Positions 1 to 58,756 of a stretch of DNA of 58,756 nucleotides are shown piece by piece. The notes under the pieces are model-generated. The model did not search any database and was not told the DNA's origin. It saw only the letters and a program-made list of their open reading frames with translations. The stretch comes from Candidatus Tenebribacter burtonii. GTDB taxonomy: Bacteria > Cloacimonadota > Cloacimonadia > Cloacimonadales > TCS61. The position numbers and the translations under genes were made by a program. The stretch spans positions 1 to 58,756 of the forward strand of contig JAVCCF010000151.1 in the NCBI GenBank assembly GCA_030765625.1, written 5' to 3'. Every line of letters begins with the position of its first letter. Position 1 is the stretch's first letter.

Positions 1-164
1 AAGATGACAAAGCGAAACTCAAAATATCGAAGTAACTGTCAAGCAGTTTCTATTACCTGTTAATAGCTAACAAACTATAAAAATAAAAAGAAATAATTTG
101 CTTGACCTTGTTAACAAATTAAACTAAGTTGAATAATAATAAAAAGGTGTTAAGAGGTATAATT

Positions 165-926
165 ATGCGTAATATTGATCTTAATAATCAAATTGAATTA
201 ATTATTGAATTTATACGAAAACAACTTTTTCAGGCTGGATTTAATAAAATTGTCGTAGGATTATCTGGTGGAATTGATTCCTCTGTAACTGCAGCACTGA
301 GTGTTAAAGCAATTGGTAAAGAAAATGTTTTTGCAGTAATGCTGCCCTATCATTCAAGCCATCCGGATAGTTTGATTCATGCAATAGAAGTTGCTGAATC
401 ATTAGATATAAAATACGAGATCGTGAATATCTCGCAGATGGTTGATGCCTATTTTAAAAATTTTGCGCCAGAAGCTGATATTCTACGGAAAGGTAACCGA
501 ATGGCACGAGAAAGAATGTGCGTATTATATGATCGATCAGCTAAAAATAAGGCATTGGTTGCTGGGACTGGGAATTTATCTGAAATAATGATTGGTTATT
601 GTACGCAATATGGAGACAGTGCATGTGCTTTTGAACCAATAGGGCACCTATATAAAACTGAAATATATAAATTAGCTGAGATATTAAAGTTGCCAGAAAG
701 CGTAATTAAAAAAAAACCTACAGCTGATCTTTGGGAAGGACAAACAGATGAAGAAGAAATGGGGATTACTTATAAGGAACTGGATGAAATCCTCTTTCAA
801 TTATTAGATGAGAAAAGAAGTGAGAAAGAACTGATCTCAACCTTTGGTAAAGATAAAATTCACAAAGTTAAGGGGATGATCCAATCATCTGAATTTAAAA
901 GAATTATGCCGCCAATGTTAAAGTGA
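165..926 (+). CDS. nadE: NH3-dependent NAD+ synthetase
   Basis: Amidates nicotinate adenine dinucleotide (deamido-NAD) to NAD+ with ATP, the last step of NAD synthesis, in the cytoplasm. The PP-loop SGGIDSS lies at residues 34-40, and the later block KPTADLWEGQTDE is the family's second signature. At 253 aa it matches the short ammonia-using form; there is no N-terminal glutaminase domain, so ammonia must come from solution or a partner. The frame opens at TTG 129, but ATG 165 has GAGG at 154-157 seven bases upstream and starts at the usual family N-terminus, so 165 is preferred. The AsmA-like gene follows after 12 bases, which suggests co-transcription. Confidence 0.95.
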   Translation: MRNIDLNNQIELIIEFIRKQLFQAGFNKIVVGLSGGIDSSVTAALSVKAIGKENVFAVMLPYHSSHPDSLIHAIEVAESLDIKYEIVNISQMVDAYFKNFAPEADILRKGNRMARERMCVLYDRSAKNKALVAGTGNLSEIMIGYCTQYGDSACAFEPIGHLYKTEIYKLAEILKLPESVIKKKPTADLWEGQTDEEEMGITYKELDEILFQLLDEKRSEKELISTFGKDKIHKVKGMIQSSEFKRIMPPMLK

Positions 927-938
927 TAGGAGAGATAG

Positions 939-3605
939 ATGAAATCGAAAAAAGCAGTGAAAGGATGTTTGTTTACTTTTGTTGGATTTATTGTTTTGAT
1001 TATAGCTGTTTTAGTTTTAACTCCATTGTTATTTAAAGGTAAAATACTGGACAAAGTACAAACAGAAATAAACAAAAATGTGAATGCGGAAGTGACTTTT
1101 GAAGATTTCAAGATCTCATTCTTTAAAAGCTTCCCGAATTTATCCCTTGAGCTCACGAATTTGAACGTAAAAGGTATTGATGAGTTTAAAGAACAGAAGC
1201 TGATGTCTGTTAATTCAATTTATGTCAGCATTAATGTTGTCTCAGCCATTAAAGGTAAGATTGATATAAATGCAGTTGTTGTCGAAAATCCTGAGATCAC
1301 AGCTAAAGTGTTGTCAAATGGAATGGCAAATTGGGATATAGCAAAAGAAGTGCAAAAGCAGCCTGCAGAGAAGACTGCAAAAGAAACACCAGACTTCAAT
1401 ATTGGATTAGATAGATTTGAAGTTAAAAATGCAATAGTTTCATTTATAGATCATCAGAATGATTTGGAAGCAAATATTCAAGGCTTGAACTTCTTGATGA
1501 ATGGCGGCATAACACAAGATTTTTCCAGTATCAGTATAAATACATCTATAGATATGATCTCGGTAATTTCCAGAGCAGAAAATGCTGATCTGGAAGCTGT
1601 AATCAAAAATCAGAATGTGATAATAGCAGGTGATGTGTCGCAAGATTTCGTTGATCTCAACGTTCAATCTGTGCTGCAAAGTATTGATGTTACATTTGCT
1701 AAAATTAAATATTTAAAGAACACTAAAGTAGAGATCAAAGCAGACATTGGAATGGACGTTCCCAACATGAAGTTCACTTTTAAAGATAATGAAGTGAAGA
1801 TCAATCAGCTTGTGCTGGGTTTTGAAGGTGATGTACAGACATTGGATAAGGATGTGATATTGGATGTTAAATTTGATGCCAAAAAGACTGATTTTAAAAA
1901 CATCCTCTCATTTATTCCAGCAATTTATATGTCAGATTTCCAAGATATAAAAACTTCCGGAAAGTTGGCTGTGAACGGTTTTGCTAAAGGAACTGTCAGC
2001 GAAAATAGTATTCCAGCCTTTGGTGTTAATTTGCTGGTGGAAAATGCAATGTTCCAATATCCAGATCTTCCTAAATCTGTAGATAATATCAACGTCAAGG
2101 TGAATGTGAGTAATGATGGTGGTGGCGAAGATAACACCAAAGTTAATGTTAGTAAATTCCATGTGGAACTGGCAGGAAATCCATTCGATGCAAAATTGAG
2201 CATCAAAAATCCGGTTAGCGATCCCTATATCTCCGGGAATTTAAATGGAAAGATTGACTTAGGCAGCCTGAAAGATGCACTTCCTATCAAGGATATCAGC
2301 TTAAATGGCTTAGTTAACACTAACATTGATATTGGTGGTAGAATGTCAGCAATAGAAAAACAGCAATTCGAAAAATTCAAAGTAGATGGTAATGTGACTC
2401 TATCAGCTTTCAAATTCATAAGCAAGGATCTTCCACAGGAAGTTACGATTCGTAAATCATCTCTGAATTTTACGCCGCGTTATGTGGAGCTGGCTTCGTT
2501 TGATTCCAAGATCGGTAGAAGTGATCTTAAACTGGTTGGTAGGATAGAGAATTTTTTACCATTTATTTTCAAAGACGAAACAATAAAGGGTAATTTTACG
2601 TTTACTTCTAATGTTCTGGATATGAACGAATTAATTGTTAAAGAAGAACAACCAGAACAGAAAGAAGGGGAAGAAATTACATTGGAAGCAATTGAAATCC
2701 CCTCCAACATAGATTTTAAGCTGACTTCCAATCTCAAACAGATCTATTTTGATAAAATGGACATCAAGAATACAAGAGGTGTGATAAGAGTAAGGAATGG
2801 TAAAGCATCACTGGAAAATTTGAAAATGGATATGCTGGATGGGAATATAATACTAAATGGCAGCTATGATTCAAATAACATCCAGAAACCAACTGTTGAT
2901 TTCACGATGAAGATAACTAATTTCGATGTTGAGTCCGCTGTGGAAACCTTCAACACAATGGAAAAACTTGCACCGATAATGAAGGATTGCAAAGGAAAAT
3001 TTAATACGGATCTAACCTTTGAAAGCAACCTGGATAGTGCTATGCAGCCTGTGTTGAACTCAATAAATGGAAGAGGAAAGATCACTTCGCAATCTATTCA
3101 AGTGGTGAATCCAAAATCTATGCAGAAGCTGGCTGAAGCATTAAAAATGAACAAATACAAGAAATTCACTCTCAAAAATCTTAATTTGAACTTCACTATT
3201 GTAAATGGTGTGATGACAGTAAAACCATTCACCAATAAGATCCATAACTCAAGAGCTACAATTGGTGGAACTCTAAAAACAGATCAGTCAGTGAATTTTG
3301 ATATTAACCTTGTAGTACCACGTTCTGAGTTTGCTTCCGGAATAAACAAGACTTATGATGATCTGATTAAACAGGCTAATAATGCCGGATTGAATATATC
3401 AGCTACTAAAACAGTTGAGGTTGATGTTAAAATTACTGGAAATGTTACTGATCCAAAAGTAAAACTTGATACAAGTAAAAGTGTGAATAAATTGAAAGCA
3501 GAGATCAAGAAGCAGGCTGCTGCGAAATTGGAGAAGGAAAAAGATAAACTGGAAAAAAAAGCTTTGGATGAACTTGAAAAGCTGAAAAAGAAATTCAAAT
3601 GGTGA
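939..3605 (+). CDS. AsmA-family inner-membrane anchored periplasmic protein
   Basis: An 888-residue protein with one N-terminal membrane segment (about residues 8-30) followed by a long beta-rich periplasmic region. The start after the anchor (KILDKVQTEINKNVNAEV, then NLSLELTNLNVKG) is the AsmA N-terminal pattern, and the C-terminal third resembles AsmA_2 (LNGSYDSNNIQKPTVDFTMK). AsmA-like proteins are thought to bridge inner and outer membranes and influence lipid or outer-membrane protein transport; that role is family inference. The last 45 residues are a highly charged Lys/Glu helix, probably a coiled coil. ATG 939 has AGGAGA at 929-934. The gene sits 12 bases after nadE and 5 bases before the TPR gene. 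Confidence 0.85.
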   Translation: MKSKKAVKGCLFTFVGFIVLIIAVLVLTPLLFKGKILDKVQTEINKNVNAEVTFEDFKISFFKSFPNLSLELTNLNVKGIDEFKEQKLMSVNSIYVSINVVSAIKGKIDINAVVVENPEITAKVLSNGMANWDIAKEVQKQPAEKTAKETPDFNIGLDRFEVKNAIVSFIDHQNDLEANIQGLNFLMNGGITQDFSSISINTSIDMISVISRAENADLEAVIKNQNVIIAGDVSQDFVDLNVQSVLQSIDVTFAKIKYLKNTKVEIKADIGMDVPNMKFTFKDNEVKINQLVLGFEGDVQTLDKDVILDVKFDAKKTDFKNILSFIPAIYMSDFQDIKTSGKLAVNGFAKGTVSENSIPAFGVNLLVENAMFQYPDLPKSVDNINVKVNVSNDGGGEDNTKVNVSKFHVELAGNPFDAKLSIKNPVSDPYISGNLNGKIDLGSLKDALPIKDISLNGLVNTNIDIGGRMSAIEKQQFEKFKVDGNVTLSAFKFISKDLPQEVTIRKSSLNFTPRYVELASFDSKIGRSDLKLVGRIENFLPFIFKDETIKGNFTFTSNVLDMNELIVKEEQPEQKEGEEITLEAIEIPSNIDFKLTSNLKQIYFDKMDIKNTRGVIRVRNGKASLENLKMDMLDGNIILNGSYDSNNIQKPTVDFTMKITNFDVESAVETFNTMEKLAPIMKDCKGKFNTDLTFESNLDSAMQPVLNSINGRGKITSQSIQVVNPKSMQKLAEALKMNKYKKFTLKNLNLNFTIVNGVMTVKPFTNKIHNSRATIGGTLKTDQSVNFDINLVVPRSEFASGINKTYDDLIKQANNAGLNISATKTVEVDVKITGNVTDPKVKLDTSKSVNKLKAEIKKQAAAKLEKEKDKLEKKALDELEKLKKKFKW

Positions 3606-3610
3606 AATAA

Positions 3611-4807
3611 ATGAAGATTTTTAAAAAGAAAAAATGTAAAATATGTAAAAATAAACCCGGAACAAGATTCTGCCTGAGAAAAGGATTTAACATTTGCTGG
3701 GAAGACTGTAATATTTTAAGGGTAGATGAAAAATGTCCGGACGAATGCGATTACCATTTGCAGAATTCTGATATTATGCAGTTAAAAGGTAAATCAGATT
3801 CCCAAATGGAATACATAGATCTTCTAAAAAAACAAATGGATATTTGGGTAAATAAACCGCAAAAAATTTTCCAGGATAAGATACCGGTTACAATGGCAGA
3901 ATCAAGTGATGGAAGAAAAAAGATCGTAGACTTTCTAAGTCAGTTTAAGGTAAATCCGATAGTACCGTTATCTTATTTAAAAGAAAGACTATCCCTCGAT
4001 GATCTTAAAGTAGTTTCTAACCCACAAACTTATGAAGATATTGCTGTTGAATTTGTGCAAAATCTATATACAAATGAATGGGTAAAAGCGGCATCATTTA
4101 TGACTAATCACAATTACTGGATTGCACATGAAATGGAAGATGAATTTATTAAAATAATATCAAATAATAAGGTGATCAAGAAGATCAATAATTTTGATCT
4201 CATTTCGTCTGCTTTAACTAAAGAGAAAGATCAGGCACTTGTCTATTTTGATATAAATAACAAATTTGATCTTACCATAAGTCTGCAATTAACAAATGAT
4301 CATTGGAATATACGATCACTAATTATTGGAAAACCGGAGTTATTCAACAGCGAAAGTGAAGCAATTCAACAAATTGCGATCCTGCTTTCAAAAAATGAGA
4401 CTACTAAGGCGTTTGAACTGCTCTCAAAATACTCCAGTATTTATATAATGTCTTCTGACTTTGAATATTACTGGGGATTGTATCACACGTTTAATAAAAA
4501 ACAGCCAAAGGCAGAACATCACTTCCTGCAAGCTCTAATCCTTGATCCTGCCTTTATTGAAGCTAAATATAATTACGCCTTTATTCAACATTCCAGCGGA
4601 AATTTAGAGTTTGCAAAAAAACTTTATTATGAAATTATAGATAATGCTCCCAACGAACCAAAAACCTTGAACAACCTTGCTTCTATGTTTATTGATGAAA
4701 AGAAATACGAAGAAGCAGAAGAATTACTGAAGAGATGCATTAAGAATAACCCTGAATTTGAAATAGCTCAGCAGAATTTGGAAAGGTTGGGCAAGTTGAC
4801 AGGATAG
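3611..4807 (+). CDS. Cysteine-rich N-terminus plus TPR protein
   Basis: A 398-residue protein I cannot name. The N-terminus carries Cys at 9, 12, 21, 29, 33, 42 and 46 and His 49, enough ligands for two structural zinc sites. The middle (about 140-240) is a mixed alpha/beta region that could be NTF2-like. The C-terminal 140 residues contain two to three TPR units (for example AKYNYAFIQHSSGNLEFAKK and LNNLASMFIDEKKYEEAEEL). There is no signal peptide or membrane segment, so it is probably cytoplasmic and used for protein-protein contact. It begins 5 bases after the AsmA-like gene and should be the last gene of the nadE operon. Confidence 0.7.
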   Translation: MKIFKKKKCKICKNKPGTRFCLRKGFNICWEDCNILRVDEKCPDECDYHLQNSDIMQLKGKSDSQMEYIDLLKKQMDIWVNKPQKIFQDKIPVTMAESSDGRKKIVDFLSQFKVNPIVPLSYLKERLSLDDLKVVSNPQTYEDIAVEFVQNLYTNEWVKAASFMTNHNYWIAHEMEDEFIKIISNNKVIKKINNFDLISSALTKEKDQALVYFDINNKFDLTISLQLTNDHWNIRSLIIGKPELFNSESEAIQQIAILLSKNETTKAFELLSKYSSIYIMSSDFEYYWGLYHTFNKKQPKAEHHFLQALILDPAFIEAKYNYAFIQHSSGNLEFAKKLYYEIIDNAPNEPKTLNNLASMFIDEKKYEEAEELLKRCIKNNPEFEIAQQNLERLGKLTG

Positions 4808-4912
4808 CTAAGTTTAATATCAGTATAATTTCATTAGTACTTTTCCATTTAAGAAGTCTAGTTATTTTTAATTTCTAAAAGAGATCATACTAATTAGTAT
4901 TAATTATTTCAG

Positions 4913-5884
4913 TTAATTATCACTCAAAGGTTTTATAGATAGAACGACTTGAATCGACTCTTCTTCAAAACTAGCATCAAATCCTTTAATGAATTCTGTA
5001 TAATCAATAGGATAATGTTGTTTTTTTGAATTTTGTAACCAGTTAACTTCCGGACCACTTATAGCGTGTATCAGGTTTACAGGAACACTTTGAGCAAATT
5101 GCATTTTGTTAGGATGTGGAACATAACGTGTTATTAAATGTGTTTTAGTTTCAATTATCTCCTCTTTTGTACGCATAGACATTAACATTGTAAGTACAGA
5201 TTTATTGAATCCTTTTATTTTCTTTTTATCTTTTCCTGTCAGGTATATATCTTCTATTACAGTTTTCCAACCAATTTCTATATTCCCATTTTTCTTTTTA
5301 TCCTCTGAAATTTTTTTTACTTTTTTCATCATAATATTCAACCCAAAGTCATCATATGGTATTATTATGCGATCGCCAAAAAGTTTTGACATAAGATTTT
5401 CTTGCTGAGTTTTCTCAAAAGTAATTTTGTAGTTCTTTGAAGGTTTTGAAAAATGACCAATTTCAAACAGTGACCATATACCAAACTTATTCCATTTCCA
5501 AGCAATTAAAATTGGTATTCCGAGAAGTTCACTATAATTGATTAATCCTTCATAATATCTCTCAGTCCAGCTTAATTTATTTTTCTTTGATGTCTTTATC
5601 TCGATAAGAAACTTCTTGGTTCCTTCCTCAGTATCTACTTCTATTAAAATGTCAGGAATCGTATATTTAAATTTTGAATTTAAAGGAAGTTGAAATTGGT
5701 CTAACTTGTGAATTAAATTGCATTTACCAGACCAATTTATTACATAAATAAATTCATCCTCTTGTATTAGTCCTTTATCTAATTGGTTAACACGTATAAT
5801 TAATTTTTGAACATCTTCATTCCAACCGAGTTGATTAGCAACTTTTTGAATAGTCCTAGCTTTATTATCTATTTCTGTAGTCAT
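4913..5884 (-). CDS. Hypothetical protein with PD-(D/E)XK nuclease-like motif
   Basis: A 323-residue protein without a recognised family name. Residues around 92-118 show PDILIEVD followed, after a charged turn, by FLIEIKTSKK. This gives the PD ... E-x-K spacing of the PD-(D/E)XK nuclease core, preceded by a helix-rich N-terminus. There is no signal peptide or membrane segment. The C-terminal half is unassigned. It is encoded downstream of the DUF4365-type gene on the same strand with a 63-base gap, so the two probably form an operon oriented against their neighbours. The nuclease assignment is from motif only; a structural rather than catalytic role is possible. Confidence 0.6.
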   Translation of the reverse strand: MTTEIDNKARTIQKVANQLGWNEDVQKLIIRVNQLDKGLIQEDEFIYVINWSGKCNLIHKLDQFQLPLNSKFKYTIPDILIEVDTEEGTKKFLIEIKTSKKNKLSWTERYYEGLINYSELLGIPILIAWKWNKFGIWSLFEIGHFSKPSKNYKITFEKTQQENLMSKLFGDRIIIPYDDFGLNIMMKKVKKISEDKKKNGNIEIGWKTVIEDIYLTGKDKKKIKGFNKSVLTMLMSMRTKEEIIETKTHLITRYVPHPNKMQFAQSVPVNLIHAISGPEVNWLQNSKKQHYPIDYTEFIKGFDASFEEESIQVVLSIKPLSDN

Positions 5885-5947
5885 TTTATATTATCCTCAA
5901 CGGTAGTTTCTAAAGAAGTGATAAATTATGCAATTTTCTAACATTGT

Positions 5948-7930
5948 TTATTCTTCTTTTATTAGTTTAAGTTTTTTATTTATCACAGTTAATGTATTTT
6001 CTTGTAGTTTATTAAACCAAACTTCTGATATTATATCTTCACTGTTTATTCTAGTAATACCTAAAGAACCTGTTATCATTCCTACCTGTGTTCCAAATTC
6101 TCTAACAACTAGTAATGGGAATTCTAAATATATATGTGACATTATTGATATTGAATCTTCTTTGGAAAAATCTGAATCAGAAAACAAAATGCTAAGGCAA
6201 TCGGCTGATAAACTTATGACATCAAGTATTTTATTAGCAATATCATCAGGATTTTTACTTCTTGCATACGCTATTATCGCACTGCTATAGCTTATTGCAA
6301 ATACTAAATCCAAGATATCCCAAAATTCAGATGTAATGATGTATAATTCAGAAATTAAGTGATCAATGTATCTGTGAATTGGATTATTATCTCGAAAGAC
6401 TATATACCTATCATAATGTAACAAAAACACTAAACTGTCTTCAAGACAAATATTGCATAGTTTGATTGATTTCAGACTAATTTCATTGAATAATAATGTA
6501 TTTTCTTTTATTAAACTAAAGATCGTGTTTTCATCAACTATTTGTTTGATTTTCAGAATTGCATAAAGACTTCTATAATCTTTATCTAATTCGAGTCTAA
6601 ACTCGAAAAAATTGACTGCTTCATCTTTTAACCATTCATTATCTACCCAGTTTTCAATTAATAGATTTGATTTGAAATTTAAATAAACCACATCATTTGA
6701 GTAAAAGTCTAGACCTCTGTTAATCCATGATAATGATTCCTTTATCTTATCTAATTTTTTATATACATGAGCGATTTCAAAAAAACCATAACGATATTCA
6801 AGAAGTCTAGTTTCATTATCATTAATAACTTGTAACATTAGATTTAGACCTTCTTTGTCTCTATTATAAATACGTGATAAAGTAATCCCCTTACTAAAAA
6901 GAGCTTGAGGTAACTTTGGATTGATTTTTAAAGCATTATCGTAGCAATTTATTTCTTTTTCATGTTCACCAATATTAAAATATACACTCCCAAGGTTTTT
7001 CCATGCTTGCTCAAAATTCGGATTTAATTGTAAGCAAATTTCAAAATGTTTAATGGAATCCTGTTTATTACCTAAATAACTTAGAGAATTTGCATAATTA
7101 TAATGATAGATAAAATGTTTATTGTTTTTTACTAAAAAATTTTTAAACAGATTTTTGGCTTTAATAATTTTCCCTTTTTGATTGTTTTGTATACCATCTT
7201 CTGCTAAAATACAAGCTTTTGTTAGATAATGATTATCGTTTCCTGAAATTTTAATAACCTTATTTATATTATGAATAGCTTCTTTATAATAAAAGCTTTT
7301 GTATTGACTTTGAGCTAAACCTTCTAAAACAAGAACATCATCTGGAGTTTCTTTTAATAAATTTTTAAAGTAAAATATGGCTTTCTCGAAGTCTTTAGAA
7401 AAGTAATATTTCCAAGCTAAAATTTGGGAATTTGAAATTTCATTAAATTCAAGATCCTTGATTCCATCAACTAATAACTTTATACTGAATGTATCTTTAA
7501 CATAATTTGATACAGATTCCCAATTAATTATACTCAATTTATTAGTTTTAGGAATTTTAAATGTATAAGTTTTTTGAGTTGAAGTTAAATCTACATTTAA
7601 ATCATTATACCAATACCAATAAGCTTCATAATCCTTTTGGTTATAGACAATCAACATAACAGGTTCTAATTTTGTATTGAATAATCCTAAAGTAGAATGC
7701 TTTAATTTAATTGATATTGTTTTTGAGTTAATATTCTTAATCTTGCTTTTTAGCTGTACAGAAAAACTTAGACCGGTTACATTATTTTTTGATACAATGT
7801 TAACGATGAAATCGATTCCATAATCATGCTCTGGTTTATCAACAAACCACTCATTTGGAACATGATTATTAAAGAACTTTGTTGATTCAGTTTCTAAAAT
7901 GTGATTATTATGTCTAATTGGTTTATTCAT
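5948..7930 (-). CDS. DUF4365-type N-terminal domain with TPR array
   Basis: 660 residues. The N-terminal 130 residues match the DUF4365 pattern: ETESTKFFNNHVPNEWFVDK, then DYGID and, after a strand, SVQLKSK, which together supply the acidic and Q-x-K positions of a PD-(D/E)XK-like core. From about residue 160 to 410 there are TPR-like repeats (EGLAQSQYKSFYYKEAIHNI, AWKNLGSVYFNIGEHEKEIN). The last 250 residues are helical and unassigned. The architecture of a nuclease-like head with a repeat-based sensor or scaffold is typical of anti-phage proteins, but function here is inference. It is the upstream member of a two-gene minus-strand unit. Confidence 0.7.
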   Translation of the reverse strand: MNKPIRHNNHILETESTKFFNNHVPNEWFVDKPEHDYGIDFIVNIVSKNNVTGLSFSVQLKSKIKNINSKTISIKLKHSTLGLFNTKLEPVMLIVYNQKDYEAYWYWYNDLNVDLTSTQKTYTFKIPKTNKLSIINWESVSNYVKDTFSIKLLVDGIKDLEFNEISNSQILAWKYYFSKDFEKAIFYFKNLLKETPDDVLVLEGLAQSQYKSFYYKEAIHNINKVIKISGNDNHYLTKACILAEDGIQNNQKGKIIKAKNLFKNFLVKNNKHFIYHYNYANSLSYLGNKQDSIKHFEICLQLNPNFEQAWKNLGSVYFNIGEHEKEINCYDNALKINPKLPQALFSKGITLSRIYNRDKEGLNLMLQVINDNETRLLEYRYGFFEIAHVYKKLDKIKESLSWINRGLDFYSNDVVYLNFKSNLLIENWVDNEWLKDEAVNFFEFRLELDKDYRSLYAILKIKQIVDENTIFSLIKENTLLFNEISLKSIKLCNICLEDSLVFLLHYDRYIVFRDNNPIHRYIDHLISELYIITSEFWDILDLVFAISYSSAIIAYARSKNPDDIANKILDVISLSADCLSILFSDSDFSKEDSISIMSHIYLEFPLLVVREFGTQVGMITGSLGITRINSEDIISEVWFNKLQENTLTVINKKLKLIKEE

Positions 7931-8124
7931 TTGTTATTATCATTGATTGTACTCAAATTTATTCGTTTATTTTTCATTACCTTCAATCTCCAATTCACGA
8001 TTATGAATTTTCTATTTGTTTGATTGCTGTCAAATATTTTAATAATTGTTTTAAATAAAATATTCTATAATTGACGTCTTGGGTTGAATAAAAAAGTTTA
8101 CAGCAATTAAATAGGGAGATAAGA

Positions 8125-9549
8125 ATGAAGCAGGCCGGCTTGGATCTAACACAGGGTAATATATCCAAGAACATGATGAAATTGGCATTGCCTATCATGT
8201 TGTCCAATTTCCTGCAGATGTTTTACAATCTTACAGATGCTTTCTGGTTGGGTAAACTGGGAGAGAATGCCCGGGGAGCGGTATCAGCTGCTGGTATTGC
8301 CTTTCCGATTATCTTCTTCTTATCATCATTCGGATTTGGTTTCGTAGTAGCAGGAACAGCTCTGATCGCTCAATACAGGGGTGCTGGTAAATTTGAAATG
8401 ATGCGGAAAGTTGTGGGTCAATTTGCCTTCATTCTGGTGATTTTCTGTGCTCTATTCATCAGCGGTAGTTTTATTTTCCTGGATAAAATTCTTGCTCTGC
8501 TTCAGGTTCCAGACGAGATATTTATCGTTACATCCCAATATATTTCAGTTATCCTGGTTGGTGTTGTGTTCATGTTCACTTTTATTTCTTACCAGAGTTT
8601 TGCTCAGGGTCTGGGAGATACAGTATCTCCTATGAAGATACAGATCATATCTGTTTTTATTAATCTACTTCTTGATCCTATCTTTATTTTCGGAGTATGG
8701 TTTTTTCCCCGGCTTGAAGCTGTGGGAGCTGCATATGCCACATTAATTGCCAGGGTCATAGCTGCTGTTCTGGCTATCATTTATTTGAAAAAAAAATCTC
8801 CTATATTAGTACCTAGATTAAAAGACTTGATCCCGGATAAAGTGATGTTGAAAAAGATCTTGAAAATAAGTATTCCAGCTTCTCTGGGTCAGTCGATTAC
8901 CAGTTTTGGCTTCTTGTTGCTGCAGGGCTTTGTAAATAGTTTTGGAACTGTGGTGATAACGGTATTCTCCATAGGTAATCGCTTAACTAGTTTCTTTATG
9001 ATGCCGGCAATGGGTATAAGCAATGCTTTAGCAACGGTGGTAGGGCAGAACCTGGGAGCGGGGAAAGTTACTCGTGCAGTACAAAGTGTGAAGAAAGCAT
9101 TCATCTTAATAATGAGTATAATGCTGGTTGGGTGTACAATTTTATTCTTCTTTGGTGCCTTCTTGACCCGTTTCTTTATTAATGATCCAGATGTTATAAA
9201 TATAGGATTGAGGATGTTTCGTGTGACATCACTGGCATCTTTTATCTTTGGAATTGTCTTTATCTTCATGGGAGTATTCAACGGTTCCGGTCACACCAAA
9301 CCAACTATGCTGCTGAATATTGTGCGGCTCTGGGGTTTACGTATTCCATTTGTCTTGATGCTATCAGGTTTAGCTTTGGAGTATGTAAAAATAGATTTCT
9401 TAAATTCTTTTCTGCAATTTATGGCAAAACCTTTAGCTAAATATCCTTACGATGCTCTCTGGTGGTCGATGGTTATTTCAAATAGTATTATTGCAATATG
9501 GGCTTTCTTAATTTATAGAAAAGGAAAATGGAAAACAGGAAGTATTTAA
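8125..9549 (+). CDS. MATE-family multidrug/cation antiporter
   Basis: 474 residues with about 12 hydrophobic segments, starting with the family pattern MMKLALPIMLSNFLQMFYNL and containing a second-half repeat beginning ILKISIPASLGQSITSFGFL. MATE proteins export cationic drugs or metabolites in exchange for H+ or Na+ across the inner membrane; the substrate cannot be read from sequence. ATG 8125 has GGGAGA at 8113-8118. The gene stands alone, with the two-nuclease operon divergent on its left. It is only distantly similar to the second MATE gene at 12847, so this is not a recent duplication. Confidence 0.9.
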   Translation: MKQAGLDLTQGNISKNMMKLALPIMLSNFLQMFYNLTDAFWLGKLGENARGAVSAAGIAFPIIFFLSSFGFGFVVAGTALIAQYRGAGKFEMMRKVVGQFAFILVIFCALFISGSFIFLDKILALLQVPDEIFIVTSQYISVILVGVVFMFTFISYQSFAQGLGDTVSPMKIQIISVFINLLLDPIFIFGVWFFPRLEAVGAAYATLIARVIAAVLAIIYLKKKSPILVPRLKDLIPDKVMLKKILKISIPASLGQSITSFGFLLLQGFVNSFGTVVITVFSIGNRLTSFFMMPAMGISNALATVVGQNLGAGKVTRAVQSVKKAFILIMSIMLVGCTILFFFGAFLTRFFINDPDVINIGLRMFRVTSLASFIFGIVFIFMGVFNGSGHTKPTMLLNIVRLWGLRIPFVLMLSGLALEYVKIDFLNSFLQFMAKPLAKYPYDALWWSMVISNSIIAIWAFLIYRKGKWKTGSI

Positions 9550-9613
9550 TGAATTTTGCACAAATAAGTATTTTTGAAAAATACTTAGAAGTTTCTAATA
9601 AACATGAGGAAAT

Positions 9614-9886
9614 ATGGAAAAGAAAAATTCAAAACTAGTAATGGAATATAAAAGTAATGAAATCCTCAAAGTATTTTTCGAGATCCATACATTAAAGAAT
9701 CTTTTCAGACAAGGTTGTTTGAAGAAAGGAGTTGAAAAGAAATTATGTGAAAATGTTGCAGATCATAGCCCTTCAATAACGATGCTAACTTGGCTAATAG
9801 CTGACAGATAATTTCCCAAGCTTGATATGATGAAAAACGTCAAATCCTCAGATTTCTACTATCGACACTTTTTGGAAGGTTATTAA
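9614..9886 (+). pseudogene. Decayed HD-domain phosphohydrolase (YfbR-like) fragment
   Basis: The first 65 codons encode a recognisable N-terminus of the YfbR/HD_3 type: FFEIHTLKNLFRQGCLKKGVE, then VADHSPSITMLTWLIADR. The next codon is TAA at 9809-9811, where relatives have an aromatic residue, and the same frame continues FPKLDMMKNVKSSDFYYRHF before a second stop at 9884-9886. The expected HD pair (IHDLGE region) and the rest of the roughly 190-residue protein are missing. A Shine-Dalgarno-like GAGG precedes ATG 9614. This is best read as a gene inactivated by an in-frame nonsense change plus a downstream deletion. Confidence 0.65.
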
Positions 9887-9991
9887 ACTGAATTATACTT
9901 TGCGCAAACCCTTTGATATGCTTATAGATATAGAAGTTTTTGAGACAAAAAAAGAGCTGCTAATTTCACAATTAACAACTCTTGTTATATA

Positions 9992-10068
9992 TGGCGGGAG
10001 CGACGGGACTCGAACTCGCGACCTCCTGCGTGACAGGCAGGCGTTCTAACCAACTGAACTACACCCCC
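9992..10068 (-). tRNA. tRNA-Asp (anticodon GTC)
   Basis: The minus strand folds as a 77-base cloverleaf with the CCA end encoded (revcomp of 9992-9994). The acceptor stem pairs GGGGGUG with CGCUCCC including two G-U pairs, and the discriminator is G, as expected for Asp. The D-arm region UAGUUCAGUUGGUUAGA and the anticodon loop CUGUCAC are canonical. The T-arm GCGAG/CCCGU has an A-C mismatch at position 52-62. No other RNA gene is seen in the window. Confidence 0.95.
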
Positions 10069-10199
10069 GCATTTCTCACTTAATTCACTCGAGCACATTT
10101 AGATTTGCCGGTTTATGTGTCAAAGATTTTTTATATTTTATTAAAAATATCTTATATAAACTAAGCTGGGCAAATCTTATCTTTATATTTTACAAATAA

Positions 10200-11570
10200 T
10201 TAAAGATCTTGAATGTTCTTTAAAGCTCTATGAGCAGTAGCAGGTGTTATCCCATCCCCAGAGATATAACCCTTAACAGGTTTACCTTTTGGTTTACCTT
10301 CATTATCCATTCGATAGAATTCAACCGGAATGCGAACAGCAATATTATCTTCAATTAGAATATCTTTTCTATCCTCATCACTTTTGAATGGATTATGTGT
10401 CAACCAGCCTAATCCAATTGCCGCAGTTCCGTCTTTTCCACTAACGTTCTTTCTTTCTGAACCGATAAACTCACGTTTTTCTTGTGAAATATTTGGAGAA
10501 TTAATACTGGAAGTTACAATTCCAATTTTTTCATTATTTTTATAGATCATTCTTCCGGTAACAATTCCCTCAGAAATAAAAAGAACCATTCTTTTATCAG
10601 TATTAGAATCAATATCCTTTTGCAGTGCTTTTTTACCCACGAAATTTTCTTTATCTATATCGATTGCTGCATTAAAAAGAGGTGCATTTGTCGGAGTGTG
10701 ATCTTTATCATATTCACTTCCATTAAGCGGTAATCCGAAATTTCCAGCAGAAATTCTATTTTCATCTCTACCGCCAAGTCCCACGACCAATCCACCAAGA
10801 TCTAAAGCTTCCAATACAATACGTTTAAACTGATCTTCTGCAACTGCGACAGGAACATATAACTCCCATCCCCAACGGTTTGTGTATCCTGTTCTACTTA
10901 TAAAATAATAATGTTCTTCAAAATCAAATTCATTAAAAGTAAAAAATTTCATATTCTTGGATGGTTTATTTCTATTTTTTACGACATGTTCACCATAAAG
11001 TTTGGTTATCAGTTTATAGGATAAGGGACCTTGTATATCTATTTTTACAAGGTCATCAGAAATGTCTTTAATGTACACATCTTCATTTTCGTTTAAATAT
11101 TCACATATGAAATCTGCATCAGAGATCATGTTTTTTTCTTTATCTGTAATATCGTGACCTGCATTAATTACTAATATAAAATTATCCTCTTTCACACGCA
11201 TAATAATCAGATCATCAAGAACGGTTCCTTCTTCAGTAAGTAAAAGTGTATATTTACATTGCCCGATTGTCATATTTTTCACGTCAGCTGTAAGTACACG
11301 ATCAAGAAGATTTATAGCATCTAATCCTGTAAATTGTATTTGTGCCATATGATCAATGTTAAATATCGCAACTTTTTCTATAGCTTTTGCTTCTTCTAAA
11401 ATAGAAGTAAGGTAATTAACTGCCATTTCATACTCACCAAAATTACTTGTTTTCAGTGGTGAATAATCTTTTTTAAATCGTTTAGATAATAGTTTTTGAT
11501 ACCACTCTTCTGCATTGTAAAGAACTGTTTTGCGCGGTATATTGGGGAAATTAAATCCAATTTTATTCAT
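10200..11570 (-). CDS. GcvT-like aminomethyltransferase family protein
   Basis: 456 residues related to the glycine-cleavage T protein and its folate-binding relatives. The N-terminal half shows VAIFNIDHMAQIQFTGLDAI, equivalent to FDVSHMGQLEVSGPDA in GcvT, then TEEGTVLDDLIIMRV. The centre has GGLVVGLGGRDENRISAG, the counterpart of GLGARDTLRLEAG. It is longer than typical GcvT (about 365 aa) because the C-terminal barrel carries extra loops. No gcvH or gcvP is nearby, so a stand-alone C1-transfer or demethylase role is possible. The open frame reaches 11594, but AAGGAG at 11578-11583 places the start at ATG 11570. Confidence 0.75.
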   Translation of the reverse strand: MNKIGFNFPNIPRKTVLYNAEEWYQKLLSKRFKKDYSPLKTSNFGEYEMAVNYLTSILEEAKAIEKVAIFNIDHMAQIQFTGLDAINLLDRVLTADVKNMTIGQCKYTLLLTEEGTVLDDLIIMRVKEDNFILVINAGHDITDKEKNMISDADFICEYLNENEDVYIKDISDDLVKIDIQGPLSYKLITKLYGEHVVKNRNKPSKNMKFFTFNEFDFEEHYYFISRTGYTNRWGWELYVPVAVAEDQFKRIVLEALDLGGLVVGLGGRDENRISAGNFGLPLNGSEYDKDHTPTNAPLFNAAIDIDKENFVGKKALQKDIDSNTDKRMVLFISEGIVTGRMIYKNNEKIGIVTSSINSPNISQEKREFIGSERKNVSGKDGTAAIGLGWLTHNPFKSDEDRKDILIEDNIAVRIPVEFYRMDNEGKPKGKPVKGYISGDGITPATAHRALKNIQDL

Positions 11571-11712
11571 TAAAATACTCCTTAATTTAAACATAATTTT
11601 TGTTAATTTTATTCTGAGCTTTTATTTGTAAAGTATATTATGATTTATTAATATTTACTTGACTTATTATTATTAATTTTATTCATAAATTTAAAAAAAC
11701 AAGGAACATCTA

Positions 11713-12702
11713 ATGACAAAGATATTAATTGTTGAAGATGAACGGATGATAGCAGAAGATATTAAATATATATTAAACCATTATAATTATGAGATTGTCG
11801 GTATTTTCAAAAATGGTAAAGATGCTATAGATAGTGTATCCAAAAAGAAACCTGATATTATTCTAATGGATATTATGCTTGAAGGTGACATTAATGGTAT
11901 CGATACGGGAAGGATCATACTTAAAGATCATGATATTCCAATAATTTTCCTTACTGCTTTTGCTGATACAGAAACAGTTGAATCTGCAAAAAATGTAACA
12001 CCATACGGTTATATTTTAAAGCCTTTTGAACAAGCGGAATTGTATGCTGCCATAGAGATCGCACTGATTAAACACAACACTGAGAAAAAATTGTACGAAA
12101 GCAATGCACAATTTGAAAGTATGTTTCTTGGTAATCCTGAACCTTGTGTATACCTTAATAATGACTTTGAAATTGTGGACATAAACCCAAAATTTAAAGA
12201 GTTGTTTGGATTTTCCCTTATTGATATAAAAGATAAGAAAATCAACTCAGTGATTATACCTGATGGATATAACGAAGAAGCTGCAGAATTGAATAATGAT
12301 ACACTTGATGGATATGTGTATTTTGATACATTAAGAAAGAAAAATGATGGTAATCTGATTCCAGTATCTATCTCCGCTGCACCAATAATTATCAAGGGTG
12401 AGCCTAGAGGATCATTTGTAATATATAAAGATATTAGTAAAAGAAAAAAAGTTGAAGAGGAAAGAAAAAAACTTATTAAGAAACTTCAAAAAACACTTGA
12501 TGAAATAAAAACTCTTGAGGGCTTAATCCCAATTTGTTCTCATTGCAAAAAAATTCGTGATGACTCGGGTTATTGGAGTAATGTAGAACAATATATTTCC
12601 AAACACTCAAATATTGATTTCAGTCATGGTATATGCCCCGACTGCTTAGAAAAATATTATCCAAAACAATATTTGAAAATGAAAAAAAATGGGAAAATAT
12701 AG
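11713..12702 (+). CDS. Response regulator with receiver and PAS domains
   Basis: 329 residues. Residues 1-120 form a CheY-like receiver with acidic pocket E8-D9, phospho-acceptor D53 in PDIILMDIM, and the later T-A and K (ILKPFEQ) positions. Residues about 135-250 form a PAS domain ending in the usual FVIYKDISKRKKVEE. A short coiled coil leads into a C-terminal module with ICSHCKKIRDDSGYW and CPDCL, a Cys-x2-Cys pair arrangement often found at the end of such regulators. There is no DNA-binding or GGDEF output, so signalling is probably through protein contact or a metal/redox site. No histidine kinase is adjacent. Confidence 0.85.
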   Translation: MTKILIVEDERMIAEDIKYILNHYNYEIVGIFKNGKDAIDSVSKKKPDIILMDIMLEGDINGIDTGRIILKDHDIPIIFLTAFADTETVESAKNVTPYGYILKPFEQAELYAAIEIALIKHNTEKKLYESNAQFESMFLGNPEPCVYLNNDFEIVDINPKFKELFGFSLIDIKDKKINSVIIPDGYNEEAAELNNDTLDGYVYFDTLRKKNDGNLIPVSISAAPIIIKGEPRGSFVIYKDISKRKKVEEERKKLIKKLQKTLDEIKTLEGLIPICSHCKKIRDDSGYWSNVEQYISKHSNIDFSHGICPDCLEKYYPKQYLKMKKNGKI

Positions 12703-12846
12703 AAAATAAAATAGAATGAATTTAAAAAAGAGAAGTTATAGAATCATTTGTGATTGTAGAATTATACAAGTGAAAAAAGAAATAGCTTTCCTTCACAAAA
12801 TAAATAATCAACAATTTAGAATAATTTCAAAAAAAAATTAGATTAC

Positions 12847-14199
12847 ATGCAGAACAAAAAAGCTCCAGCTAAATTAATTGATGGTCCAATAGGGAAAACT
12901 TTAGCTAAAATGACTATTGCAATGACACTTGGAATGGTGGGCATGGTTGCATTCAATTTGGTTGATACGTTTTTTGTTGGAAAACTTGGAACAGATCAAT
13001 TAGCTGCATTAAGCTTTACATTTCCGGTGATATTAGTAATTTCCAGTATTGCATTAGGTTTAGGGTTTGGAGCTTCTGCAGTTATTTCACGAGCAATTGG
13101 TGAAGGTGATCAGCACAAAGTTCAAAGACTAACAACAGATAGTTTGCTGTTAGCATTGATCATCGTTTTTGGATTTGTAATAATTGGACAATTCACAATA
13201 GAGCCTTTATTCAAAGCTTTAGGCGCAACTTCTAAAATAATTCCTTACATAAAAACATATATGAGAATTTGGTATTTTGGAATGCCTTTTGTAGTTGTTC
13301 CAATGGTTGGAAATAATGCGATCCGTGCAACTGGAGACGCAAAAACTCCCAGTATTATCATGTTAATTGCAGTCTGTATAAATACAATATTAGATCCATT
13401 ATTGATATTTGGAATTGGGCCTTTACCAGAACTTGGAATCAAAGGTGCAGCGATAGCGACTATTATCAGTAGATTTACAACTTTCACTGTTGCATTATGG
13501 GTGCTTGCAAAACGGGAAAAAATGATATCATTTAATATTCCTAAATTAACTGAAATTATAAGTTCTTGGAAACTGGTGATGTTCATTGGAGTTCCAATTG
13601 CCGGAGCCAGAATTATTATTCCAGTAACAATAGGAATAATAACCAGAATTATATCTTCTTATGGGATAAAGGCTGTAGCTGGCTTCGGGGTAGCTACACG
13701 CATAGAATTCTTCTCTCTTGCCGTCATTAATGCTTTAGCGTCAGTTCTTGGTCCGTTTATCGGTCAAAACATTGGAGCTCGAAAATATGATCGCGTTCAT
13801 GCTGCTATAAATATTAGTCATAGATTTGCAATTTTTTGGGAAATTGCTATTTTCATTTTACTCATTTTATTACGAAATCAAATTGCCGGAGTTTTTAATA
13901 AAGACCCGCATGTGATATCAACAATATCACTTTATCTTACTATTGTTCCAGTAAGTTATGCATTGCAGGGAATTTTCATTTTGAGCACTACTGCTTTAAA
14001 TGTAATGCACAAACCAATACAAGCAGTCAGCCTTACATTTTTCCAGATGTTCATATTATGTATTCCATTTGCATTATTGGGTTCACATTTATTTGGTTTG
14101 ACAGGAATTTTTATTGCTTTAGCTTTAGCATATGTAATCTCGGGAGTTATTTCTCGTGTTGTTCTATTAAATAATTTAAAAAGAGAGGTCAAAGTATGA
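12847..14199 (+). CDS. MATE-family efflux transporter
   Basis: 450 residues, about 12 membrane segments. The N-terminus IGKTLAKMTIAMTLGMVGMV and the block FVGKLGTDQLAALSFTFPV are characteristic of the MATE family, with a repeat in the second half (GVPIAGARIIIPVTIG). It exports cationic or amphipathic compounds with H+ or Na+ coupling; the substrate is unknown. No clear Shine-Dalgarno sequence precedes ATG 12847. The stop TGA overlaps the ATG of a 24-codon ORF (ATGA at 14196-14199), which leads into the zinc-ribbon gene, so these frames may be translationally coupled. Confidence 0.9.
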   Translation: MQNKKAPAKLIDGPIGKTLAKMTIAMTLGMVGMVAFNLVDTFFVGKLGTDQLAALSFTFPVILVISSIALGLGFGASAVISRAIGEGDQHKVQRLTTDSLLLALIIVFGFVIIGQFTIEPLFKALGATSKIIPYIKTYMRIWYFGMPFVVVPMVGNNAIRATGDAKTPSIIMLIAVCINTILDPLLIFGIGPLPELGIKGAAIATIISRFTTFTVALWVLAKREKMISFNIPKLTEIISSWKLVMFIGVPIAGARIIIPVTIGIITRIISSYGIKAVAGFGVATRIEFFSLAVINALASVLGPFIGQNIGARKYDRVHAAINISHRFAIFWEIAIFILLILLRNQIAGVFNKDPHVISTISLYLTIVPVSYALQGIFILSTTALNVMHKPIQAVSLTFFQMFILCIPFALLGSHLFGLTGIFIALALAYVISGVISRVVLLNNLKREVKV

Positions 14200-14270
14200 T
14201 TCTGGAAATAAAAGAGATAGGTAGTGAAATTAAAATAATGAGAACTGCTCGCAATTACTTTTGGATATAA
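14196..14270 (+). CDS. Possible 24-residue leader ORF
   Basis: A short frame of 24 codons starts within the MATE stop (ATGA overlap) and stops with TAA directly followed by the ATG of the next gene (TAAATG at 14268-14273). Its product would be hydrophilic and basic. Neither it nor the next gene has a good Shine-Dalgarno sequence, so stop-start reinitiation through this frame would explain translation of the zinc-ribbon gene. It may instead be a chance frame; there is no homology evidence. Confidence 0.3.
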   Translation: MILEIKEIGSEIKIMRTARNYFWI

Positions 14271-14600
14271 ATGTATTGCCCTGAATGTGATAAGATAATT
14301 ACTACAACAAAAAAACAGTGTCCGTATTGCAATACTATTCTGCTTTCTAATAAACCTAAAGATAATGCATCTGATTTTGTAAAAGTATTTGAAAGTTCTG
14401 ATCTGGGATTAACAGCGATTATCAAATCTATTCTCATCGATGCAGAAATTGAATATCTGGTTCAAGGTGAGCATATGCAGAGTATTCTTGGCGGACAATT
14501 CAGTTTTGCTTTTGGTGCAGATATTGGGAAAGTGGAATTCTTTGTTCAAAAAGATGATGAAGAAGTTGCAATTGAACTTCTAAAAGAACTCAATAATTAA
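14271..14600 (+). CDS. Zinc-ribbon plus DUF2007-type small protein
   Basis: 109 residues in two parts. Residues 3-22 hold a zinc ribbon of the CPEC ... CPYC type. Residues 35-109 match the DUF2007 (putative signal-transducing) pattern: a VFESSDLGLTAIIKSILIDA helix followed by IEYLVQGEH and a C-terminal VEFFVQKDDEEVAIELLKEL, i.e. the ferredoxin-like fold seen in that family. There is no signal peptide, so it is probably cytoplasmic. The biochemical role of the family is not settled. It starts immediately after the TAA of the 24-codon ORF and ends 28 bases before the peptidase gene. Confidence 0.75.
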   Translation: MYCPECDKIITTTKKQCPYCNTILLSNKPKDNASDFVKVFESSDLGLTAIIKSILIDAEIEYLVQGEHMQSILGGQFSFAFGADIGKVEFFVQKDDEEVAIELLKELNN

Positions 14601-14628
14601 AATTCTCGAAAGGTAATAAAATTCTGAT

Positions 14629-16725
14629 ATGAAAAAAAATATATATTTGCTTTTAATAGTTGCTTTCTTTATTGGATGCACAACTAAATCACAACCACCT
14701 ATTGCTAAAATCATTCCCGATACGACTTACATTCATGGTGTTAAACTTATTGATAACTATGCCTGGCTCAAAGATAAAACTCGTGAACAAGAAGATGTTC
14801 TTGAGTACATCAATGCTGAGAATGAATATACAACGTCAGTATTGAAGAAAACAAAGAAACTTCAGCAAACCCTTTATCAGGAGATCATTGATCGTATCAA
14901 AGAAAACGATGTAAGTGTTCCAATTGAGAAAGATAATTATTTGTATTATTCAAAAAAAGAAATGGGAAAGCAATACTCCATTTATTGTAGGAAAATGATC
15001 CAACCAGGTGCTGTTGAAGAAATTTACCTTGATGTTAATAAACTTGCTGAAGGATATGAATTTTTCTCAATTATCGAACGCAAGATCAGCCCTGATCATA
15101 ATTTTTTAGCTTATGGTGTGGATACTACCGGGGCAGAAGATTACACACTTGTTATCAAAAATCTAATAACTGGAGAATATCTACCTGATAAAATTCCTTT
15201 GATCAGTGATATCTCATGGGCAAGCGATAATAAAACAATTTTCTATTCCACTACAGATATTGCCGGTAGATCTTACAAAATATTTAGACACAAAATTAGA
15301 ACTGAAACAAAAACTGATAAACTAATGTTTACTGAAAATGATGAACGTTTCTGGGTGTGGTTAAGTAAAACAAGAAATAAGAAATATATCATTCTTGGAA
15401 CAGCTAGTAAAACAACTACTGAGCGTTGGTTCTTAAATACCAATGATCCAAATGGTGAATTCAAAATAATCGAACCTCGCAAAGAAGGACATGATTATTA
15501 TGTGCTTTCTCACGAAAATAATTTTTACATAATTACAAATAGTAAAGCAAAAAATAATAAATTAATGATCACACAGGTTAATAAACCTTCACAAGAAAAC
15601 TGGTGCGAAGTAATTCCAACACGTTCCAATGTGTTACTGAATGCCGAAGTTTTCCAAAACCATTTAGTCTTATCTGAACGTGAAAATGGTGTAGAAAAAC
15701 TGCGAATAATTAATTTGGAAAGCGGAACTGACTATTATGTAAAATTCCCTGAACCAATCTATACATTTTATACATGGGGCAGCTCAGAATACGATTCTGA
15801 CATACTTCGCTTCACCTATGAATCACTGGTAACACCTTACGTGGTTTATGATTATAATATGAATACAAAAGAGGAGGAATTGCTAAAACAACAAGAAGTA
15901 CTCGGTGATTATAATTCTGAGGAATATCTTTCAGAAAGAATTTATACCAAAGCAGAAGATGGTTCAGAAATTCCCATTTCACTTCTATACAAAAAGGACA
16001 TGTTCCGCAAAGATGGTAGTAATCCTATTTATCTAACTGCTTACGGTGCTTATGGTGATTCATTTGATCCTTATTTTTCATCTTCCAGGTTAAGTCTGCT
16101 TAACCGGGGAATTGTTTATGCAATTGCCCATGTGCGAGGTGGAAAAGAGATGGGTGAATATTGGTATGAACAAGGTAAGATGCTTAATAAAAAAAATACT
16201 TTTGCTGATTTCATTGCCTGTGCTGAATACTTAAAAAAAGAGAATTATGCTGATAAATTAATAATTGATGGTGGAAGTGCCGGTGGACTTTTAATTGGAG
16301 CTGTAACCAATATGCGTCCCGACCTTTTTTTTGGAGTGATCGCTGATGTACCTTTTGTCGATGTGCTGAATTCCATGCTGGATCCAACTCTTTCGGCAGT
16401 TGTTAGTGAATATCAAGAATGGGGTAATCCAAATGAAGAGATCTATTTTAATTATATTCGCTCCTATTCTCCATACGATAATGTAATCCCACAAGGTTAT
16501 CCGCATATCCTTGCTTTGGCGGGATTTTATGATACTCGTGTGAATTATTGGGAACCTGCCAAATGGGTGGCTAAACTACGTGCAAACAAAATTAATAACA
16601 ATCTACTTCTACTGCAAACTAACATGAATGCAGGACATGGTGGTTCTTCAGGACGATATGATTATCTAAAAGAAATTGCTCTAACTTATGCATTTGTTTT
16701 AGATATTTTGGAGATTAACAAATAG
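14629..16725 (+). CDS. Prolyl oligopeptidase family (S9A) lipoprotein
   Basis: 698 residues. The N-terminus MKKNIYLLLIVAFFIGCTTK is a lipoprotein signal with Cys17 as lipid attachment site, so the enzyme sits in the periplasm or on the cell surface. The first 420 residues form the seven-bladed propeller (YAWLKDKTREQEDVLEYI is the usual S9A opening). The catalytic hydrolase domain has the nucleophile in DGGSAGGLL and the histidine in AGHGGSSGRYD; the acid is expected in the GFYDTRVNYWEPAKW region. It cleaves short proline-containing peptides and fits a peptide-fermenting lifestyle alongside the iorAB genes. Length is typical. Confidence 0.93.
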   Translation: MKKNIYLLLIVAFFIGCTTKSQPPIAKIIPDTTYIHGVKLIDNYAWLKDKTREQEDVLEYINAENEYTTSVLKKTKKLQQTLYQEIIDRIKENDVSVPIEKDNYLYYSKKEMGKQYSIYCRKMIQPGAVEEIYLDVNKLAEGYEFFSIIERKISPDHNFLAYGVDTTGAEDYTLVIKNLITGEYLPDKIPLISDISWASDNKTIFYSTTDIAGRSYKIFRHKIRTETKTDKLMFTENDERFWVWLSKTRNKKYIILGTASKTTTERWFLNTNDPNGEFKIIEPRKEGHDYYVLSHENNFYIITNSKAKNNKLMITQVNKPSQENWCEVIPTRSNVLLNAEVFQNHLVLSERENGVEKLRIINLESGTDYYVKFPEPIYTFYTWGSSEYDSDILRFTYESLVTPYVVYDYNMNTKEEELLKQQEVLGDYNSEEYLSERIYTKAEDGSEIPISLLYKKDMFRKDGSNPIYLTAYGAYGDSFDPYFSSSRLSLLNRGIVYAIAHVRGGKEMGEYWYEQGKMLNKKNTFADFIACAEYLKKENYADKLIIDGGSAGGLLIGAVTNMRPDLFFGVIADVPFVDVLNSMLDPTLSAVVSEYQEWGNPNEEIYFNYIRSYSPYDNVIPQGYPHILALAGFYDTRVNYWEPAKWVAKLRANKINNNLLLLQTNMNAGHGGSSGRYDYLKEIALTYAFVLDILEINK

Positions 16726-16791
16726 CTAATCATAAGTTTTGACAAAAGGCTCCATTGTTTGTGTCGAGAAACCAGTTATTAGTCTAGTATT

Positions 16792-19215
16792 TTATTTCAA
16801 TAATACCATCCTTTTAGTTTTCACATAACCTTTAGTTTTCAATTTATAAAAGTAAATGCCTGATGAAACATTTTTACCATTGTCATCTATTCCATCCCAT
16901 CTAATTGAATGCTGTCCTGCTGACAGCTGGTCACTGACAAGCTGTTTCACTTTCTGTCCTTTGATATTATAGATATTGAGTGAAACCTTTGAATTCTCTT
17001 TAAGAGAGTAGTTTATTATTGTGGATGGGTTGAAAGGATTTGGGTAGTTTTGATGTAAAAAGACTTCAGGAGTTTGAACAATTACATTGTCATCTATTTC
17101 TACATAAGGTGGAGCTCCGTATTCGTAAGCTCCCATATCAATGATAGCACCTCCATTCCCATCTCCATCCCAGATGCGCAGGTTACCGATTATATCCCAG
17201 GGTGGCAAATTCAATCCTGTAGTATCAGGAATACCAGAATCTATGCAGGGAGAATCTTCAAGTAAAGAGTATGGATCTTCTCCTGTTCCTACAAATAAAG
17301 GATCTTCATCAATATTGCCTTCTCCAACCCAACTACCTTGTATATCAGAATATGTTGCGATAATAGAACCAGTTAAAATATATATTTCTTCAGGTGTATC
17401 ATTCCAGAGAATGCAATTTACTAAAGTGAGATTAGAATTAAGACACCAAAATCCGCCACCATTAGCATCAGAAGAATTACCTGAAATTGTCACATTTATT
17501 AAACTCGGAGAGGATTGATTACAGTAAATTCCACCACCATATTCAGCAGAATTACCTGATATTAATACATTAATTAGATATGGATTGGAACTAAGACTGC
17601 AATTGATCCCACCACCAACAAAAGCACTATTATCTTTTATTATCACATTTTGTATAATCGGATTAGATTCATAACAGCAAATTGCTCCGCCATTGCTATC
17701 AGTAGAATTACCTGTTATAGAAACATTCACTAAAGACGGATTGGAATTATAACAACAGTAAATCCCGCCACCAGAATTAGCAGTATTACCTGATATAGTC
17801 ACATTATACAAACTTGGACTGGATTCATAACAGTCGATCCCGCCACCATGTTCAGCAGAATTACCAGATATTGTTACATTTTCTAAACTTGGATTTGATG
17901 TATTGCTACAAGAAATCCCGCCACCATATTCAGCAGAATTTCCTGTTATTGTTACATCCTGTAGAATGGGATCGGAATTTCCACAGTAAATCCCGCCACC
18001 CAAATATGAATAACCATTTGTAATCGTAATGTTCTCAATGGAAAAATTATTATCGTTATCGCAGAATAAAATTCTACTCAATTCTTCACCATCTAAAATT
18101 GTAGAAGTCTCATCTTCTCCGATTAATGAAACATAACTTCTACAATATAATGGAAACATCTCACCTGTACCGGAAGGTGAATAGATTCCATTCGACAGAT
18201 GAATTGTGTGAGTATTTGTACTATCTGGAAGAATCTTCACAAGCGCACAAGAGATTGTAAGTAAAGGATCATCAACTGTTAATCCGCTATTATTATTAGA
18301 ACCATCAGGGCTTACGTACAGATCTTGATCTACCTGCTCTATATAGGCATTAAGAATGTCAAATGTGAAGTTATCGATCGGATAGGCAAAGAAATCATCC
18401 GGTTGTAATACAGTGAACGTATCTACAATTACATCTATATTTTCACAATTATCAGCATACAGATCACGACCTAAAGTACCTGCAATATTCAAATATATAT
18501 TACATCTATTTTCACTATCAAACACAGGTATGGAATTATTACTACAGCAAATCCCACCACCACTATGAGCAGTATTATTTGAGATGAATACATTCAATAG
18601 AATCGGAGAGGAATTATCAAAACAGCAAATCCCACCACCATAATTATTAAGTCCTCCCGAAGTAGAATTACCTATTATGGTTACATCCACTAATCTCGGA
18701 TTAGAATTATCGGAACAGCAAATCCCGCCACCAACTTCAGCAGAATTACCTGCTATCGTTAAATTTTCTAAATGCGGAGAGGAATTTTCACAATAAATAC
18801 CACCACCAGCACTTTCATGCGCTATATTTCCAGTGATGTTATTATGTATAATAGACGGGTTTGATTGGTAACAGTAAATCCCGCCACCTTCCTCCTCATC
18901 GGTATAACCATTCGTGATTGTAAAACCTGTTAAAACTGCCGTGGAATCTTCATTACTTGCAAAAATTACAACACTACCATAATGATTCCCATCAATAATG
19001 GTTTGTGAAATGTAGGTTGTATCCTGGGTTGTTAAAAATAGCGATACTACTGTGATCAGCTTTCCATTGTAGTTAATATTCTCCACATAAGTTCCAGGCT
19101 GTACAAGAACTGTATCAGTATTTACAGAAACATTAATTCCAATCTGGATCGTGGGTTGATCGGCAGGAATGTTGATGATTGTTGCTGAAAGAGAAAGAGT
19201 AGAAAGAAAAAACAT
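16792..19215 (-). CDS. Secreted right-handed beta-helix protein with C-terminal sorting domain
   Basis: At least 807 residues. Two beta-helix regions contain many repeats of the form VTISGNSAEYGGGIYC, separated by a DUF1565-like segment (YVSPDGSNNNSGLTVDDPLL). The last 85 residues are a FlgD-like/type IX-style sorting domain (YPNPFNPST ... VSSGIYFYKL). It is probably surface-exposed; the ligand, perhaps polysaccharide, is unknown. The first ATG in frame (19215) yields a signal peptide lacking its basic N-terminus. The frame continues upstream as ATA AAA ACT at 19239-19231, preceded by AAGGAG at 19246-19251. The paralogue at 26859 has ATG at the matching position. True initiation may therefore be at ATA 19239. 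Confidence 0.85.
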   Translation of the reverse strand: MFFLSTLSLSATIINIPADQPTIQIGINVSVNTDTVLVQPGTYVENINYNGKLITVVSLFLTTQDTTYISQTIIDGNHYGSVVIFASNEDSTAVLTGFTITNGYTDEEEGGGIYCYQSNPSIIHNNITGNIAHESAGGGIYCENSSPHLENLTIAGNSAEVGGGICCSDNSNPRLVDVTIIGNSTSGGLNNYGGGICCFDNSSPILLNVFISNNTAHSGGGICCSNNSIPVFDSENRCNIYLNIAGTLGRDLYADNCENIDVIVDTFTVLQPDDFFAYPIDNFTFDILNAYIEQVDQDLYVSPDGSNNNSGLTVDDPLLTISCALVKILPDSTNTHTIHLSNGIYSPSGTGEMFPLYCRSYVSLIGEDETSTILDGEELSRILFCDNDNNFSIENITITNGYSYLGGGIYCGNSDPILQDVTITGNSAEYGGGISCSNTSNPSLENVTISGNSAEHGGGIDCYESSPSLYNVTISGNTANSGGGIYCCYNSNPSLVNVSITGNSTDSNGGAICCYESNPIIQNVIIKDNSAFVGGGINCSLSSNPYLINVLISGNSAEYGGGIYCNQSSPSLINVTISGNSSDANGGGFWCLNSNLTLVNCILWNDTPEEIYILTGSIIATYSDIQGSWVGEGNIDEDPLFVGTGEDPYSLLEDSPCIDSGIPDTTGLNLPPWDIIGNLRIWDGDGNGGAIIDMGAYEYGAPPYVEIDDNVIVQTPEVFLHQNYPNPFNPSTIINYSLKENSKVSLNIYNIKGQKVKQLVSDQLSAGQHSIRWDGIDDNGKNVSSGIYFYKLKTKGYVKTKRMVLLK

Positions 19216-19283
19216 AAAAATAATAAATGCAGTTTTTATTTTAATCTCCTTGGGTGAAACCTTTGCATTGGTTGAGCATTAGC

Positions 19284-19347
19284 AAAACCTTGCGAATGGT
19301 TTAACTCTAAAAACCAGTGCGGAAATTTTACCCATCCGCAAGGTTTC
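19284..19347 (-). other. Long hairpin between esterase and beta-helix genes
   Basis: Two 16-base arms, 19284-19299 and 19332-19347, pair with 14 of 16 matches around a 32-base loop. The structure begins two bases after the esterase stop codon on the minus strand. No T-run follows, so it is not a textbook intrinsic terminator; it may protect the 3' end of the esterase mRNA or attenuate read-through into the beta-helix gene. Confidence 0.4.
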
Positions 19348-19349
19348 CT

Positions 19350-20540
19350 TTATTTTAAAAGAACCATTTTTTTGATTTTTTCATCATTGCCAGCTTTTAG
19401 TTTATAGAAATAGACACCTGATGATACTGGCTTACCTTTATCATCCCTTCCCTCCCAGATAACAGTATGCTCTCCAGCAGGTTTGCTTTCGTTTACCAGA
19501 ATTTTCATCAGCTGACCTTTAATGTTGTAGACATTGAGTGTGACCTGGGAATTTTCTTTGAGAGAATAATAAATAGTTGTTTCCGGATTGAATGGGTTTG
19601 GGTAGTTGTGAAATAATTCGAAGCCAACACTGGTGATTTCATTTGAATCCTCAATTCCTACCGGGATGATCAATCCATTTATATCATATCTGGAAAAGAA
19701 ATTCCAGATCTCTTCGGATGCGTCGATATCACGATTTGCACCTGAGTTTCCAGGCCAGGTATGTCCAGCACCAATTATTTTATAATGTACAACTGAAACA
19801 CCATTATCACCTTCATCATAAACGTGCAGTTCAACGGTGCTTCCATCATTAGGATCAAGATCCGGCAATGCTGTTATTGTTGGCGTAGCATTGCAATTAT
19901 TATAATCAACCCAATATTGAAGCACATCATCTATAGACTCTGCCCAGAGTATACCATTATAAGGCACTATGCTATCGGAGGTTCCATGCATTTGCAGAAT
20001 CGGAATTGGATGCTGTGGATAGCTGTTGTTATATGTTTCCGGAGTCATCGAGCCGGTAACAGAAGCAATCGCAGCAATCCTCTCACTCAATTGACTTGCC
20101 AACAGAAAACTCATAAAACCACCGTTGGACATTCCAGTGCTGAAAACCCGGTCAGGATCAATATTGAATTCTGCAGAAAGTGAGTCGATCAATGCCTCTG
20201 TAAAGCCTACATCATCTATGTTGCTCCCGACACAACAGCCCCCGACATTCCAATGAGTGCTGCCTTGAAACAATGCACCCTGAGGATGGACTAATATAAA
20301 TCCTGCACTATCGGCAATAGATCGAAAATCACGTTCAACCATCTGATCATAAGCGTATTCTCCAAATCCATGATAATTGAGAACCAGGGGAACGGGTGTA
20401 TCCCCTGTATAACTGGCTGGTACATAAAGAATGTATTCTCTTTGCATCTGGTCATGTGTTATTGACCCACAGATGGTTTGCTGAGCAAAACACAAAACTG
20501 ATAATCCTGCCAGGAAAAGAATAATTACTAAATATTTCAT
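19350..20540 (-). CDS. Secreted PHB-depolymerase-like esterase with sorting domain
   Basis: 396 residues. A signal peptide (MKYLVIILFLAGLSVLCFAQ) leads into an alpha/beta hydrolase of the LpqC/poly(3-hydroxybutyrate) depolymerase or feruloyl-esterase-like group. The nucleophile is in STGMSNGGFMSF, the oxyanion region is LVLNYHGFGE, and the catalytic His is in IIGAGHTWPG. Residues about 315-396 are the FlgD-like sorting domain (YPNPFNPETT ... VSSGVYFYKL). It probably acts on an extracellular ester; whether on polyester, hemicellulose acyl groups or another substrate cannot be decided. GGAAG lies 6 bases before ATG 20540. It is upstream of the beta-helix gene on the same strand. Confidence 0.85.
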   Translation of the reverse strand: MKYLVIILFLAGLSVLCFAQQTICGSITHDQMQREYILYVPASYTGDTPVPLVLNYHGFGEYAYDQMVERDFRSIADSAGFILVHPQGALFQGSTHWNVGGCCVGSNIDDVGFTEALIDSLSAEFNIDPDRVFSTGMSNGGFMSFLLASQLSERIAAIASVTGSMTPETYNNSYPQHPIPILQMHGTSDSIVPYNGILWAESIDDVLQYWVDYNNCNATPTITALPDLDPNDGSTVELHVYDEGDNGVSVVHYKIIGAGHTWPGNSGANRDIDASEEIWNFFSRYDINGLIIPVGIEDSNEITSVGFELFHNYPNPFNPETTIYYSLKENSQVTLNVYNIKGQLMKILVNESKPAGEHTVIWEGRDDKGKPVSSGVYFYKLKAGNDEKIKKMVLLK

Positions 20541-20558
20541 ATTAACTTCCTTTTTTGT

Positions 20559-21244
20559 TTATTTCATTAAGATCATTTTCCTCGTCTTTTCGATATTATT
20601 GGTTTTCAATTTATAAAAATAAATCCCTGAAGAAACTGGTTTACCATTATCATCCCTGCCATCCCAGATCACAGTATGCTCACCAATAGGTTTGATCTCG
20701 TTTACAAGAGATTTAATTAACTGTCCTTTGATGTTGTAAACAATTAGATTTATTGCACTGTCTGTTGGTATAGAAAACGATATTGTTGTTTCAGGATTAA
20801 ATGGATTAGGGTGGTTTGATAATTGAAATGGATCAATTGAAATAATGTCATCTTCAGAATCAGTCTCTGCAGAAAGACGAACTAACCAGAAATCACAAGA
20901 TCCGGCTCCATAAGATCCTGTATCTCCTGCGATGATATATCCTCCATCAGCTGTTTGTTTGATTGAATTAGCATAATCAGAACCTGGAATTCCATATGTT
21001 TGAGTCCAATCCTCGTTACCATTTCCATCTGTTTTTACTAACCAGAAAGCACCAGAACCTGCTCCATAAGACCATGTAACTCCTGCGACGATGTATCCTC
21101 CGTCAGATGTTTGTTGGACTGAATGAGCTCTCTCATTATATTCACCTCCGTATGTTTGAGTCCATAAGGTATCCGGAGGGGGGATTGAGCAATAAGTGAA
21201 ATTGAGCATAATGCAATTAATAAAATTAAAAAAATCTTTTTCAT
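20559..21244 (-). pseudogene. Frameshifted secreted propeller-repeat protein with sorting domain
   Basis: Signal peptide MKKIFLILLIALCSISLIAQ starts at ATG 21244 with AGGAG at 21250-21254. Directly after it a run of six C (coding strand; 21178-21183) breaks the frame. Adding one C restores S-P-P-P-D-T-L-W and then repeats of the type SVQQTSDGGYIVAGVTWSYG, ending in a FlgD-like sorting domain (HPNPFNPET ... VSSGIYFYKL) at the stop at 20559. The repaired protein would have 228 residues. The same repeat type occurs in the gene at 56902. The break may be a true mutation, phase variation in the homopolymer, or an assembly error. Confidence 0.75.
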
Positions 21245-21429
21245 TTTTTCTCCTAGGTTTAAATTTTTTTTGCTGCTAATGTTTTGTGCACGCCACGTTC
21301 TTCTCACTTTTCTCTCAATCTTAATTTGGAGTGTTTTGTTACCAGCAATTCTTTTTCCAAAAATAGACAAATAGACAAACGAGTTTCACTTGTTCGGCGA
21401 CTGCCGGATAAACAAATAGCCAACAAAAA

Positions 21430-22719
21430 CTAATCCCTGACACAACGAACCGAAAAGCCATTCCACTTATAGTGGCTGCCCCGGCTTACATTGGCGTAAC
21501 TGCAATACAGCCTCCGTATCCAAGCGTAGCTACCACTCTCAGTAGAAGACCAAAAGAAACCGTTGAAGCTCAAATCGTTGAAAGTACCAGAGTAGTAATA
21601 GCGGTACCCGCCAGGAAGGAAGCTAAAACCGCTACTATCAAATTCAGGATCATTATCTAAAGCTCCATCGCTCCATAGGTCTGCACTGCCGGCAAGTTTA
21701 CTGCCTTCGTTAGTACCTCGCCAGCCTTCTGCATGGGCTTCAGTGTAACTCATTCCGAGATACATCTCCAATTCCATTATTTCTTCATCGGTTGGGACAT
21801 GCCAACCCTCAGGAGTAAGTCCTCTTGGGTCATCGATAGCATACCAGTTGTAAAGATTGCCATATATATCAGTATTTGATGGATCATTGTCATAAACACA
21901 GTATGCCTCAGTAGAAAGTCCAGCCCAGGTGCTATTATCTGTAACATTAGGGATAGGGTTTCCGTTTCTGTAATGGGTTACTTTGAGATTCTCGATCATC
22001 CATTCCTGGTCACCAATAATCAGCGTCTGGTATTCATTACCGTCAATATCAGTGACAGTTCCATATAATCCTGTCGTAAATTCCCAGACTGGACCTTCAG
22101 TTTCATCTAATCCATCACTGGCTACTATCTTCCAATAATATGTAGTTCCATTATCCAGTGTGCCAGGATCATAGTTCATGCTTGTATGATTAGAGTTGAT
22201 AAGTGGAGGAGAGGATGAAACTCCAAAATAAACATCGTATGTTAATTCATCTCCATTAGGATCACTACAAGTCCATGATAAAATTGTATCAATCGATAAA
22301 TCGGATACACCATTCACTGGATTTGGGTTTGAAGGTGGATTAGGTGCTTCTCCAAAAATAGCTACAGTAATTAATTCACTTGTTGTAATATTCTCGGAAG
22401 TATCTTTGGCTTTAGCATAGATAGTATGAGAACCATTGAGTCCGGTTGTGTCCCAACTATAACCATAAGGTTCACTACTGTCTTCAAGTACACTTACACC
22501 ATCTATATAGAACTGCACAAAATCTATTTCTTTATTATCATCTGCTTCTGCTACGATATTTACTATTGTACCTACTGATATATCAGAATTATCTGGTGGA
22601 TATGTTATCATTACCGTTGGTGATTCTGTATCACTGCTTGTGCTTTCTTTACTACAGCTAAATGTGAATAAGAAAAAAATCATTATTACAAGAAAACAGA
22701 AAACTTTTACTTTTTTCAT
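21430..22719 (-). CDS. FISUMP-domain surface lipoprotein with Ig-like and FN3-like domains
   Basis: 429 residues. MKKVKVFCFLVIMIFFLFTF followed by S-C is a lipoprotein signal. Residues 30-125 form an Ig-like domain (PTVMITYPPDNSDISVG ... VQFYIDGV). Residues 130-215 are FN3-like (PPSNPNPVNG ... YYWKIVASDG). The C-terminal 210 residues are the FISUMP (Fibrobacter succinogenes major paralogous) domain: GNEYQTLIIGDQEWMIENLK, YNWYAIDDPRGLTPEGWHVP, FFWSSTESGSYAW and the end FSVRCVRD. This is a carbohydrate- or surface-associated module of unsettled activity. It lacks the sorting domain of its neighbours and is probably anchored by lipid. Confidence 0.9.
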   Translation of the reverse strand: MKKVKVFCFLVIMIFFLFTFSCSKESTSSDTESPTVMITYPPDNSDISVGTIVNIVAEADDNKEIDFVQFYIDGVSVLEDSSEPYGYSWDTTGLNGSHTIYAKAKDTSENITTSELITVAIFGEAPNPPSNPNPVNGVSDLSIDTILSWTCSDPNGDELTYDVYFGVSSSPPLINSNHTSMNYDPGTLDNGTTYYWKIVASDGLDETEGPVWEFTTGLYGTVTDIDGNEYQTLIIGDQEWMIENLKVTHYRNGNPIPNVTDNSTWAGLSTEAYCVYDNDPSNTDIYGNLYNWYAIDDPRGLTPEGWHVPTDEEIMELEMYLGMSYTEAHAEGWRGTNEGSKLAGSADLWSDGALDNDPEFDSSGFSFLPGGYRYYYSGTFNDLSFNGFFWSSTESGSYAWIRRLYCSYANVSRGSHYKWNGFSVRCVRD

Positions 22720-22829
22720 GCGACCTCCTCTTTGTCCTCCGAAGCTTTTTACTCAACTTTTTTTCAAAAACATCGGAGATCTAATTAATTCATTCTAATT
22801 GCATTATCTTCATAGTTTTTCCTTAATTC

Positions 22830-23188
22830 TTATTTGAGTAAGATCATCTTCTTTGTTTTTTCGAAATTAGTGGTTTTGAGTTTATGGAAGTAAATTCCTC
22901 ATCACTATTGAAAGTTACAACACTTCCATTCTGATTACCATCAATAACAGTTTGAGAAATATAGGTTGTATCCTGGATTGTTAAGAATAGTGATGCTACA
23001 GTAATCAGTTTTCCATTATAATTAATATTTTCTACATAAATTCCCGGTTGTACAAGAACAATGTCACCATTTACTGCTGCATTAATACCGGCTTGTATTG
23101 TGGGTTGGTCTGCAGGAATATTGATGATAGTAGAAAAAAGATAGGTTGATAAAAGAAAAAATTGTAAAATAAAATAAATAATCTTCAT
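22830..23188 (-). pseudogene. Deletion remnant of a beta-helix gene (both ends kept)
   Basis: The first 98 codons match the N-terminus of the 26859 paralogue (signal peptide, IINIPADQPTIQAGINAAVN, up to VVTFNSDEE). The next bases, in another frame, encode the last residues of a sorting domain: GIYFHKLKTTNFEKTKKMIL and the stop at 22830. The whole repeat region is gone and the two ends are joined out of frame near 22895-22905. In its current frame it stops after a 15-residue nonsense tail at 22844. It is a clear product of an internal deletion. Confidence 0.8.
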
Positions 23189-23220
23189 ATCGCACTCCTT
23201 TTTATAAATGGTTGTATCGT

Positions 23221-23353
23221 AATGAAGATCTAAAGAAGTGCAAGTGTATTAGAAGAGGGTCAGAAGCATATAAGCCTATATAAACTTTACACTTCCTTAT
23301 CTACAGAAACCAAAAAGTGTTGGATATTATTTAGTGTCAATTATTTTATTTAT
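23221..23353 (-). repeat. Duplicated upstream leader, copy 1
   Basis: About 133 bases upstream of the remnant gene are roughly 80 percent identical to 26892-27022 upstream of the 1067-residue beta-helix gene, starting at AATGAAGATCTAAAGAAGTG. Both copies contain inverted GAAGTG/CACTTC pairs. This is the promoter/leader of the two paralogues, copied together with the genes. Confidence 0.75.
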
Positions 23354-23410
23354 ATATTATTTGTGGTATAAATTATTTTACATATAAATTTTCATGCTAT
23401 TATAAAAATA

Positions 23411-23431
23411 CGCTCAGAAAAATTCTGAGCG
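23411..23431 (-). terminator. Intrinsic terminator
   Basis: A perfect 9-bp stem CGCTCAGAA/TTCTGAGCG with a 3-base loop. Read on the minus strand it is followed by TATTTTTATAAT. It lies just beyond the stop (23460) of the orphan sorting-domain fragment, so it probably ends transcription of the 26859-23460 unit. Confidence 0.75.
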
Positions 23432-23459
23432 TATTATTATTATTAGATAGCCTTCAAGG

Positions 23460-23645
23460 TTATTTCATTAAGATCATTTTTTTCGTTTGTTCATAATTTT
23501 CAGTTTTCAGTTGATATAAATAGATTCCTGAAGAAACCGGTTTGTTGGTTTCATCTTTGTCATCCCAAACAACCGAATGTTGTCCAACTGATAAATGATC
23601 ACCAATTAATTGTTTCATTTTTTTCCCTTTGATGTTGTAGATAAT
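23460..23645 (-). pseudogene. Orphan C-terminal sorting-domain fragment
   Basis: Translated from 23645 this frame reads IIYNIKGKKMKQLIGDHLSV and later KPVSSGIYLYQLKTEN, ending KKMILMK and stop at 23460. It is the second half of the FlgD-like sorting domain without the YPNPFNP half and without a start codon. It lies 10 bases beyond the stop of the 1067-residue beta-helix gene, in a different frame. Either that gene lost its sorting domain by a break here, or a neighbouring paralogue was deleted. Confidence 0.75.
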
Positions 23646-23655
23646 TTAATCAATA

Positions 23656-26600
23656 TTATTTTCTTATATTCCGATAATCTCCTTTAGGTACATTATAATT
23701 ATTTAACTGTTTGATTGAACGACCCGCATCCGGTTGATCACTCACCACTATTTTAAAGAATTTCTTCTCTTCTCCTGTTAGAGAATAATCATAATTTAGA
23801 TTTGTAATTGTATCTATTAAATGGATCTCATCACAGACAAAATCGGGAAAGTTTCCGGCATAGATCTTGTACCAGATGCCGTTTATTTCAGGATAGGAAT
23901 TCCCTTGATATGTTCCATATTCCACTTCATCCCAGCTTAGGTTCATGTTGCTTCCATTTTTAGTGATGATAGTTTCTGTTTCATCCGGAGCGATGTTATC
24001 TACAGAATAACCGGAATCGGGTAGTGAAGGATAATATATTAAAGTTACATCTGTATGAGCAAGAACTTTAAAAGCAGAATAATTAATTGAAACAACACTC
24101 GAATCTATAAGAGTTGGAGCAACAACAGAATATTGAGCATATCCCACTGCCGGAAGCTGTGCAATAAATGTTAATATTTCATCATCTCTCTGCCAGTAAT
24201 AATTCTTATCATTATCTTTTGCTGCTTTCTCAAATATTTCCCGGGGATCTTCATATGTCTCGAATTTTCCAAGATCACCAAATATATCATCATATCTCCA
24301 CACCGAATATGATTTTATAGTAACAGGTGAATTAGGTGCATCATAAGGGCTTCTATTCCATCTAACCTGAGCATATCTTCCCTGATCATTCGGCACATCT
24401 TCTACCGCCGTAATTACCGGAGCTGCGGGAGATCTGTCAAAATAAAAAGCTCCCATATCTGCTATTGTACCGTCCGGATCAAATGGTGAGTAAGGATCTC
24501 CAGTATCTATGCAGGGAGACATGGTAGCATCAGGAACTGGAAAATTAGCCCAGCTTAAATGATAATCTCCATTTCCAGGATCTGTAAACAATGGATCAGC
24601 ATCTATATTCCCTGTTCCTGCCCATCCACCTAGGATATCGGAGTAAGTTGCTGTAACTGAACCGGAATTAATATAGATCTCCTGTGGTGAGTCATTCCAT
24701 AGGATAGAGTTTGTTAAAACCGGATTGGAACTTAAACAATAAATCCCACCACCATGGTAAGCTGAATTACCTGCTATTGTTAAATTATCAAAATTCGGAC
24801 TGGAAAAATAACAGATAATTCCGCCACCATAGGAATTAGCTAAATTGCCTGCTATTGTTAGATTATCAAAATTTGCACCAGAAGAATTATAACAGTAAAT
24901 TCCGCCACCAGAGTGAGTAACTGAATTATCTGCTATTGTTACATTATCAAAATTTGCACCAGAAGAATTATATAAATATGCACCACCACCGTCATAACCA
25001 CTATTATCTGTTATTGTAACATAACTTAAACTGGGACTGGAAGATACACAATAAAATCCCCCGCCGTAATAAACGGCAGTATTTCCAATTATCGTAACAT
25101 TCTGCAAATAAGGATTAGAAAAATAGCAATAAAAACCACCACCTTTAAAATCGGCATAATTATCTGAAATTGTTACATTCTGAATTTTTGGATCGGAATG
25201 AAAATAACAAGCAATTCCACCACCGTATCTGTAATCATGAGTATTGTTAGCTGTTATAATCAAATTCTGCAACGTAGGACTGGAATATGAGCAACAATAA
25301 ATCCCTCCTCCGCAATATGCATAGCCATTTGTAATTGTGAATCCACTCAGAACGGCAGTGGAATCTTCACCACTACCAAATCTAACTACACTATTTATGC
25401 TATCTCCATCAATAATCGTCGTTGAAATATAGGATGTATCCTGAGTTGTTAAAAACAACGAACCAACAGTGATCAGTTTTCCATTATAGTTAATATTCTC
25501 TACATACGTTCCAGGCTGTACAAACACTGTATCTGTATTGGAGGAGGCGCTGATACCATGCTGTATAGTAGCAAATGGAAATTGTTCCGATCCATTTCCT
25601 GTAATATCACTCCCTGTTGTAGATATATGCCATATTGATCCACTATAAGCAAAAGATTGCACAGCAATGTAATCAACCTTTGTTTCCGAATTAGTGGAAT
25701 CATTTTCATCAGTCACAGTGAGCGAAACAGTATAAAGTCCCACAGTCAGATATTCATTAGAAGGATTTTGCAAAGAAGAATTATTTCCATCACCGAAATC
25801 CCAATACCATTCATCTATCACCGAAGTGGCTGAAGTAGAAAGATCAGTAAAATTAACCGTTAAAGGAAGATATCCGCTTGTTACATCCACCGTAAAATCT
25901 GCCTTAATAGGCTGATTAAAGTAATAAGTACCCATATCTACTATGGTACCGTCTGGATCTAAGGGTGATGCCGGATCTCCGGCATCTATACATGGGGAAG
26001 TTGACTGCAGGTGATAATCTCCATTACCAGAATCCACAAATAACGGATCACTATTGATATTGCCTGTTCCAACTAAACCACCCTGGATATCTGAATATGT
26101 TGCTGCTACAGAACCAGACTCAATATGGATCTCATTGAGTGAATCATTCCATAAAATGGAATTTATTATATCGAATGTGGATGCTTCACAGTAAACACCA
26201 CTCCCAGTAGAAGCAGAATTATCTGTTATTGTTACATTCTTTAAATTAGGATTTGAATTAAGTCTACAGAAGATACCGCCACCACCATTAGAAACAGAAT
26301 TACCTGATATTATTACGTATTGTAAACTTGGACTGGAACCATTGCTGAATATGCCACCACCATAGTTAGCAGAATTACCTGCTATTGTTACATTCTGTAG
26401 ATTTGAACTGGAACTTTCAGAGTAAATTCCACCACCATAAGAAGTGGCAGTATTACCTGAAATTGTTAATCTCTCTAATATTGGACAGGAACTATAACAG
26501 GAAATCCCGCCACCATTGGAATCAGAACCATTTGTTATAGTGAAACCAGTTAACACTGCAGTTGAGTCCTCATCACTATTAAAAGTAACTACACTTCCAG

Positions 26601-26859
26601 CTTCATTTCCATCAATAATGGTTGTGGAAATATAGGAAGTGTCTGCGGTTGTTAAGAATAGTGAACCAACTGTTATCAGTTTTCCATTAAAGTTAATGTT
26701 TTCAACATAAGTATCAGGTTGAACAAGAACTGTGTCAGTGTTCGCCGCTGCATTAATTCCTGCCTGTATTGATGATTGGTCTGCGGGGACATTGATGATG
26801 GTTGAATTTAGAAAGGTTGATAAAAGAAAAAATACTAAAACAAAATAAACAGTCTTCAT
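23656..26859 (-). CDS. Large secreted beta-helix / PKD protein
   Basis: 1067 residues. Signal peptide MKTVYFVLVFFLLSTFLNS, then a first right-handed beta-helix with GGGIYSESSSSNLQNVTIAG-type repeats. A PKD domain at about 315-400 (VIDEWYWDFGDGNNSS) is followed by a second, longer beta-helix to about 790 and a C-terminal FN3-like region (YAQVRWNRSPYDAPNSPVTI). It ends at KGDYRNIRK without a sorting domain, although a sorting-domain half lies out of frame immediately downstream. It is probably an extracellular adhesin or glycan-binding protein. AAGGAG precedes ATG 26859. It is paralogous to the genes at 16792 and 22830. Confidence 0.85.
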   Translation of the reverse strand: MKTVYFVLVFFLLSTFLNSTIINVPADQSSIQAGINAAANTDTVLVQPDTYVENINFNGKLITVGSLFLTTADTSYISTTIIDGNEAGSVVTFNSDEDSTAVLTGFTITNGSDSNGGGISCYSSCPILERLTISGNTATSYGGGIYSESSSSNLQNVTIAGNSANYGGGIFSNGSSPSLQYVIISGNSVSNGGGGIFCRLNSNPNLKNVTITDNSASTGSGVYCEASTFDIINSILWNDSLNEIHIESGSVAATYSDIQGGLVGTGNINSDPLFVDSGNGDYHLQSTSPCIDAGDPASPLDPDGTIVDMGTYYFNQPIKADFTVDVTSGYLPLTVNFTDLSTSATSVIDEWYWDFGDGNNSSLQNPSNEYLTVGLYTVSLTVTDENDSTNSETKVDYIAVQSFAYSGSIWHISTTGSDITGNGSEQFPFATIQHGISASSNTDTVFVQPGTYVENINYNGKLITVGSLFLTTQDTSYISTTIIDGDSINSVVRFGSGEDSTAVLSGFTITNGYAYCGGGIYCCSYSSPTLQNLIITANNTHDYRYGGGIACYFHSDPKIQNVTISDNYADFKGGGFYCYFSNPYLQNVTIIGNTAVYYGGGFYCVSSSPSLSYVTITDNSGYDGGGAYLYNSSGANFDNVTIADNSVTHSGGGIYCYNSSGANFDNLTIAGNLANSYGGGIICYFSSPNFDNLTIAGNSAYHGGGIYCLSSNPVLTNSILWNDSPQEIYINSGSVTATYSDILGGWAGTGNIDADPLFTDPGNGDYHLSWANFPVPDATMSPCIDTGDPYSPFDPDGTIADMGAFYFDRSPAAPVITAVEDVPNDQGRYAQVRWNRSPYDAPNSPVTIKSYSVWRYDDIFGDLGKFETYEDPREIFEKAAKDNDKNYYWQRDDEILTFIAQLPAVGYAQYSVVAPTLIDSSVVSINYSAFKVLAHTDVTLIYYPSLPDSGYSVDNIAPDETETIITKNGSNMNLSWDEVEYGTYQGNSYPEINGIWYKIYAGNFPDFVCDEIHLIDTITNLNYDYSLTGEEKKFFKIVVSDQPDAGRSIKQLNNYNVPKGDYRNIRK

Positions 26860-26891
26860 AAAGCACTCCTTAAAATAAATTGTTAAAAATC

Positions 26892-27022
26892 AATGAAGAT
26901 CTAAAGAAGTGCAGGTGTATTTAGATGTTGGTCAGAAGCACATAAGCATATACAAACTGTACACTTCCTTATCTACAAAAAACAAAAAGAGTTACATATT
27001 ATTTCATGTCAATATTTTTCTT
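26892..27022 (-). repeat. Duplicated upstream leader, copy 2
   Basis: Partner of 23221-23353, upstream of the 1067-residue beta-helix gene. The identical stretches include AATGAAGATCTAAAGAAGTG and TACACTTCCTTATCTACA. The conservation of this non-coding segment in two copies points to a recent gene duplication or to selected regulatory structure. Confidence 0.75.
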
Positions 27023-27045
27023 ATTCGCAAGTTGAACTTGCGAAT
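27023..27045. repeat. Near-perfect palindrome A
   Basis: Eleven-base arms ATTCGCAAGTT and AACTTGCGAAT around a single G at 27034. It lies between divergent genes, so it is not an obvious terminator. Confidence 0.8.
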
Positions 27046-27052
27046 GAAATTG

Positions 27053-27077
27053 GGTTGATAAGTTCAACTTATCAACC
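27053..27077. repeat. Near-perfect palindrome B
   Basis: Twelve-base arms GGTTGATAAGTT and AACTTATCAACC around a single C at 27065. It shares the AAGTT-N-AACTT core with palindrome A, seven bases away. Confidence 0.8.
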
Positions 27078-27454
27078 AGAATAATTTTGGGGAAACTTTA
27101 GCGAAGACTGATTTATTGCCATTTACTTATTCAGCACATTACTAACTAAATCTCTTTTGTTCGTTTTTGTTAAAGTGAAGTTGTCGTTTTGCTAATGCAA
27201 AACCAACAATAGTTGTTCGTTTCAGTTCGATGCTAAATATTCTTTTTTTAACTCCAACCAAAACCTTGACATTAAAATCTTCTATTTAAGATTTGCTTTG
27301 CGCTGAAGTAAAGGATTCTAAGGCTTTATTATAAGTAATGATACTTTACCGACAGGGTATTTTTGGAAACGAAAATATCTCCCGTGTTTGGAAAGGCGAG
27401 AAGGAAATAAAAAATACTCATCCTCTTGCCTTCAAAATTATTTTTGGAGGACAA

Positions 27455-28285
27455 ATGAACAAATTCACAAAATTACTTTTTATCGGTGTTATCATTCTAT
27501 TCACTTTTGTAGCCTGCGATGATAATCCATCAGAGAATCAAACAGAAGACCCAATCCCACCATCTTTTGCCGAAGTAGTAGACATTGAATTCACAATTCC
27601 TGATTCTACAGAGCTACTTACTTTCACTACAGAACAAATCGATTACAATGGTTTAATGGTAACAGGTTATTCACTTGATCAATTCATTGATGAGGATTCT
27701 GTTAATACTTATCTTGATGAAGATGATTTTGATGGTAGGAAATTATTTGCAGTTGAGATCGTATCAGGTGATGGTTATACGCCTCGCGAGCATGATTATT
27801 ATGATCTAACCTGGGAAGATTTTGCAACAGGTTTTTTGCTTCCTTCCGAGAAAGGCAGAACCTATTTTATTGATGAGAACATAGCTTCTGGATATAATGT
27901 AAAATGGGCTCATCATCTCCGTCTTTATAGAAAGATCGATGTTGTACTTGATGCCAATATAACAATATTTGAGCCAGGTGCATTCACACCACAAGAGATC
28001 ACTTATACAAAAGAAGGAGAGTCATATACAGCAAATGCTATCGAATTGGAAAACTTCATCTCAGATTATGTTACTGAAGATCCACAGAATTATGAATTCC
28101 TTTTCACAGCTGCCGATGGTTGGGTGAATGATGATTCCAATAATATTTTTGATTGGGATACAATTCAAAACAGTTATTGGCTTCCTGAACGAAATAAAGC
28201 AGTTTTCTTAGATGCCAATTTCGACACAATCTTCAAAAGTGTAAAAGTTGTTGAAAAGATAGATTTGGTGGAGATTCAAAGATAG
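27455..28285 (+). CDS. Lipoprotein with two tandem related domains, ECF-TonB locus
   Basis: 276 residues from ATG 27455, which has GGAGG at 27446-27450; the frame opens earlier at 27338 but only this start gives a lipoprotein signal (LLFIGVIILFTFVAC). The mature part is two copies of a roughly 100-residue domain. Copy 1 has VSGDGY, LTWEDF, LLPSEKGRTYFIDEN and RKIDVV. Copy 2 has TAADGW, FDWDTI, WLPERNKAVFLDAN and EKIDLV. The pattern resembles the oxidoreductase molybdopterin-binding fold without its cofactor cysteine, as do the proteins at 28830 and 30163; that is inference. First gene of the uptake locus, overlapping the next by one base. A periplasmic ligand-capturing role is likely. Confidence 0.65.
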   Translation: MNKFTKLLFIGVIILFTFVACDDNPSENQTEDPIPPSFAEVVDIEFTIPDSTELLTFTTEQIDYNGLMVTGYSLDQFIDEDSVNTYLDEDDFDGRKLFAVEIVSGDGYTPREHDYYDLTWEDFATGFLLPSEKGRTYFIDENIASGYNVKWAHHLRLYRKIDVVLDANITIFEPGAFTPQEITYTKEGESYTANAIELENFISDYVTEDPQNYEFLFTAADGWVNDDSNNIFDWDTIQNSYWLPERNKAVFLDANFDTIFKSVKVVEKIDLVEIQR

Positions 28286-28821
28286 TGAACTGGCTGAGGA
28301 AATATTCATCTCAAGATCTGCTTTATATAGCTATAATGAGTGCTCTGGGGTTAGCGGTCAAACCGATTGTCACTCCGCTTATTCATCTTATTTCCGCTCC
28401 CCTAATGATACCCGGTGGTTCGCTTGCCGGTGGTTTATATATGATGTGGATAGCACTTGCTATCGCGATTGTGAATAAACCAGGAGCAGGTTTTCTTGTT
28501 GGAATTACACAAGCTATTGTTATGTTGAGTTTGGGCTATTTTGGAAACCACGGTGCTGTTTCATTGATAAGTTATACTATGCCGGGATTAATGGCTGAGA
28601 TAGTTTCATTATTCTTTAAAAATAAAAGAACTATATTTTTTCATGTTCTTGTTGTGACTGTAGCCAATCTTACGGGTGCTGTTATTGTAACAATAATTGT
28701 AATGAGGCTTGCATCGATTCCATTTGTGATTTCACTCACCGCTGCCAGTATTTCAGGAATTGTAGGTGGCATTATTTCATATTCAATGTACAATAAACTT
28801 AAAAAATATAGAATAATATAG
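28285..28821 (+). CDS. ECF transporter S component (YkoE/ThiW-like)
   Basis: 178 residues with about five to six membrane helices: a small integral membrane substrate-binding subunit that docks with an ECF A-A'-T module. The block GGLYMMWIALAIAIVNKPGAG followed by a helix and GNHG resembles YkoE-type S components (GIW ... RKPGAALVSEI), a family linked to hydroxymethylpyrimidine/thiamine uptake. The match is weak and the substrate must be treated as unknown. The start is GTG 28285, overlapping the TAG of the lipoprotein gene by one base. A and A' ATPases and T are encoded further down the same locus. Confidence 0.7.
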   Translation: MNWLRKYSSQDLLYIAIMSALGLAVKPIVTPLIHLISAPLMIPGGSLAGGLYMMWIALAIAIVNKPGAGFLVGITQAIVMLSLGYFGNHGAVSLISYTMPGLMAEIVSLFFKNKRTIFFHVLVVTVANLTGAVIVTIIVMRLASIPFVISLTAASISGIVGGIISYSMYNKLKKYRII

Positions 28822-28829
28822 GGAGAAAT

Positions 28830-29738
28830 ATGAAGGTAATAATATTTGGAATAATTCTATTTGTAAGTTCACTGCTCTTTTCAATTGAACTTATAGATGC
28901 AGAAAGAATTATTAACTTAGAACGAACAAAATTAGATAGTTATGAGCAGGCTGAATTAGAAACTTATCGTAACAAAGATGGTGAAGAAAAGGATGATAAT
29001 TGGATTGGCGTGAAACTAATTGATATTTTACAGGAATACGGTATTTCCAATTATGACAAATTGTGTTTTATCTCTTCAGATAATTATCTTGTGAGAATTG
29101 CTAAAGAAGATATCTTAAATAAAGAAGTTGTTTTAGCTTTAGTTAGGAATGGCAAGACACTCGATAATGAACATATTCGTCTGGTAATCCCTGAAATACG
29201 AGATATGTTCTGGATACAAGATATCAGTACAATTAAAACTGAATCAATCTTTGACATTCCCTTTCCACATACAATATATTTTGCAGAACCCATTATTAAT
29301 AAAACACAAATTAGAGATGAACTGCCTCCATTTATTAGAGTAACTGGTTACACCTTCCCAGACATCATGTCTCAAGCATTTCCATTTCTCAAAGATGAGG
29401 TACTGGTAGTTGGAAAAGACGGAGTGAAGCATAATTTGGATTATGATAAATATTTAAAGAATGCTCTTTTAATAAAAAATGGTGATTCATTTGATTTGAA
29501 AAGTCCTGATATGCCTGCAGGAATGTGGATCAAGAATCTTGCTTATGTTCAAATCTTTGATGTTGTAGTTATCTTCCAAAGTCATTTCATGTCGCTTACT
29601 GATGTAAATAATCTACTTAATTGGAACAACTTTCCAGAAGAAGTAATTCTCCATTTTGGTGAGAATACAGAAAAGCAAAGTTCAAATGAAAAATTCAATA
29701 TTAGTAATTGGAATAGAGCAGAATGGTTAGAATGGTAA
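28830..29738 (+). CDS. Exported protein with oxidoreductase-fold-like domain, ECF-TonB locus
   Basis: 302 residues with a signal peptide (KVIIFGIILFVSSLLFSIEL). Residues 20-135 contain WIGVKLIDILQEYGI, ISSDNYLVRIAKEDI and IRLVIPEIRDMFWIQDI. The order resembles the molybdopterin-oxidoreductase fold (substrate-pocket GxxLxDIL, then ... RLVxP ... WI). The protein at 30163 follows the same order, so the two are probably paralogues. The second half (from YTFPDIMSQAFPFL) looks like a diverged second copy. No cofactor-binding cysteine is evident. It is located 8 bases after the S component, with GGGAGA before ATG. Probably a periplasmic partner of the transporter; function unknown. Confidence 0.6.
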   Translation: MKVIIFGIILFVSSLLFSIELIDAERIINLERTKLDSYEQAELETYRNKDGEEKDDNWIGVKLIDILQEYGISNYDKLCFISSDNYLVRIAKEDILNKEVVLALVRNGKTLDNEHIRLVIPEIRDMFWIQDISTIKTESIFDIPFPHTIYFAEPIINKTQIRDELPPFIRVTGYTFPDIMSQAFPFLKDEVLVVGKDGVKHNLDYDKYLKNALLIKNGDSFDLKSPDMPAGMWIKNLAYVQIFDVVVIFQSHFMSLTDVNNLLNWNNFPEEVILHFGENTEKQSSNEKFNISNWNRAEWLEW

Positions 29739-30163
29739 GAAGAGTTTCAATTTTATTTCTCGTCCTACTCCTTTTTTCCTGTTCACCAAAGAATTTAATT
29801 CTTACTGGAAACATTAAAGACGGAGTAGAGATTAGCGATTATGGCAGGTTTGATGAGATTCTTAGTTTTGCACCTTCTGCAAAATACGCTCTTCTAATTG
29901 GTTCTGATGGAACTGCTGCTTTAATAACATCGCGAAGTTTTTCTAAAATCTACATCCAAAAAGATAAGAATTGTTGGAATTCCAAAGCAGATATTTTACC
30001 AGCAGTTTGCAATATTCGTAATCTAAAAGAAATATGCATTTATACCAAAACTTCAATTGAGGATAATAATTTTTCTAAACGAATGAATGATTTTGAGTTC
30101 TTAGGACAAAGCAGCAAGAATGGATATTATGCAAGAAAATATAAGGAACGAAGTAGAGATTAA
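29723..30163 (+). CDS. Small lipoprotein, ECF-TonB locus
   Basis: 146 residues; MVRRVSILFLVLLLFSC is a lipoprotein signal. It overlaps the previous gene by 16 bases. ATG 29732 is an equally possible start and would give a cleaner signal peptide. The mature 120 residues (for example FDEILSFAPSAKYALLIGSD, and a Cys pair in KNCWNSKADILPAVC) match no family I recognise. Its TAA overlaps the next ATG by one base, which ties it to the same operon. Presumably anchored in the outer or inner membrane facing the periplasm. Confidence 0.6.
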   Translation: MVRMVRRVSILFLVLLLFSCSPKNLILTGNIKDGVEISDYGRFDEILSFAPSAKYALLIGSDGTAALITSRSFSKIYIQKDKNCWNSKADILPAVCNIRNLKEICIYTKTSIEDNNFSKRMNDFEFLGQSSKNGYYARKYKERSRD

Positions 30164-30594
30164 TGAGGAAGAAAATTTTATTAATTCTTGTTATTCTAAT
30201 TCTAATTCTTCTTGCACTTTCATATTATCAGAAGAGTAAAGCAACAGATGGAGAAGGAATTAAGATTACTTATAAAGACCAAGAAACATTTCTTACTTAT
30301 TCTAAGATTAATTCAAGTGAGAAAGTTAGTTTCACAACAGGACGTGGTGATAAATTGAATGGCTTCGATTTAGCTAACATTCTCAAATCTTTAAATATTC
30401 CAACCGATATTAAAACAGAGTATATTCTTCATTCGAAAGATGGTGGAAGACTCAATTTAATTAAAGAAGAAAATGAAAGAATTTATCTTGTGTTTCAACA
30501 CGATGCGAGAGGTCAATTTGTTCGATTAGTTATACCATCAGATGAATTTAGTCAGCGTTGGATTAAATACCTAGAAACAATTGAAATAAAATAA
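30163..30594 (+). CDS. Membrane-anchored oxidoreductase-fold-like protein, ECF-TonB locus
   Basis: 143 residues with an uncleaved or cleavable N-terminal hydrophobic segment (ILLILVILILILLALSYY). The body shows LNGFDLANILKSLNIPTDI, LHSKDGGRLNLIKEE and VRLVIPSDEFSQRWIKYLET, the same order of motifs as the protein at 28830. It looks like a minimal single-domain version of the putative binding proteins of this locus. It shares one base with the genes on both sides (TAATG overlaps at 30161-30165 and 30592-30596). Function unknown; periplasmic side expected. Confidence 0.6.
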   Translation: MRKKILLILVILILILLALSYYQKSKATDGEGIKITYKDQETFLTYSKINSSEKVSFTTGRGDKLNGFDLANILKSLNIPTDIKTEYILHSKDGGRLNLIKEENERIYLVFQHDARGQFVRLVIPSDEFSQRWIKYLETIEIK

Positions 30595-31256
30595 TGTTAA
30601 AGTTAGAAAATATTACCTTTAAATATAATGAAGATTCACCATTATTGATAAATAATTTTTCATTCGCTGCTGAAAGAGGGGATATTATTGCTGTTAAAGG
30701 TGATAGCGGTACCGGCAAAACAACACTATTGAATATTATCTGCAGTGTGATCCCAAAAATATTTACCGGAGACCTTTCAGGAAGTATTTTCCACAATAAT
30801 GTTGATATTTCCAAGTTATCTCTTCCCGAAATTGCACCCCGAATAAGTTTGTTAATGCAGCATCCAGATAATCAACTTTTTTTTCCTACAGTTGAACAGG
30901 AACTTGCTTTTGCTCCGGAGAATCTTAATATTCCTGCAAAGAATATTGTAAAGCGAATTGATGATATCCTTACCAAACTGAATATTGAAAACTTGAGATA
31001 CCAAGAAACGACTTCACTCTCATTTGGTCAGAAAAAATTAGTTACTTTTGCATCTATTATCACACTTTCACCCACTGTATATTTACTTGATGAGCCATTT
31101 GCAGGACTTTCAAAAAAATATATTAAGCTGACTTCTGGTGAGATAAGAACCCAAGCAAAAAATGGAAAGATAATATTTCTTGCTGGTCATACTACCGATA
31201 TTGCTCAATTTGCAAATAAAACAATTGAAATGGGAAAATTGAATGAAGAGAATTAA
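30594..31256 (+). CDS. ECF transporter ATPase subunit A
   Basis: 220 residues, an ABC ATPase of the ECF/CbiO type. Walker A is GDSGTGKTT, the Q-loop region QHPDNQLFFPTVEQELAF is diagnostic of ECF A subunits, the signature is LSFGQKKLV and Walker B is VYLLDEP. It couples ATP hydrolysis to rotation of the S component in the membrane. It overlaps the following ATPase gene by 14 bases. With A', T and S it forms a dedicated (group I-like) ECF module, because all four are in one locus. Confidence 0.9.
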   Translation: MLKLENITFKYNEDSPLLINNFSFAAERGDIIAVKGDSGTGKTTLLNIICSVIPKIFTGDLSGSIFHNNVDISKLSLPEIAPRISLLMQHPDNQLFFPTVEQELAFAPENLNIPAKNIVKRIDDILTKLNIENLRYQETTSLSFGQKKLVTFASIITLSPTVYLLDEPFAGLSKKYIKLTSGEIRTQAKNGKIIFLAGHTTDIAQFANKTIEMGKLNEEN

Positions 31257-31926
31257 AATAAAAGATCTGTCATTTGCTTATCAAGCCAAAAATCCCATTT
31301 TCGCAAATGCTACACTTGAACTTCCATTTAATGAGATCACATTTTTGAAAGGAGAGAATGGTTCTGGGAAAACTACATTATGTAGGATTCTTAGCGGTCT
31401 GGAAAAGAACTATTCTGGTTCAATTCTTCTTAATGATTTAGATTTAAAACCAGTTTCTTTTTCAGAACGTGCAAAATCAATTATTTATCTAAAACAAGAA
31501 CCACTTTCAAATGTTGTGGCGGCAACTCCCGACGAAGATCTAACTTTATGGCAAATTGGTTTTGATAAAGAAATCAATGAACTTTCTTCTAAACTAAGAA
31601 ATAAAGTAATGGAAAAATTAAAAATTAATGATCTTAAAGATAAACCTTTCTGGGAATTAAGTGGAGGGCAAATTAAGCGGATTGGATTAGCCGCATTATT
31701 AATAAACTATGATAAATACTGGATTCTTGATGAGCCAGTATCAGGACTTGATAACACAATTACCGGAATATTTATTGAGATTATTGAAGAACGAAAAACT
31801 TTGGGGAAAGGATGCCTGATTATATCTCACAAAGAAGATTATTTTTCAAATTTAATTGATAAGAGTTATATAATTGATAACAAGAAAATTAAAAAATTGT
31901 TTAGAGGAAATTTTGAAAATATTTAA
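31243..31926 (+). CDS. ECF transporter ATPase subunit A'
   Basis: 227 residues, second ABC ATPase of the module. Walker A is GENGSGKTT, the signature is LSGGQIKRI, Walker B is YWILDEP and the H-loop is LIISHKE. It is clearly diverged from its partner, as expected for a heterodimer; the Q-loop here is KQEPLSNV. It overlaps the A gene by 14 bases and the TonB receptor gene by 14 bases. Confidence 0.88.
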   Translation: MKRIKIKDLSFAYQAKNPIFANATLELPFNEITFLKGENGSGKTTLCRILSGLEKNYSGSILLNDLDLKPVSFSERAKSIIYLKQEPLSNVVAATPDEDLTLWQIGFDKEINELSSKLRNKVMEKLKINDLKDKPFWELSGGQIKRIGLAALLINYDKYWILDEPVSGLDNTITGIFIEIIEERKTLGKGCLIISHKEDYFSNLIDKSYIIDNKKIKKLFRGNFENI

Positions 31927-33799
31927 TTTGATTATTTTATTATTCATTTTCACAAATTCATTAATAGCTTCCGAGATAGATACTCTTAAAACAATTATGC
32001 GACATTACAATTTAGATGGTATAAGGGTGATAGCCGATAGACCACAGGAAACAATTGGTGCAGTTGAAATAATTGAGCTTGATCCGGTACTGTCTCTTCC
32101 CGAAACAAATATTGCAGAATCGGTAGAAAAAGTAAATGGATTGCATGTTTCCACTGGTGGGAAATCCGGCAGTACATTACGCATAAGAGGATTTGGGAAT
32201 GATCAAATAAAAATAATGCTTGATGGCAGACCACTTGGTGGCGGGTATTTTGGAAATGTTGATCTAAACACGATCCCTGTTTCTGATATTAAAGAGATAA
32301 GAATTCTCAAAGGCCCTGTATCTTCTCTTTATGGTTCTGATACAATGGGTGGAGTTATAAATATTATCACAAATTCCCCTTCTAATACATCTTGGTTAAA
32401 AATGGGAACTGAATTTAAAAGAAACAATACAAATAAATCTTATCTTTCATCAGCAAGAAATTTTGGAGGGTGGGATTACTGGTTATATACATCTCATTAC
32501 AACACAGATGGTTTTATGCTATCAGAGAGTTTTGAACCAACAAATTATGAAGATGGTAAAATAAGAAATAATTGTAAAAGAGATCAATGGGATTTGCAAT
32601 CCAAGTTTAATTTTACAATATTCGATTTTCATTCGATTGGGTTTCAGGCAGGTTGTACATTTATGGACACTAAAGAAATTCCTGAAAGTATTTATGAAAA
32701 TAATTTGCGTGAATTCACAGATTGGAAACGTTATCAATTCTCTGCACTCGGTTCGTTCCAATTAAGATACAACCTTACTTCCGATATAAATATTTATTAC
32801 GACCGTTATGATGACACTTACGCTGAATATAATCCTTCCACAGGTGTTATGAATTCAAGTTGGCCTTCCAATATAAAAAGTTGGACTATAGGAACTCATC
32901 AAAAATTTGATTGGGAAATTACCAAGCACATTGATTCAATCTTCGGTTATCGCTTTGAAAAACAATCCTACTTAAGAAAAGATAATGGAAATTATCCTGA
33001 CTGGTTTGGAAATGAACAATTAAACCATAACATTTTCTGGCAGACTGAATATAAGTATAATTCAATCAATTTTACTGCCGGCAGCGGTGTCTCATTTTTC
33101 AAACAAAAAGGAAGAGACAGTTGGATTTCCCATTTCGAACCTTCAGTCGGAGTCTATTTTAAAAACTCACTTAATTGGAAATTATCATTAGCTTTCTCTT
33201 CCAATACAAAATATCCTACGATGCATCAATTGTTCAGTAGCAGCAGTGGAAACAGTGATCTTATAGAAGAGCGAGCTCAAAAAAGTGAATTCAATTTACT
33301 TATTCCTTTTTCATTTGAATCTTTTTCCGGTTCCATCCAGCAATCTATCTTTTATAATCATATCACAGGGTTAATTGAGAAAATTGGTGGAACAAATGAA
33401 AACATAGATCATATCAACTCATACGGCTATGAGGTTTCTTCTAAAATATATTTTATTTGGGAACATCAAGCAGATTATTCTTATCTAAAATATACGAATG
33501 AAAGTAATTTGGAATTATTGGGAACACCGAGTCACACGGTTGGATTGACCGAACGAGTTGAGCTTCCATACTCATTAAAAATGGAATATACTGCTTTTTG
33601 GAAAGATGTTCGACATACAGAAGAAAATATTGATCTTCCTGCTTACTGGCTACATTCTGTTTATTTCAATAAAAAAATTAGTAGATATAAATTTATGGTT
33701 GGGGTTGAGAATATATTTGATCTTAATTATCAAGAAGAATTTGGGTATCCCGGAGAAGGGTTGAATTTTGTTTTGAAATTGGAAGGTGAATTATTTTAG
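31913..33799 (+). CDS. TonB-dependent outer membrane receptor
   Basis: 628 residues from TTG 31913 (AGAGG at 31903-31907), which gives the signal peptide MKIFNLIILLFIFTNSLIAS; the frame is open further upstream but inside the A' gene. A plug domain follows (NIAESVEKVNGLHVSTGGKS, LRIRGFGNDQIKIMLDGRP, VSSLYGSDTMGGVINIIT) and a 22-strand type barrel ends in an aromatic residue (Phe). It takes up a scarce nutrient across the outer membrane with TonB energy; no tonB, exbB or exbD is in the window. Its place between A' and T implies that it feeds the ECF importer. The plug resembles BtuB/vitamin or metal-chelate receptors more than SusC types (no N-terminal carboxypeptidase-like domain). Confidence 0.88.
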   Translation: MKIFNLIILLFIFTNSLIASEIDTLKTIMRHYNLDGIRVIADRPQETIGAVEIIELDPVLSLPETNIAESVEKVNGLHVSTGGKSGSTLRIRGFGNDQIKIMLDGRPLGGGYFGNVDLNTIPVSDIKEIRILKGPVSSLYGSDTMGGVINIITNSPSNTSWLKMGTEFKRNNTNKSYLSSARNFGGWDYWLYTSHYNTDGFMLSESFEPTNYEDGKIRNNCKRDQWDLQSKFNFTIFDFHSIGFQAGCTFMDTKEIPESIYENNLREFTDWKRYQFSALGSFQLRYNLTSDINIYYDRYDDTYAEYNPSTGVMNSSWPSNIKSWTIGTHQKFDWEITKHIDSIFGYRFEKQSYLRKDNGNYPDWFGNEQLNHNIFWQTEYKYNSINFTAGSGVSFFKQKGRDSWISHFEPSVGVYFKNSLNWKLSLAFSSNTKYPTMHQLFSSSSGNSDLIEERAQKSEFNLLIPFSFESFSGSIQQSIFYNHITGLIEKIGGTNENIDHINSYGYEVSSKIYFIWEHQADYSYLKYTNESNLELLGTPSHTVGLTERVELPYSLKMEYTAFWKDVRHTEENIDLPAYWLHSVYFNKKISRYKFMVGVENIFDLNYQEEFGYPGEGLNFVLKLEGELF

Positions 33800-33858
33800 A
33801 AAGTAAAGGAAATAGAATTGAAGAAAGAGAAACTGGCTCTAAAGGTTCATCAACATTA

Positions 33859-34578
33859 TTGAACTTACGTACAATAATTGTAATTGTTTCAGCAATTACA
33901 ACACTTTCTGTAATTCACAACACAATAATAATGCAGGTATCGTTACTTTTATTTTCATTTTTTTTATTACTTATAATTCAACCTTCAAAGCACAGATTTA
34001 ATCGGCTTATGCATAGGATGAAATTGATCTTAAGGGTTGTTATAACTTTAATGATATTTCAGATATTATTCCGTCAAGGTGGAGGAACTATCTGGCAATT
34101 TGGAATAATCAAGATTACAAGTTTGGGTGTAAATTATGGAGTTTCATCCTCCTTGAGACTTATGCTGATAGTTCTTATTGCGGGTTTGTTGCTTGATATC
34201 CCATATTATGATTATATTCTTGCTTTCAGAAGTTGGAAGATCCCTTATGAAATTTCTTTTCTGGTCGCTTCGGTTATTCATTTCATACCAATCTTTCATA
34301 AACAATTTATCACAAGCCGAGAAGCGTTGAATCTTCGAGGAATTGAAATCTCAAAGTCTCCATTTCTAAAACGTTTAAAGATATATTCAGCACTTGTCTT
34401 TCCGGTTATTGCCAGAGCGATCTCAGAAGTTAAGTATCGCTCAATATCATTAGAACTTCGAGCTTTCAGATTAAATCCGGAAAGAACATTTATTTATCAG
34501 GCAAAACTAAAATGGTTTGATATCGTTATCCAAATTGGTGTTTGTATCGGATTTGGAGTGATCATTCTGATTGTATGA
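33859..34578 (+). CDS. ECF transporter transmembrane subunit T
   Basis: 239 residues, four to five membrane helices, with two cytoplasmic coupling motifs of the T family: REALNLRGIE and SLELRAFRL (the Ala-Arg-Gly-type helices that contact A and A'). It scaffolds the S component and the two ATPases. The start is uncertain: TTG 33859 is the first conventional start codon, but AAAGGA at 33805-33810 would better fit an upstream ATT at 33817. It is the last gene of the uptake locus. Confidence 0.85.
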   Translation: MNLRTIIVIVSAITTLSVIHNTIIMQVSLLLFSFFLLLIIQPSKHRFNRLMHRMKLILRVVITLMIFQILFRQGGGTIWQFGIIKITSLGVNYGVSSSLRLMLIVLIAGLLLDIPYYDYILAFRSWKIPYEISFLVASVIHFIPIFHKQFITSREALNLRGIEISKSPFLKRLKIYSALVFPVIARAISEVKYRSISLELRAFRLNPERTFIYQAKLKWFDIVIQIGVCIGFGVIILIV

Positions 34579-34628
34579 TGACTTATATTTCGATTTGAAA
34601 CACTTATTAAATTATTCTAATTAATATT

Positions 34629-34668
34629 TAATTTGACAAAGAAATATATATAACTTTTTTAATTTTTT
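34629..34668 (+). promoter_or_regulatory. Leader motif shared with 37021-37060
   Basis: TTTGACAAA followed by AATATATATAACTTTTTT occurs here, 67 bases before the ATG of the next small gene, and again almost unchanged 69 bases before the gene at 37096. TTGACA is a perfect -35 box, but the TATAAC lies only 10 bases behind it, too close for an ordinary sigma-70 promoter. Confidence 0.45.
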
Positions 34669-34699
34669 GAAATATTGTTTTAAATATAATGGAGCAGAT

Positions 34700-34891
34700 A
34701 TGAAAAAATGGACAATTAAAAAAGATGGATATACTTTCAATTGCAAATATGATCACAAAAATGATATAGTTACAGTAAGCTGTTTTGGCATTGACCACTC
34801 GCCTATAAGCGCACTTGCAAAAGCTTCTGGTCCTGAAATGATTGCCAATTTATTAGCAGGCGAAATAATTAAAGAAAGTATAAAAAAATAA
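34700..34891 (+). CDS. Small hypothetical protein
   Basis: 63 residues from ATG 34700 with GGAG at 34691-34694; an in-frame TTG at 34667 has no such signal. No family recognised. The sequence is amphipathic, with a short beta-like first half (YTFNCKYDHKNDIVTVSCF) and a helical second half (GPEMIANLLAGEIIKESIKK), no signal peptide, two cysteines. The good ribosome site and the shared upstream motif support a real gene. Confidence 0.5.
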   Translation: MKKWTIKKDGYTFNCKYDHKNDIVTVSCFGIDHSPISALAKASGPEMIANLLAGEIIKESIKK

Positions 34892-35049
34892 ATCCAACAG
34901 CAGTGTCAAATTGCTCAGAAAAATTAGAATTTAAATAAAAATGATAGCAATATTAAGAAGGTTGTTTATACGATTTTAAAAAGGTATGTTGGAAATTTTA
35001 TTAGGGAAGATAAACTTAGATTTTGTTGTATAAAATGAAAGGAAAAATA

Positions 35050-36708
35050 ATGAAAAAATTAGTAGCAGCAATTTTTGTATGTGTTATAATAGTTGGAATT
35101 AGCAAATTATATTCTACCACATTAGAAGTAGAAAACCTTAAATGGAAATTTAAAACTGAAGATAAAGGGTGTGCGAGAACTGTCATAGCTGATGGAATTG
35201 TATATTTTGATGACGATAACTACCTCTTTGCGTTAGATATATATACTGGGCAGGAAAAATGGAAAATTAAAACTGGAGGTAGTGAGTTTTATGTTCCTGT
35301 AGTTTCTGATGGAATCTTATATTTTGAAAGTCATGACAACGACTATATCTATGCAGTAGATGTGAATACCGGGCAAGAAAAATGGAAATTTGAAAATGAA
35401 AGTTTGCTGACTTCGAAACCTGTTGTTGCAAATGGTATCTTATATTATGAAAGCTCTAAATTGAAAGTTTATCCTCTAAACTACCTCTGTGCAATAAATA
35501 TAAATACCGGGCAAGAAAAATGGAAAATTGAAACTGAAGGTGCGGTGTTTTCTAGTGTTTTAGTTTCTGATGGAATCGTATATTTTGGAAGCAGTGACAA
35601 CAGTTATCTCAGTGCAGTAGATATAAATACTGGGCAGGAAAAATGGAAATTTAAAACTGAAAGTTCGATTTATTATAGTCCTACTGTTGCCAATGGTATC
35701 TTATATTTTGGAAGCAGAGACAACAGTTATCTTTATGCAGTTGATATGTACACAGGGCAAGAAAAATGGAAAATTAGAACTGAAGGTTCGTTGTCTTCGA
35801 GTCCTACCGTTGCTGATGGGATTGTATGTTTTGTTGTCCATAACAATTATGTCTATGCGGTAGATGCGAATACAGGGCAAGAAAAATGGAAATTTGAAAC
35901 TGAAAGTTGGGTGGCTTCGAGACCTGCTGTTGCCAATGGTATCTTATATTTTGGAAGCAGTGACAACTATCTATATGCTGTAAGTATAAATACTGGGCAG
36001 GGAAAATGGAAATTTAAATCTAAAGGTTCGCTTCTTTATAGCCCTGCCATTTCTGATGGAATCGTATGTTTTGGAAGCTTTGATGACCATCTATATGCCT
36101 TAGATATTAATACAAGTCAGGAAAAGGTCAAATTGTTTCACAAATTAAAAGAGGAACAAAAGACGATTGAAGCAAATAAGATGTGGATAAAATCATTTAT
36201 GGTTAATGTGAGAGAAAAACCCTCAACAAATTCAAAAAAAGTAACATATTTAGAGCAAGGTGACATAGTTTATATTAAGAAAAAGGAAGGTTCATGGTTT
36301 GAAGTTAAATTCGATAGTGAACTAAGGAAAGTAAGAAATAGATTTGAGAGTGAAAAAGATTTTGTGGAAAGCTATACTACTGGATGGATCTTTAGTAATC
36401 TCTTATTAGAAAATGAAGTTAAAAAATTATCCATTGCAGAAAGTAGAAAGAGAAAATACATCTATAGTAATCCGGAGATTGACACAATATACAAAAATGC
36501 CATATTAGAAAGTAAAATTATGCTGGGAATGACTAAAGGAATAGTCCGAGCAAGCTGGGGTAGCCCTTCTGATATAAACAAGACTGTAGGTTCATGGGGT
36601 GTTCACGAGCAGTGGGTTTATAAAAAAAATATGTATGGTATCAATATAAGATATAATACAACATATTTGTATTTTGAGAATGCAGTATTAACAAGTTGGC
36701 AGGATTGA
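35050..36708 (+). CDS. Secreted PQQ-like propeller with SH3b and BamE-like C-terminus
   Basis: 552 residues from ATG 35050 (AAAGGA at 35038-35043; frame opens at 35023). Signal peptide MKKLVAAIFVCVIIVGISKL. Eight tandem repeats of about 40 residues carry the motif YAVDxNTGQEKWKF, as in BamB and PQQ dehydrogenase propellers, without the quinone-binding residues of an enzyme being visible. About residues 375-420 form a bacterial SH3 domain (VNVREKPSTNSKKVTYLEQG). The last 65 residues (LGMTKGIVRASWGSPSDINK) look like a BamE/SmpA-type domain. Probably a periplasmic or surface scaffold. The repeats are also strong at the DNA level (about 120-base units), so recombination could change their number. 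Confidence 0.8.
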   Translation: MKKLVAAIFVCVIIVGISKLYSTTLEVENLKWKFKTEDKGCARTVIADGIVYFDDDNYLFALDIYTGQEKWKIKTGGSEFYVPVVSDGILYFESHDNDYIYAVDVNTGQEKWKFENESLLTSKPVVANGILYYESSKLKVYPLNYLCAININTGQEKWKIETEGAVFSSVLVSDGIVYFGSSDNSYLSAVDINTGQEKWKFKTESSIYYSPTVANGILYFGSRDNSYLYAVDMYTGQEKWKIRTEGSLSSSPTVADGIVCFVVHNNYVYAVDANTGQEKWKFETESWVASRPAVANGILYFGSSDNYLYAVSINTGQGKWKFKSKGSLLYSPAISDGIVCFGSFDDHLYALDINTSQEKVKLFHKLKEEQKTIEANKMWIKSFMVNVREKPSTNSKKVTYLEQGDIVYIKKKEGSWFEVKFDSELRKVRNRFESEKDFVESYTTGWIFSNLLLENEVKKLSIAESRKRKYIYSNPEIDTIYKNAILESKIMLGMTKGIVRASWGSPSDINKTVGSWGVHEQWVYKKNMYGINIRYNTTYLYFENAVLTSWQD

Positions 36709-37095
36709 AAATGAGTTTTGTTATTTTAAATACTTTTCGCTTGCAATAATAACTTTGCTTTGGTTAACTACTATTTTTTGTATGAACTTAATAGTTAAAA
36801 ATATCGGTTCGCTCTTCACCAATTTGACGTTAGAAAATAACAACAAGTTGTCCGAGTTGAATAAGTTTGTGTATAATAAGATTGCCACAGTTATCCAGTA
36901 TTGATTTAACAAAATCAGGATACCCAAAGAAATCACATATCAGTACGCACAAAATGAACCGTTGCAACTGAGGTTGACATGCTTATGAATAATTCTCGGG
37001 GAATGCGTGAATTCTATATTTTTAATTTGACAAACTAATATATATAACTTTTTTCATTTAATTGTATTTATAAATATATAAATTATGGAGTAAAT
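36709..37095. other. 387-base intergenic region with a possible gene remnant
   Basis: On the plus strand 36782-36904 a frame of 40 codons starting at ATG reads NLIVKNIGSLFTNLTLENNN and ends KIATVIQY. Upstream in the same frame there is a hydrophobic stretch (YFSLAIITLLWLTTIF) without a start codon. It could be the end of a decayed membrane protein. A minus-strand ORF over the same bases looks like a shadow. The leader motif lies at 37021-37060. Nothing else is seen. Confidence 0.3.
37021..37060 (+). promoter_or_regulatory. Leader motif shared with 34629-34668
   Basis: TTTAATTTGACAAA and AATATATATAACTTTTTT are identical to the copy ahead of the gene at 34700, and both are followed by an ATGGAG or similar ribosome site. 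TTGACA is at 37027-37032 and TATAAC at 37043-37048. A shared promoter or regulator site for the two genes is likely. Confidence 0.45.
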
Positions 37096-38202
37096 ATGAA
37101 AAATATTATAATTTTTCTTTTCATTTTCTTTTCGTGTTTCTTGTTCTCTCAAGAAGTATTATTGATTATTTCTGATAAACCAAATGATGATGGTTCTGCA
37201 TTATTAATATCATGGGACACTTCACAAATTGTATCTTCAAAGATCACTATTGATAGAGAAATAGCAAATGGAGAATTTATTTCAATAACAAATTCAGAAG
37301 AGTTAACAGGCACTTTCGAAGACGGTTCTAATATCAACCCCGGGATTAAATATGAGTATAGGTTAACAGCTTTTGACAATAATGGTGAGATCATTCAAAT
37401 TTATAGAACTTCAGGAGAATCATCTGTTCAATGGTTTAATAAAAAAAAGATCTCACTTCTAATTTTTGCCATACTGATAACAATCTCAATAGTTTACTAT
37501 ATCTTCTCTGCAAGAAGTGGAAAAGATCTATACATTAGAAAGATAAGTGGTTTGGAATCTATGGATGAATCTGTTGGTAGGGCTACTGAAATGGGTAGAC
37601 CTATTCTCTTCATTCCCGGCACATTAGATCTTGATGATATGCAAACGATTGCAGGACTGACAATACTCCGAAGATTGGCTCAGAAAGCCGCAGAATATGA
37701 TGCAAAACTAATTGTTCCTGTCTGCCGTTCGATGGTACTTTCTACAGCAAAAGAAATTGTTAAAGAAGCTTATATGAAAGCTGGTCGTCCTGATGCATAT
37801 GATCCCGATTCGGTTTTTTATCTTACTGATGATCAATTTGGTTATGTTGCAGGAGTCGATGGTATTATTGTACGTGAAAAACCAGCAGCTAATTTCTTTC
37901 TTGGTGCCTTCTATGCTGAATCTTTAATTCTGGCAGAAACCGGATTTTCCAGTGGTGCAATTCAAACTGCGGGAACTGCTATGCCAAGTCAGCTACCATT
38001 TTTTGTTGTTGCTTGTGATTATACACTTATCGGTGAAGAATTATTTGCTGCTTCAGCATATCTATCAAAAGATCCGCATCAACTCGGAAGTCTGAAAGGT
38101 CAGGATTTTGGAAAAGCAATATTTATAGTAGTTTTAATGATTGGAATTATTCTGGAAATTTCTGGTATTCATTTCCTCAAAGATTTCTTAACATTACATT
38201 AA
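37096..38202 (+). CDS. DUF6754-like membrane protein, cluster gene 1
   Basis: 368 residues. Signal peptide (IIIFLFIFFSCFLFS), an FN3-like domain at 20-110 (DGSALLISWDTSQ ... YEYRLTAFDNNGE), a membrane helix at about 117-138, a roughly 200-residue soluble domain, and a C-terminal helix (IFIVVLMIGIILEISGI). The soluble domain (MGRPILFIPGTLDLDDMQTI, TAKEIVKEAYMKAGRPDAYD, CDYTLIGEELFAASAYL) matches my recollection of the DUF6754 family; its activity is undescribed. First gene of a four-gene unit with short gaps or one-base overlaps, so all four probably act together in the inner membrane. Confidence 0.65.
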   Translation: MKNIIIFLFIFFSCFLFSQEVLLIISDKPNDDGSALLISWDTSQIVSSKITIDREIANGEFISITNSEELTGTFEDGSNINPGIKYEYRLTAFDNNGEIIQIYRTSGESSVQWFNKKKISLLIFAILITISIVYYIFSARSGKDLYIRKISGLESMDESVGRATEMGRPILFIPGTLDLDDMQTIAGLTILRRLAQKAAEYDAKLIVPVCRSMVLSTAKEIVKEAYMKAGRPDAYDPDSVFYLTDDQFGYVAGVDGIIVREKPAANFFLGAFYAESLILAETGFSSGAIQTAGTAMPSQLPFFVVACDYTLIGEELFAASAYLSKDPHQLGSLKGQDFGKAIFIVVLMIGIILEISGIHFLKDFLTLH

Positions 38203-38212
38203 GGAGAAGAAC

Positions 38213-38908
38213 ATGAAAAGAAAGATACCATTATTAATAACATTCACAGTTGGAATAATTTTGATCATTTCAGAATTCATACCTCACAAACCATTCGGTC
38301 AATTATCTGGTGAACTGGAGATATGGTTTTTGATAATTTCCGGATTTGCTATTTTGCTGGGGCAATTAAGCTTGTTCAAAGTAAATATATTAAAAATAAA
38401 ATACAAACAACGGGACTGGCAGTTTTACACAATCACACTCATTAGTTTTATAATTATGGTTACACTTGGTTTTTTATGGGGAACCGGAAAAAGTGCTGGA
38501 ATGTTAGGTCATGGAGAAGCTATTTCAAGTATGTTGGGTTATAAACCTTTCGATTATCTTTTTCACAATATTTACCAGCACTTGCAGGCAACCATGTTCT
38601 CTCTACTGGCTTTCTTTATAGCTTCAGCAGCGTATAGAGCTTTTATTGGAAGAACTGTAGAATCTAATCTGCTACTTGCATCTGCTGTTCTGGTTATGCT
38701 AGGTAACACAACTCTTGGAAGTCTTTTAACTGGCTGGTTACCGGAATCACTGAATTTTCTTCATCTTCCAAAAGTATCTGAATTTATTATGACTTTCCCA
38801 ACAACTGCCGGACAACGTGCTATTATGATTGGCGCAGGTTTGGGAATCATTGGAAGTTCTCTTAGGATAATTCTGGGAATTGAAAGATCTTATCTGGGAG
38901 GTGAATAA
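38213..38908 (+). CDS. Polytopic membrane protein, cluster gene 2
   Basis: 231 residues with about six membrane helices; the loops include WGTGKSAGMLGHGEAISSML and FHNIYQHLQATMFSLLAFF. No family recognised. Not an exporter or channel I can name. AAGGAGA precedes ATG 38213, ten bases after gene 1; the stop shares one base with the start of gene 3 (TAATG at 38906-38910). The tight coupling suggests fixed stoichiometry with its neighbours. Confidence 0.65.
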   Translation: MKRKIPLLITFTVGIILIISEFIPHKPFGQLSGELEIWFLIISGFAILLGQLSLFKVNILKIKYKQRDWQFYTITLISFIIMVTLGFLWGTGKSAGMLGHGEAISSMLGYKPFDYLFHNIYQHLQATMFSLLAFFIASAAYRAFIGRTVESNLLLASAVLVMLGNTTLGSLLTGWLPESLNFLHLPKVSEFIMTFPTTAGQRAIMIGAGLGIIGSSLRIILGIERSYLGGE

Positions 38909-39741
38909 TGGGAAAAGCTAAACAAATAGACAGAAGATGGTTATTCCTTTTAATATTCTTCGGAGTTGCTTTTCCTCTTATTTTCACTCTCGGACTTCCT
39001 CTGGAAACAACAAAAAATGTCCAGATGGTTTATGATTTAATAGATAATATGCCTAAAGGTTCCAAAGCTCTTATCTCTTTTGATTATGATCCTGCAAGTA
39101 TGCCGGAATTACATCCAATGGCAAAAGCAATTGTTAAGCATTGTTTTGATAAAGATATTAATTTGATTTTCACAGCAATGTGGCCAATGGGAGTACAAAT
39201 GGCTGATGATATTATCTATCAATTAAAAGATGATTATCCTGATCTTGAATATGGTGAGGATTACGTTAATCTTGGATTTAAAGCAGGAGGGATGATTACG
39301 ATCCAGTCTATGGGGAAAAACTTCCGCGAGGTGTTTCCAAAAGATATGAATGGAAATAATATTGATGAACTTCCAATTATGGAAGGGATAAATAATTTTA
39401 GTAATATTGGATTCGTTTTCTCGCTTTCTGCAGGAGCTCCGGGGATTAAAGAATGGGTACAAATAGCGCATGATGCTTATGGAAGACCAACATCTGGAGG
39501 AGTTACAGGTGTAAGCGCTCCTGCAATTTTGCCTTACGTAAATGAACAACAACAATTAACTGGGCTTCTTGCTGGATTGAAAGGAGCTGCAGAATATGAG
39601 ATATTGTTAAAAGCACCAGGAACCGCAATTAGTGGAATGGATGCTCAATCTGCCGCTCATTTGATTATCATTATTTTCATTATTATTGGAAATGTAAATT
39701 ACTGGCGGAATAAAAAAGCTGAAAAAATGGGAGGTAAATAA
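38908..39741 (+). CDS. Membrane-anchored soluble-domain protein, cluster gene 3
   Basis: 277 residues. N-terminal helix at 13-30 (LLIFFGVAFPLIFTLGL), a soluble domain of about 210 residues, and a C-terminal helix (LIIIIFIIIGNVNYW). The domain starts MPKGSKALISFDYDPASMPE and continues FTAMWPMGVQMADDIIY and SAGAPGIKEWVQIAHDAYGR, which reads as an alternating alpha/beta (Rossmann-like or hydrolase-like) fold. No catalytic signature is certain. It overlaps both neighbours by one base. With two anchors its domain probably faces the periplasm opposite gene 1's soluble domain, but topology is inference. Confidence 0.6.
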   Translation: MGKAKQIDRRWLFLLIFFGVAFPLIFTLGLPLETTKNVQMVYDLIDNMPKGSKALISFDYDPASMPELHPMAKAIVKHCFDKDINLIFTAMWPMGVQMADDIIYQLKDDYPDLEYGEDYVNLGFKAGGMITIQSMGKNFREVFPKDMNGNNIDELPIMEGINNFSNIGFVFSLSAGAPGIKEWVQIAHDAYGRPTSGGVTGVSAPAILPYVNEQQQLTGLLAGLKGAAEYEILLKAPGTAISGMDAQSAAHLIIIIFIIIGNVNYWRNKKAEKMGGK

Positions 39742-40382
39742 TGGAACAGTTCTTTGCAACATTAGGTATCTGGCTGGGCGCACTCTTTACTTTTGCTATC
39801 TTTAGCTTTCTTTATAAAGACAATCCTTTCTATAAAACTGCCGAACAAATATTCGTTGGACTCTCAGCAGGATACTGGTCTGTATACACGATCTTTTTTA
39901 TTCTTATTCCAAATCTATATGAACCTTTAACTCAAAATTTCAATGCCAACTGGATAAAATTAATACCGGCAATTCTGGGAATTATGATGTTACTGCGCTT
40001 AATTCCTAAAATAGAGTGGGTTAGCCGGTTCCCTCTATCTATTGTGATTGGGACAACATCAGGGGTATTCTTTCTTCGCTATTTAAAATCTGATGTGCTA
40101 AATCAATTAACTGCTACAATGATTAACCCATTTTTGGGGGAGAGCTGGGTAATTGTAATTGGAAAAATAATGCTAATTATTGGAACTATCTGCGGTGTCG
40201 TTTACTTCTATTTTAGTAAGAAACATATTGGTGCTTTAGGTGTTTCAGCAAAAATTGGAATTTATTTCTTAATGGTAAGTTTTGGTGCTGCTTTTGGCTA
40301 TACTGCTATGGCACGTATTTCTCTTCTAATAGGAAGATTACAATTTCTCCTTGGAGACTGGCTTGGTATAATTCAACCATAA
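39741..40382 (+). CDS. Polytopic membrane protein, cluster gene 4
   Basis: 213 residues with about six helices (for example FFATLGIWLGALFTFAIFSF and IVIGKIMLIIGTICGVVYFY). A conserved-looking loop FYKTAEQIFVGLSAGYW lies after the second helix. No family recognised. It closes the four-gene unit, with one-base overlap to gene 3. The next gene (mobB-like) starts 32 bases downstream, so it may belong to the same transcript. Confidence 0.6.
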   Translation: MEQFFATLGIWLGALFTFAIFSFLYKDNPFYKTAEQIFVGLSAGYWSVYTIFFILIPNLYEPLTQNFNANWIKLIPAILGIMMLLRLIPKIEWVSRFPLSIVIGTTSGVFFLRYLKSDVLNQLTATMINPFLGESWVIVIGKIMLIIGTICGVVYFYFSKKHIGALGVSAKIGIYFLMVSFGAAFGYTAMARISLLIGRLQFLLGDWLGIIQP

Positions 40383-40414
40383 AATATAATTTAAAACGGA
40401 GTTCAAAATAGAAT

Positions 40415-41164
40415 ATGAAAGTTTTTAGCATAGCTGGATATCACCATACAGGGAAAACTACAACATCTGTAGAACTGATAAAAGAACTAAAAAAAAGAGG
40501 ATTTAAGGTAACCTCTATAAAAGACATCCATAACGAAAATTTTACAATGGAAAAGAAAGGAAGTAATAGTTGGAAACATGCACAAGCCAGTGGTGATACA
40601 GTTATTGCCAGAGGAATATCAGAAACATACCAAATTTGGAATAAGCAACTTTCTTTGAATGAAATGCTTTCTCATCTTGATAGTGATTATGTGGTTGTAG
40701 AAGGAATGAAAAACGTAGCTCTTCCTCGCATAATTTGTGCAACAGATGAAGAGCAACTTGAAGAACTTGTTGATGGAACAGTCTTCGCAATTTCCGGAAA
40801 ATATTCAGATGAGCATAACATATATAAAGATCTTAAAGTATTCAAATCAAAGGATCAGATAAAAGAACTCACGGATCTTGTAATTGAAAAAGTATTTTCC
40901 GTACTTCCACTTCCAAAATTTGAATGCTGTGGTGAATGTGGAATGAATTGCAGAGAAATGGTCTCTGGAATTTTAGCCGGGCGTAATACTCGTGAAGATT
41001 GTAAAACAGATCGCAATCTTGATATTAAAATAAAAATTGCTGGCAAGGATATCAATATTGTACCATATGTTCAAAATACCCTGAAAGATATTATAAAAGC
41101 TTATGTTAAAAATTTAAAAGGTTACAGGAAAGGCGATAGTATTGATATTAAGATAAGAGAGTGA
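40415..41164 (+). CDS. mobB: MobB-like P-loop protein
   Basis: 249 residues. The N-terminus KVFSIAGYHHTGKTTTSVEL is the MobB P-loop, and VTSIKDIHNENFTMEKKGSN matches the family's second block (IKHDxHxxxxDxxGxDS). MobB supports addition of GMP to molybdenum cofactor. A C-terminal extension holds FECCGECGMNCREM and a later Cys (EDC), a cysteine cluster seen in archaeal and anaerobe versions that may bind Fe-S or zinc. No mobA or moa genes are near. The kinase-fold gene follows with overlap or a 2-base gap. A role outside Moco, for example as a general nucleotide switch, is possible. Confidence 0.75.
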   Translation: MKVFSIAGYHHTGKTTTSVELIKELKKRGFKVTSIKDIHNENFTMEKKGSNSWKHAQASGDTVIARGISETYQIWNKQLSLNEMLSHLDSDYVVVEGMKNVALPRIICATDEEQLEELVDGTVFAISGKYSDEHNIYKDLKVFKSKDQIKELTDLVIEKVFSVLPLPKFECCGECGMNCREMVSGILAGRNTREDCKTDRNLDIKIKIAGKDINIVPYVQNTLKDIIKAYVKNLKGYRKGDSIDIKIRE

Positions 41165-41166
41165 TC

Positions 41167-41766
41167 ATGAAAGCGGAAATAATTATCAATAAAGAAAAAA
41201 ATCAAGTTACTAAAATATGCAATTCCCCAAAGATGTTTAAAAAAGAACTGTATATTTATAAAAAAAAATTACGATACACACCAAGACTTATTGATAACGA
41301 TGGCAAAAATACACTTATATTAGAATTTATTAACGGAATTCCAAGTATGGATCTTGCGCAGCCAAATTTTGTAAAGATCACTGAGTTAATGATAAATTTT
41401 CATTCACTTGAGTCCAAAGGCGATAAATGTATTTGCCATTATGATAATAATCCCAAAAATTATCTTTTTGCAAATGGTAAGTACTATATGTTGGATTTTA
41501 GTGAATGGACTTATGATTTTCCAGAAACTGATTTAATTCATTTTCTTTTATTCTGGGCTTCTGCTTATAGCTCTGATAGATTTAAATTTGTGTTTGAGCA
41601 AGTAATAAGTACTTACAAATCTAAAAGAATGATAAACCCTTTGGAATGGGAATTAATGATACCTGAGATTATTTTGAGGTTTGATTCCCGTAGAAGGAAA
41701 TTCGGTAAAAAAGAAACACATCCTGACATTTCAAAAAACAGAGAAATGTTAAAAAATATTATTTAA
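41167..41766 (+). CDS. Kinase-fold (APH/RIO-like) small protein
   Basis: 199 residues from ATG 41167; GTG 41161 is an alternative that overlaps the previous stop. The block CICHYDNNPKNYLF has the catalytic Asp and Asn of the protein-kinase/aminoglycoside-phosphotransferase loop (HxDxxxxN), and MLDFSEW is the metal-binding DFG-like motif with Ser for Gly. The N-lobe is short: an ATP-binding Lys could lie in the first 45 residues, but no glycine loop is seen. ILEFINGI is the hinge. It may phosphorylate a small molecule or a protein. Downstream of mobB on the same transcript. Confidence 0.6.
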   Translation: MKAEIIINKEKNQVTKICNSPKMFKKELYIYKKKLRYTPRLIDNDGKNTLILEFINGIPSMDLAQPNFVKITELMINFHSLESKGDKCICHYDNNPKNYLFANGKYYMLDFSEWTYDFPETDLIHFLLFWASAYSSDRFKFVFEQVISTYKSKRMINPLEWELMIPEIILRFDSRRRKFGKKETHPDISKNREMLKNII

Positions 41767-41776
41767 AATATATTTC

Positions 41777-42331
41777 TTATCCTGTAAAAATGTAAGTTGT
41801 TGTTTCGCCTGTATTCAATTCAATTAATTCCTCTTGATATTCAGTATCATAGATATCAGTTATTTTGATATGAATAAAATCAGGTGAAATTGAAAATACT
41901 TGTCCTAATGTCTCAGGGTATAGGATCTCTTCAATTACATTTTCACTCCACTCTTCATCACTTTCTTTCCTTAATTGAACTACACCAATAGGATAAATTG
42001 ATACATTGTTTATTTGTAATCCAGCACGGTCAAATTCTACATGATATGATTTGTCCTTGTTAGGTTTCATTTCTATTGTAAATTTTTTAGGTTTTAAATA
42101 AATCTGACGTTCAATAATTATTGGAACATTTATAGTCTCACCGAAAAGTATAAATGAATTTAAATAAAATATTTCAACTGCAGGTGGATCATTAGAAAAA
42201 AGTTGATGAATAGTGTCATTAAAAATAACCGTAACCGAATGACCTGTATCATTATATATTGTTAGTTCAGATTCTTTTGCACAAGCCACTAAAAGAAAAA
42301 AAACAGTCAATAACGCAATTATCTTTCTCAA
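41777..42331 (-). CDS. Hypothetical lipoprotein
   Basis: 184 residues; MRKIIALLTVFFLLVAC is a lipoprotein signal with Cys17. The mature part begins ELTIYNDTGHSVTVIFND, a strand pattern often seen in small beta-sandwich proteins, and contains no motif I recognise. It is convergent with the kinase-fold gene (10-base gap) and divergent from the RRM gene. No partner suggests a function. Confidence 0.6.
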   Translation of the reverse strand: MRKIIALLTVFFLLVACAKESELTIYNDTGHSVTVIFNDTIHQLFSNDPPAVEIFYLNSFILFGETINVPIIIERQIYLKPKKFTIEMKPNKDKSYHVEFDRAGLQINNVSIYPIGVVQLRKESDEEWSENVIEEILYPETLGQVFSISPDFIHIKITDIYDTEYQEELIELNTGETTTYIFTG

Positions 42332-42473
42332 TATTAATCTCCCAAATTAAATTTAAATCTAACAGAGTTGTGATGATAATTGTGTAAAGAGAAAAGTTAT
42401 CTTGACATCGAATAATCTAAATTAATTTTTCTTAGTTATATTAAATTGTTTTTTAAAATCTGGAGAAGATATA

Positions 42474-42785
42474 ATGAGAATTTATGTTGGAAAGTTACCA
42501 AAAAGTATAAAAAAAGAAAAATTGATAATCCTATTTTCTGAATACGGAGAAGTAAAAAAAGTTATTGTTTATTTTGAAAAAAATAATAATAATTGGGAAG
42601 CATTTGCATTTATTGATATGCCAAATGAAAAGGAAGCATACGCTGCTATAACCAAACTAGACAATAAAGTAATTTTTGATAATAAACTAAGTGTACATCA
42701 GGCACGTTATTTAGATTATGATGAAGTTAGAAAAAGTGAAAATAAAGGAATACGGTATTCTGATTTTACTGATACTAAAAAATAA
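42474..42785 (+). CDS. RRM-type RNA-binding protein
   Basis: 103 residues with a single RNA-recognition motif. RNP2 is RIYVGKL at residues 2-8 and RNP1 is WEAFAFIDM near residue 42 (canonical KGFGFVEM); helix 2 is NEKEAYAAITKLDNK. The C-terminal tail is charged. Such small bacterial RRM proteins bind single-stranded RNA and are common in cyanobacteria, Bacteroidota and relatives. GGAG at 42462-42465 lies 8 bases before ATG 42474, and TTGACA is at 42402-42407. An intrinsic terminator follows. Confidence 0.9.
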   Translation: MRIYVGKLPKSIKKEKLIILFSEYGEVKKVIVYFEKNNNNWEAFAFIDMPNEKEAYAAITKLDNKVIFDNKLSVHQARYLDYDEVRKSENKGIRYSDFTDTKK

Positions 42786-42812
42786 TTTAATATCAAAATA
42801 TCTTTGAATAAA

Positions 42813-42838
42813 AAGGGCACATTGTGGTGCCTTTTTTT
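42813..42838 (+). terminator. Intrinsic terminator after the RRM gene
   Basis: Stem AAGGGCAC/GTGCCTTT with a six-base loop ATTGTG (one G-T pair), followed by a run of seven T at 42832-42838. It starts 28 bases after the RRM stop codon. Confidence 0.85.
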
Positions 42839-42839
42839 A

Positions 42840-43040
42840 TTATTTCATTTTATGAGTTCTGCATAATAGAGTGTTTTTGTTATCCTGCCTACCAAGCCGA
42901 AGTTGGCAAAGGCTGGACAGTTTTGCACGTTATTCTTTTGAGGGATTTTTGCTTGTAATGAGATTCTTTGTTAGAAATTACTCAAAGATTTCCTCAGAAA
43001 GACAACATAGTTTCATTATGCAGAATTCTTATTTCATTTT
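42840..43040. mobile_element. MITE-like element with direct-repeat flanks
   Basis: Perfect 12-base direct repeats TTATTTCATTTT flank the segment at 42840-42851 and 43029-43040. Just inside lie perfect 11-base inverted repeats TTCTGCATAAT (42857-42867) and ATTATGCAGAA (43015-43025), and the similarity continues inward with mismatches for about 15 more bases. The 177-base interior has no credible gene but contains a GC-rich imperfect hairpin around 42888-42914 (GCCT ... CCAA ... TTGG ... AGGC). It lies between the RRM terminator and the iorB stop codon. This is the structure of a small non-autonomous transposable element with target-site duplication. Confidence 0.5.
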
Positions 43041-43044
43041 TCAA

Positions 43045-43626
43045 TTATTTATTTTGTTCAGTAAATTCTTTTCCAGCTTTTATAGCTTTCAGATTTGCAT
43101 CTACAATTTTCTCACCCTTTCTTCCAAATATAATTTTAATACCTTCTTCCAGTTTTTCATAAGAGAGATCAAGGAATATTGATGCAGCACCCAATACAAC
43201 CATGTTCATTGAACGTGGTGAACCGATACTTTTAGCAATTTCATCGGCATCTAAAGCAATATGATTTGGATATGATTTTATAGTTTTCATCAATTCATCA
43301 TAATCAGGATAATTAGGAATATTAATAAATGCTTTTGTATTAGTTATTAACCAGCCATTTTCAGATAAATATGGTATATAACGCAAAGATTCCATTGGCT
43401 CAACACTTATTATCAAATCTGCTCCTCCGTTTGGTATCAGATCAGAATGAATTGGTTTATCCGAAATTCTAAGATGAGATTGCACATCTCCTCCTCTTTG
43501 GCTCATACCATGAACTTCGGCTTGTTTTAAATGTAACCCACTTTCAATAGCTGCAGTACCAATAATTGCAGCAATAGAAAGAATTCCCTGACCACCAACA
43601 CCCGCAAGAATTATATCTTTTTTCAT
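43045..43626 (-). CDS. iorB: Indolepyruvate:ferredoxin oxidoreductase beta subunit
   Basis: 193 residues of the pyruvate-ferredoxin-oxidoreductase gamma-domain type: DIILAGVGGQGILSIAAIIG at the N-terminus and AEVHGMSQRGGDVQSHLRIS are the family blocks. With IorA it oxidatively decarboxylates aryl-pyruvates, made by transamination of aromatic amino acids, to acyl-CoA and reduces ferredoxin, in the cytoplasm. AGGAGC precedes ATG 43626. It follows iorA by 12 bases. Fits amino-acid fermentation. Confidence 0.92.
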   Translation of the reverse strand: MKKDIILAGVGGQGILSIAAIIGTAAIESGLHLKQAEVHGMSQRGGDVQSHLRISDKPIHSDLIPNGGADLIISVEPMESLRYIPYLSENGWLITNTKAFINIPNYPDYDELMKTIKSYPNHIALDADEIAKSIGSPRSMNMVVLGAASIFLDLSYEKLEEGIKIIFGRKGEKIVDANLKAIKAGKEFTEQNK

Positions 43627-43638
43627 CTTTAGCTCCTA

Positions 43639-45216
43639 TTATCTTTTCTTCTTTGCAAAAACATGAATACAAGGTCTTCGAGGAATCACAACAGAAACAC
43701 CATTATAAGCTATTTCTTCCTTGATTACTTTTACATTTTCTTCATGATATCTAGAAAGCGGATTAATAATTCTTATATGTTCTTTTTCAACTCCAACACC
43801 TTCGCAGACCTGCTCTATTCTACCATTTATTTGAGAATCCTGCATACCTGTCATTGCTGTAATATCATTATCTAAAATAACAATTACAACATTAGATTTC
43901 TGAGTTACCGCATCCAGAAGACCAGTGATACCAGAGTGACCAAAAGTGGAATCTCCAATTGTAGCAATTGCTGGGAAAAATCCAGCATCAGAAGCACCAA
44001 TAGCCATTGAAATTGAAGCACCCATATCAACACAAGTATCAATAGCATTATGAGGTGACAAATAACCTAATGTATAACATCCAATATCAGAAAACACATG
44101 TCCCTTGCCGTATTCTTTCATGGCTTCGGTTAATGCTTTATAAGAATCAGTGTGTGGGCAGCCAACACAAAGTGCAGGAGGTCTTCCAGAAACTAATTCG
44201 GGAATATCTTTACTATAAAGTTTTGGAAGCCCAAGGGCTTTTCTAACTTTCATAGGATTGAGCTCGCCATCTCTATCCAGTGTTCCATCCAAGCGTCCGT
44301 GAATTTTTGGATCTCCCAAAAATCCTTTCAGCATCTCCTCTACAAGCGGCATTCCTTCTTCCAGAATAAGAATTTCATCACATTCATTGAAGATATTTTG
44401 TATTTGTTTTCTGGGAAGGGGATACTGACCGATTTTAAGGATTGGATAATTACATTTGTCATAATTTTCCATTAAATAATTGTATGCCAAGCCGCATGCA
44501 ATAATACCTAAACTTTTGTCAATGCCTTCAATATATTTATTAAATGGTGAATTTTCAGATTCCATTTCCAGATCTTTTTGTACAGCAATCAAATGCTTAT
44601 ATTTCTTTCTGGCAAATGCAGGCAGTAACATAAATTGATCTTTTATTTCTGGTAAATGCATTATATTTTCTTCTAAAACATTATTTATTACCACGCCTGC
44701 CCTGGAATGAGCAAGTCTGGTTGTTAGTCTCATCATAACAGGAAGATGATATTTTTCGGAAATTTCATAAGCAAGTTTAGGCATATCATATGCCTCTTGC
44801 TGATCTGATGGTTCAAAGGCTGGCATTAAAGCAAATTTTGCATAAAACCTTGAATCTTGCTCATTTTGGGATGAATGCATTGAAGGGTCGTCTGCAACAG
44901 CAACAATTACACCACCATTTGCACCCGTCAAAGCTGAGTTCATATATGCATCTGCTGCTACATTCAGACCGACATGTTTCATTGTAACAATTGTTCTTTT
45001 ACCAACATATGACATTCCAAGTGCAGATTCCATTGCTGTTTTTTCATTGGTTGACCAGGTTCTATGAACGTCTCTTTCCTTAGCTTCCGGATTTCTCTGT
45101 ATATACTCGATTATCTCCGTAGAAGGAGTTCCAGGATAACCGTAAGCACCAGATAATCCTGCATCCAGAGCACCTTGTCCAATAGCTTCATTACCTAAAA
45201 GTAGTAACTTCTTCAT
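43639..45216 (-). CDS. iorA: Indolepyruvate:ferredoxin oxidoreductase alpha subunit, without ferredoxin domain
   Basis: 525 residues. The PFOR alpha-like domain begins LLLGNEAIGQGALDAGLSGA and YGYPGTPSTEI. The TPP-binding beta-like domain has CVGCPHTDSYKAL, then GDSTFGHSGITGLLDAV and VIVILDNDITAMTGMQ. Usual IorA proteins (about 580-620 aa) end with two [4Fe-4S] clusters in a ferredoxin-like domain (CxxCxxC motifs) after a segment RRPC; here the chain stops at RRPCIHVFAKKKR, so that domain is absent. iorB starts 12 bases later, so no separate ferredoxin gene is inserted. Electron exit must use a separate ferredoxin or the enzyme is altered. AAGGAGC precedes ATG 45216. Confidence 0.9.
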   Translation of the reverse strand: MKKLLLLGNEAIGQGALDAGLSGAYGYPGTPSTEIIEYIQRNPEAKERDVHRTWSTNEKTAMESALGMSYVGKRTIVTMKHVGLNVAADAYMNSALTGANGGVIVAVADDPSMHSSQNEQDSRFYAKFALMPAFEPSDQQEAYDMPKLAYEISEKYHLPVMMRLTTRLAHSRAGVVINNVLEENIMHLPEIKDQFMLLPAFARKKYKHLIAVQKDLEMESENSPFNKYIEGIDKSLGIIACGLAYNYLMENYDKCNYPILKIGQYPLPRKQIQNIFNECDEILILEEGMPLVEEMLKGFLGDPKIHGRLDGTLDRDGELNPMKVRKALGLPKLYSKDIPELVSGRPPALCVGCPHTDSYKALTEAMKEYGKGHVFSDIGCYTLGYLSPHNAIDTCVDMGASISMAIGASDAGFFPAIATIGDSTFGHSGITGLLDAVTQKSNVVIVILDNDITAMTGMQDSQINGRIEQVCEGVGVEKEHIRIINPLSRYHEENVKVIKEEIAYNGVSVVIPRRPCIHVFAKKKR

Positions 45217-45369
45217 AATTAGCTCCTTATCTATTTATTAATTAAAATTCTTTGTCATAAAACTAAGAGCGCAAATTCTTACAAGCTTTTTATTTGACAC
45301 ATTGAATCCCTAATTAAAACTTGAAAAGTTAATGGTAAAAGTAAAAATTTATTCATTAAGGATGCGAAA

Positions 45370-46800
45370 ATGAATTTGAATGGTTTTATCGAAGGATTTG
45401 AGAGATACTCTGAAAAACACAAGCTTTTTAAAAGTGGTGAGAAAATACTTGTAGGTTTTTCCGGGGGTGCTGATTCTACAGCACTTCTATTAGCTCTTTG
45501 GCATATGAAATCTAAGTATGGATATTCAATTCTTGCTGCACATGTAAATTATAACCTACGTGGAGACGATTCTCAACTTGATGAACAATTTGTGAGACAA
45601 TTTTGTTTTGATCGTAATATTTCTCTTGTTGTTAAAAATATAGATATAAAATCAAATTCTAATTTAGAAAACCATGCGAGAGAAATCAGATTTGATTATT
45701 TTAATGATCTCCGCAAACTATATAAAATTCAAAAGATCGTTTTAGGTCATAATCGCGAAGATCAAGCAGAGACTCTTTTATTCCGTATGTTCCGGGGATC
45801 TGGCTATACAGGCATTAAGGGGATCTCACCTAATAATGATGATATTGTTCATCCGTTACTTAGTTTCTGCAGGGAAGATATTCTTTCCTATTTAGAATCT
45901 GAAGGTATTCATTGGCGTGAGGATCTTTCCAATAAAAATAATACGTATACCAGGAATAAGATCCGCAACCAGATGATACCATGGATAAAAGAGCATTTAA
46001 ATACGAATGTAGTTAACAAATTATATGAAACTGCTGAGATATTTTCTGAAACTGATGATATTTTAGAATCACTTGCCACCAGAAGATTTTTAAAAGCTCA
46101 AATAAAACACTCAAAAGATGAATGTAGATTATCATCAAGGATCATTAGAAAAACAAAACCAGTATTACGTTATTATGTTTATAAAAAAGCCTACTCAAGA
46201 ATTAATGGAGACTCGAAAGATTTTTATCATAACAATTTTATTGAGATCGAGAACTTACTGACCTTAGAAGGTTCTAAACAAATTTTTCTTCCAAATAATG
46301 TTTTTGTTTTTAAAGAATATGATGAACTTATCTTTACAAGCATAGATTTTTCGAAATCGGAAAACCTGCAAAATGAAAAAGAAATAAAATCACTTCGAAG
46401 CAGATTTACTTTTGAAGATCATAGAATTATCATGAAAAAACTAAAAAAAATGCCTAACAAACGTAACTTATTTGAAGATAAAAATGTTGCATATCTAGAT
46501 TTTGATAAGACAAATTTTCCTATAATTATTAGACATAGAAAACAAGGTGATAGATTCTATCCTCTTGGTATGAAACACAGTAAAAAATTAAAGGATTTTT
46601 TGATTGACGAAAAAGTCCCTAAATTCGACAGGGATAAGGTGTTAATTTTCTGTGATCAAGAGAAAATAATATGGCTTGCAGGACATAGAATAGATAACAG
46701 AGTTGTTACAACTGATACAACGAGGGATATCCTGAAGATCAAGATAGAAAGAATGGCTACAAAGAAAATGAGAGCAGCCGAAAGAATAGGAAAAAGATAG
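45370..46800 (+). CDS. tilS: tRNA(Ile)-lysidine synthetase
   Basis: 476 residues. The PP-loop FSGGADSTALLLAL is at about residues 29-42, followed by HVNYNLRGDDSQLDEQFV and LGHNREDQAETLLFRMFRGS, all canonical for TilS. The C-terminal TilS domain contains RHRKQGDRFYPLGMKHSKKL. It adds lysine to C34 of the CAU-anticodon tRNA-Ile, allowing AUA decoding; essential in most bacteria. TTGACA lies at 45294-45299. It is followed by hpt and ftsH, a common tilS-hpt-ftsH arrangement. Confidence 0.95.
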   Translation: MNLNGFIEGFERYSEKHKLFKSGEKILVGFSGGADSTALLLALWHMKSKYGYSILAAHVNYNLRGDDSQLDEQFVRQFCFDRNISLVVKNIDIKSNSNLENHAREIRFDYFNDLRKLYKIQKIVLGHNREDQAETLLFRMFRGSGYTGIKGISPNNDDIVHPLLSFCREDILSYLESEGIHWREDLSNKNNTYTRNKIRNQMIPWIKEHLNTNVVNKLYETAEIFSETDDILESLATRRFLKAQIKHSKDECRLSSRIIRKTKPVLRYYVYKKAYSRINGDSKDFYHNNFIEIENLLTLEGSKQIFLPNNVFVFKEYDELIFTSIDFSKSENLQNEKEIKSLRSRFTFEDHRIIMKKLKKMPNKRNLFEDKNVAYLDFDKTNFPIIIRHRKQGDRFYPLGMKHSKKLKDFLIDEKVPKFDRDKVLIFCDQEKIIWLAGHRIDNRVVTTDTTRDILKIKIERMATKKMRAAERIGKR

Positions 46801-46832
46801 GGGGAGTAAGAAATTTAATTACTAACTTAAAT

Positions 46833-47369
46833 ATGAGAAATGATATTGAAAAAATATTAAAAACTGAAACAGAAATACAAGAGATAATCAAGCAACTCGG
46901 TAAGCAAATATCAAAGGATTATGAAGGGAAAAACCCAATTATGATTTGTATATTAAAAGGGGGGATTGTCTTTCTTTCTGATCTTATGAGATCTATTTCT
47001 ATTAAAGTTGAACTTGATTTTATGTCACTTTCAAGTTATGGGAACAGCACAAAATCATCAGGAGTTGTAAGAATTAAGAAAGATATTGATGCAGATATTT
47101 TAGATCGTGATGTGATTATTGTTGAGGATATTGTAGATAGTGGTTTAACCTTAAAATATCTTGATGAATATTTTATGCAACACAATCCTGCTTCCGTAAA
47201 AATCTGCACATTGCTAGATAAACCAAAGGCTCATAAAATAGATATCAATATCGACTATGTAGGTTTTGAAGTTGGAAATGAATTCGTCGTAGGCTATGGA
47301 CTTGATTATGCACAAAAATACAGAAACCTACCATATATTGGGATTCTCAAAAAGGAGATTTATTCATAA
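46833..47369 (+). CDS. hpt: Hypoxanthine phosphoribosyltransferase
   Basis: 178 residues of the type I phosphoribosyltransferase fold. The PRPP loop is VIIVEDIVDSGLTLKYL; MICILKGGIVFLSDL and LDFMSLSSYGNSTKSSG are the substrate-side and flexible-loop blocks of HPRT. Salvages hypoxanthine and guanine to IMP/GMP. The stop TAA shares one base with the ATG of ftsH (47367-47371). The conserved position between tilS and ftsH supports the assignment. Confidence 0.95.
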   Translation: MRNDIEKILKTETEIQEIIKQLGKQISKDYEGKNPIMICILKGGIVFLSDLMRSISIKVELDFMSLSSYGNSTKSSGVVRIKKDIDADILDRDVIIVEDIVDSGLTLKYLDEYFMQHNPASVKICTLLDKPKAHKIDINIDYVGFEVGNEFVVGYGLDYAQKYRNLPYIGILKKEIYS

Positions 47370-49432
47370 TGCAACAAAAACAAAATAATAATAAGAAAAA
47401 AAGTAAAAATCAATTTCCAAAAATGAAAAAATCACAAACTATAACTTTTTGGATCGTATTAGTACTTTTAGTAGTGGTTATGTTCCAAATGAGCAGGATG
47501 AACAACAATAAGGTTATGGAAATCACATATACCGATTTCATGGAGATGGTTAAACGTGGTGAAATACAAAAAGTTGGTTTTGATGAAAAAGATGTAACGA
47601 TAACCAGCATGTCTGGAGAGAAATTATCTACCTATTTACCTTTCAAAGATCCTGATCTGGTGAAACAACTTAGCAATGCAGGAATTCAAGTATATTCACA
47701 TAAACCAAACAAATTGATAGGAATGCTACTTTCATGGTTCCCCTTCCTTATTTTTATTGGAATCTGGATTTTCCTTATGCGCGGAATGAAAGGAGGAGCA
47801 AGTCAGGCTTTCAGTTTTGGGAAAAGTAAAGCTAAACTCAATGTTGATGGAAAAACTAAAGTAACATTTGAAGATGTAGCTGGAGTTGATGAAGCTAAAG
47901 AGGAATTGGAAGAGATTGTTGAATTTCTGAAAGATCCAAAGAGATTTCAAAAACTTGGTGGCCGAATCCCACGAGGCGTTTTACTTCTTGGAAGACCTGG
48001 AACGGGTAAAACTTTACTTGCAAAAGCAGTGGCAGGAGAAGCTAAAGTTCCATTCTATAGTATAAGTGGTTCTGATTTTGTAGAAATGTTTGTCGGTGTT
48101 GGAGCATCACGTGTTCGTGATATGTTTGCGACTGCTAAAAAAACTGCACCATGTATTGCTTTTATTGATGAAATAGATGCTGTTGGAAGACACCGTGGTT
48201 CTGGTCTTGGTGGTGGACATGATGAAAGAGAACAGACCTTAAATCAATTGTTAGTTGAAATGGATGGATTTGATCCTAATGATTCTGTCATTATCATTGC
48301 TGCAACAAATAGACCTGATGTTCTCGATCCGGCTTTACTTCGTCCCGGACGTTTTGACAGACAAATAGTTGTAGATTTACCAGATATTAAAGGGAGAGAA
48401 GCAATATTGGCCGTTCATACAAGAAAGTTACCAATATCTAGAGGTGTTTTATTAAATATAATTGCTCGGGTAACTCCTGGTTTTAGTGGTGCAGATCTTG
48501 CAAACCTGGTTAACGAAGCTGCTTTAATGGCAGCGAGAAATGGTAAGAAACAGATTGAAATGGATGATTTTGAAGAAGCAAAAGATAAGGTTACATTAGG
48601 TAAAGCAAGAAAGAGCAAAGTGATTACTGAAGAAGATAAAAAAATAACTGCAATTCACGAAATAGGTCATGTGCTTTGTTCAATGTTCTTAAACAAAGTT
48701 GAACCAATACATAAAGTTACGATCATTCCCAGAGGATTTACAGGAGGGGCTACTCATTTCTTGCAAACAGATAAATCTTATTATTCTAAAAGTTACATGG
48801 AGCAATCATTAATAGGATTACTAGGAGGACGTTCTGCTGAGGAGATTATCTTCAATGATGTGTCAACAGGTGCCTCTAATGATATTGAAAGAGTAACCGA
48901 TATTGCAAAGCAAATGGTTTGTAACTGGGGAATGAGTGATAAGGTTGGTCCTATTACTTTAGTAAAAAAGCAAACTCAAATATTTCTTGGTAGAGATATT
49001 TCACAACATGATCAAATTAGTGAAGAAACAGCAAAACTCATAGATAGCGAAGTTAAAAATCTTATAACGGTTGCTCATAAGAAAAGTATAGAAATTCTAA
49101 CAGATAAACGTGAACTATTAGAGAAATTAGCCGATGAATTATTGCTTAAGGAAACACTCGATGCAGGGGAAATATTTGAATTAAGTATACCATTTATTAG
49201 TGGATCAGAAAAAGAAATGGTAGAAAAACAGTTCCTGAAGATCAAAGCTATAAATGACGAAATAAAAAAAGCTGAGAAAAAGGCTAAAAAGGAAGAGGCA
49301 AAAGAAAAAGCCGAAAAGAAGAAAAAACTTCAAGAAGAAAAAGCAAAAAAAGAAGCTGCAGAAAAAGCTGATGCTTCTAAAAAAGAAGAAAAAGATGTTC
49401 CTGAAAAGGAGACTAAAAAACCAAATAAATAA
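47369..49432 (+). CDS. ftsH: ATP-dependent zinc metalloprotease FtsH
   Basis: 687 residues. Two membrane helices (about 25-42 and 113-131) flank a periplasmic domain. The AAA module has Walker A GRPGTGKT (usual GPPGTGKT), pore motif [17 protein letters not shown], Walker [13 protein letters not shown] and the second region of homology [18 protein letters not shown]. The protease motif is HEIGH (usual HEAGH), with the third zinc ligand in [11 protein letters not shown]. The C-terminus is a long Lys/Glu tail. It degrades membrane and short-lived cytosolic proteins. It lies directly after hpt. Confidence 0.96.
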
Positions 49433-49447
49433 CATGAGGATCTATCT

Positions 49448-49981
49448 ATGAATGATATGCATGGCACGACAATACTTGGTGTTAAGCTAAAAAATAAAGT
49501 TGCAGTTGGGGGTGATGGACAAGTAACTTTGGGTAATACAGTTGTAAAGGCTACAGCTCAAAAGATCAGAAGATTGTATGATGGAAAAGTAATTGCAGGA
49601 TTTGCCGGAGCAACTGCAGATGCATTTACGCTATTCGAGAAATTTGAAAGCAAATTGAAAGAATATAAAGGTAACTTGAAAAAAGCTGCCGTTGAACTAG
49701 CAAAAGATTGGCGCTCTGATAAAATACTGCGTAGATTAGAAGCAATGATCATAGTGGCAGATAAGAATACACTTCTTTTAATTTCCGGAACCGGTGATGT
49801 GTTAGAACCGGATGAAGGAATTATTGCAATTGGTTCAGGTGGAAATTACGCACTTTCTGCTGCAAAAGCATTTGTGGAAAATAAGAACCTATCTGTTTTT
49901 CAGATAGTTGAACGTTCTTTGAAGATCGCATCTGAAATCTGTATTTATACAAATAACAATATTATGATTGAGGAACTCTAA
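49448..49981 (+). CDS. hslV: ATP-dependent protease subunit HslV
   Basis: 177 residues. [20 protein letters not shown] is the HslV N-terminus; the catalytic Thr is expected to be exposed after removal of the short MNDMHG propeptide. [18 protein letters not shown] and [16 protein letters not shown] are canonical, as is [15 protein letters not shown]. Forms the two-ring peptidase of the HslUV complex. The stop shares one base with the ATG of hslU (49979-49983). Confidence 0.96.
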
Positions 49982-51333
49982 TGAAAAGATTCACCCCAAT
50001 AAGAATAGTAGAAGAACTTGATAAATACATAATTGGACAAGACAAAGCAAAACGTGCTGTGGCAATTGCTCTACGTAACCGCTGGCGAAGGCAGCAAGTG
50101 GAAGGTGATCTGCAAGAAGAGATTATGCCAAACAACATTATACTAATCGGTCCTACAGGAGTAGGGAAAACAGAAATTGCACGCAGGCTTTCCCATTTAG
50201 CAAATGCACCATTCATTAAAGTTGAAGCATCTAAATTTACAGAAGTTGGTTATGTAGGTCGAGATGTTGAATCCATGGTTCGAGAACTTATGAACATTGC
50301 CTTAAATGATGTTAGAACAGAGATGACAAACCGTGTACAAGATCAAGCAAAAATTAATGCTCGCAAACGAATCATTGATATTCTTTATCCTAAAAGTCCA
50401 GCTAACCCACAAGATACAGAAGAGGAGATTAAGAATAAAGAAAAGAGATATCAACGTACTCGTAAAAAAATGGAGACACTCTTTGATATTGGAGAACTTA
50501 GTAATAGAGAAGTGGAAATATCTTCTGAGAGAAGAATTCCACAAATCGATTTATTCTCTCATTCAGGTATTGAAGGTTTTGACTTTCCAATTGGTGAGAT
50601 CATGGCTGGTATTATTCCAATAAAAAAAGGCGAGAAAAAAAAGAAAGTCAGAGTTGACGAAGCATATAAATTGCTGATAGAAAAAGAAGCAGGAAAACTT
50701 ATAAAACCAGATGCAGTAAAAATGGAAGCTAAAAAACGTGTAGAAAATAATGGTATAATATTCATTGATGAGATCGACAAAATTGCTGGAAATGAGAATA
50801 GGACAGGAGCTGATGTTTCCCGTTCCGGTGTTCAGCGTGACCTTCTTCCTATAGTGGAAGGATCGAATGTTCCAACAAAGCACGGACTTGTTGATACTTC
50901 TCACATTTTGTTCATTGCTGCGGGTGCTTTTACAACATCCAAACCTTCGGATCTTATTCCTGAACTGCAGGGACGTTTTCCAATTCGCGAAGAATTACAC
51001 AGCCTTTCTAAAGAGGATCTTCATAAAATATTACTCTATCCTAAAAACTCATTAACCAAACAATATATTGCACTTTTCAAAGCAGAGAATGTAAAATTAA
51101 AATTCAGCGAAGAAGCTGTTGAAGAGATCGCAAATTTTGCTGCATTAGCTAATGTAAAAATGGAAGATATTGGAGCACGAAGACTTCATACGATAATGAA
51201 TTCACTCTTGGATGATTACCTCTTCAATATGCCCGATCCAAAAATTAAAACTGTTAATATAACTAAAACTAAAGTTAATAATAAACTTGATAAGATCATT
51301 AAAAACGAAGATCTGAGTAAATATATTTTGTAA
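49981..51333 (+). CDS. hslU: ATP-dependent protease ATPase subunit HslU
   Basis: 450 residues, full length. RIVEELDKYIIGQDKAKRAV opens the protein, Walker A is GPTGVGKTEIARRL, KVEASKFTEVGYVGRDVESM is the pore region, Walker B is GIIFIDEIDKIA, and ELQGRFPIREEL plus EDIGARRLHTIM complete the sensor motifs. The C-terminal ten residues dock into HslV. The insertion (I) domain between about 110 and 235 is rich in charged residues. The TAA at 51331-51333 shares its last base with the start of the DNA methyltransferase gene. Confidence 0.96.
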   Translation: MKRFTPIRIVEELDKYIIGQDKAKRAVAIALRNRWRRQQVEGDLQEEIMPNNIILIGPTGVGKTEIARRLSHLANAPFIKVEASKFTEVGYVGRDVESMVRELMNIALNDVRTEMTNRVQDQAKINARKRIIDILYPKSPANPQDTEEEIKNKEKRYQRTRKKMETLFDIGELSNREVEISSERRIPQIDLFSHSGIEGFDFPIGEIMAGIIPIKKGEKKKKVRVDEAYKLLIEKEAGKLIKPDAVKMEAKKRVENNGIIFIDEIDKIAGNENRTGADVSRSGVQRDLLPIVEGSNVPTKHGLVDTSHILFIAAGAFTTSKPSDLIPELQGRFPIREELHSLSKEDLHKILLYPKNSLTKQYIALFKAENVKLKFSEEAVEEIANFAALANVKMEDIGARRLHTIMNSLLDDYLFNMPDPKIKTVNITKTKVNNKLDKIIKNEDLSKYIL

Positions 51334-52190
51334 TGAAGATCAAAGATAAATTTCAACCACAAATAATCCTAGGTGATTGTAGAGATAAATTGTATGAATT
51401 AGAAGATAATTCTGTAGATTTAATAATTACTTCTCCACCCTATGCTGATAGTCGAAAAAAAACTTATGGTGGTATTCACCCTGATAAATATGTTGAATGG
51501 TTTTTACCAATATCTGCGGAATTATTAAGAGTTTTAAAACCAGATGGAACCTTTATTTTAAATATTAAAGAGAGAGTCAATTGTGGAGAAAGACATACAT
51601 ATGTATTAGAATTAATACTTGAAATGAAGAAACAAGGATGGTTATGGACAGAACAGTTTATTTGGCATAAAAAAAATTCTTACCCAGGCAAATGGCCAAA
51701 TAGATTTAGAGACTCGTGGGAAAGATTGCTGCAATTTAACAAATTAAAAAAATTTAAAATGTACCAAGAAGAAGTAATGGTTCCAGTTGGTAAATGGGCT
51801 AAATCTAGATTAAAAAATCTAAGTGAAGTTGATAGAATAAGAGATAATTCAAAGGTTGGTAGTGGTTTCGGAAAAAATATTTCGAATTGGGTAAACAGAG
51901 ATAAAGTTTATCCGACAAACGTTTTACATCTTGCAACTGAATGTAACAATAAAAATCACAGTGCTGTTTTCCCTGAATCATTGCCAGAATGGTTTATCAA
52001 ACTGTTTACAAAAGAAAATGATATTGTACTTGATCCGTTTTTAGGATCAGGTACTTCTGTACTTGTTGCACAAAGGTTAAATAGAAATTCTATAGGAATT
52101 GAGATATTACCGGAGTATTGTGAAATAGTAATTTCAAAACTAGAGAAGAATCAGAAAACACAATTGGAGTTAAGTTATGAAGCAGATTAG
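51333..52190 (+). CDS. Type II DNA methyltransferase (beta class, probably N4-cytosine)
   Basis: 285 residues. The catalytic motif TSPPY is at residues 33-37 and the SAM-binding motif DPFLGSGTSVLVAQRLNR is near the C-terminus, the beta-class order. TSPPY is more usual for N4-methylcytosine than for N6-adenine enzymes, so the base is probable, not certain. GDCRDKL and RVLKPDGTFILNI are the usual intervening blocks. It protects host DNA from the endonuclease encoded by the next gene, which it overlaps by 14 bases. It begins within the hslU stop codon, an unusual coupling to a housekeeping operon. Confidence 0.9.
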   Translation: MKIKDKFQPQIILGDCRDKLYELEDNSVDLIITSPPYADSRKKTYGGIHPDKYVEWFLPISAELLRVLKPDGTFILNIKERVNCGERHTYVLELILEMKKQGWLWTEQFIWHKKNSYPGKWPNRFRDSWERLLQFNKLKKFKMYQEEVMVPVGKWAKSRLKNLSEVDRIRDNSKVGSGFGKNISNWVNRDKVYPTNVLHLATECNNKNHSAVFPESLPEWFIKLFTKENDIVLDPFLGSGTSVLVAQRLNRNSIGIEILPEYCEIVISKLEKNQKTQLELSYEAD

Positions 52191-52926
52191 TATTGATGAT
52201 ATCAAGGAATACATTGAACAAAACATAGACACGTTTCACGTAAAAAGGATTGAAAAATTAAAATCCTTAAAATTGAAAACCGTTTTAAAAAGAAAGAATC
52301 CATATTTGTTCAAAGCAAAAAATATTCTGGATGCCCATGATATTGTAAAAAAAATTTTAGATGCTTATTTATCATCACAAGAAGAAACAATTTTTGGTGA
52401 TTTCTTAGAAGGATTAGCAATATTTATAAATACTAAGGTCTTTAGTGGTTATAAATCTGGAATAACAGGTATAGATCTTGAATTCATCAAAACTGATATT
52501 AGATATTTGGTTTCAATAAAATCAGGACCCAACTGGGGCAATAGTAGCCAAATCACAAAAATGAAACAGAACTTTCTACAGGCAAAAAAAGTAATTAGAG
52601 TAAATAATCCAGACATAGTTGTCGAATGTGTAAATGGTTGCTGCTATGGTCGCGATTCAAATCCTGATAAAGGAAATTACTACAAATTATGCGGACAGAA
52701 ATTTTGGGAATTTATATCGGGAAATTCAAATTTATATACAGAAATAATAGAACCTTTAGGTCATAAAGCTAAACAAAGAAATAGCAAATTCAATCGATCA
52801 TATTCTAAAGTAATTAATCAATTCACTTATGAATTCACTGAGGAATTTTGTGATGACGGTGAAATCAATTGGAACAAGATTATCAAATTAAATTCATCTA
52901 TCAATCCAAAAGAGTACAAATCATAG
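52177..52926 (+). CDS. PmeII-family type II restriction endonuclease
   Basis: 249 residues. The sequence matches the PmeII-type family: LKTVLKRKNPYLFKAKNILD, LSSQEETIFGDFLEGLAIFI, SGITGIDLEFIKTDI, then LVSIKSGPNWGNSSQITKMK and VNGCCYGRDSNPDKGNYYKL, CGQKFWEFISGN. GID ... SIK supplies the PD-(D/E)XK-type catalytic residues. It cuts unmethylated DNA at a site I cannot derive. ATG 52177 lies inside the end of the methyltransferase gene. Downstream genes follow at once (9 bases), so the R-M pair appears inserted between hslU and a secreted-protein gene. Confidence 0.85.
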   Translation: MKQISIDDIKEYIEQNIDTFHVKRIEKLKSLKLKTVLKRKNPYLFKAKNILDAHDIVKKILDAYLSSQEETIFGDFLEGLAIFINTKVFSGYKSGITGIDLEFIKTDIRYLVSIKSGPNWGNSSQITKMKQNFLQAKKVIRVNNPDIVVECVNGCCYGRDSNPDKGNYYKLCGQKFWEFISGNSNLYTEIIEPLGHKAKQRNSKFNRSYSKVINQFTYEFTEEFCDDGEINWNKIIKLNSSINPKEYKS

Positions 52927-52934
52927 GAGCAATC

Positions 52935-53834
52935 ATGAAAAAAATAAAATTCTTATTACTTTTAACCTTATTCTTGTTCTCTTGCCTTTCAGCAGAGATT
53001 ATTTCAGTAGATCTTCCTAAAAAAGAAGCTGTAGAGTTAACACCCTACGCTTCATTTGATTTTGCTGACATAAATGAATCATCAGCTATCGTGAAAAGTC
53101 GTGTTTGGGATGATGTATATTGGACATTAAACGATTCAGGGTGTAACAACCGCATTTTCCCATTTAACAGCAAAGGTGAATTGTACAGGGCAGAATGGTA
53201 CAAAGAAAAAGATGGTGGCATATTTATCGGCAATGTTATAAATATCGATTGGGAAGAGATGGCAATTGATAATGATGGCAATCTTTATATTTGTGATACC
53301 GGCAATAATTTTAACACCAGAAAAGATCTGGCAATTCATGTTATAAAAGATCCCTTTCCTTATGCAACTGGAAATACAACATCTTTCCAAACAATAAACT
53401 TCTATTATCCTGAACAAAAAGAATTTCCAGCTGTTCCAAATAACTATGATTGCGAAGCTGTTTTCTGGGCAAATGATAATTTGTATCTACTAACTAAACA
53501 CCGTGCAAATGAACAAACACATCTATATCGTTTTGACAGTTTAGATCAACTAAAGATCAATCCTGTTACCAGAATTGGAACATTTGAAATTGGCGGGATG
53601 GTAACTGCTGCTGATGCATCAATTGACGGAACAAAACTGGCTGTTTTAACTTACGATAATATTTGGGTTTTCGAAGCTGATGATGGAGATTATTTTAATG
53701 GTAAGATAAGCTGGCTTCCAATTACTGCAAATCAATGCGAAGCTGTATGTTTTGATGGAGACGATCTTATTATCACGAATGAACAGATGCAACTTTTCAG
53801 GCTTCCAGTAACTGAGTTTATTCCGGTTAATTAA
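52935..53834 (+). CDS. Exported beta-propeller-like protein
   Basis: 299 residues from ATG 52935 with AGGAG at 52925-52929; the frame is open back to 52869 inside the endonuclease gene. N-terminal signal (KFLLLLTLFLFSCLSAEI), possibly with a poor lipobox. Repeated strands such as DDVYWTLNDSGCNNRIFPFN, NIDWEEMAIDNDGNLYICDT and NNYDCEAVFWANDNLYLLTK suggest a propeller in which an acidic residue follows an aromatic in each blade, as in SdiA-regulated or phytase-like secreted proteins. No catalytic set is certain. It shares its last base with the next gene. Confidence 0.65.
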   Translation: MKKIKFLLLLTLFLFSCLSAEIISVDLPKKEAVELTPYASFDFADINESSAIVKSRVWDDVYWTLNDSGCNNRIFPFNSKGELYRAEWYKEKDGGIFIGNVINIDWEEMAIDNDGNLYICDTGNNFNTRKDLAIHVIKDPFPYATGNTTSFQTINFYYPEQKEFPAVPNNYDCEAVFWANDNLYLLTKHRANEQTHLYRFDSLDQLKINPVTRIGTFEIGGMVTAADASIDGTKLAVLTYDNIWVFEADDGDYFNGKISWLPITANQCEAVCFDGDDLIITNEQMQLFRLPVTEFIPVN

Positions 53835-54484
53835 TGAAAAAAGTTCTTCTTCTACTTTTTCTATTCTTATCTGTTCTACTTTTTTGTAAAACAACTAATA
53901 ATTATAAAATTGCAATTGGAGAAGATGTTTATTATTCAACATTCAGCACAGATACAACAGATTCACCGATTTTATATATTTACAGACACGAAGTGGAAGA
54001 GCAGATAAATTATTACAATTTAGATGGAGTAACACAGAAATATACTCATAAAGACAGTACAAGAAATATCGATCTTACAGCAATTAAATATGGGAAAAAT
54101 ATAATCTTAAAAGGGAGCTTTGAACAAAAAGTTATCGATACAATTGTAAAACTTGATGATGCTCCATGGAAACAATCGATGTCATATTCGTTATCAGAAT
54201 TTGCTCTTGGTGATGAAGAAAAGATAGAATACTGGATCGTTCGTCTTGATAAATTCAAAGGTCAGAAAATGCAGGCAGAAAAAACAGGCATCGAAGAAAT
54301 TACAATTGCAGGAAAACAATATAACGCTCTAAAAGTTAAAATTAGCGCCACAGGACTTCGTTCTAAGTTCTGGTCTGGTCATTACTGGTTTCGCTCTTCC
54401 GATGGCTTATTTTTAAGATATGAGGGATTGAATGGACTTCCTGGCTCTATAAAAACAATTATAGAATTTAATGAGAAGGAGTAG
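53834..54484 (+). CDS. DUF3108-like exported protein
   Basis: 216 residues. N-terminal hydrophobic signal (KVLLLLFLFLSVLLFCK), then a beta-rich domain: IAIGEDVYYSTFSTDTTDSP, and the C-terminal block KQYNALKVKISATGLRSKFW, HYWFRSSDGLFLRYEGLNG, which resembles DUF3108 (periplasmic, often linked to envelope biogenesis). The starting Met lies at the stop of the previous gene. Function unknown. The lipid kinase gene begins 3 bases later, so an envelope-lipid connection is possible. Confidence 0.6.
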   Translation: MKKVLLLLFLFLSVLLFCKTTNNYKIAIGEDVYYSTFSTDTTDSPILYIYRHEVEEQINYYNLDGVTQKYTHKDSTRNIDLTAIKYGKNIILKGSFEQKVIDTIVKLDDAPWKQSMSYSLSEFALGDEEKIEYWIVRLDKFKGQKMQAEKTGIEEITIAGKQYNALKVKISATGLRSKFWSGHYWFRSSDGLFLRYEGLNGLPGSIKTIIEFNEKE

Positions 54485-54487
54485 CAA

Positions 54488-55429
54488 ATGGAGATTTCTA
54501 AAATCAAACATTTTTCTGTGATCTTAAACCCAATAGCCGGGAAAGGAAATGCTATAAAAAAGCTTCCGATCATAAAACAATTTTTCAAAGATAATAATTT
54601 AAATTATGAGATCCATATAACTGAAAGTATCGGTCATGCAATAGTTTTAGCAGAAGAATTATGTAAGAATTCACAAACTGCAGTTATTGCTGCTGGTGGA
54701 GACGGTACAACAAATGAGGTCATCAATGGATTAATGCATGCTAAAAACAAAAATCCCGAATTTACTCCGGTTTTTGGAGTACTGGCAATTGGGCGTGGAA
54801 ATGATTTTGCTTTTGGTGCCGGTGTTCCTGATACAATTGAAGGTTGTTTGAAAGCACTCATTGAAGGAGATATCAAAGCAATGGATGTTGGTTTAATAAA
54901 AGGTGGAGATTATCCTGCTGGAAGATATTTCGGAAACGGTATCGGTGTTGGTTTTGATACGATCGTTGGATTAGAAGCAGCCAAAATGAAGCATATTCAC
55001 GGTGCTGCCGGTTATATGATAGGGGCGTTAAAAACAATAATAACCTATCCAGCTGTTCCTGAAATAGAAATGGAGATCAATGGTGAAATAGACGTTTATA
55101 CTCCAGCACTAGTTTCTATAATGAATGGTCGCAGAATGGGAGGTGCTTTTTTTATGGCTCCTGATGGGAAGAACAATGACGGTCTTTTAAATCTGTGTAT
55201 TACCCAGCAGGGAACACGTCTAAAACTGTTACAAACAATGTTTCATTATACAAAAGGAACTCAAGAGCAGCTTGATAACACAAAAACTGCTCTCATCTCA
55301 TCTATTACACTTAAAGCAATAAAAGGTGGAATGGCTATTCATGCGGACGGAGAAACAATTTGTGAGAATGGCAAATTATTAGAGATAAGCTGTATTCCTG
55401 ATGCGTTAAATATTATAAAGGAAAATTAA
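54488..55429 (+). CDS. Diacylglycerol/lipid kinase (DagK, YegS/BmrU family)
   Basis: 313 residues. The N-terminal Rossmann-like domain holds VILNPIAGKGNAIKKLPIIK (phosphate-binding loop) and AAGGDGTTNEVINGLMHAK (the GGDGT nucleotide motif), then LAIGRGNDFAFGAGVP. The C-terminal beta domain contains MGGAFFMAPDGKNNDGLLNL and IHADGETI. It phosphorylates diacylglycerol or a related lipid at the membrane. The next gene, an acyltransferase, starts two bases later; together they suggest phosphatidate synthesis or recycling. GAAGGAG ends 6 bases before ATG 54488. Confidence 0.9.
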   Translation: MEISKIKHFSVILNPIAGKGNAIKKLPIIKQFFKDNNLNYEIHITESIGHAIVLAEELCKNSQTAVIAAGGDGTTNEVINGLMHAKNKNPEFTPVFGVLAIGRGNDFAFGAGVPDTIEGCLKALIEGDIKAMDVGLIKGGDYPAGRYFGNGIGVGFDTIVGLEAAKMKHIHGAAGYMIGALKTIITYPAVPEIEMEINGEIDVYTPALVSIMNGRRMGGAFFMAPDGKNNDGLLNLCITQQGTRLKLLQTMFHYTKGTQEQLDNTKTALISSITLKAIKGGMAIHADGETICENGKLLEISCIPDALNIIKEN

Positions 55430-55430
55430 T

Positions 55431-56111
55431 TTGAAGCTTTCCGGCAAAATTTCGGCAAGTATAATTCACATATTTTTACGTACAATTTGCAAAGTAGATT
55501 CTCATGAATTAAGAAAGATACCATTAAAAGGTCCCTATATTGTGGCAATTAATCATACAAATTTTTTAGAAGTACCAATGATATTTACTCATCTACAACC
55601 GAGAAAAACTGTCGGGATTGCTAAAAAGGAGACATGGAAGGGAGGATTACGGAAATGCTTAGCCACAAAATGGGAAGCTATTCCAATTGATCGTGAAGGT
55701 CTCACTATTGAAACATTCCGTCGTTCGAGAAAAGCACTTAATGATGGATATTTCCTGATTATTGCCCCGGAAGGAACACGTAATATTGATGGGAAACTTC
55801 TCCAGGGAAAACCAGGAGTTATCAGCATAGCATTGCGTTCCAATGTTCCTATTATCCCTGTAGCACATTTTGGTGGTGAAGATATAATTAATAATTTAAA
55901 ATCATTAAAACGAACAAAATTTACATTTAAAGTTGGAACTCCCATCATTCTTCATCCCGAAAGTAAGGCAGATCAAGACAAACGTAAATATTTTACAGAT
56001 CAATTGATGTACAGGATTGCAGAGCTCCTTCCCCAAGAATATCGAGGAGTTTACAGTAATTTAAAAAATATTAGAAACGATGAGATAATAGAAGTTTTGT
56101 TGAAAGGATAA
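55431..56111 (+). CDS. 1-acyl-glycerol-3-phosphate acyltransferase-like (PlsC family)
   Basis: 226 residues. Motif I is AINHTNFLEVPMIF, i.e. H-x4-E in place of the usual H-x4-D; motif II-like KKETWKGGLRKCLATKWEAI; motif III APEGTRN; motif IV VPIIPVAHFGG. It acylates lysophosphatidate or a similar acceptor at the inner membrane. Start is TTG 55431, one base after the stop of the lipid kinase (AAAGGA at 55419-55424), with no better ATG. The Asp-to-Glu change at the catalytic dyad is conservative but not typical. Confidence 0.85.
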   Translation: MKLSGKISASIIHIFLRTICKVDSHELRKIPLKGPYIVAINHTNFLEVPMIFTHLQPRKTVGIAKKETWKGGLRKCLATKWEAIPIDREGLTIETFRRSRKALNDGYFLIIAPEGTRNIDGKLLQGKPGVISIALRSNVPIIPVAHFGGEDIINNLKSLKRTKFTFKVGTPIILHPESKADQDKRKYFTDQLMYRIAELLPQEYRGVYSNLKNIRNDEIIEVLLKG

Positions 56112-56901
56112 AAACACTATAACTATGCTTCGCATCACTCTGTATGACACGAGCGAAGCTAAAGGATAAGTGCGAAAGTACAAGAGTGCCTGAGTAGTAA
56201 CAACCGATGTACTCTTTACATAAATCAAAAATACTTATGACTTCGTTTGTTCGTTGCTCACAAGCCAAAGTATATGTGTTTGCTAAGAAAAGATGAAAGA
56301 TTAGCAGAACAAATCTCGTCGTTGAATCGTTTTATAGAATAGCAAGAAGAGAAGCATTGTTTCACGATAAATCATGAAGCCAATGCAATAAAAGCCGATT
56401 CTTAAAGCATGAAATTTATTGACAATTAACAAAGAGAAAATATTTATCAAAGTGTAAAAATTACTTGAGAGAAAACAATTAGAAAAAACAGGAGAATGAC
56501 AGATATTGAGAGAGGATAGTTTTCAGCGTTGAAACAAAGTGCAAAAAAGAAAATATATTAGAGTTATTGCGAACAATGAAGTTGGAGTTATGACGAATCT
56601 TTTTAGTGTAACTATAGGTTAGTTATGTGTACATTTTATAAAGGCGCAACGTGCATATGTTAAGTAAAACTCCGCTTCGCTCTCGTTTAACTTAATGAAT
56701 CCGGCGAAGATTCACCTGTCCGCTTGCTCAGCTTCACTTAACATGCGTATCTGTGTATCGCAATTGAGCAAGCTCAAAACTCAACATTGCATACGCCGGA
56801 TCCATTATATCGCATTAGAAAATTTATAAAGATTGATGTTAAAATTTATAATTTAAAGATTGTATTCTAAAATTAAGATAAAATTATAATTGGAGATTAT
56901 T
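56112..56901. other. 790-base gene-poor, hairpin-rich region
   Basis: No credible gene. Near 56128-56160 there is a GCTTCGC/GCGAAGC inverted pair. From 56643 to 56798 the base composition rises in G+C and several inverted repeats overlap (see next entry). The stretch 56300-56640 is AT-rich without clear features. It follows a plus-strand operon and precedes a single-gene unit that resembles an integron-type cassette. No integrase or transposase frame is visible. Confidence 0.5.
56643..56798. repeat. Cluster of nested inverted repeats, attC-like in style
   Basis: Visible pairs: TTAAGTAAAAC (56660-56670) with GTTTAACTTAA (56685-56695), 10 of 11, around a TCCGCTTCGCTCTC loop; TGTTAAGT with ACTTAACA (about 80 bases apart); GCTTGCTCA with TGAGCAAGC (56722-56730 and 56765-56773); and outer arms GGCG...TGCATATGTT with AACATTGCATACGCC. 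The hairpin with a CGCTTCG-type loop is typical of attC recombination sites, but no GTTRRRY core is clear. Confidence 0.45.
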
Positions 56902-58311
56902 ATGAAATTAAGAATCTTGAAATTTACTTTTTGCTTTTTATTTTTCAATTTACTTTGGGCACAGGATACATGGATAAGAACATATAATCCGTTTACTATA
57001 GCAGATTACTATAAAGTGGAAGATGTTGCTATATGCCAAGATAGCGGTTACGCCGTAAATGGCTACTATGATTACGATGATTTGATGGGATATGAAGAAC
57101 GCTGGGGGTTTTTAATAAAAACAGATAACGACAGTAATTTACTTTGGGCAAAAAAGGATACTGTAAGTTTTATGTCCGAAAGTGAGTCTGATGCATTTAT
57201 AGAAATTGATGATGGAGGTTTTATCTCAACCGTTTCTAATATATGGGGAGGAACTGCTCTCATAAAGAGAGATTGTAATGGGAATAGAGAATGGGTTATT
57301 GATGGAGCAGATTTGTATGTGGATTCAATGGAAAAAACAAACGATGGATATATTATTCTCGGTGGTAGATATAACACTTTTCCAACTTTAAGAAAGATTA
57401 CTCAACAAGGTGAAATAATGTGGACACAAGATTATTACTTAAGTGGAAGCGGTAGTGGTAAAGTAAAATCTGTTGTCCAAACCACAGATGGAGGATTTGC
57501 TGCTACTGGATATACCAGCGGTAATGGTGGTGATATATTTGTATTAAAAACAGATAGTAACGGTGACTCTTTATGGAGTGAAACTTATGATGGAATTGGA
57601 GATTATGACGAAGGTAATTGTATTGTCGAGGATAATAACTCCAATTTAATGATAACAGGCAAACTCCATATTCCCAATATAGTTGGATTTCTTTGGTATA
57701 TAGATTCTGAAGGAAATACAATTTGGACGCAAGAAGTTGATGGTTATAACCCATTTTCCGTTATATCTCTTCCTGATAACTCTTTTGTTCATTATTGTTA
57801 TACTGGTAGTAATCATACAAATATCTATAAGTTTGATACAGAACATAACATAGAATGGGAAAGTGTGTTTAATAGTAATGTTGCAATTGGTGATAGATGC
57901 ATAATACTTTTAGATGATGGTGGCTTTATTTGTGGATTAAGAAATGTTATTAGCTCACCTAACATTGGTTTGGCAAAATTAGATAGCATTGGTCAGGTAA
58001 CATCAACTGATGAATTTATAATACACAACATTGATTATAGATTATCAAATTATCCAAATCCCTTTAATCCTTTTACATTGATTCAGTTTACTTTACCAGA
58101 TGATGTTGAAAATCCTGTAGTTGAAATTTTTAATATTAAAGGACAAAAAATTAAAACATTGGCTAATAATGAATTAACAAAAGGGAAACATTCAACTATC
58201 TGGAATGGTGATGATGAATTTGGAAAACCTGTAAGTTCTGGAGTTTATTTCTATAAATTGAATGTTAATGGTAAAACTGAATCAGTGAAAAAATGTTTGC
58301 TTTTGAAATGA
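56902..58311 (+). CDS. Secreted propeller-repeat protein with sorting domain
   Basis: 469 residues from ATG 56902 (GGAG at 56892-56895; TTG 56890 is in frame but less likely). Signal peptide MKLRILKFTFCFLFFNLLWA. The body is made of repeats such as VVQTTDGGFAATGYTSGNGG and IVEDNNSNLMITGKLHIPNI, a beta-propeller of the same kind as the frameshifted gene at 20559. The last 85 residues are the FlgD-like sorting domain (YPNPFNPFTLIQFTL ... KPVSSGVYFYKLNVNG, ending KKCLLLK). Extracellular; ligand unknown. An attC-like palindrome starts 4 bases after the stop codon. Confidence 0.85.
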   Translation: MKLRILKFTFCFLFFNLLWAQDTWIRTYNPFTIADYYKVEDVAICQDSGYAVNGYYDYDDLMGYEERWGFLIKTDNDSNLLWAKKDTVSFMSESESDAFIEIDDGGFISTVSNIWGGTALIKRDCNGNREWVIDGADLYVDSMEKTNDGYIILGGRYNTFPTLRKITQQGEIMWTQDYYLSGSGSGKVKSVVQTTDGGFAATGYTSGNGGDIFVLKTDSNGDSLWSETYDGIGDYDEGNCIVEDNNSNLMITGKLHIPNIVGFLWYIDSEGNTIWTQEVDGYNPFSVISLPDNSFVHYCYTGSNHTNIYKFDTEHNIEWESVFNSNVAIGDRCIILLDDGGFICGLRNVISSPNIGLAKLDSIGQVTSTDEFIIHNIDYRLSNYPNPFNPFTLIQFTLPDDVENPVVEIFNIKGQKIKTLANNELTKGKHSTIWNGDDEFGKPVSSGVYFYKLNVNGKTESVKKCLLLK

Positions 58312-58314
58312 AAT

Positions 58315-58398
58315 TGATGCTGCTAACAAGCGCACCCAAATTAAACGAGAAGAAAAGCTGAAAGAACTTGGTGTGGCACGCCGCCGTTAGTGGCATTA
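58315..58398 (+). repeat. attC-like imperfect palindrome
   Basis: 84 bases whose ends pair: TTGATGCTGCTAAC at 58314-58327 with GTTAGTGGCATTAA at 58387-58400 (11 of 14), and inside them GCGCACCCAA with TTGGTGTGGC. CTAACAAG and GCCGTTAG are the R''- and R'-type boxes of integron recombination sites, although GTTAGTG deviates from the GTTRRRY consensus. It sits right after one ORF and 25 bases before the next, exactly where a cassette attC would be. Confidence 0.4.
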
Positions 58399-58422
58399 AA
58401 ATTCAATAGATTAAGGAGAAAT

Positions 58423-58756
58423 ATGAAACATTTTACAGTATTGTTAATTTTATTACTCTTGCTTTCATGTACTAGTAATATAAATATAATCACAGTATCA
58501 AAGAATAATCCGGGAAACAAGTGGTCAAAAGGAACTAAGGCTTTTCAAGAAGCAACCGAAGAATGGAATCTGGAGGGAATAACGGGCATCACTTTTGTTG
58601 TGACGGATATAGATAGCGATGATTTACCAGATTTACTTATACGAAATTACGGAGCACCCCACAAAGGAAAGCAAGGAAATTGGATTCTCCGAAATACAGG
58701 AAACGGTACATTTGAAGATTTTACGGAACAATCAGGATTAGCAGTCGTATTCCCAG
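58423..58756 (+). CDS. Lipoprotein with FG-GAP/VCBS-like repeat, truncated by window end
   Basis: 111 codons are visible from ATG 58423 (AAGGAG at 58413-58418); the gene runs out of the window. Residues 1-16 (MKHFTVLLILLLLLSC) are a lipoprotein signal. Residues 60-110 contain VVTDIDSDDLPDLLIRNYG, NWILRNTGNGTFEDFTEQSG, the calcium-binding D-x-D-x-D pattern and closing motif of FG-GAP/VCBS (ASPIC-like) propeller repeats. Probably a large surface propeller protein. It may be the next cassette after the attC-like site. Confidence 0.75.
   Translation, partial: MKHFTVLLILLLLLSCTSNINIITVSKNNPGNKWSKGTKAFQEATEEWNLEGITGITFVVTDIDSDDLPDLLIRNYGAPHKGKQGNWILRNTGNGTFEDFTEQSGLAVVFP

Follow-up and report, generated by a model that had tools for sequence, protein, structure and literature searches.

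A TonB–ECF locus of Candidatus Tenebribacter burtonii as a candidate trans-envelope importer of the tungsten cofactor

Gene content of the locus

The window, that is, the whole 58,756-nucleotide stretch of Candidatus Tenebribacter burtonii DNA that was analysed, contains nine forward-strand genes at 27455-34578, in the order LP1-S-SUOX-LP-EXP-A-A'-TonB-T (Table 1). An earlier note, made from the sequence alone, had described nine mostly overlapping genes on one strand, and this was confirmed, with overlaps of 1-16 bases. The exceptions are gaps of 8 bases ahead of the gene at 28830 and of 59 bases ahead of T; the TTG start of the receptor is uncertain, the true start probably lying a little downstream of 31874. 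Such small overlaps and gaps are typical of one operon. The start of LP1 is backed by a GGAGG at 27446-27450, and its lipobox cysteine was found to be invariant among 18 homologues. The note had also proposed a survey of the co-occurrence of the exported proteins with S and TonB genes; the order LP1-S-SUOX-LP-EXP-A-A'-TonB-T was found again in many Cloacimonadota genomes, and the arrangement is therefore not a matter of chance.

Table 1. Features of the locus and of its surroundings in the window.
Feature	Position	Strand	Evidence
Moco/Tuco riboswitch aptamer RF01055	27289..27414	+	Outside 27455-34578
Predicted expression platform	27393..27458	+	P1 3' strand / CCUCUUGCC anti-sequestor versus GGAGG-hiding hairpin
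LP1, outer-surface or periplasmic lipoprotein	27455..28285	+	Lipobox C21; model pLDDT 90
ECF S component, YkoE-like	28285..28821	+	PF09819 52.9 bits, cut-off 25.2
Exported SUOX-fold protein	28830..29738	+	PF00174 33.6 bits versus gathering 24, E 3.7e-8
Lipoprotein (LP146), N-terminal SUOX-like domain	29723..30163	+	Predicted model pLDDT 89
Membrane-anchored exported SUOX-like domain protein (EXP)	30163..30594	+	hhalign to 28830 family
ECF ATPase A	30594..31256	+	PF00005 78.8 bits; best NCBIfam ECF_ATPase_1
ECF ATPase A'	31243..31926	+	PF00005 88.1 bits
TonB-dependent receptor, BtuB-like	31874..33799	+	Plug PF07715 82.8 bits
ECF T component (CbiQ-type)	33859..34578	+	PF02361 51.6 bits
MobB/FeS-domain protein	40415..41164	+	PF03205 74.2 bits; TIGR00176 80.6 bits, cut-off 76.2
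Small APH-like kinase after MobB	41161..41766	+	PF01636 24.5 bits, cut-off 23.2

The S component, two ATPases and the T component of a group I ECF transporter are encoded together, all above the cut-offs of their families (PF09819, PF00005 twice and PF02361). The outer membrane receptor has both the plug and the barrel of TonB-dependent receptors and gave a near full-length match to NCBIfam TonB-B12 (100.6 bits, below the cut-off). A cobalt or B12 ligand, as the names ABC_cobalt and TonB-B12 might imply, was rejected, these being family labels only, and no cobalamin riboswitch was found. Between T and the MobB gene, at 37096-40382, lies a four-gene membrane cluster led by a DUF6754 protein, which recurs in related genomes. 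MobB directly follows T in other Cloacimonadota, T and MobB are also neighbours in Firmicutes, and the MobB protein of the window is a probable cytoplasmic partner in cofactor handling. A small protein similar to the APH-like kinase follows MobB in Sedimentibacter (L200:14963-15580, judged by eye); we are unsure whether this kinase is a member of the importer system.

The riboswitch and its regulon

The RNA directly upstream of the locus matched RF01055 over the whole model (positions 1-135; 62 bits, gathering 36, E 1.6e-12), in the form lacking P3, the P3 hairpin columns being deleted in the alignment. P3-lacking forms of the Moco/Tuco riboswitch go with genes of the tungsten cofactor, Tuco (Regulski et al. 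2008, PMC2408646). Downstream of the aptamer, a sequestor hairpin hiding the GGAGG of LP1 was predicted (-12.7 kcal/mol, z -3.7), together with an anti-sequestor segment in which the 3' strand of P1 pairs with the hiding strand (-14.5 kcal/mol, z -3.5). The two are mutually exclusive, and the predicted platform fits a translational OFF switch, a direction that we infer.

The survey covered 125 Cloacimonadota genomes, mostly metagenome assemblies. A search for riboswitches in other members had been suggested in the earlier note; RF01055 was present in 75 of the 125 genomes and in 14 of the 19 Firmicute loci scanned, usually upstream of the cluster. Among the 104 riboswitches with readable downstream genes, 76 stood before genes of this locus; an aldehyde dehydrogenase followed in 15 cases and an aldehyde:ferredoxin oxidoreductase (AOR) in 8, and the remaining 5 preceded something else or nothing. 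The presence of S was associated with that of the riboswitch (Fisher p 2e-12), and the presence of the riboswitch with that of AOR or formate dehydrogenase (Fisher p 4e-14), both values, computed over the 125 genomes, being too small because the genomes share ancestry.

The aldehyde dehydrogenase preceded by RF01055 in 15 cases (L110:6376-8001, L112:6551-8173 and 13 further loci) belongs to PF00171 and is P5CDH-like; it may replace AOR, without needing the cofactor, at times of cofactor shortage. A close S-A-A'-T group was found to lack the riboswitch (L114, L115, L154-L157 and L160), mostly in genomes with no AOR match, and possibly takes a different ligand.

The earlier note had counted relatives lacking the TonB gene or the exported proteins against a single joint route, and such relatives were found in part. 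Genomes of the Cloacimonas type have a divided locus, with LP1 and the TonB gene standing elsewhere, yet under a separate copy of the same riboswitch. Some genomes of one family (f13) carry riboswitch-S-A-A'-T only, and the Gram-positive loci have no TonB gene and keep both the riboswitch and the exported proteins. LP1 would accordingly be a partner of the TonB receptor, the two travelling together under the riboswitch.

The S component

The membership of S in PF09819, a family that includes the thiamin-binding YkoE, could be taken to indicate a YkoE-type importer of thiamin or HMP, next to which the SUOX-fold proteins would be ordinary periplasmic molybdoenzymes. The two YkoE residues characteristic of the thiamin pocket are, however, replaced in nearly all aligned S proteins, with Tyr in the column of Trp49 and Pro in that of Gln95, the latter conserved across the S family. 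The phylum also holds a separate YkoE-like group (>100 bits) that lacks the riboswitch, the riboswitch of the locus is of the Moco/Tuco and not the TPP class, and the SUOX-fold proteins have no conserved cysteine. We regard this reading as scarcely credible, and thiamin and HMP were rejected as ligands on the grounds of riboswitch class, pocket residues and the separate YkoE group. A PDB sequence search with S gave no matches.

The exported proteins

Twenty of 27 homologues of the 28830 product matched PF00174. The molybdenum-ligating cysteine of catalytic sulfite oxidases was not found, no cysteine being conserved among these 27 homologues; enzymatic activity is therefore unlikely for this family and was set aside for the SUOX-fold proteins. 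Residues D84, Y86 and W128 were invariant. PruR, a periplasmic protein of the SUOX fold without metal-ligating cysteine, binds pterins (PMC13259868), and its N-x-Y motif, whose tyrosine contributes to binding the pterin, corresponds in the alignment to the invariant D84-N-Y86. Judged from sequence, the 28830 product is a probable carrier of a pterin cofactor. The 30163 product is, from its alignment to the 28830 family (hhalign 98.8%, E 1e-16), a sure homologue with the same fold; 8 of 24 of its own homologues matched PF00174, and a PDB sequence search with its family returned a PruR as the sole match (E 0.53).

LP1 and the 29723 product gave no sequence-level family match, and a PDB sequence search with LP1 returned nothing meaningful. 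The predicted model of LP1, with two SUOX-like domains, had its best fold matches to PruR (probability 0.99, with a weak E of 0.036) and YedY (0.80), and that of the 29723 product to the molybdenum domain of nitrate reductase (0.98) and to sulfite dehydrogenase (0.96), with a weak E (0.22). The best high-probability fold matches of both confident models are all SUOX-fold, with weak E-values, and the two proteins may share this fold. Long homologues of the 29723 product in many relatives carry an additional PF01663 nucleotide pyrophosphatase domain, which is absent from the copy in the window. The four exported proteins, unfamiliar according to the earlier note, now appear to be relatives of SUOX-fold and PruR-type pterin-binding proteins by PF00174, hhalign and predicted folds.

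Cofactor use without synthesis

AOR-family tungsten enzymes were found in 83 of the 125 Cloacimonadota genomes and clear matches to formate dehydrogenase in about 22. Searches for biosynthesis genes, which detect their targets in 11 of 14 control genomes, found MoaC in 3, MoeA in 2, the MoaA C-domain in 2 (weak) and MoaE (PF02391) in none of the 125. The genome from which the window comes (98% complete) encodes two AOR-family proteins and a formate dehydrogenase with an in-frame TGA, a probable selenocysteine codon (L274:4618-7308, minus strand), clustered with genes for MobA-like, FdhD-like and formate-channel-like proteins; the searches for biosynthesis genes found none in this genome. The MobA-like assignment refers to matches of 85-119 bits, mostly in genomes bearing formate dehydrogenase, with the MobA equivalog cut-off unreached in all 125. 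The loss of pterin synthesis and metal insertion with retention of MobA suggests that the compound imported would be the metal-loaded, nucleotide-free cofactor. As expected of a salvage transporter, the importer would stand in for lost biosynthesis in cofactor users, a link seen as a correlation only.

An importer of an earlier pterin, either cPMP or metal-free molybdopterin, with the cofactor then finished by the cell, would suit the pterin-binding fold and the riboswitch equally, since these could serve any member of the pathway. The absence of MoaE, which converts cPMP to MPT, from all 125 genomes and of MoeA, which inserts the metal, from 123 of them argues against it, and we consider it unlikely. 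A second alternative is the import of tungstate, molybdate or a metal chelate, the pterin being supplied by an unrecognised pathway. Metals are frequent substrates of group I ECF systems, and in both genomes with MoaC and MoeA, neither of which has this S gene, RF01055 precedes a tungstate/molybdate-type ABC importer (named by eye); the same switch would therefore control metal import in genomes that make the cofactor and the ECF system in those that do not. Most of the phylum, however, has no known pterin-making or metal-inserting enzyme, and metal import leaves the SUOX-fold carriers, MobB beside T and the nucleotide pyrophosphatase unexplained, so that we hold it to be a shade less likely still than import of an earlier pterin.

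About 15 genomes with cofactor enzymes, some incomplete and some not, have neither this S nor MoaC; three of them keep riboswitch-LP1, and among the others G074, G076 and G088 look near complete. One of the genomes with MoaC and MoeA (G059) holds a moeA-moaA-moaC-MOSC-MOSC-mogA cluster (L276:6902-10678), with no MoaE by PF02391, and possibly encodes a divergent MPT synthase. As even the genomes holding MoaC and MoeA lack MoaE, a non-orthologous, unrecognised route of cofactor synthesis may exist.

Distribution in Firmicutes

Relatives of S numbered 257 in the species collection. The Firmicute S proteins form one group in the S tree, which includes two incomplete sequences and was used for grouping only. 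Their gene neighbours are PF00174 exported proteins, a PF01663 protein, A, A' and T, followed by MobB (PF03205, 76.5 bits). Outside the focal set, 27 of the 29 S-bearing genomes checked have AOR and 17 retain MoaC, and the importer is therefore at best supplementary there, often standing beside synthesis. In Firmicutes the importer is flanked by FMN-binding/SUOX fusion and NapH-like Fe-S proteins (for instance at L200:6596-9422), which perhaps carry out a redox step on the cofactor. L147, labelled Armatimonadetes, has the gene layout of the Cloacimonadota contig G071:C55 and is probably a mislabelled bin.

Proposed function

For the ligand, which the earlier note had left open among pyrimidine, pterin, tetrapyrrole and metal chelate, the following point to a tungsto- or molybdopterin cofactor: the class of the riboswitch, the molybdopterin-binding fold among the exported proteins, the presence of MobB and the lack of biosynthesis genes. 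The results support the note's proposal that one compound travels from outside to the cytoplasm, with the extra proteins spanning the periplasm. Altogether, we consider it probable that the locus is a trans-envelope TonB and ECF importer of the finished tungsten cofactor, possibly also of the molybdenum cofactor. The TonB-dependent receptor and LP1 would take the cofactor across the outer membrane, and the exported SUOX-fold proteins, lacking metal-ligating cysteines, would serve as periplasmic binders of the unstable pterin and pass it along. The nucleotide forms MGD and MCD would, in many relatives, first be trimmed to the mononucleotide by a lipoprotein nucleotide pyrophosphatase. Transfer of the cofactor into the cytoplasm, where MobB probably assists, would then fall to the group I ECF transporter (YkoE-like S, A, A' and T). 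The imported cofactor could be used directly by aldehyde:ferredoxin oxidoreductases, and MobA and FdhD could serve the selenocysteine formate dehydrogenase. The Tuco-type riboswitch would sense the cofactor and most likely stop translation when it is abundant.

Somewhat less firmly, though still as a likely conclusion, most Cloacimonadota and some Firmicutes would be auxotrophs for the complete tungsten or molybdenum cofactor, fed by their neighbours through a dedicated TonB-ECF route with SUOX-fold periplasmic carriers, and the system would be the first named importer of finished Moco or Tuco in any organism. The free pyranopterin cofactor is oxygen-labile, and extracellular supply is therefore plausible mainly in anoxic habitats. 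If the proposal holds, a labile metal cofactor would join the shared goods of anaerobic communities, Cloacimonadota would rely on partner organisms for a cofactor of key importance to their catabolism, and exported non-enzyme 'sulfite oxidase-like' proteins would gain a function; the system might also become a tool for loading molybdo- and tungstoenzymes in other hosts. The locus provides named candidate genes for direct import tests, also in the cultivable Firmicutes Sedimentibacter acidaminivorans and Alkaliphilus pronyensis.

Comparison with known systems

The nearest transporter is YkoEDC, a group I ECF system for thiamin, with which the locus shares an S component of PF09819 and dedicated A, A' and T genes; it differs in the replaced Trp49 and Gln95, the Moco/Tuco riboswitch, the exported SUOX-fold partners and the TonB gene. 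The exported proteins resemble PruR in being small, of the SUOX fold and devoid of the molybdenum-ligating cysteine. PruR, however, acts in c-di-GMP signalling, whereas the proteins of the locus are tied to a transporter, several having two domains, and have transporter genes as neighbours instead of the DcpA-type regulator gene paired with PruR. The overall design is that of BtuB/BtuFCD, with a TonB receptor, a periplasmic binding step, ATP-driven inner-membrane import and riboswitch control for a costly cofactor, but with an ECF system in place of a type II ABC importer, several SUOX-fold carriers in place of BtuF, and another ligand. The regulon described by Regulski et al. (2008) is governed by the same RNA class, its P3-lacking form likewise occurring with tungsten enzymes, although its known members are concerned with synthesis, metal import and enzymes, and cofactor import was not described; the unexplained 'sulphite oxidase' riboswitch targets of S. 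wolfei in that work may be these exported proteins.

According to the prevailing view, cells requiring Moco must synthesize it, and the passage of Moco across membranes is listed as an open question (PMC9793310). No Moco importer was found in the openly accessible literature searched. The closest parallel is the dietary uptake of Moco by Caenorhabditis elegans, which likewise uses Moco made by another organism (PMC9793310); no transport mechanism has been described for the animal, whereas the present locus supplies a named bacterial candidate.
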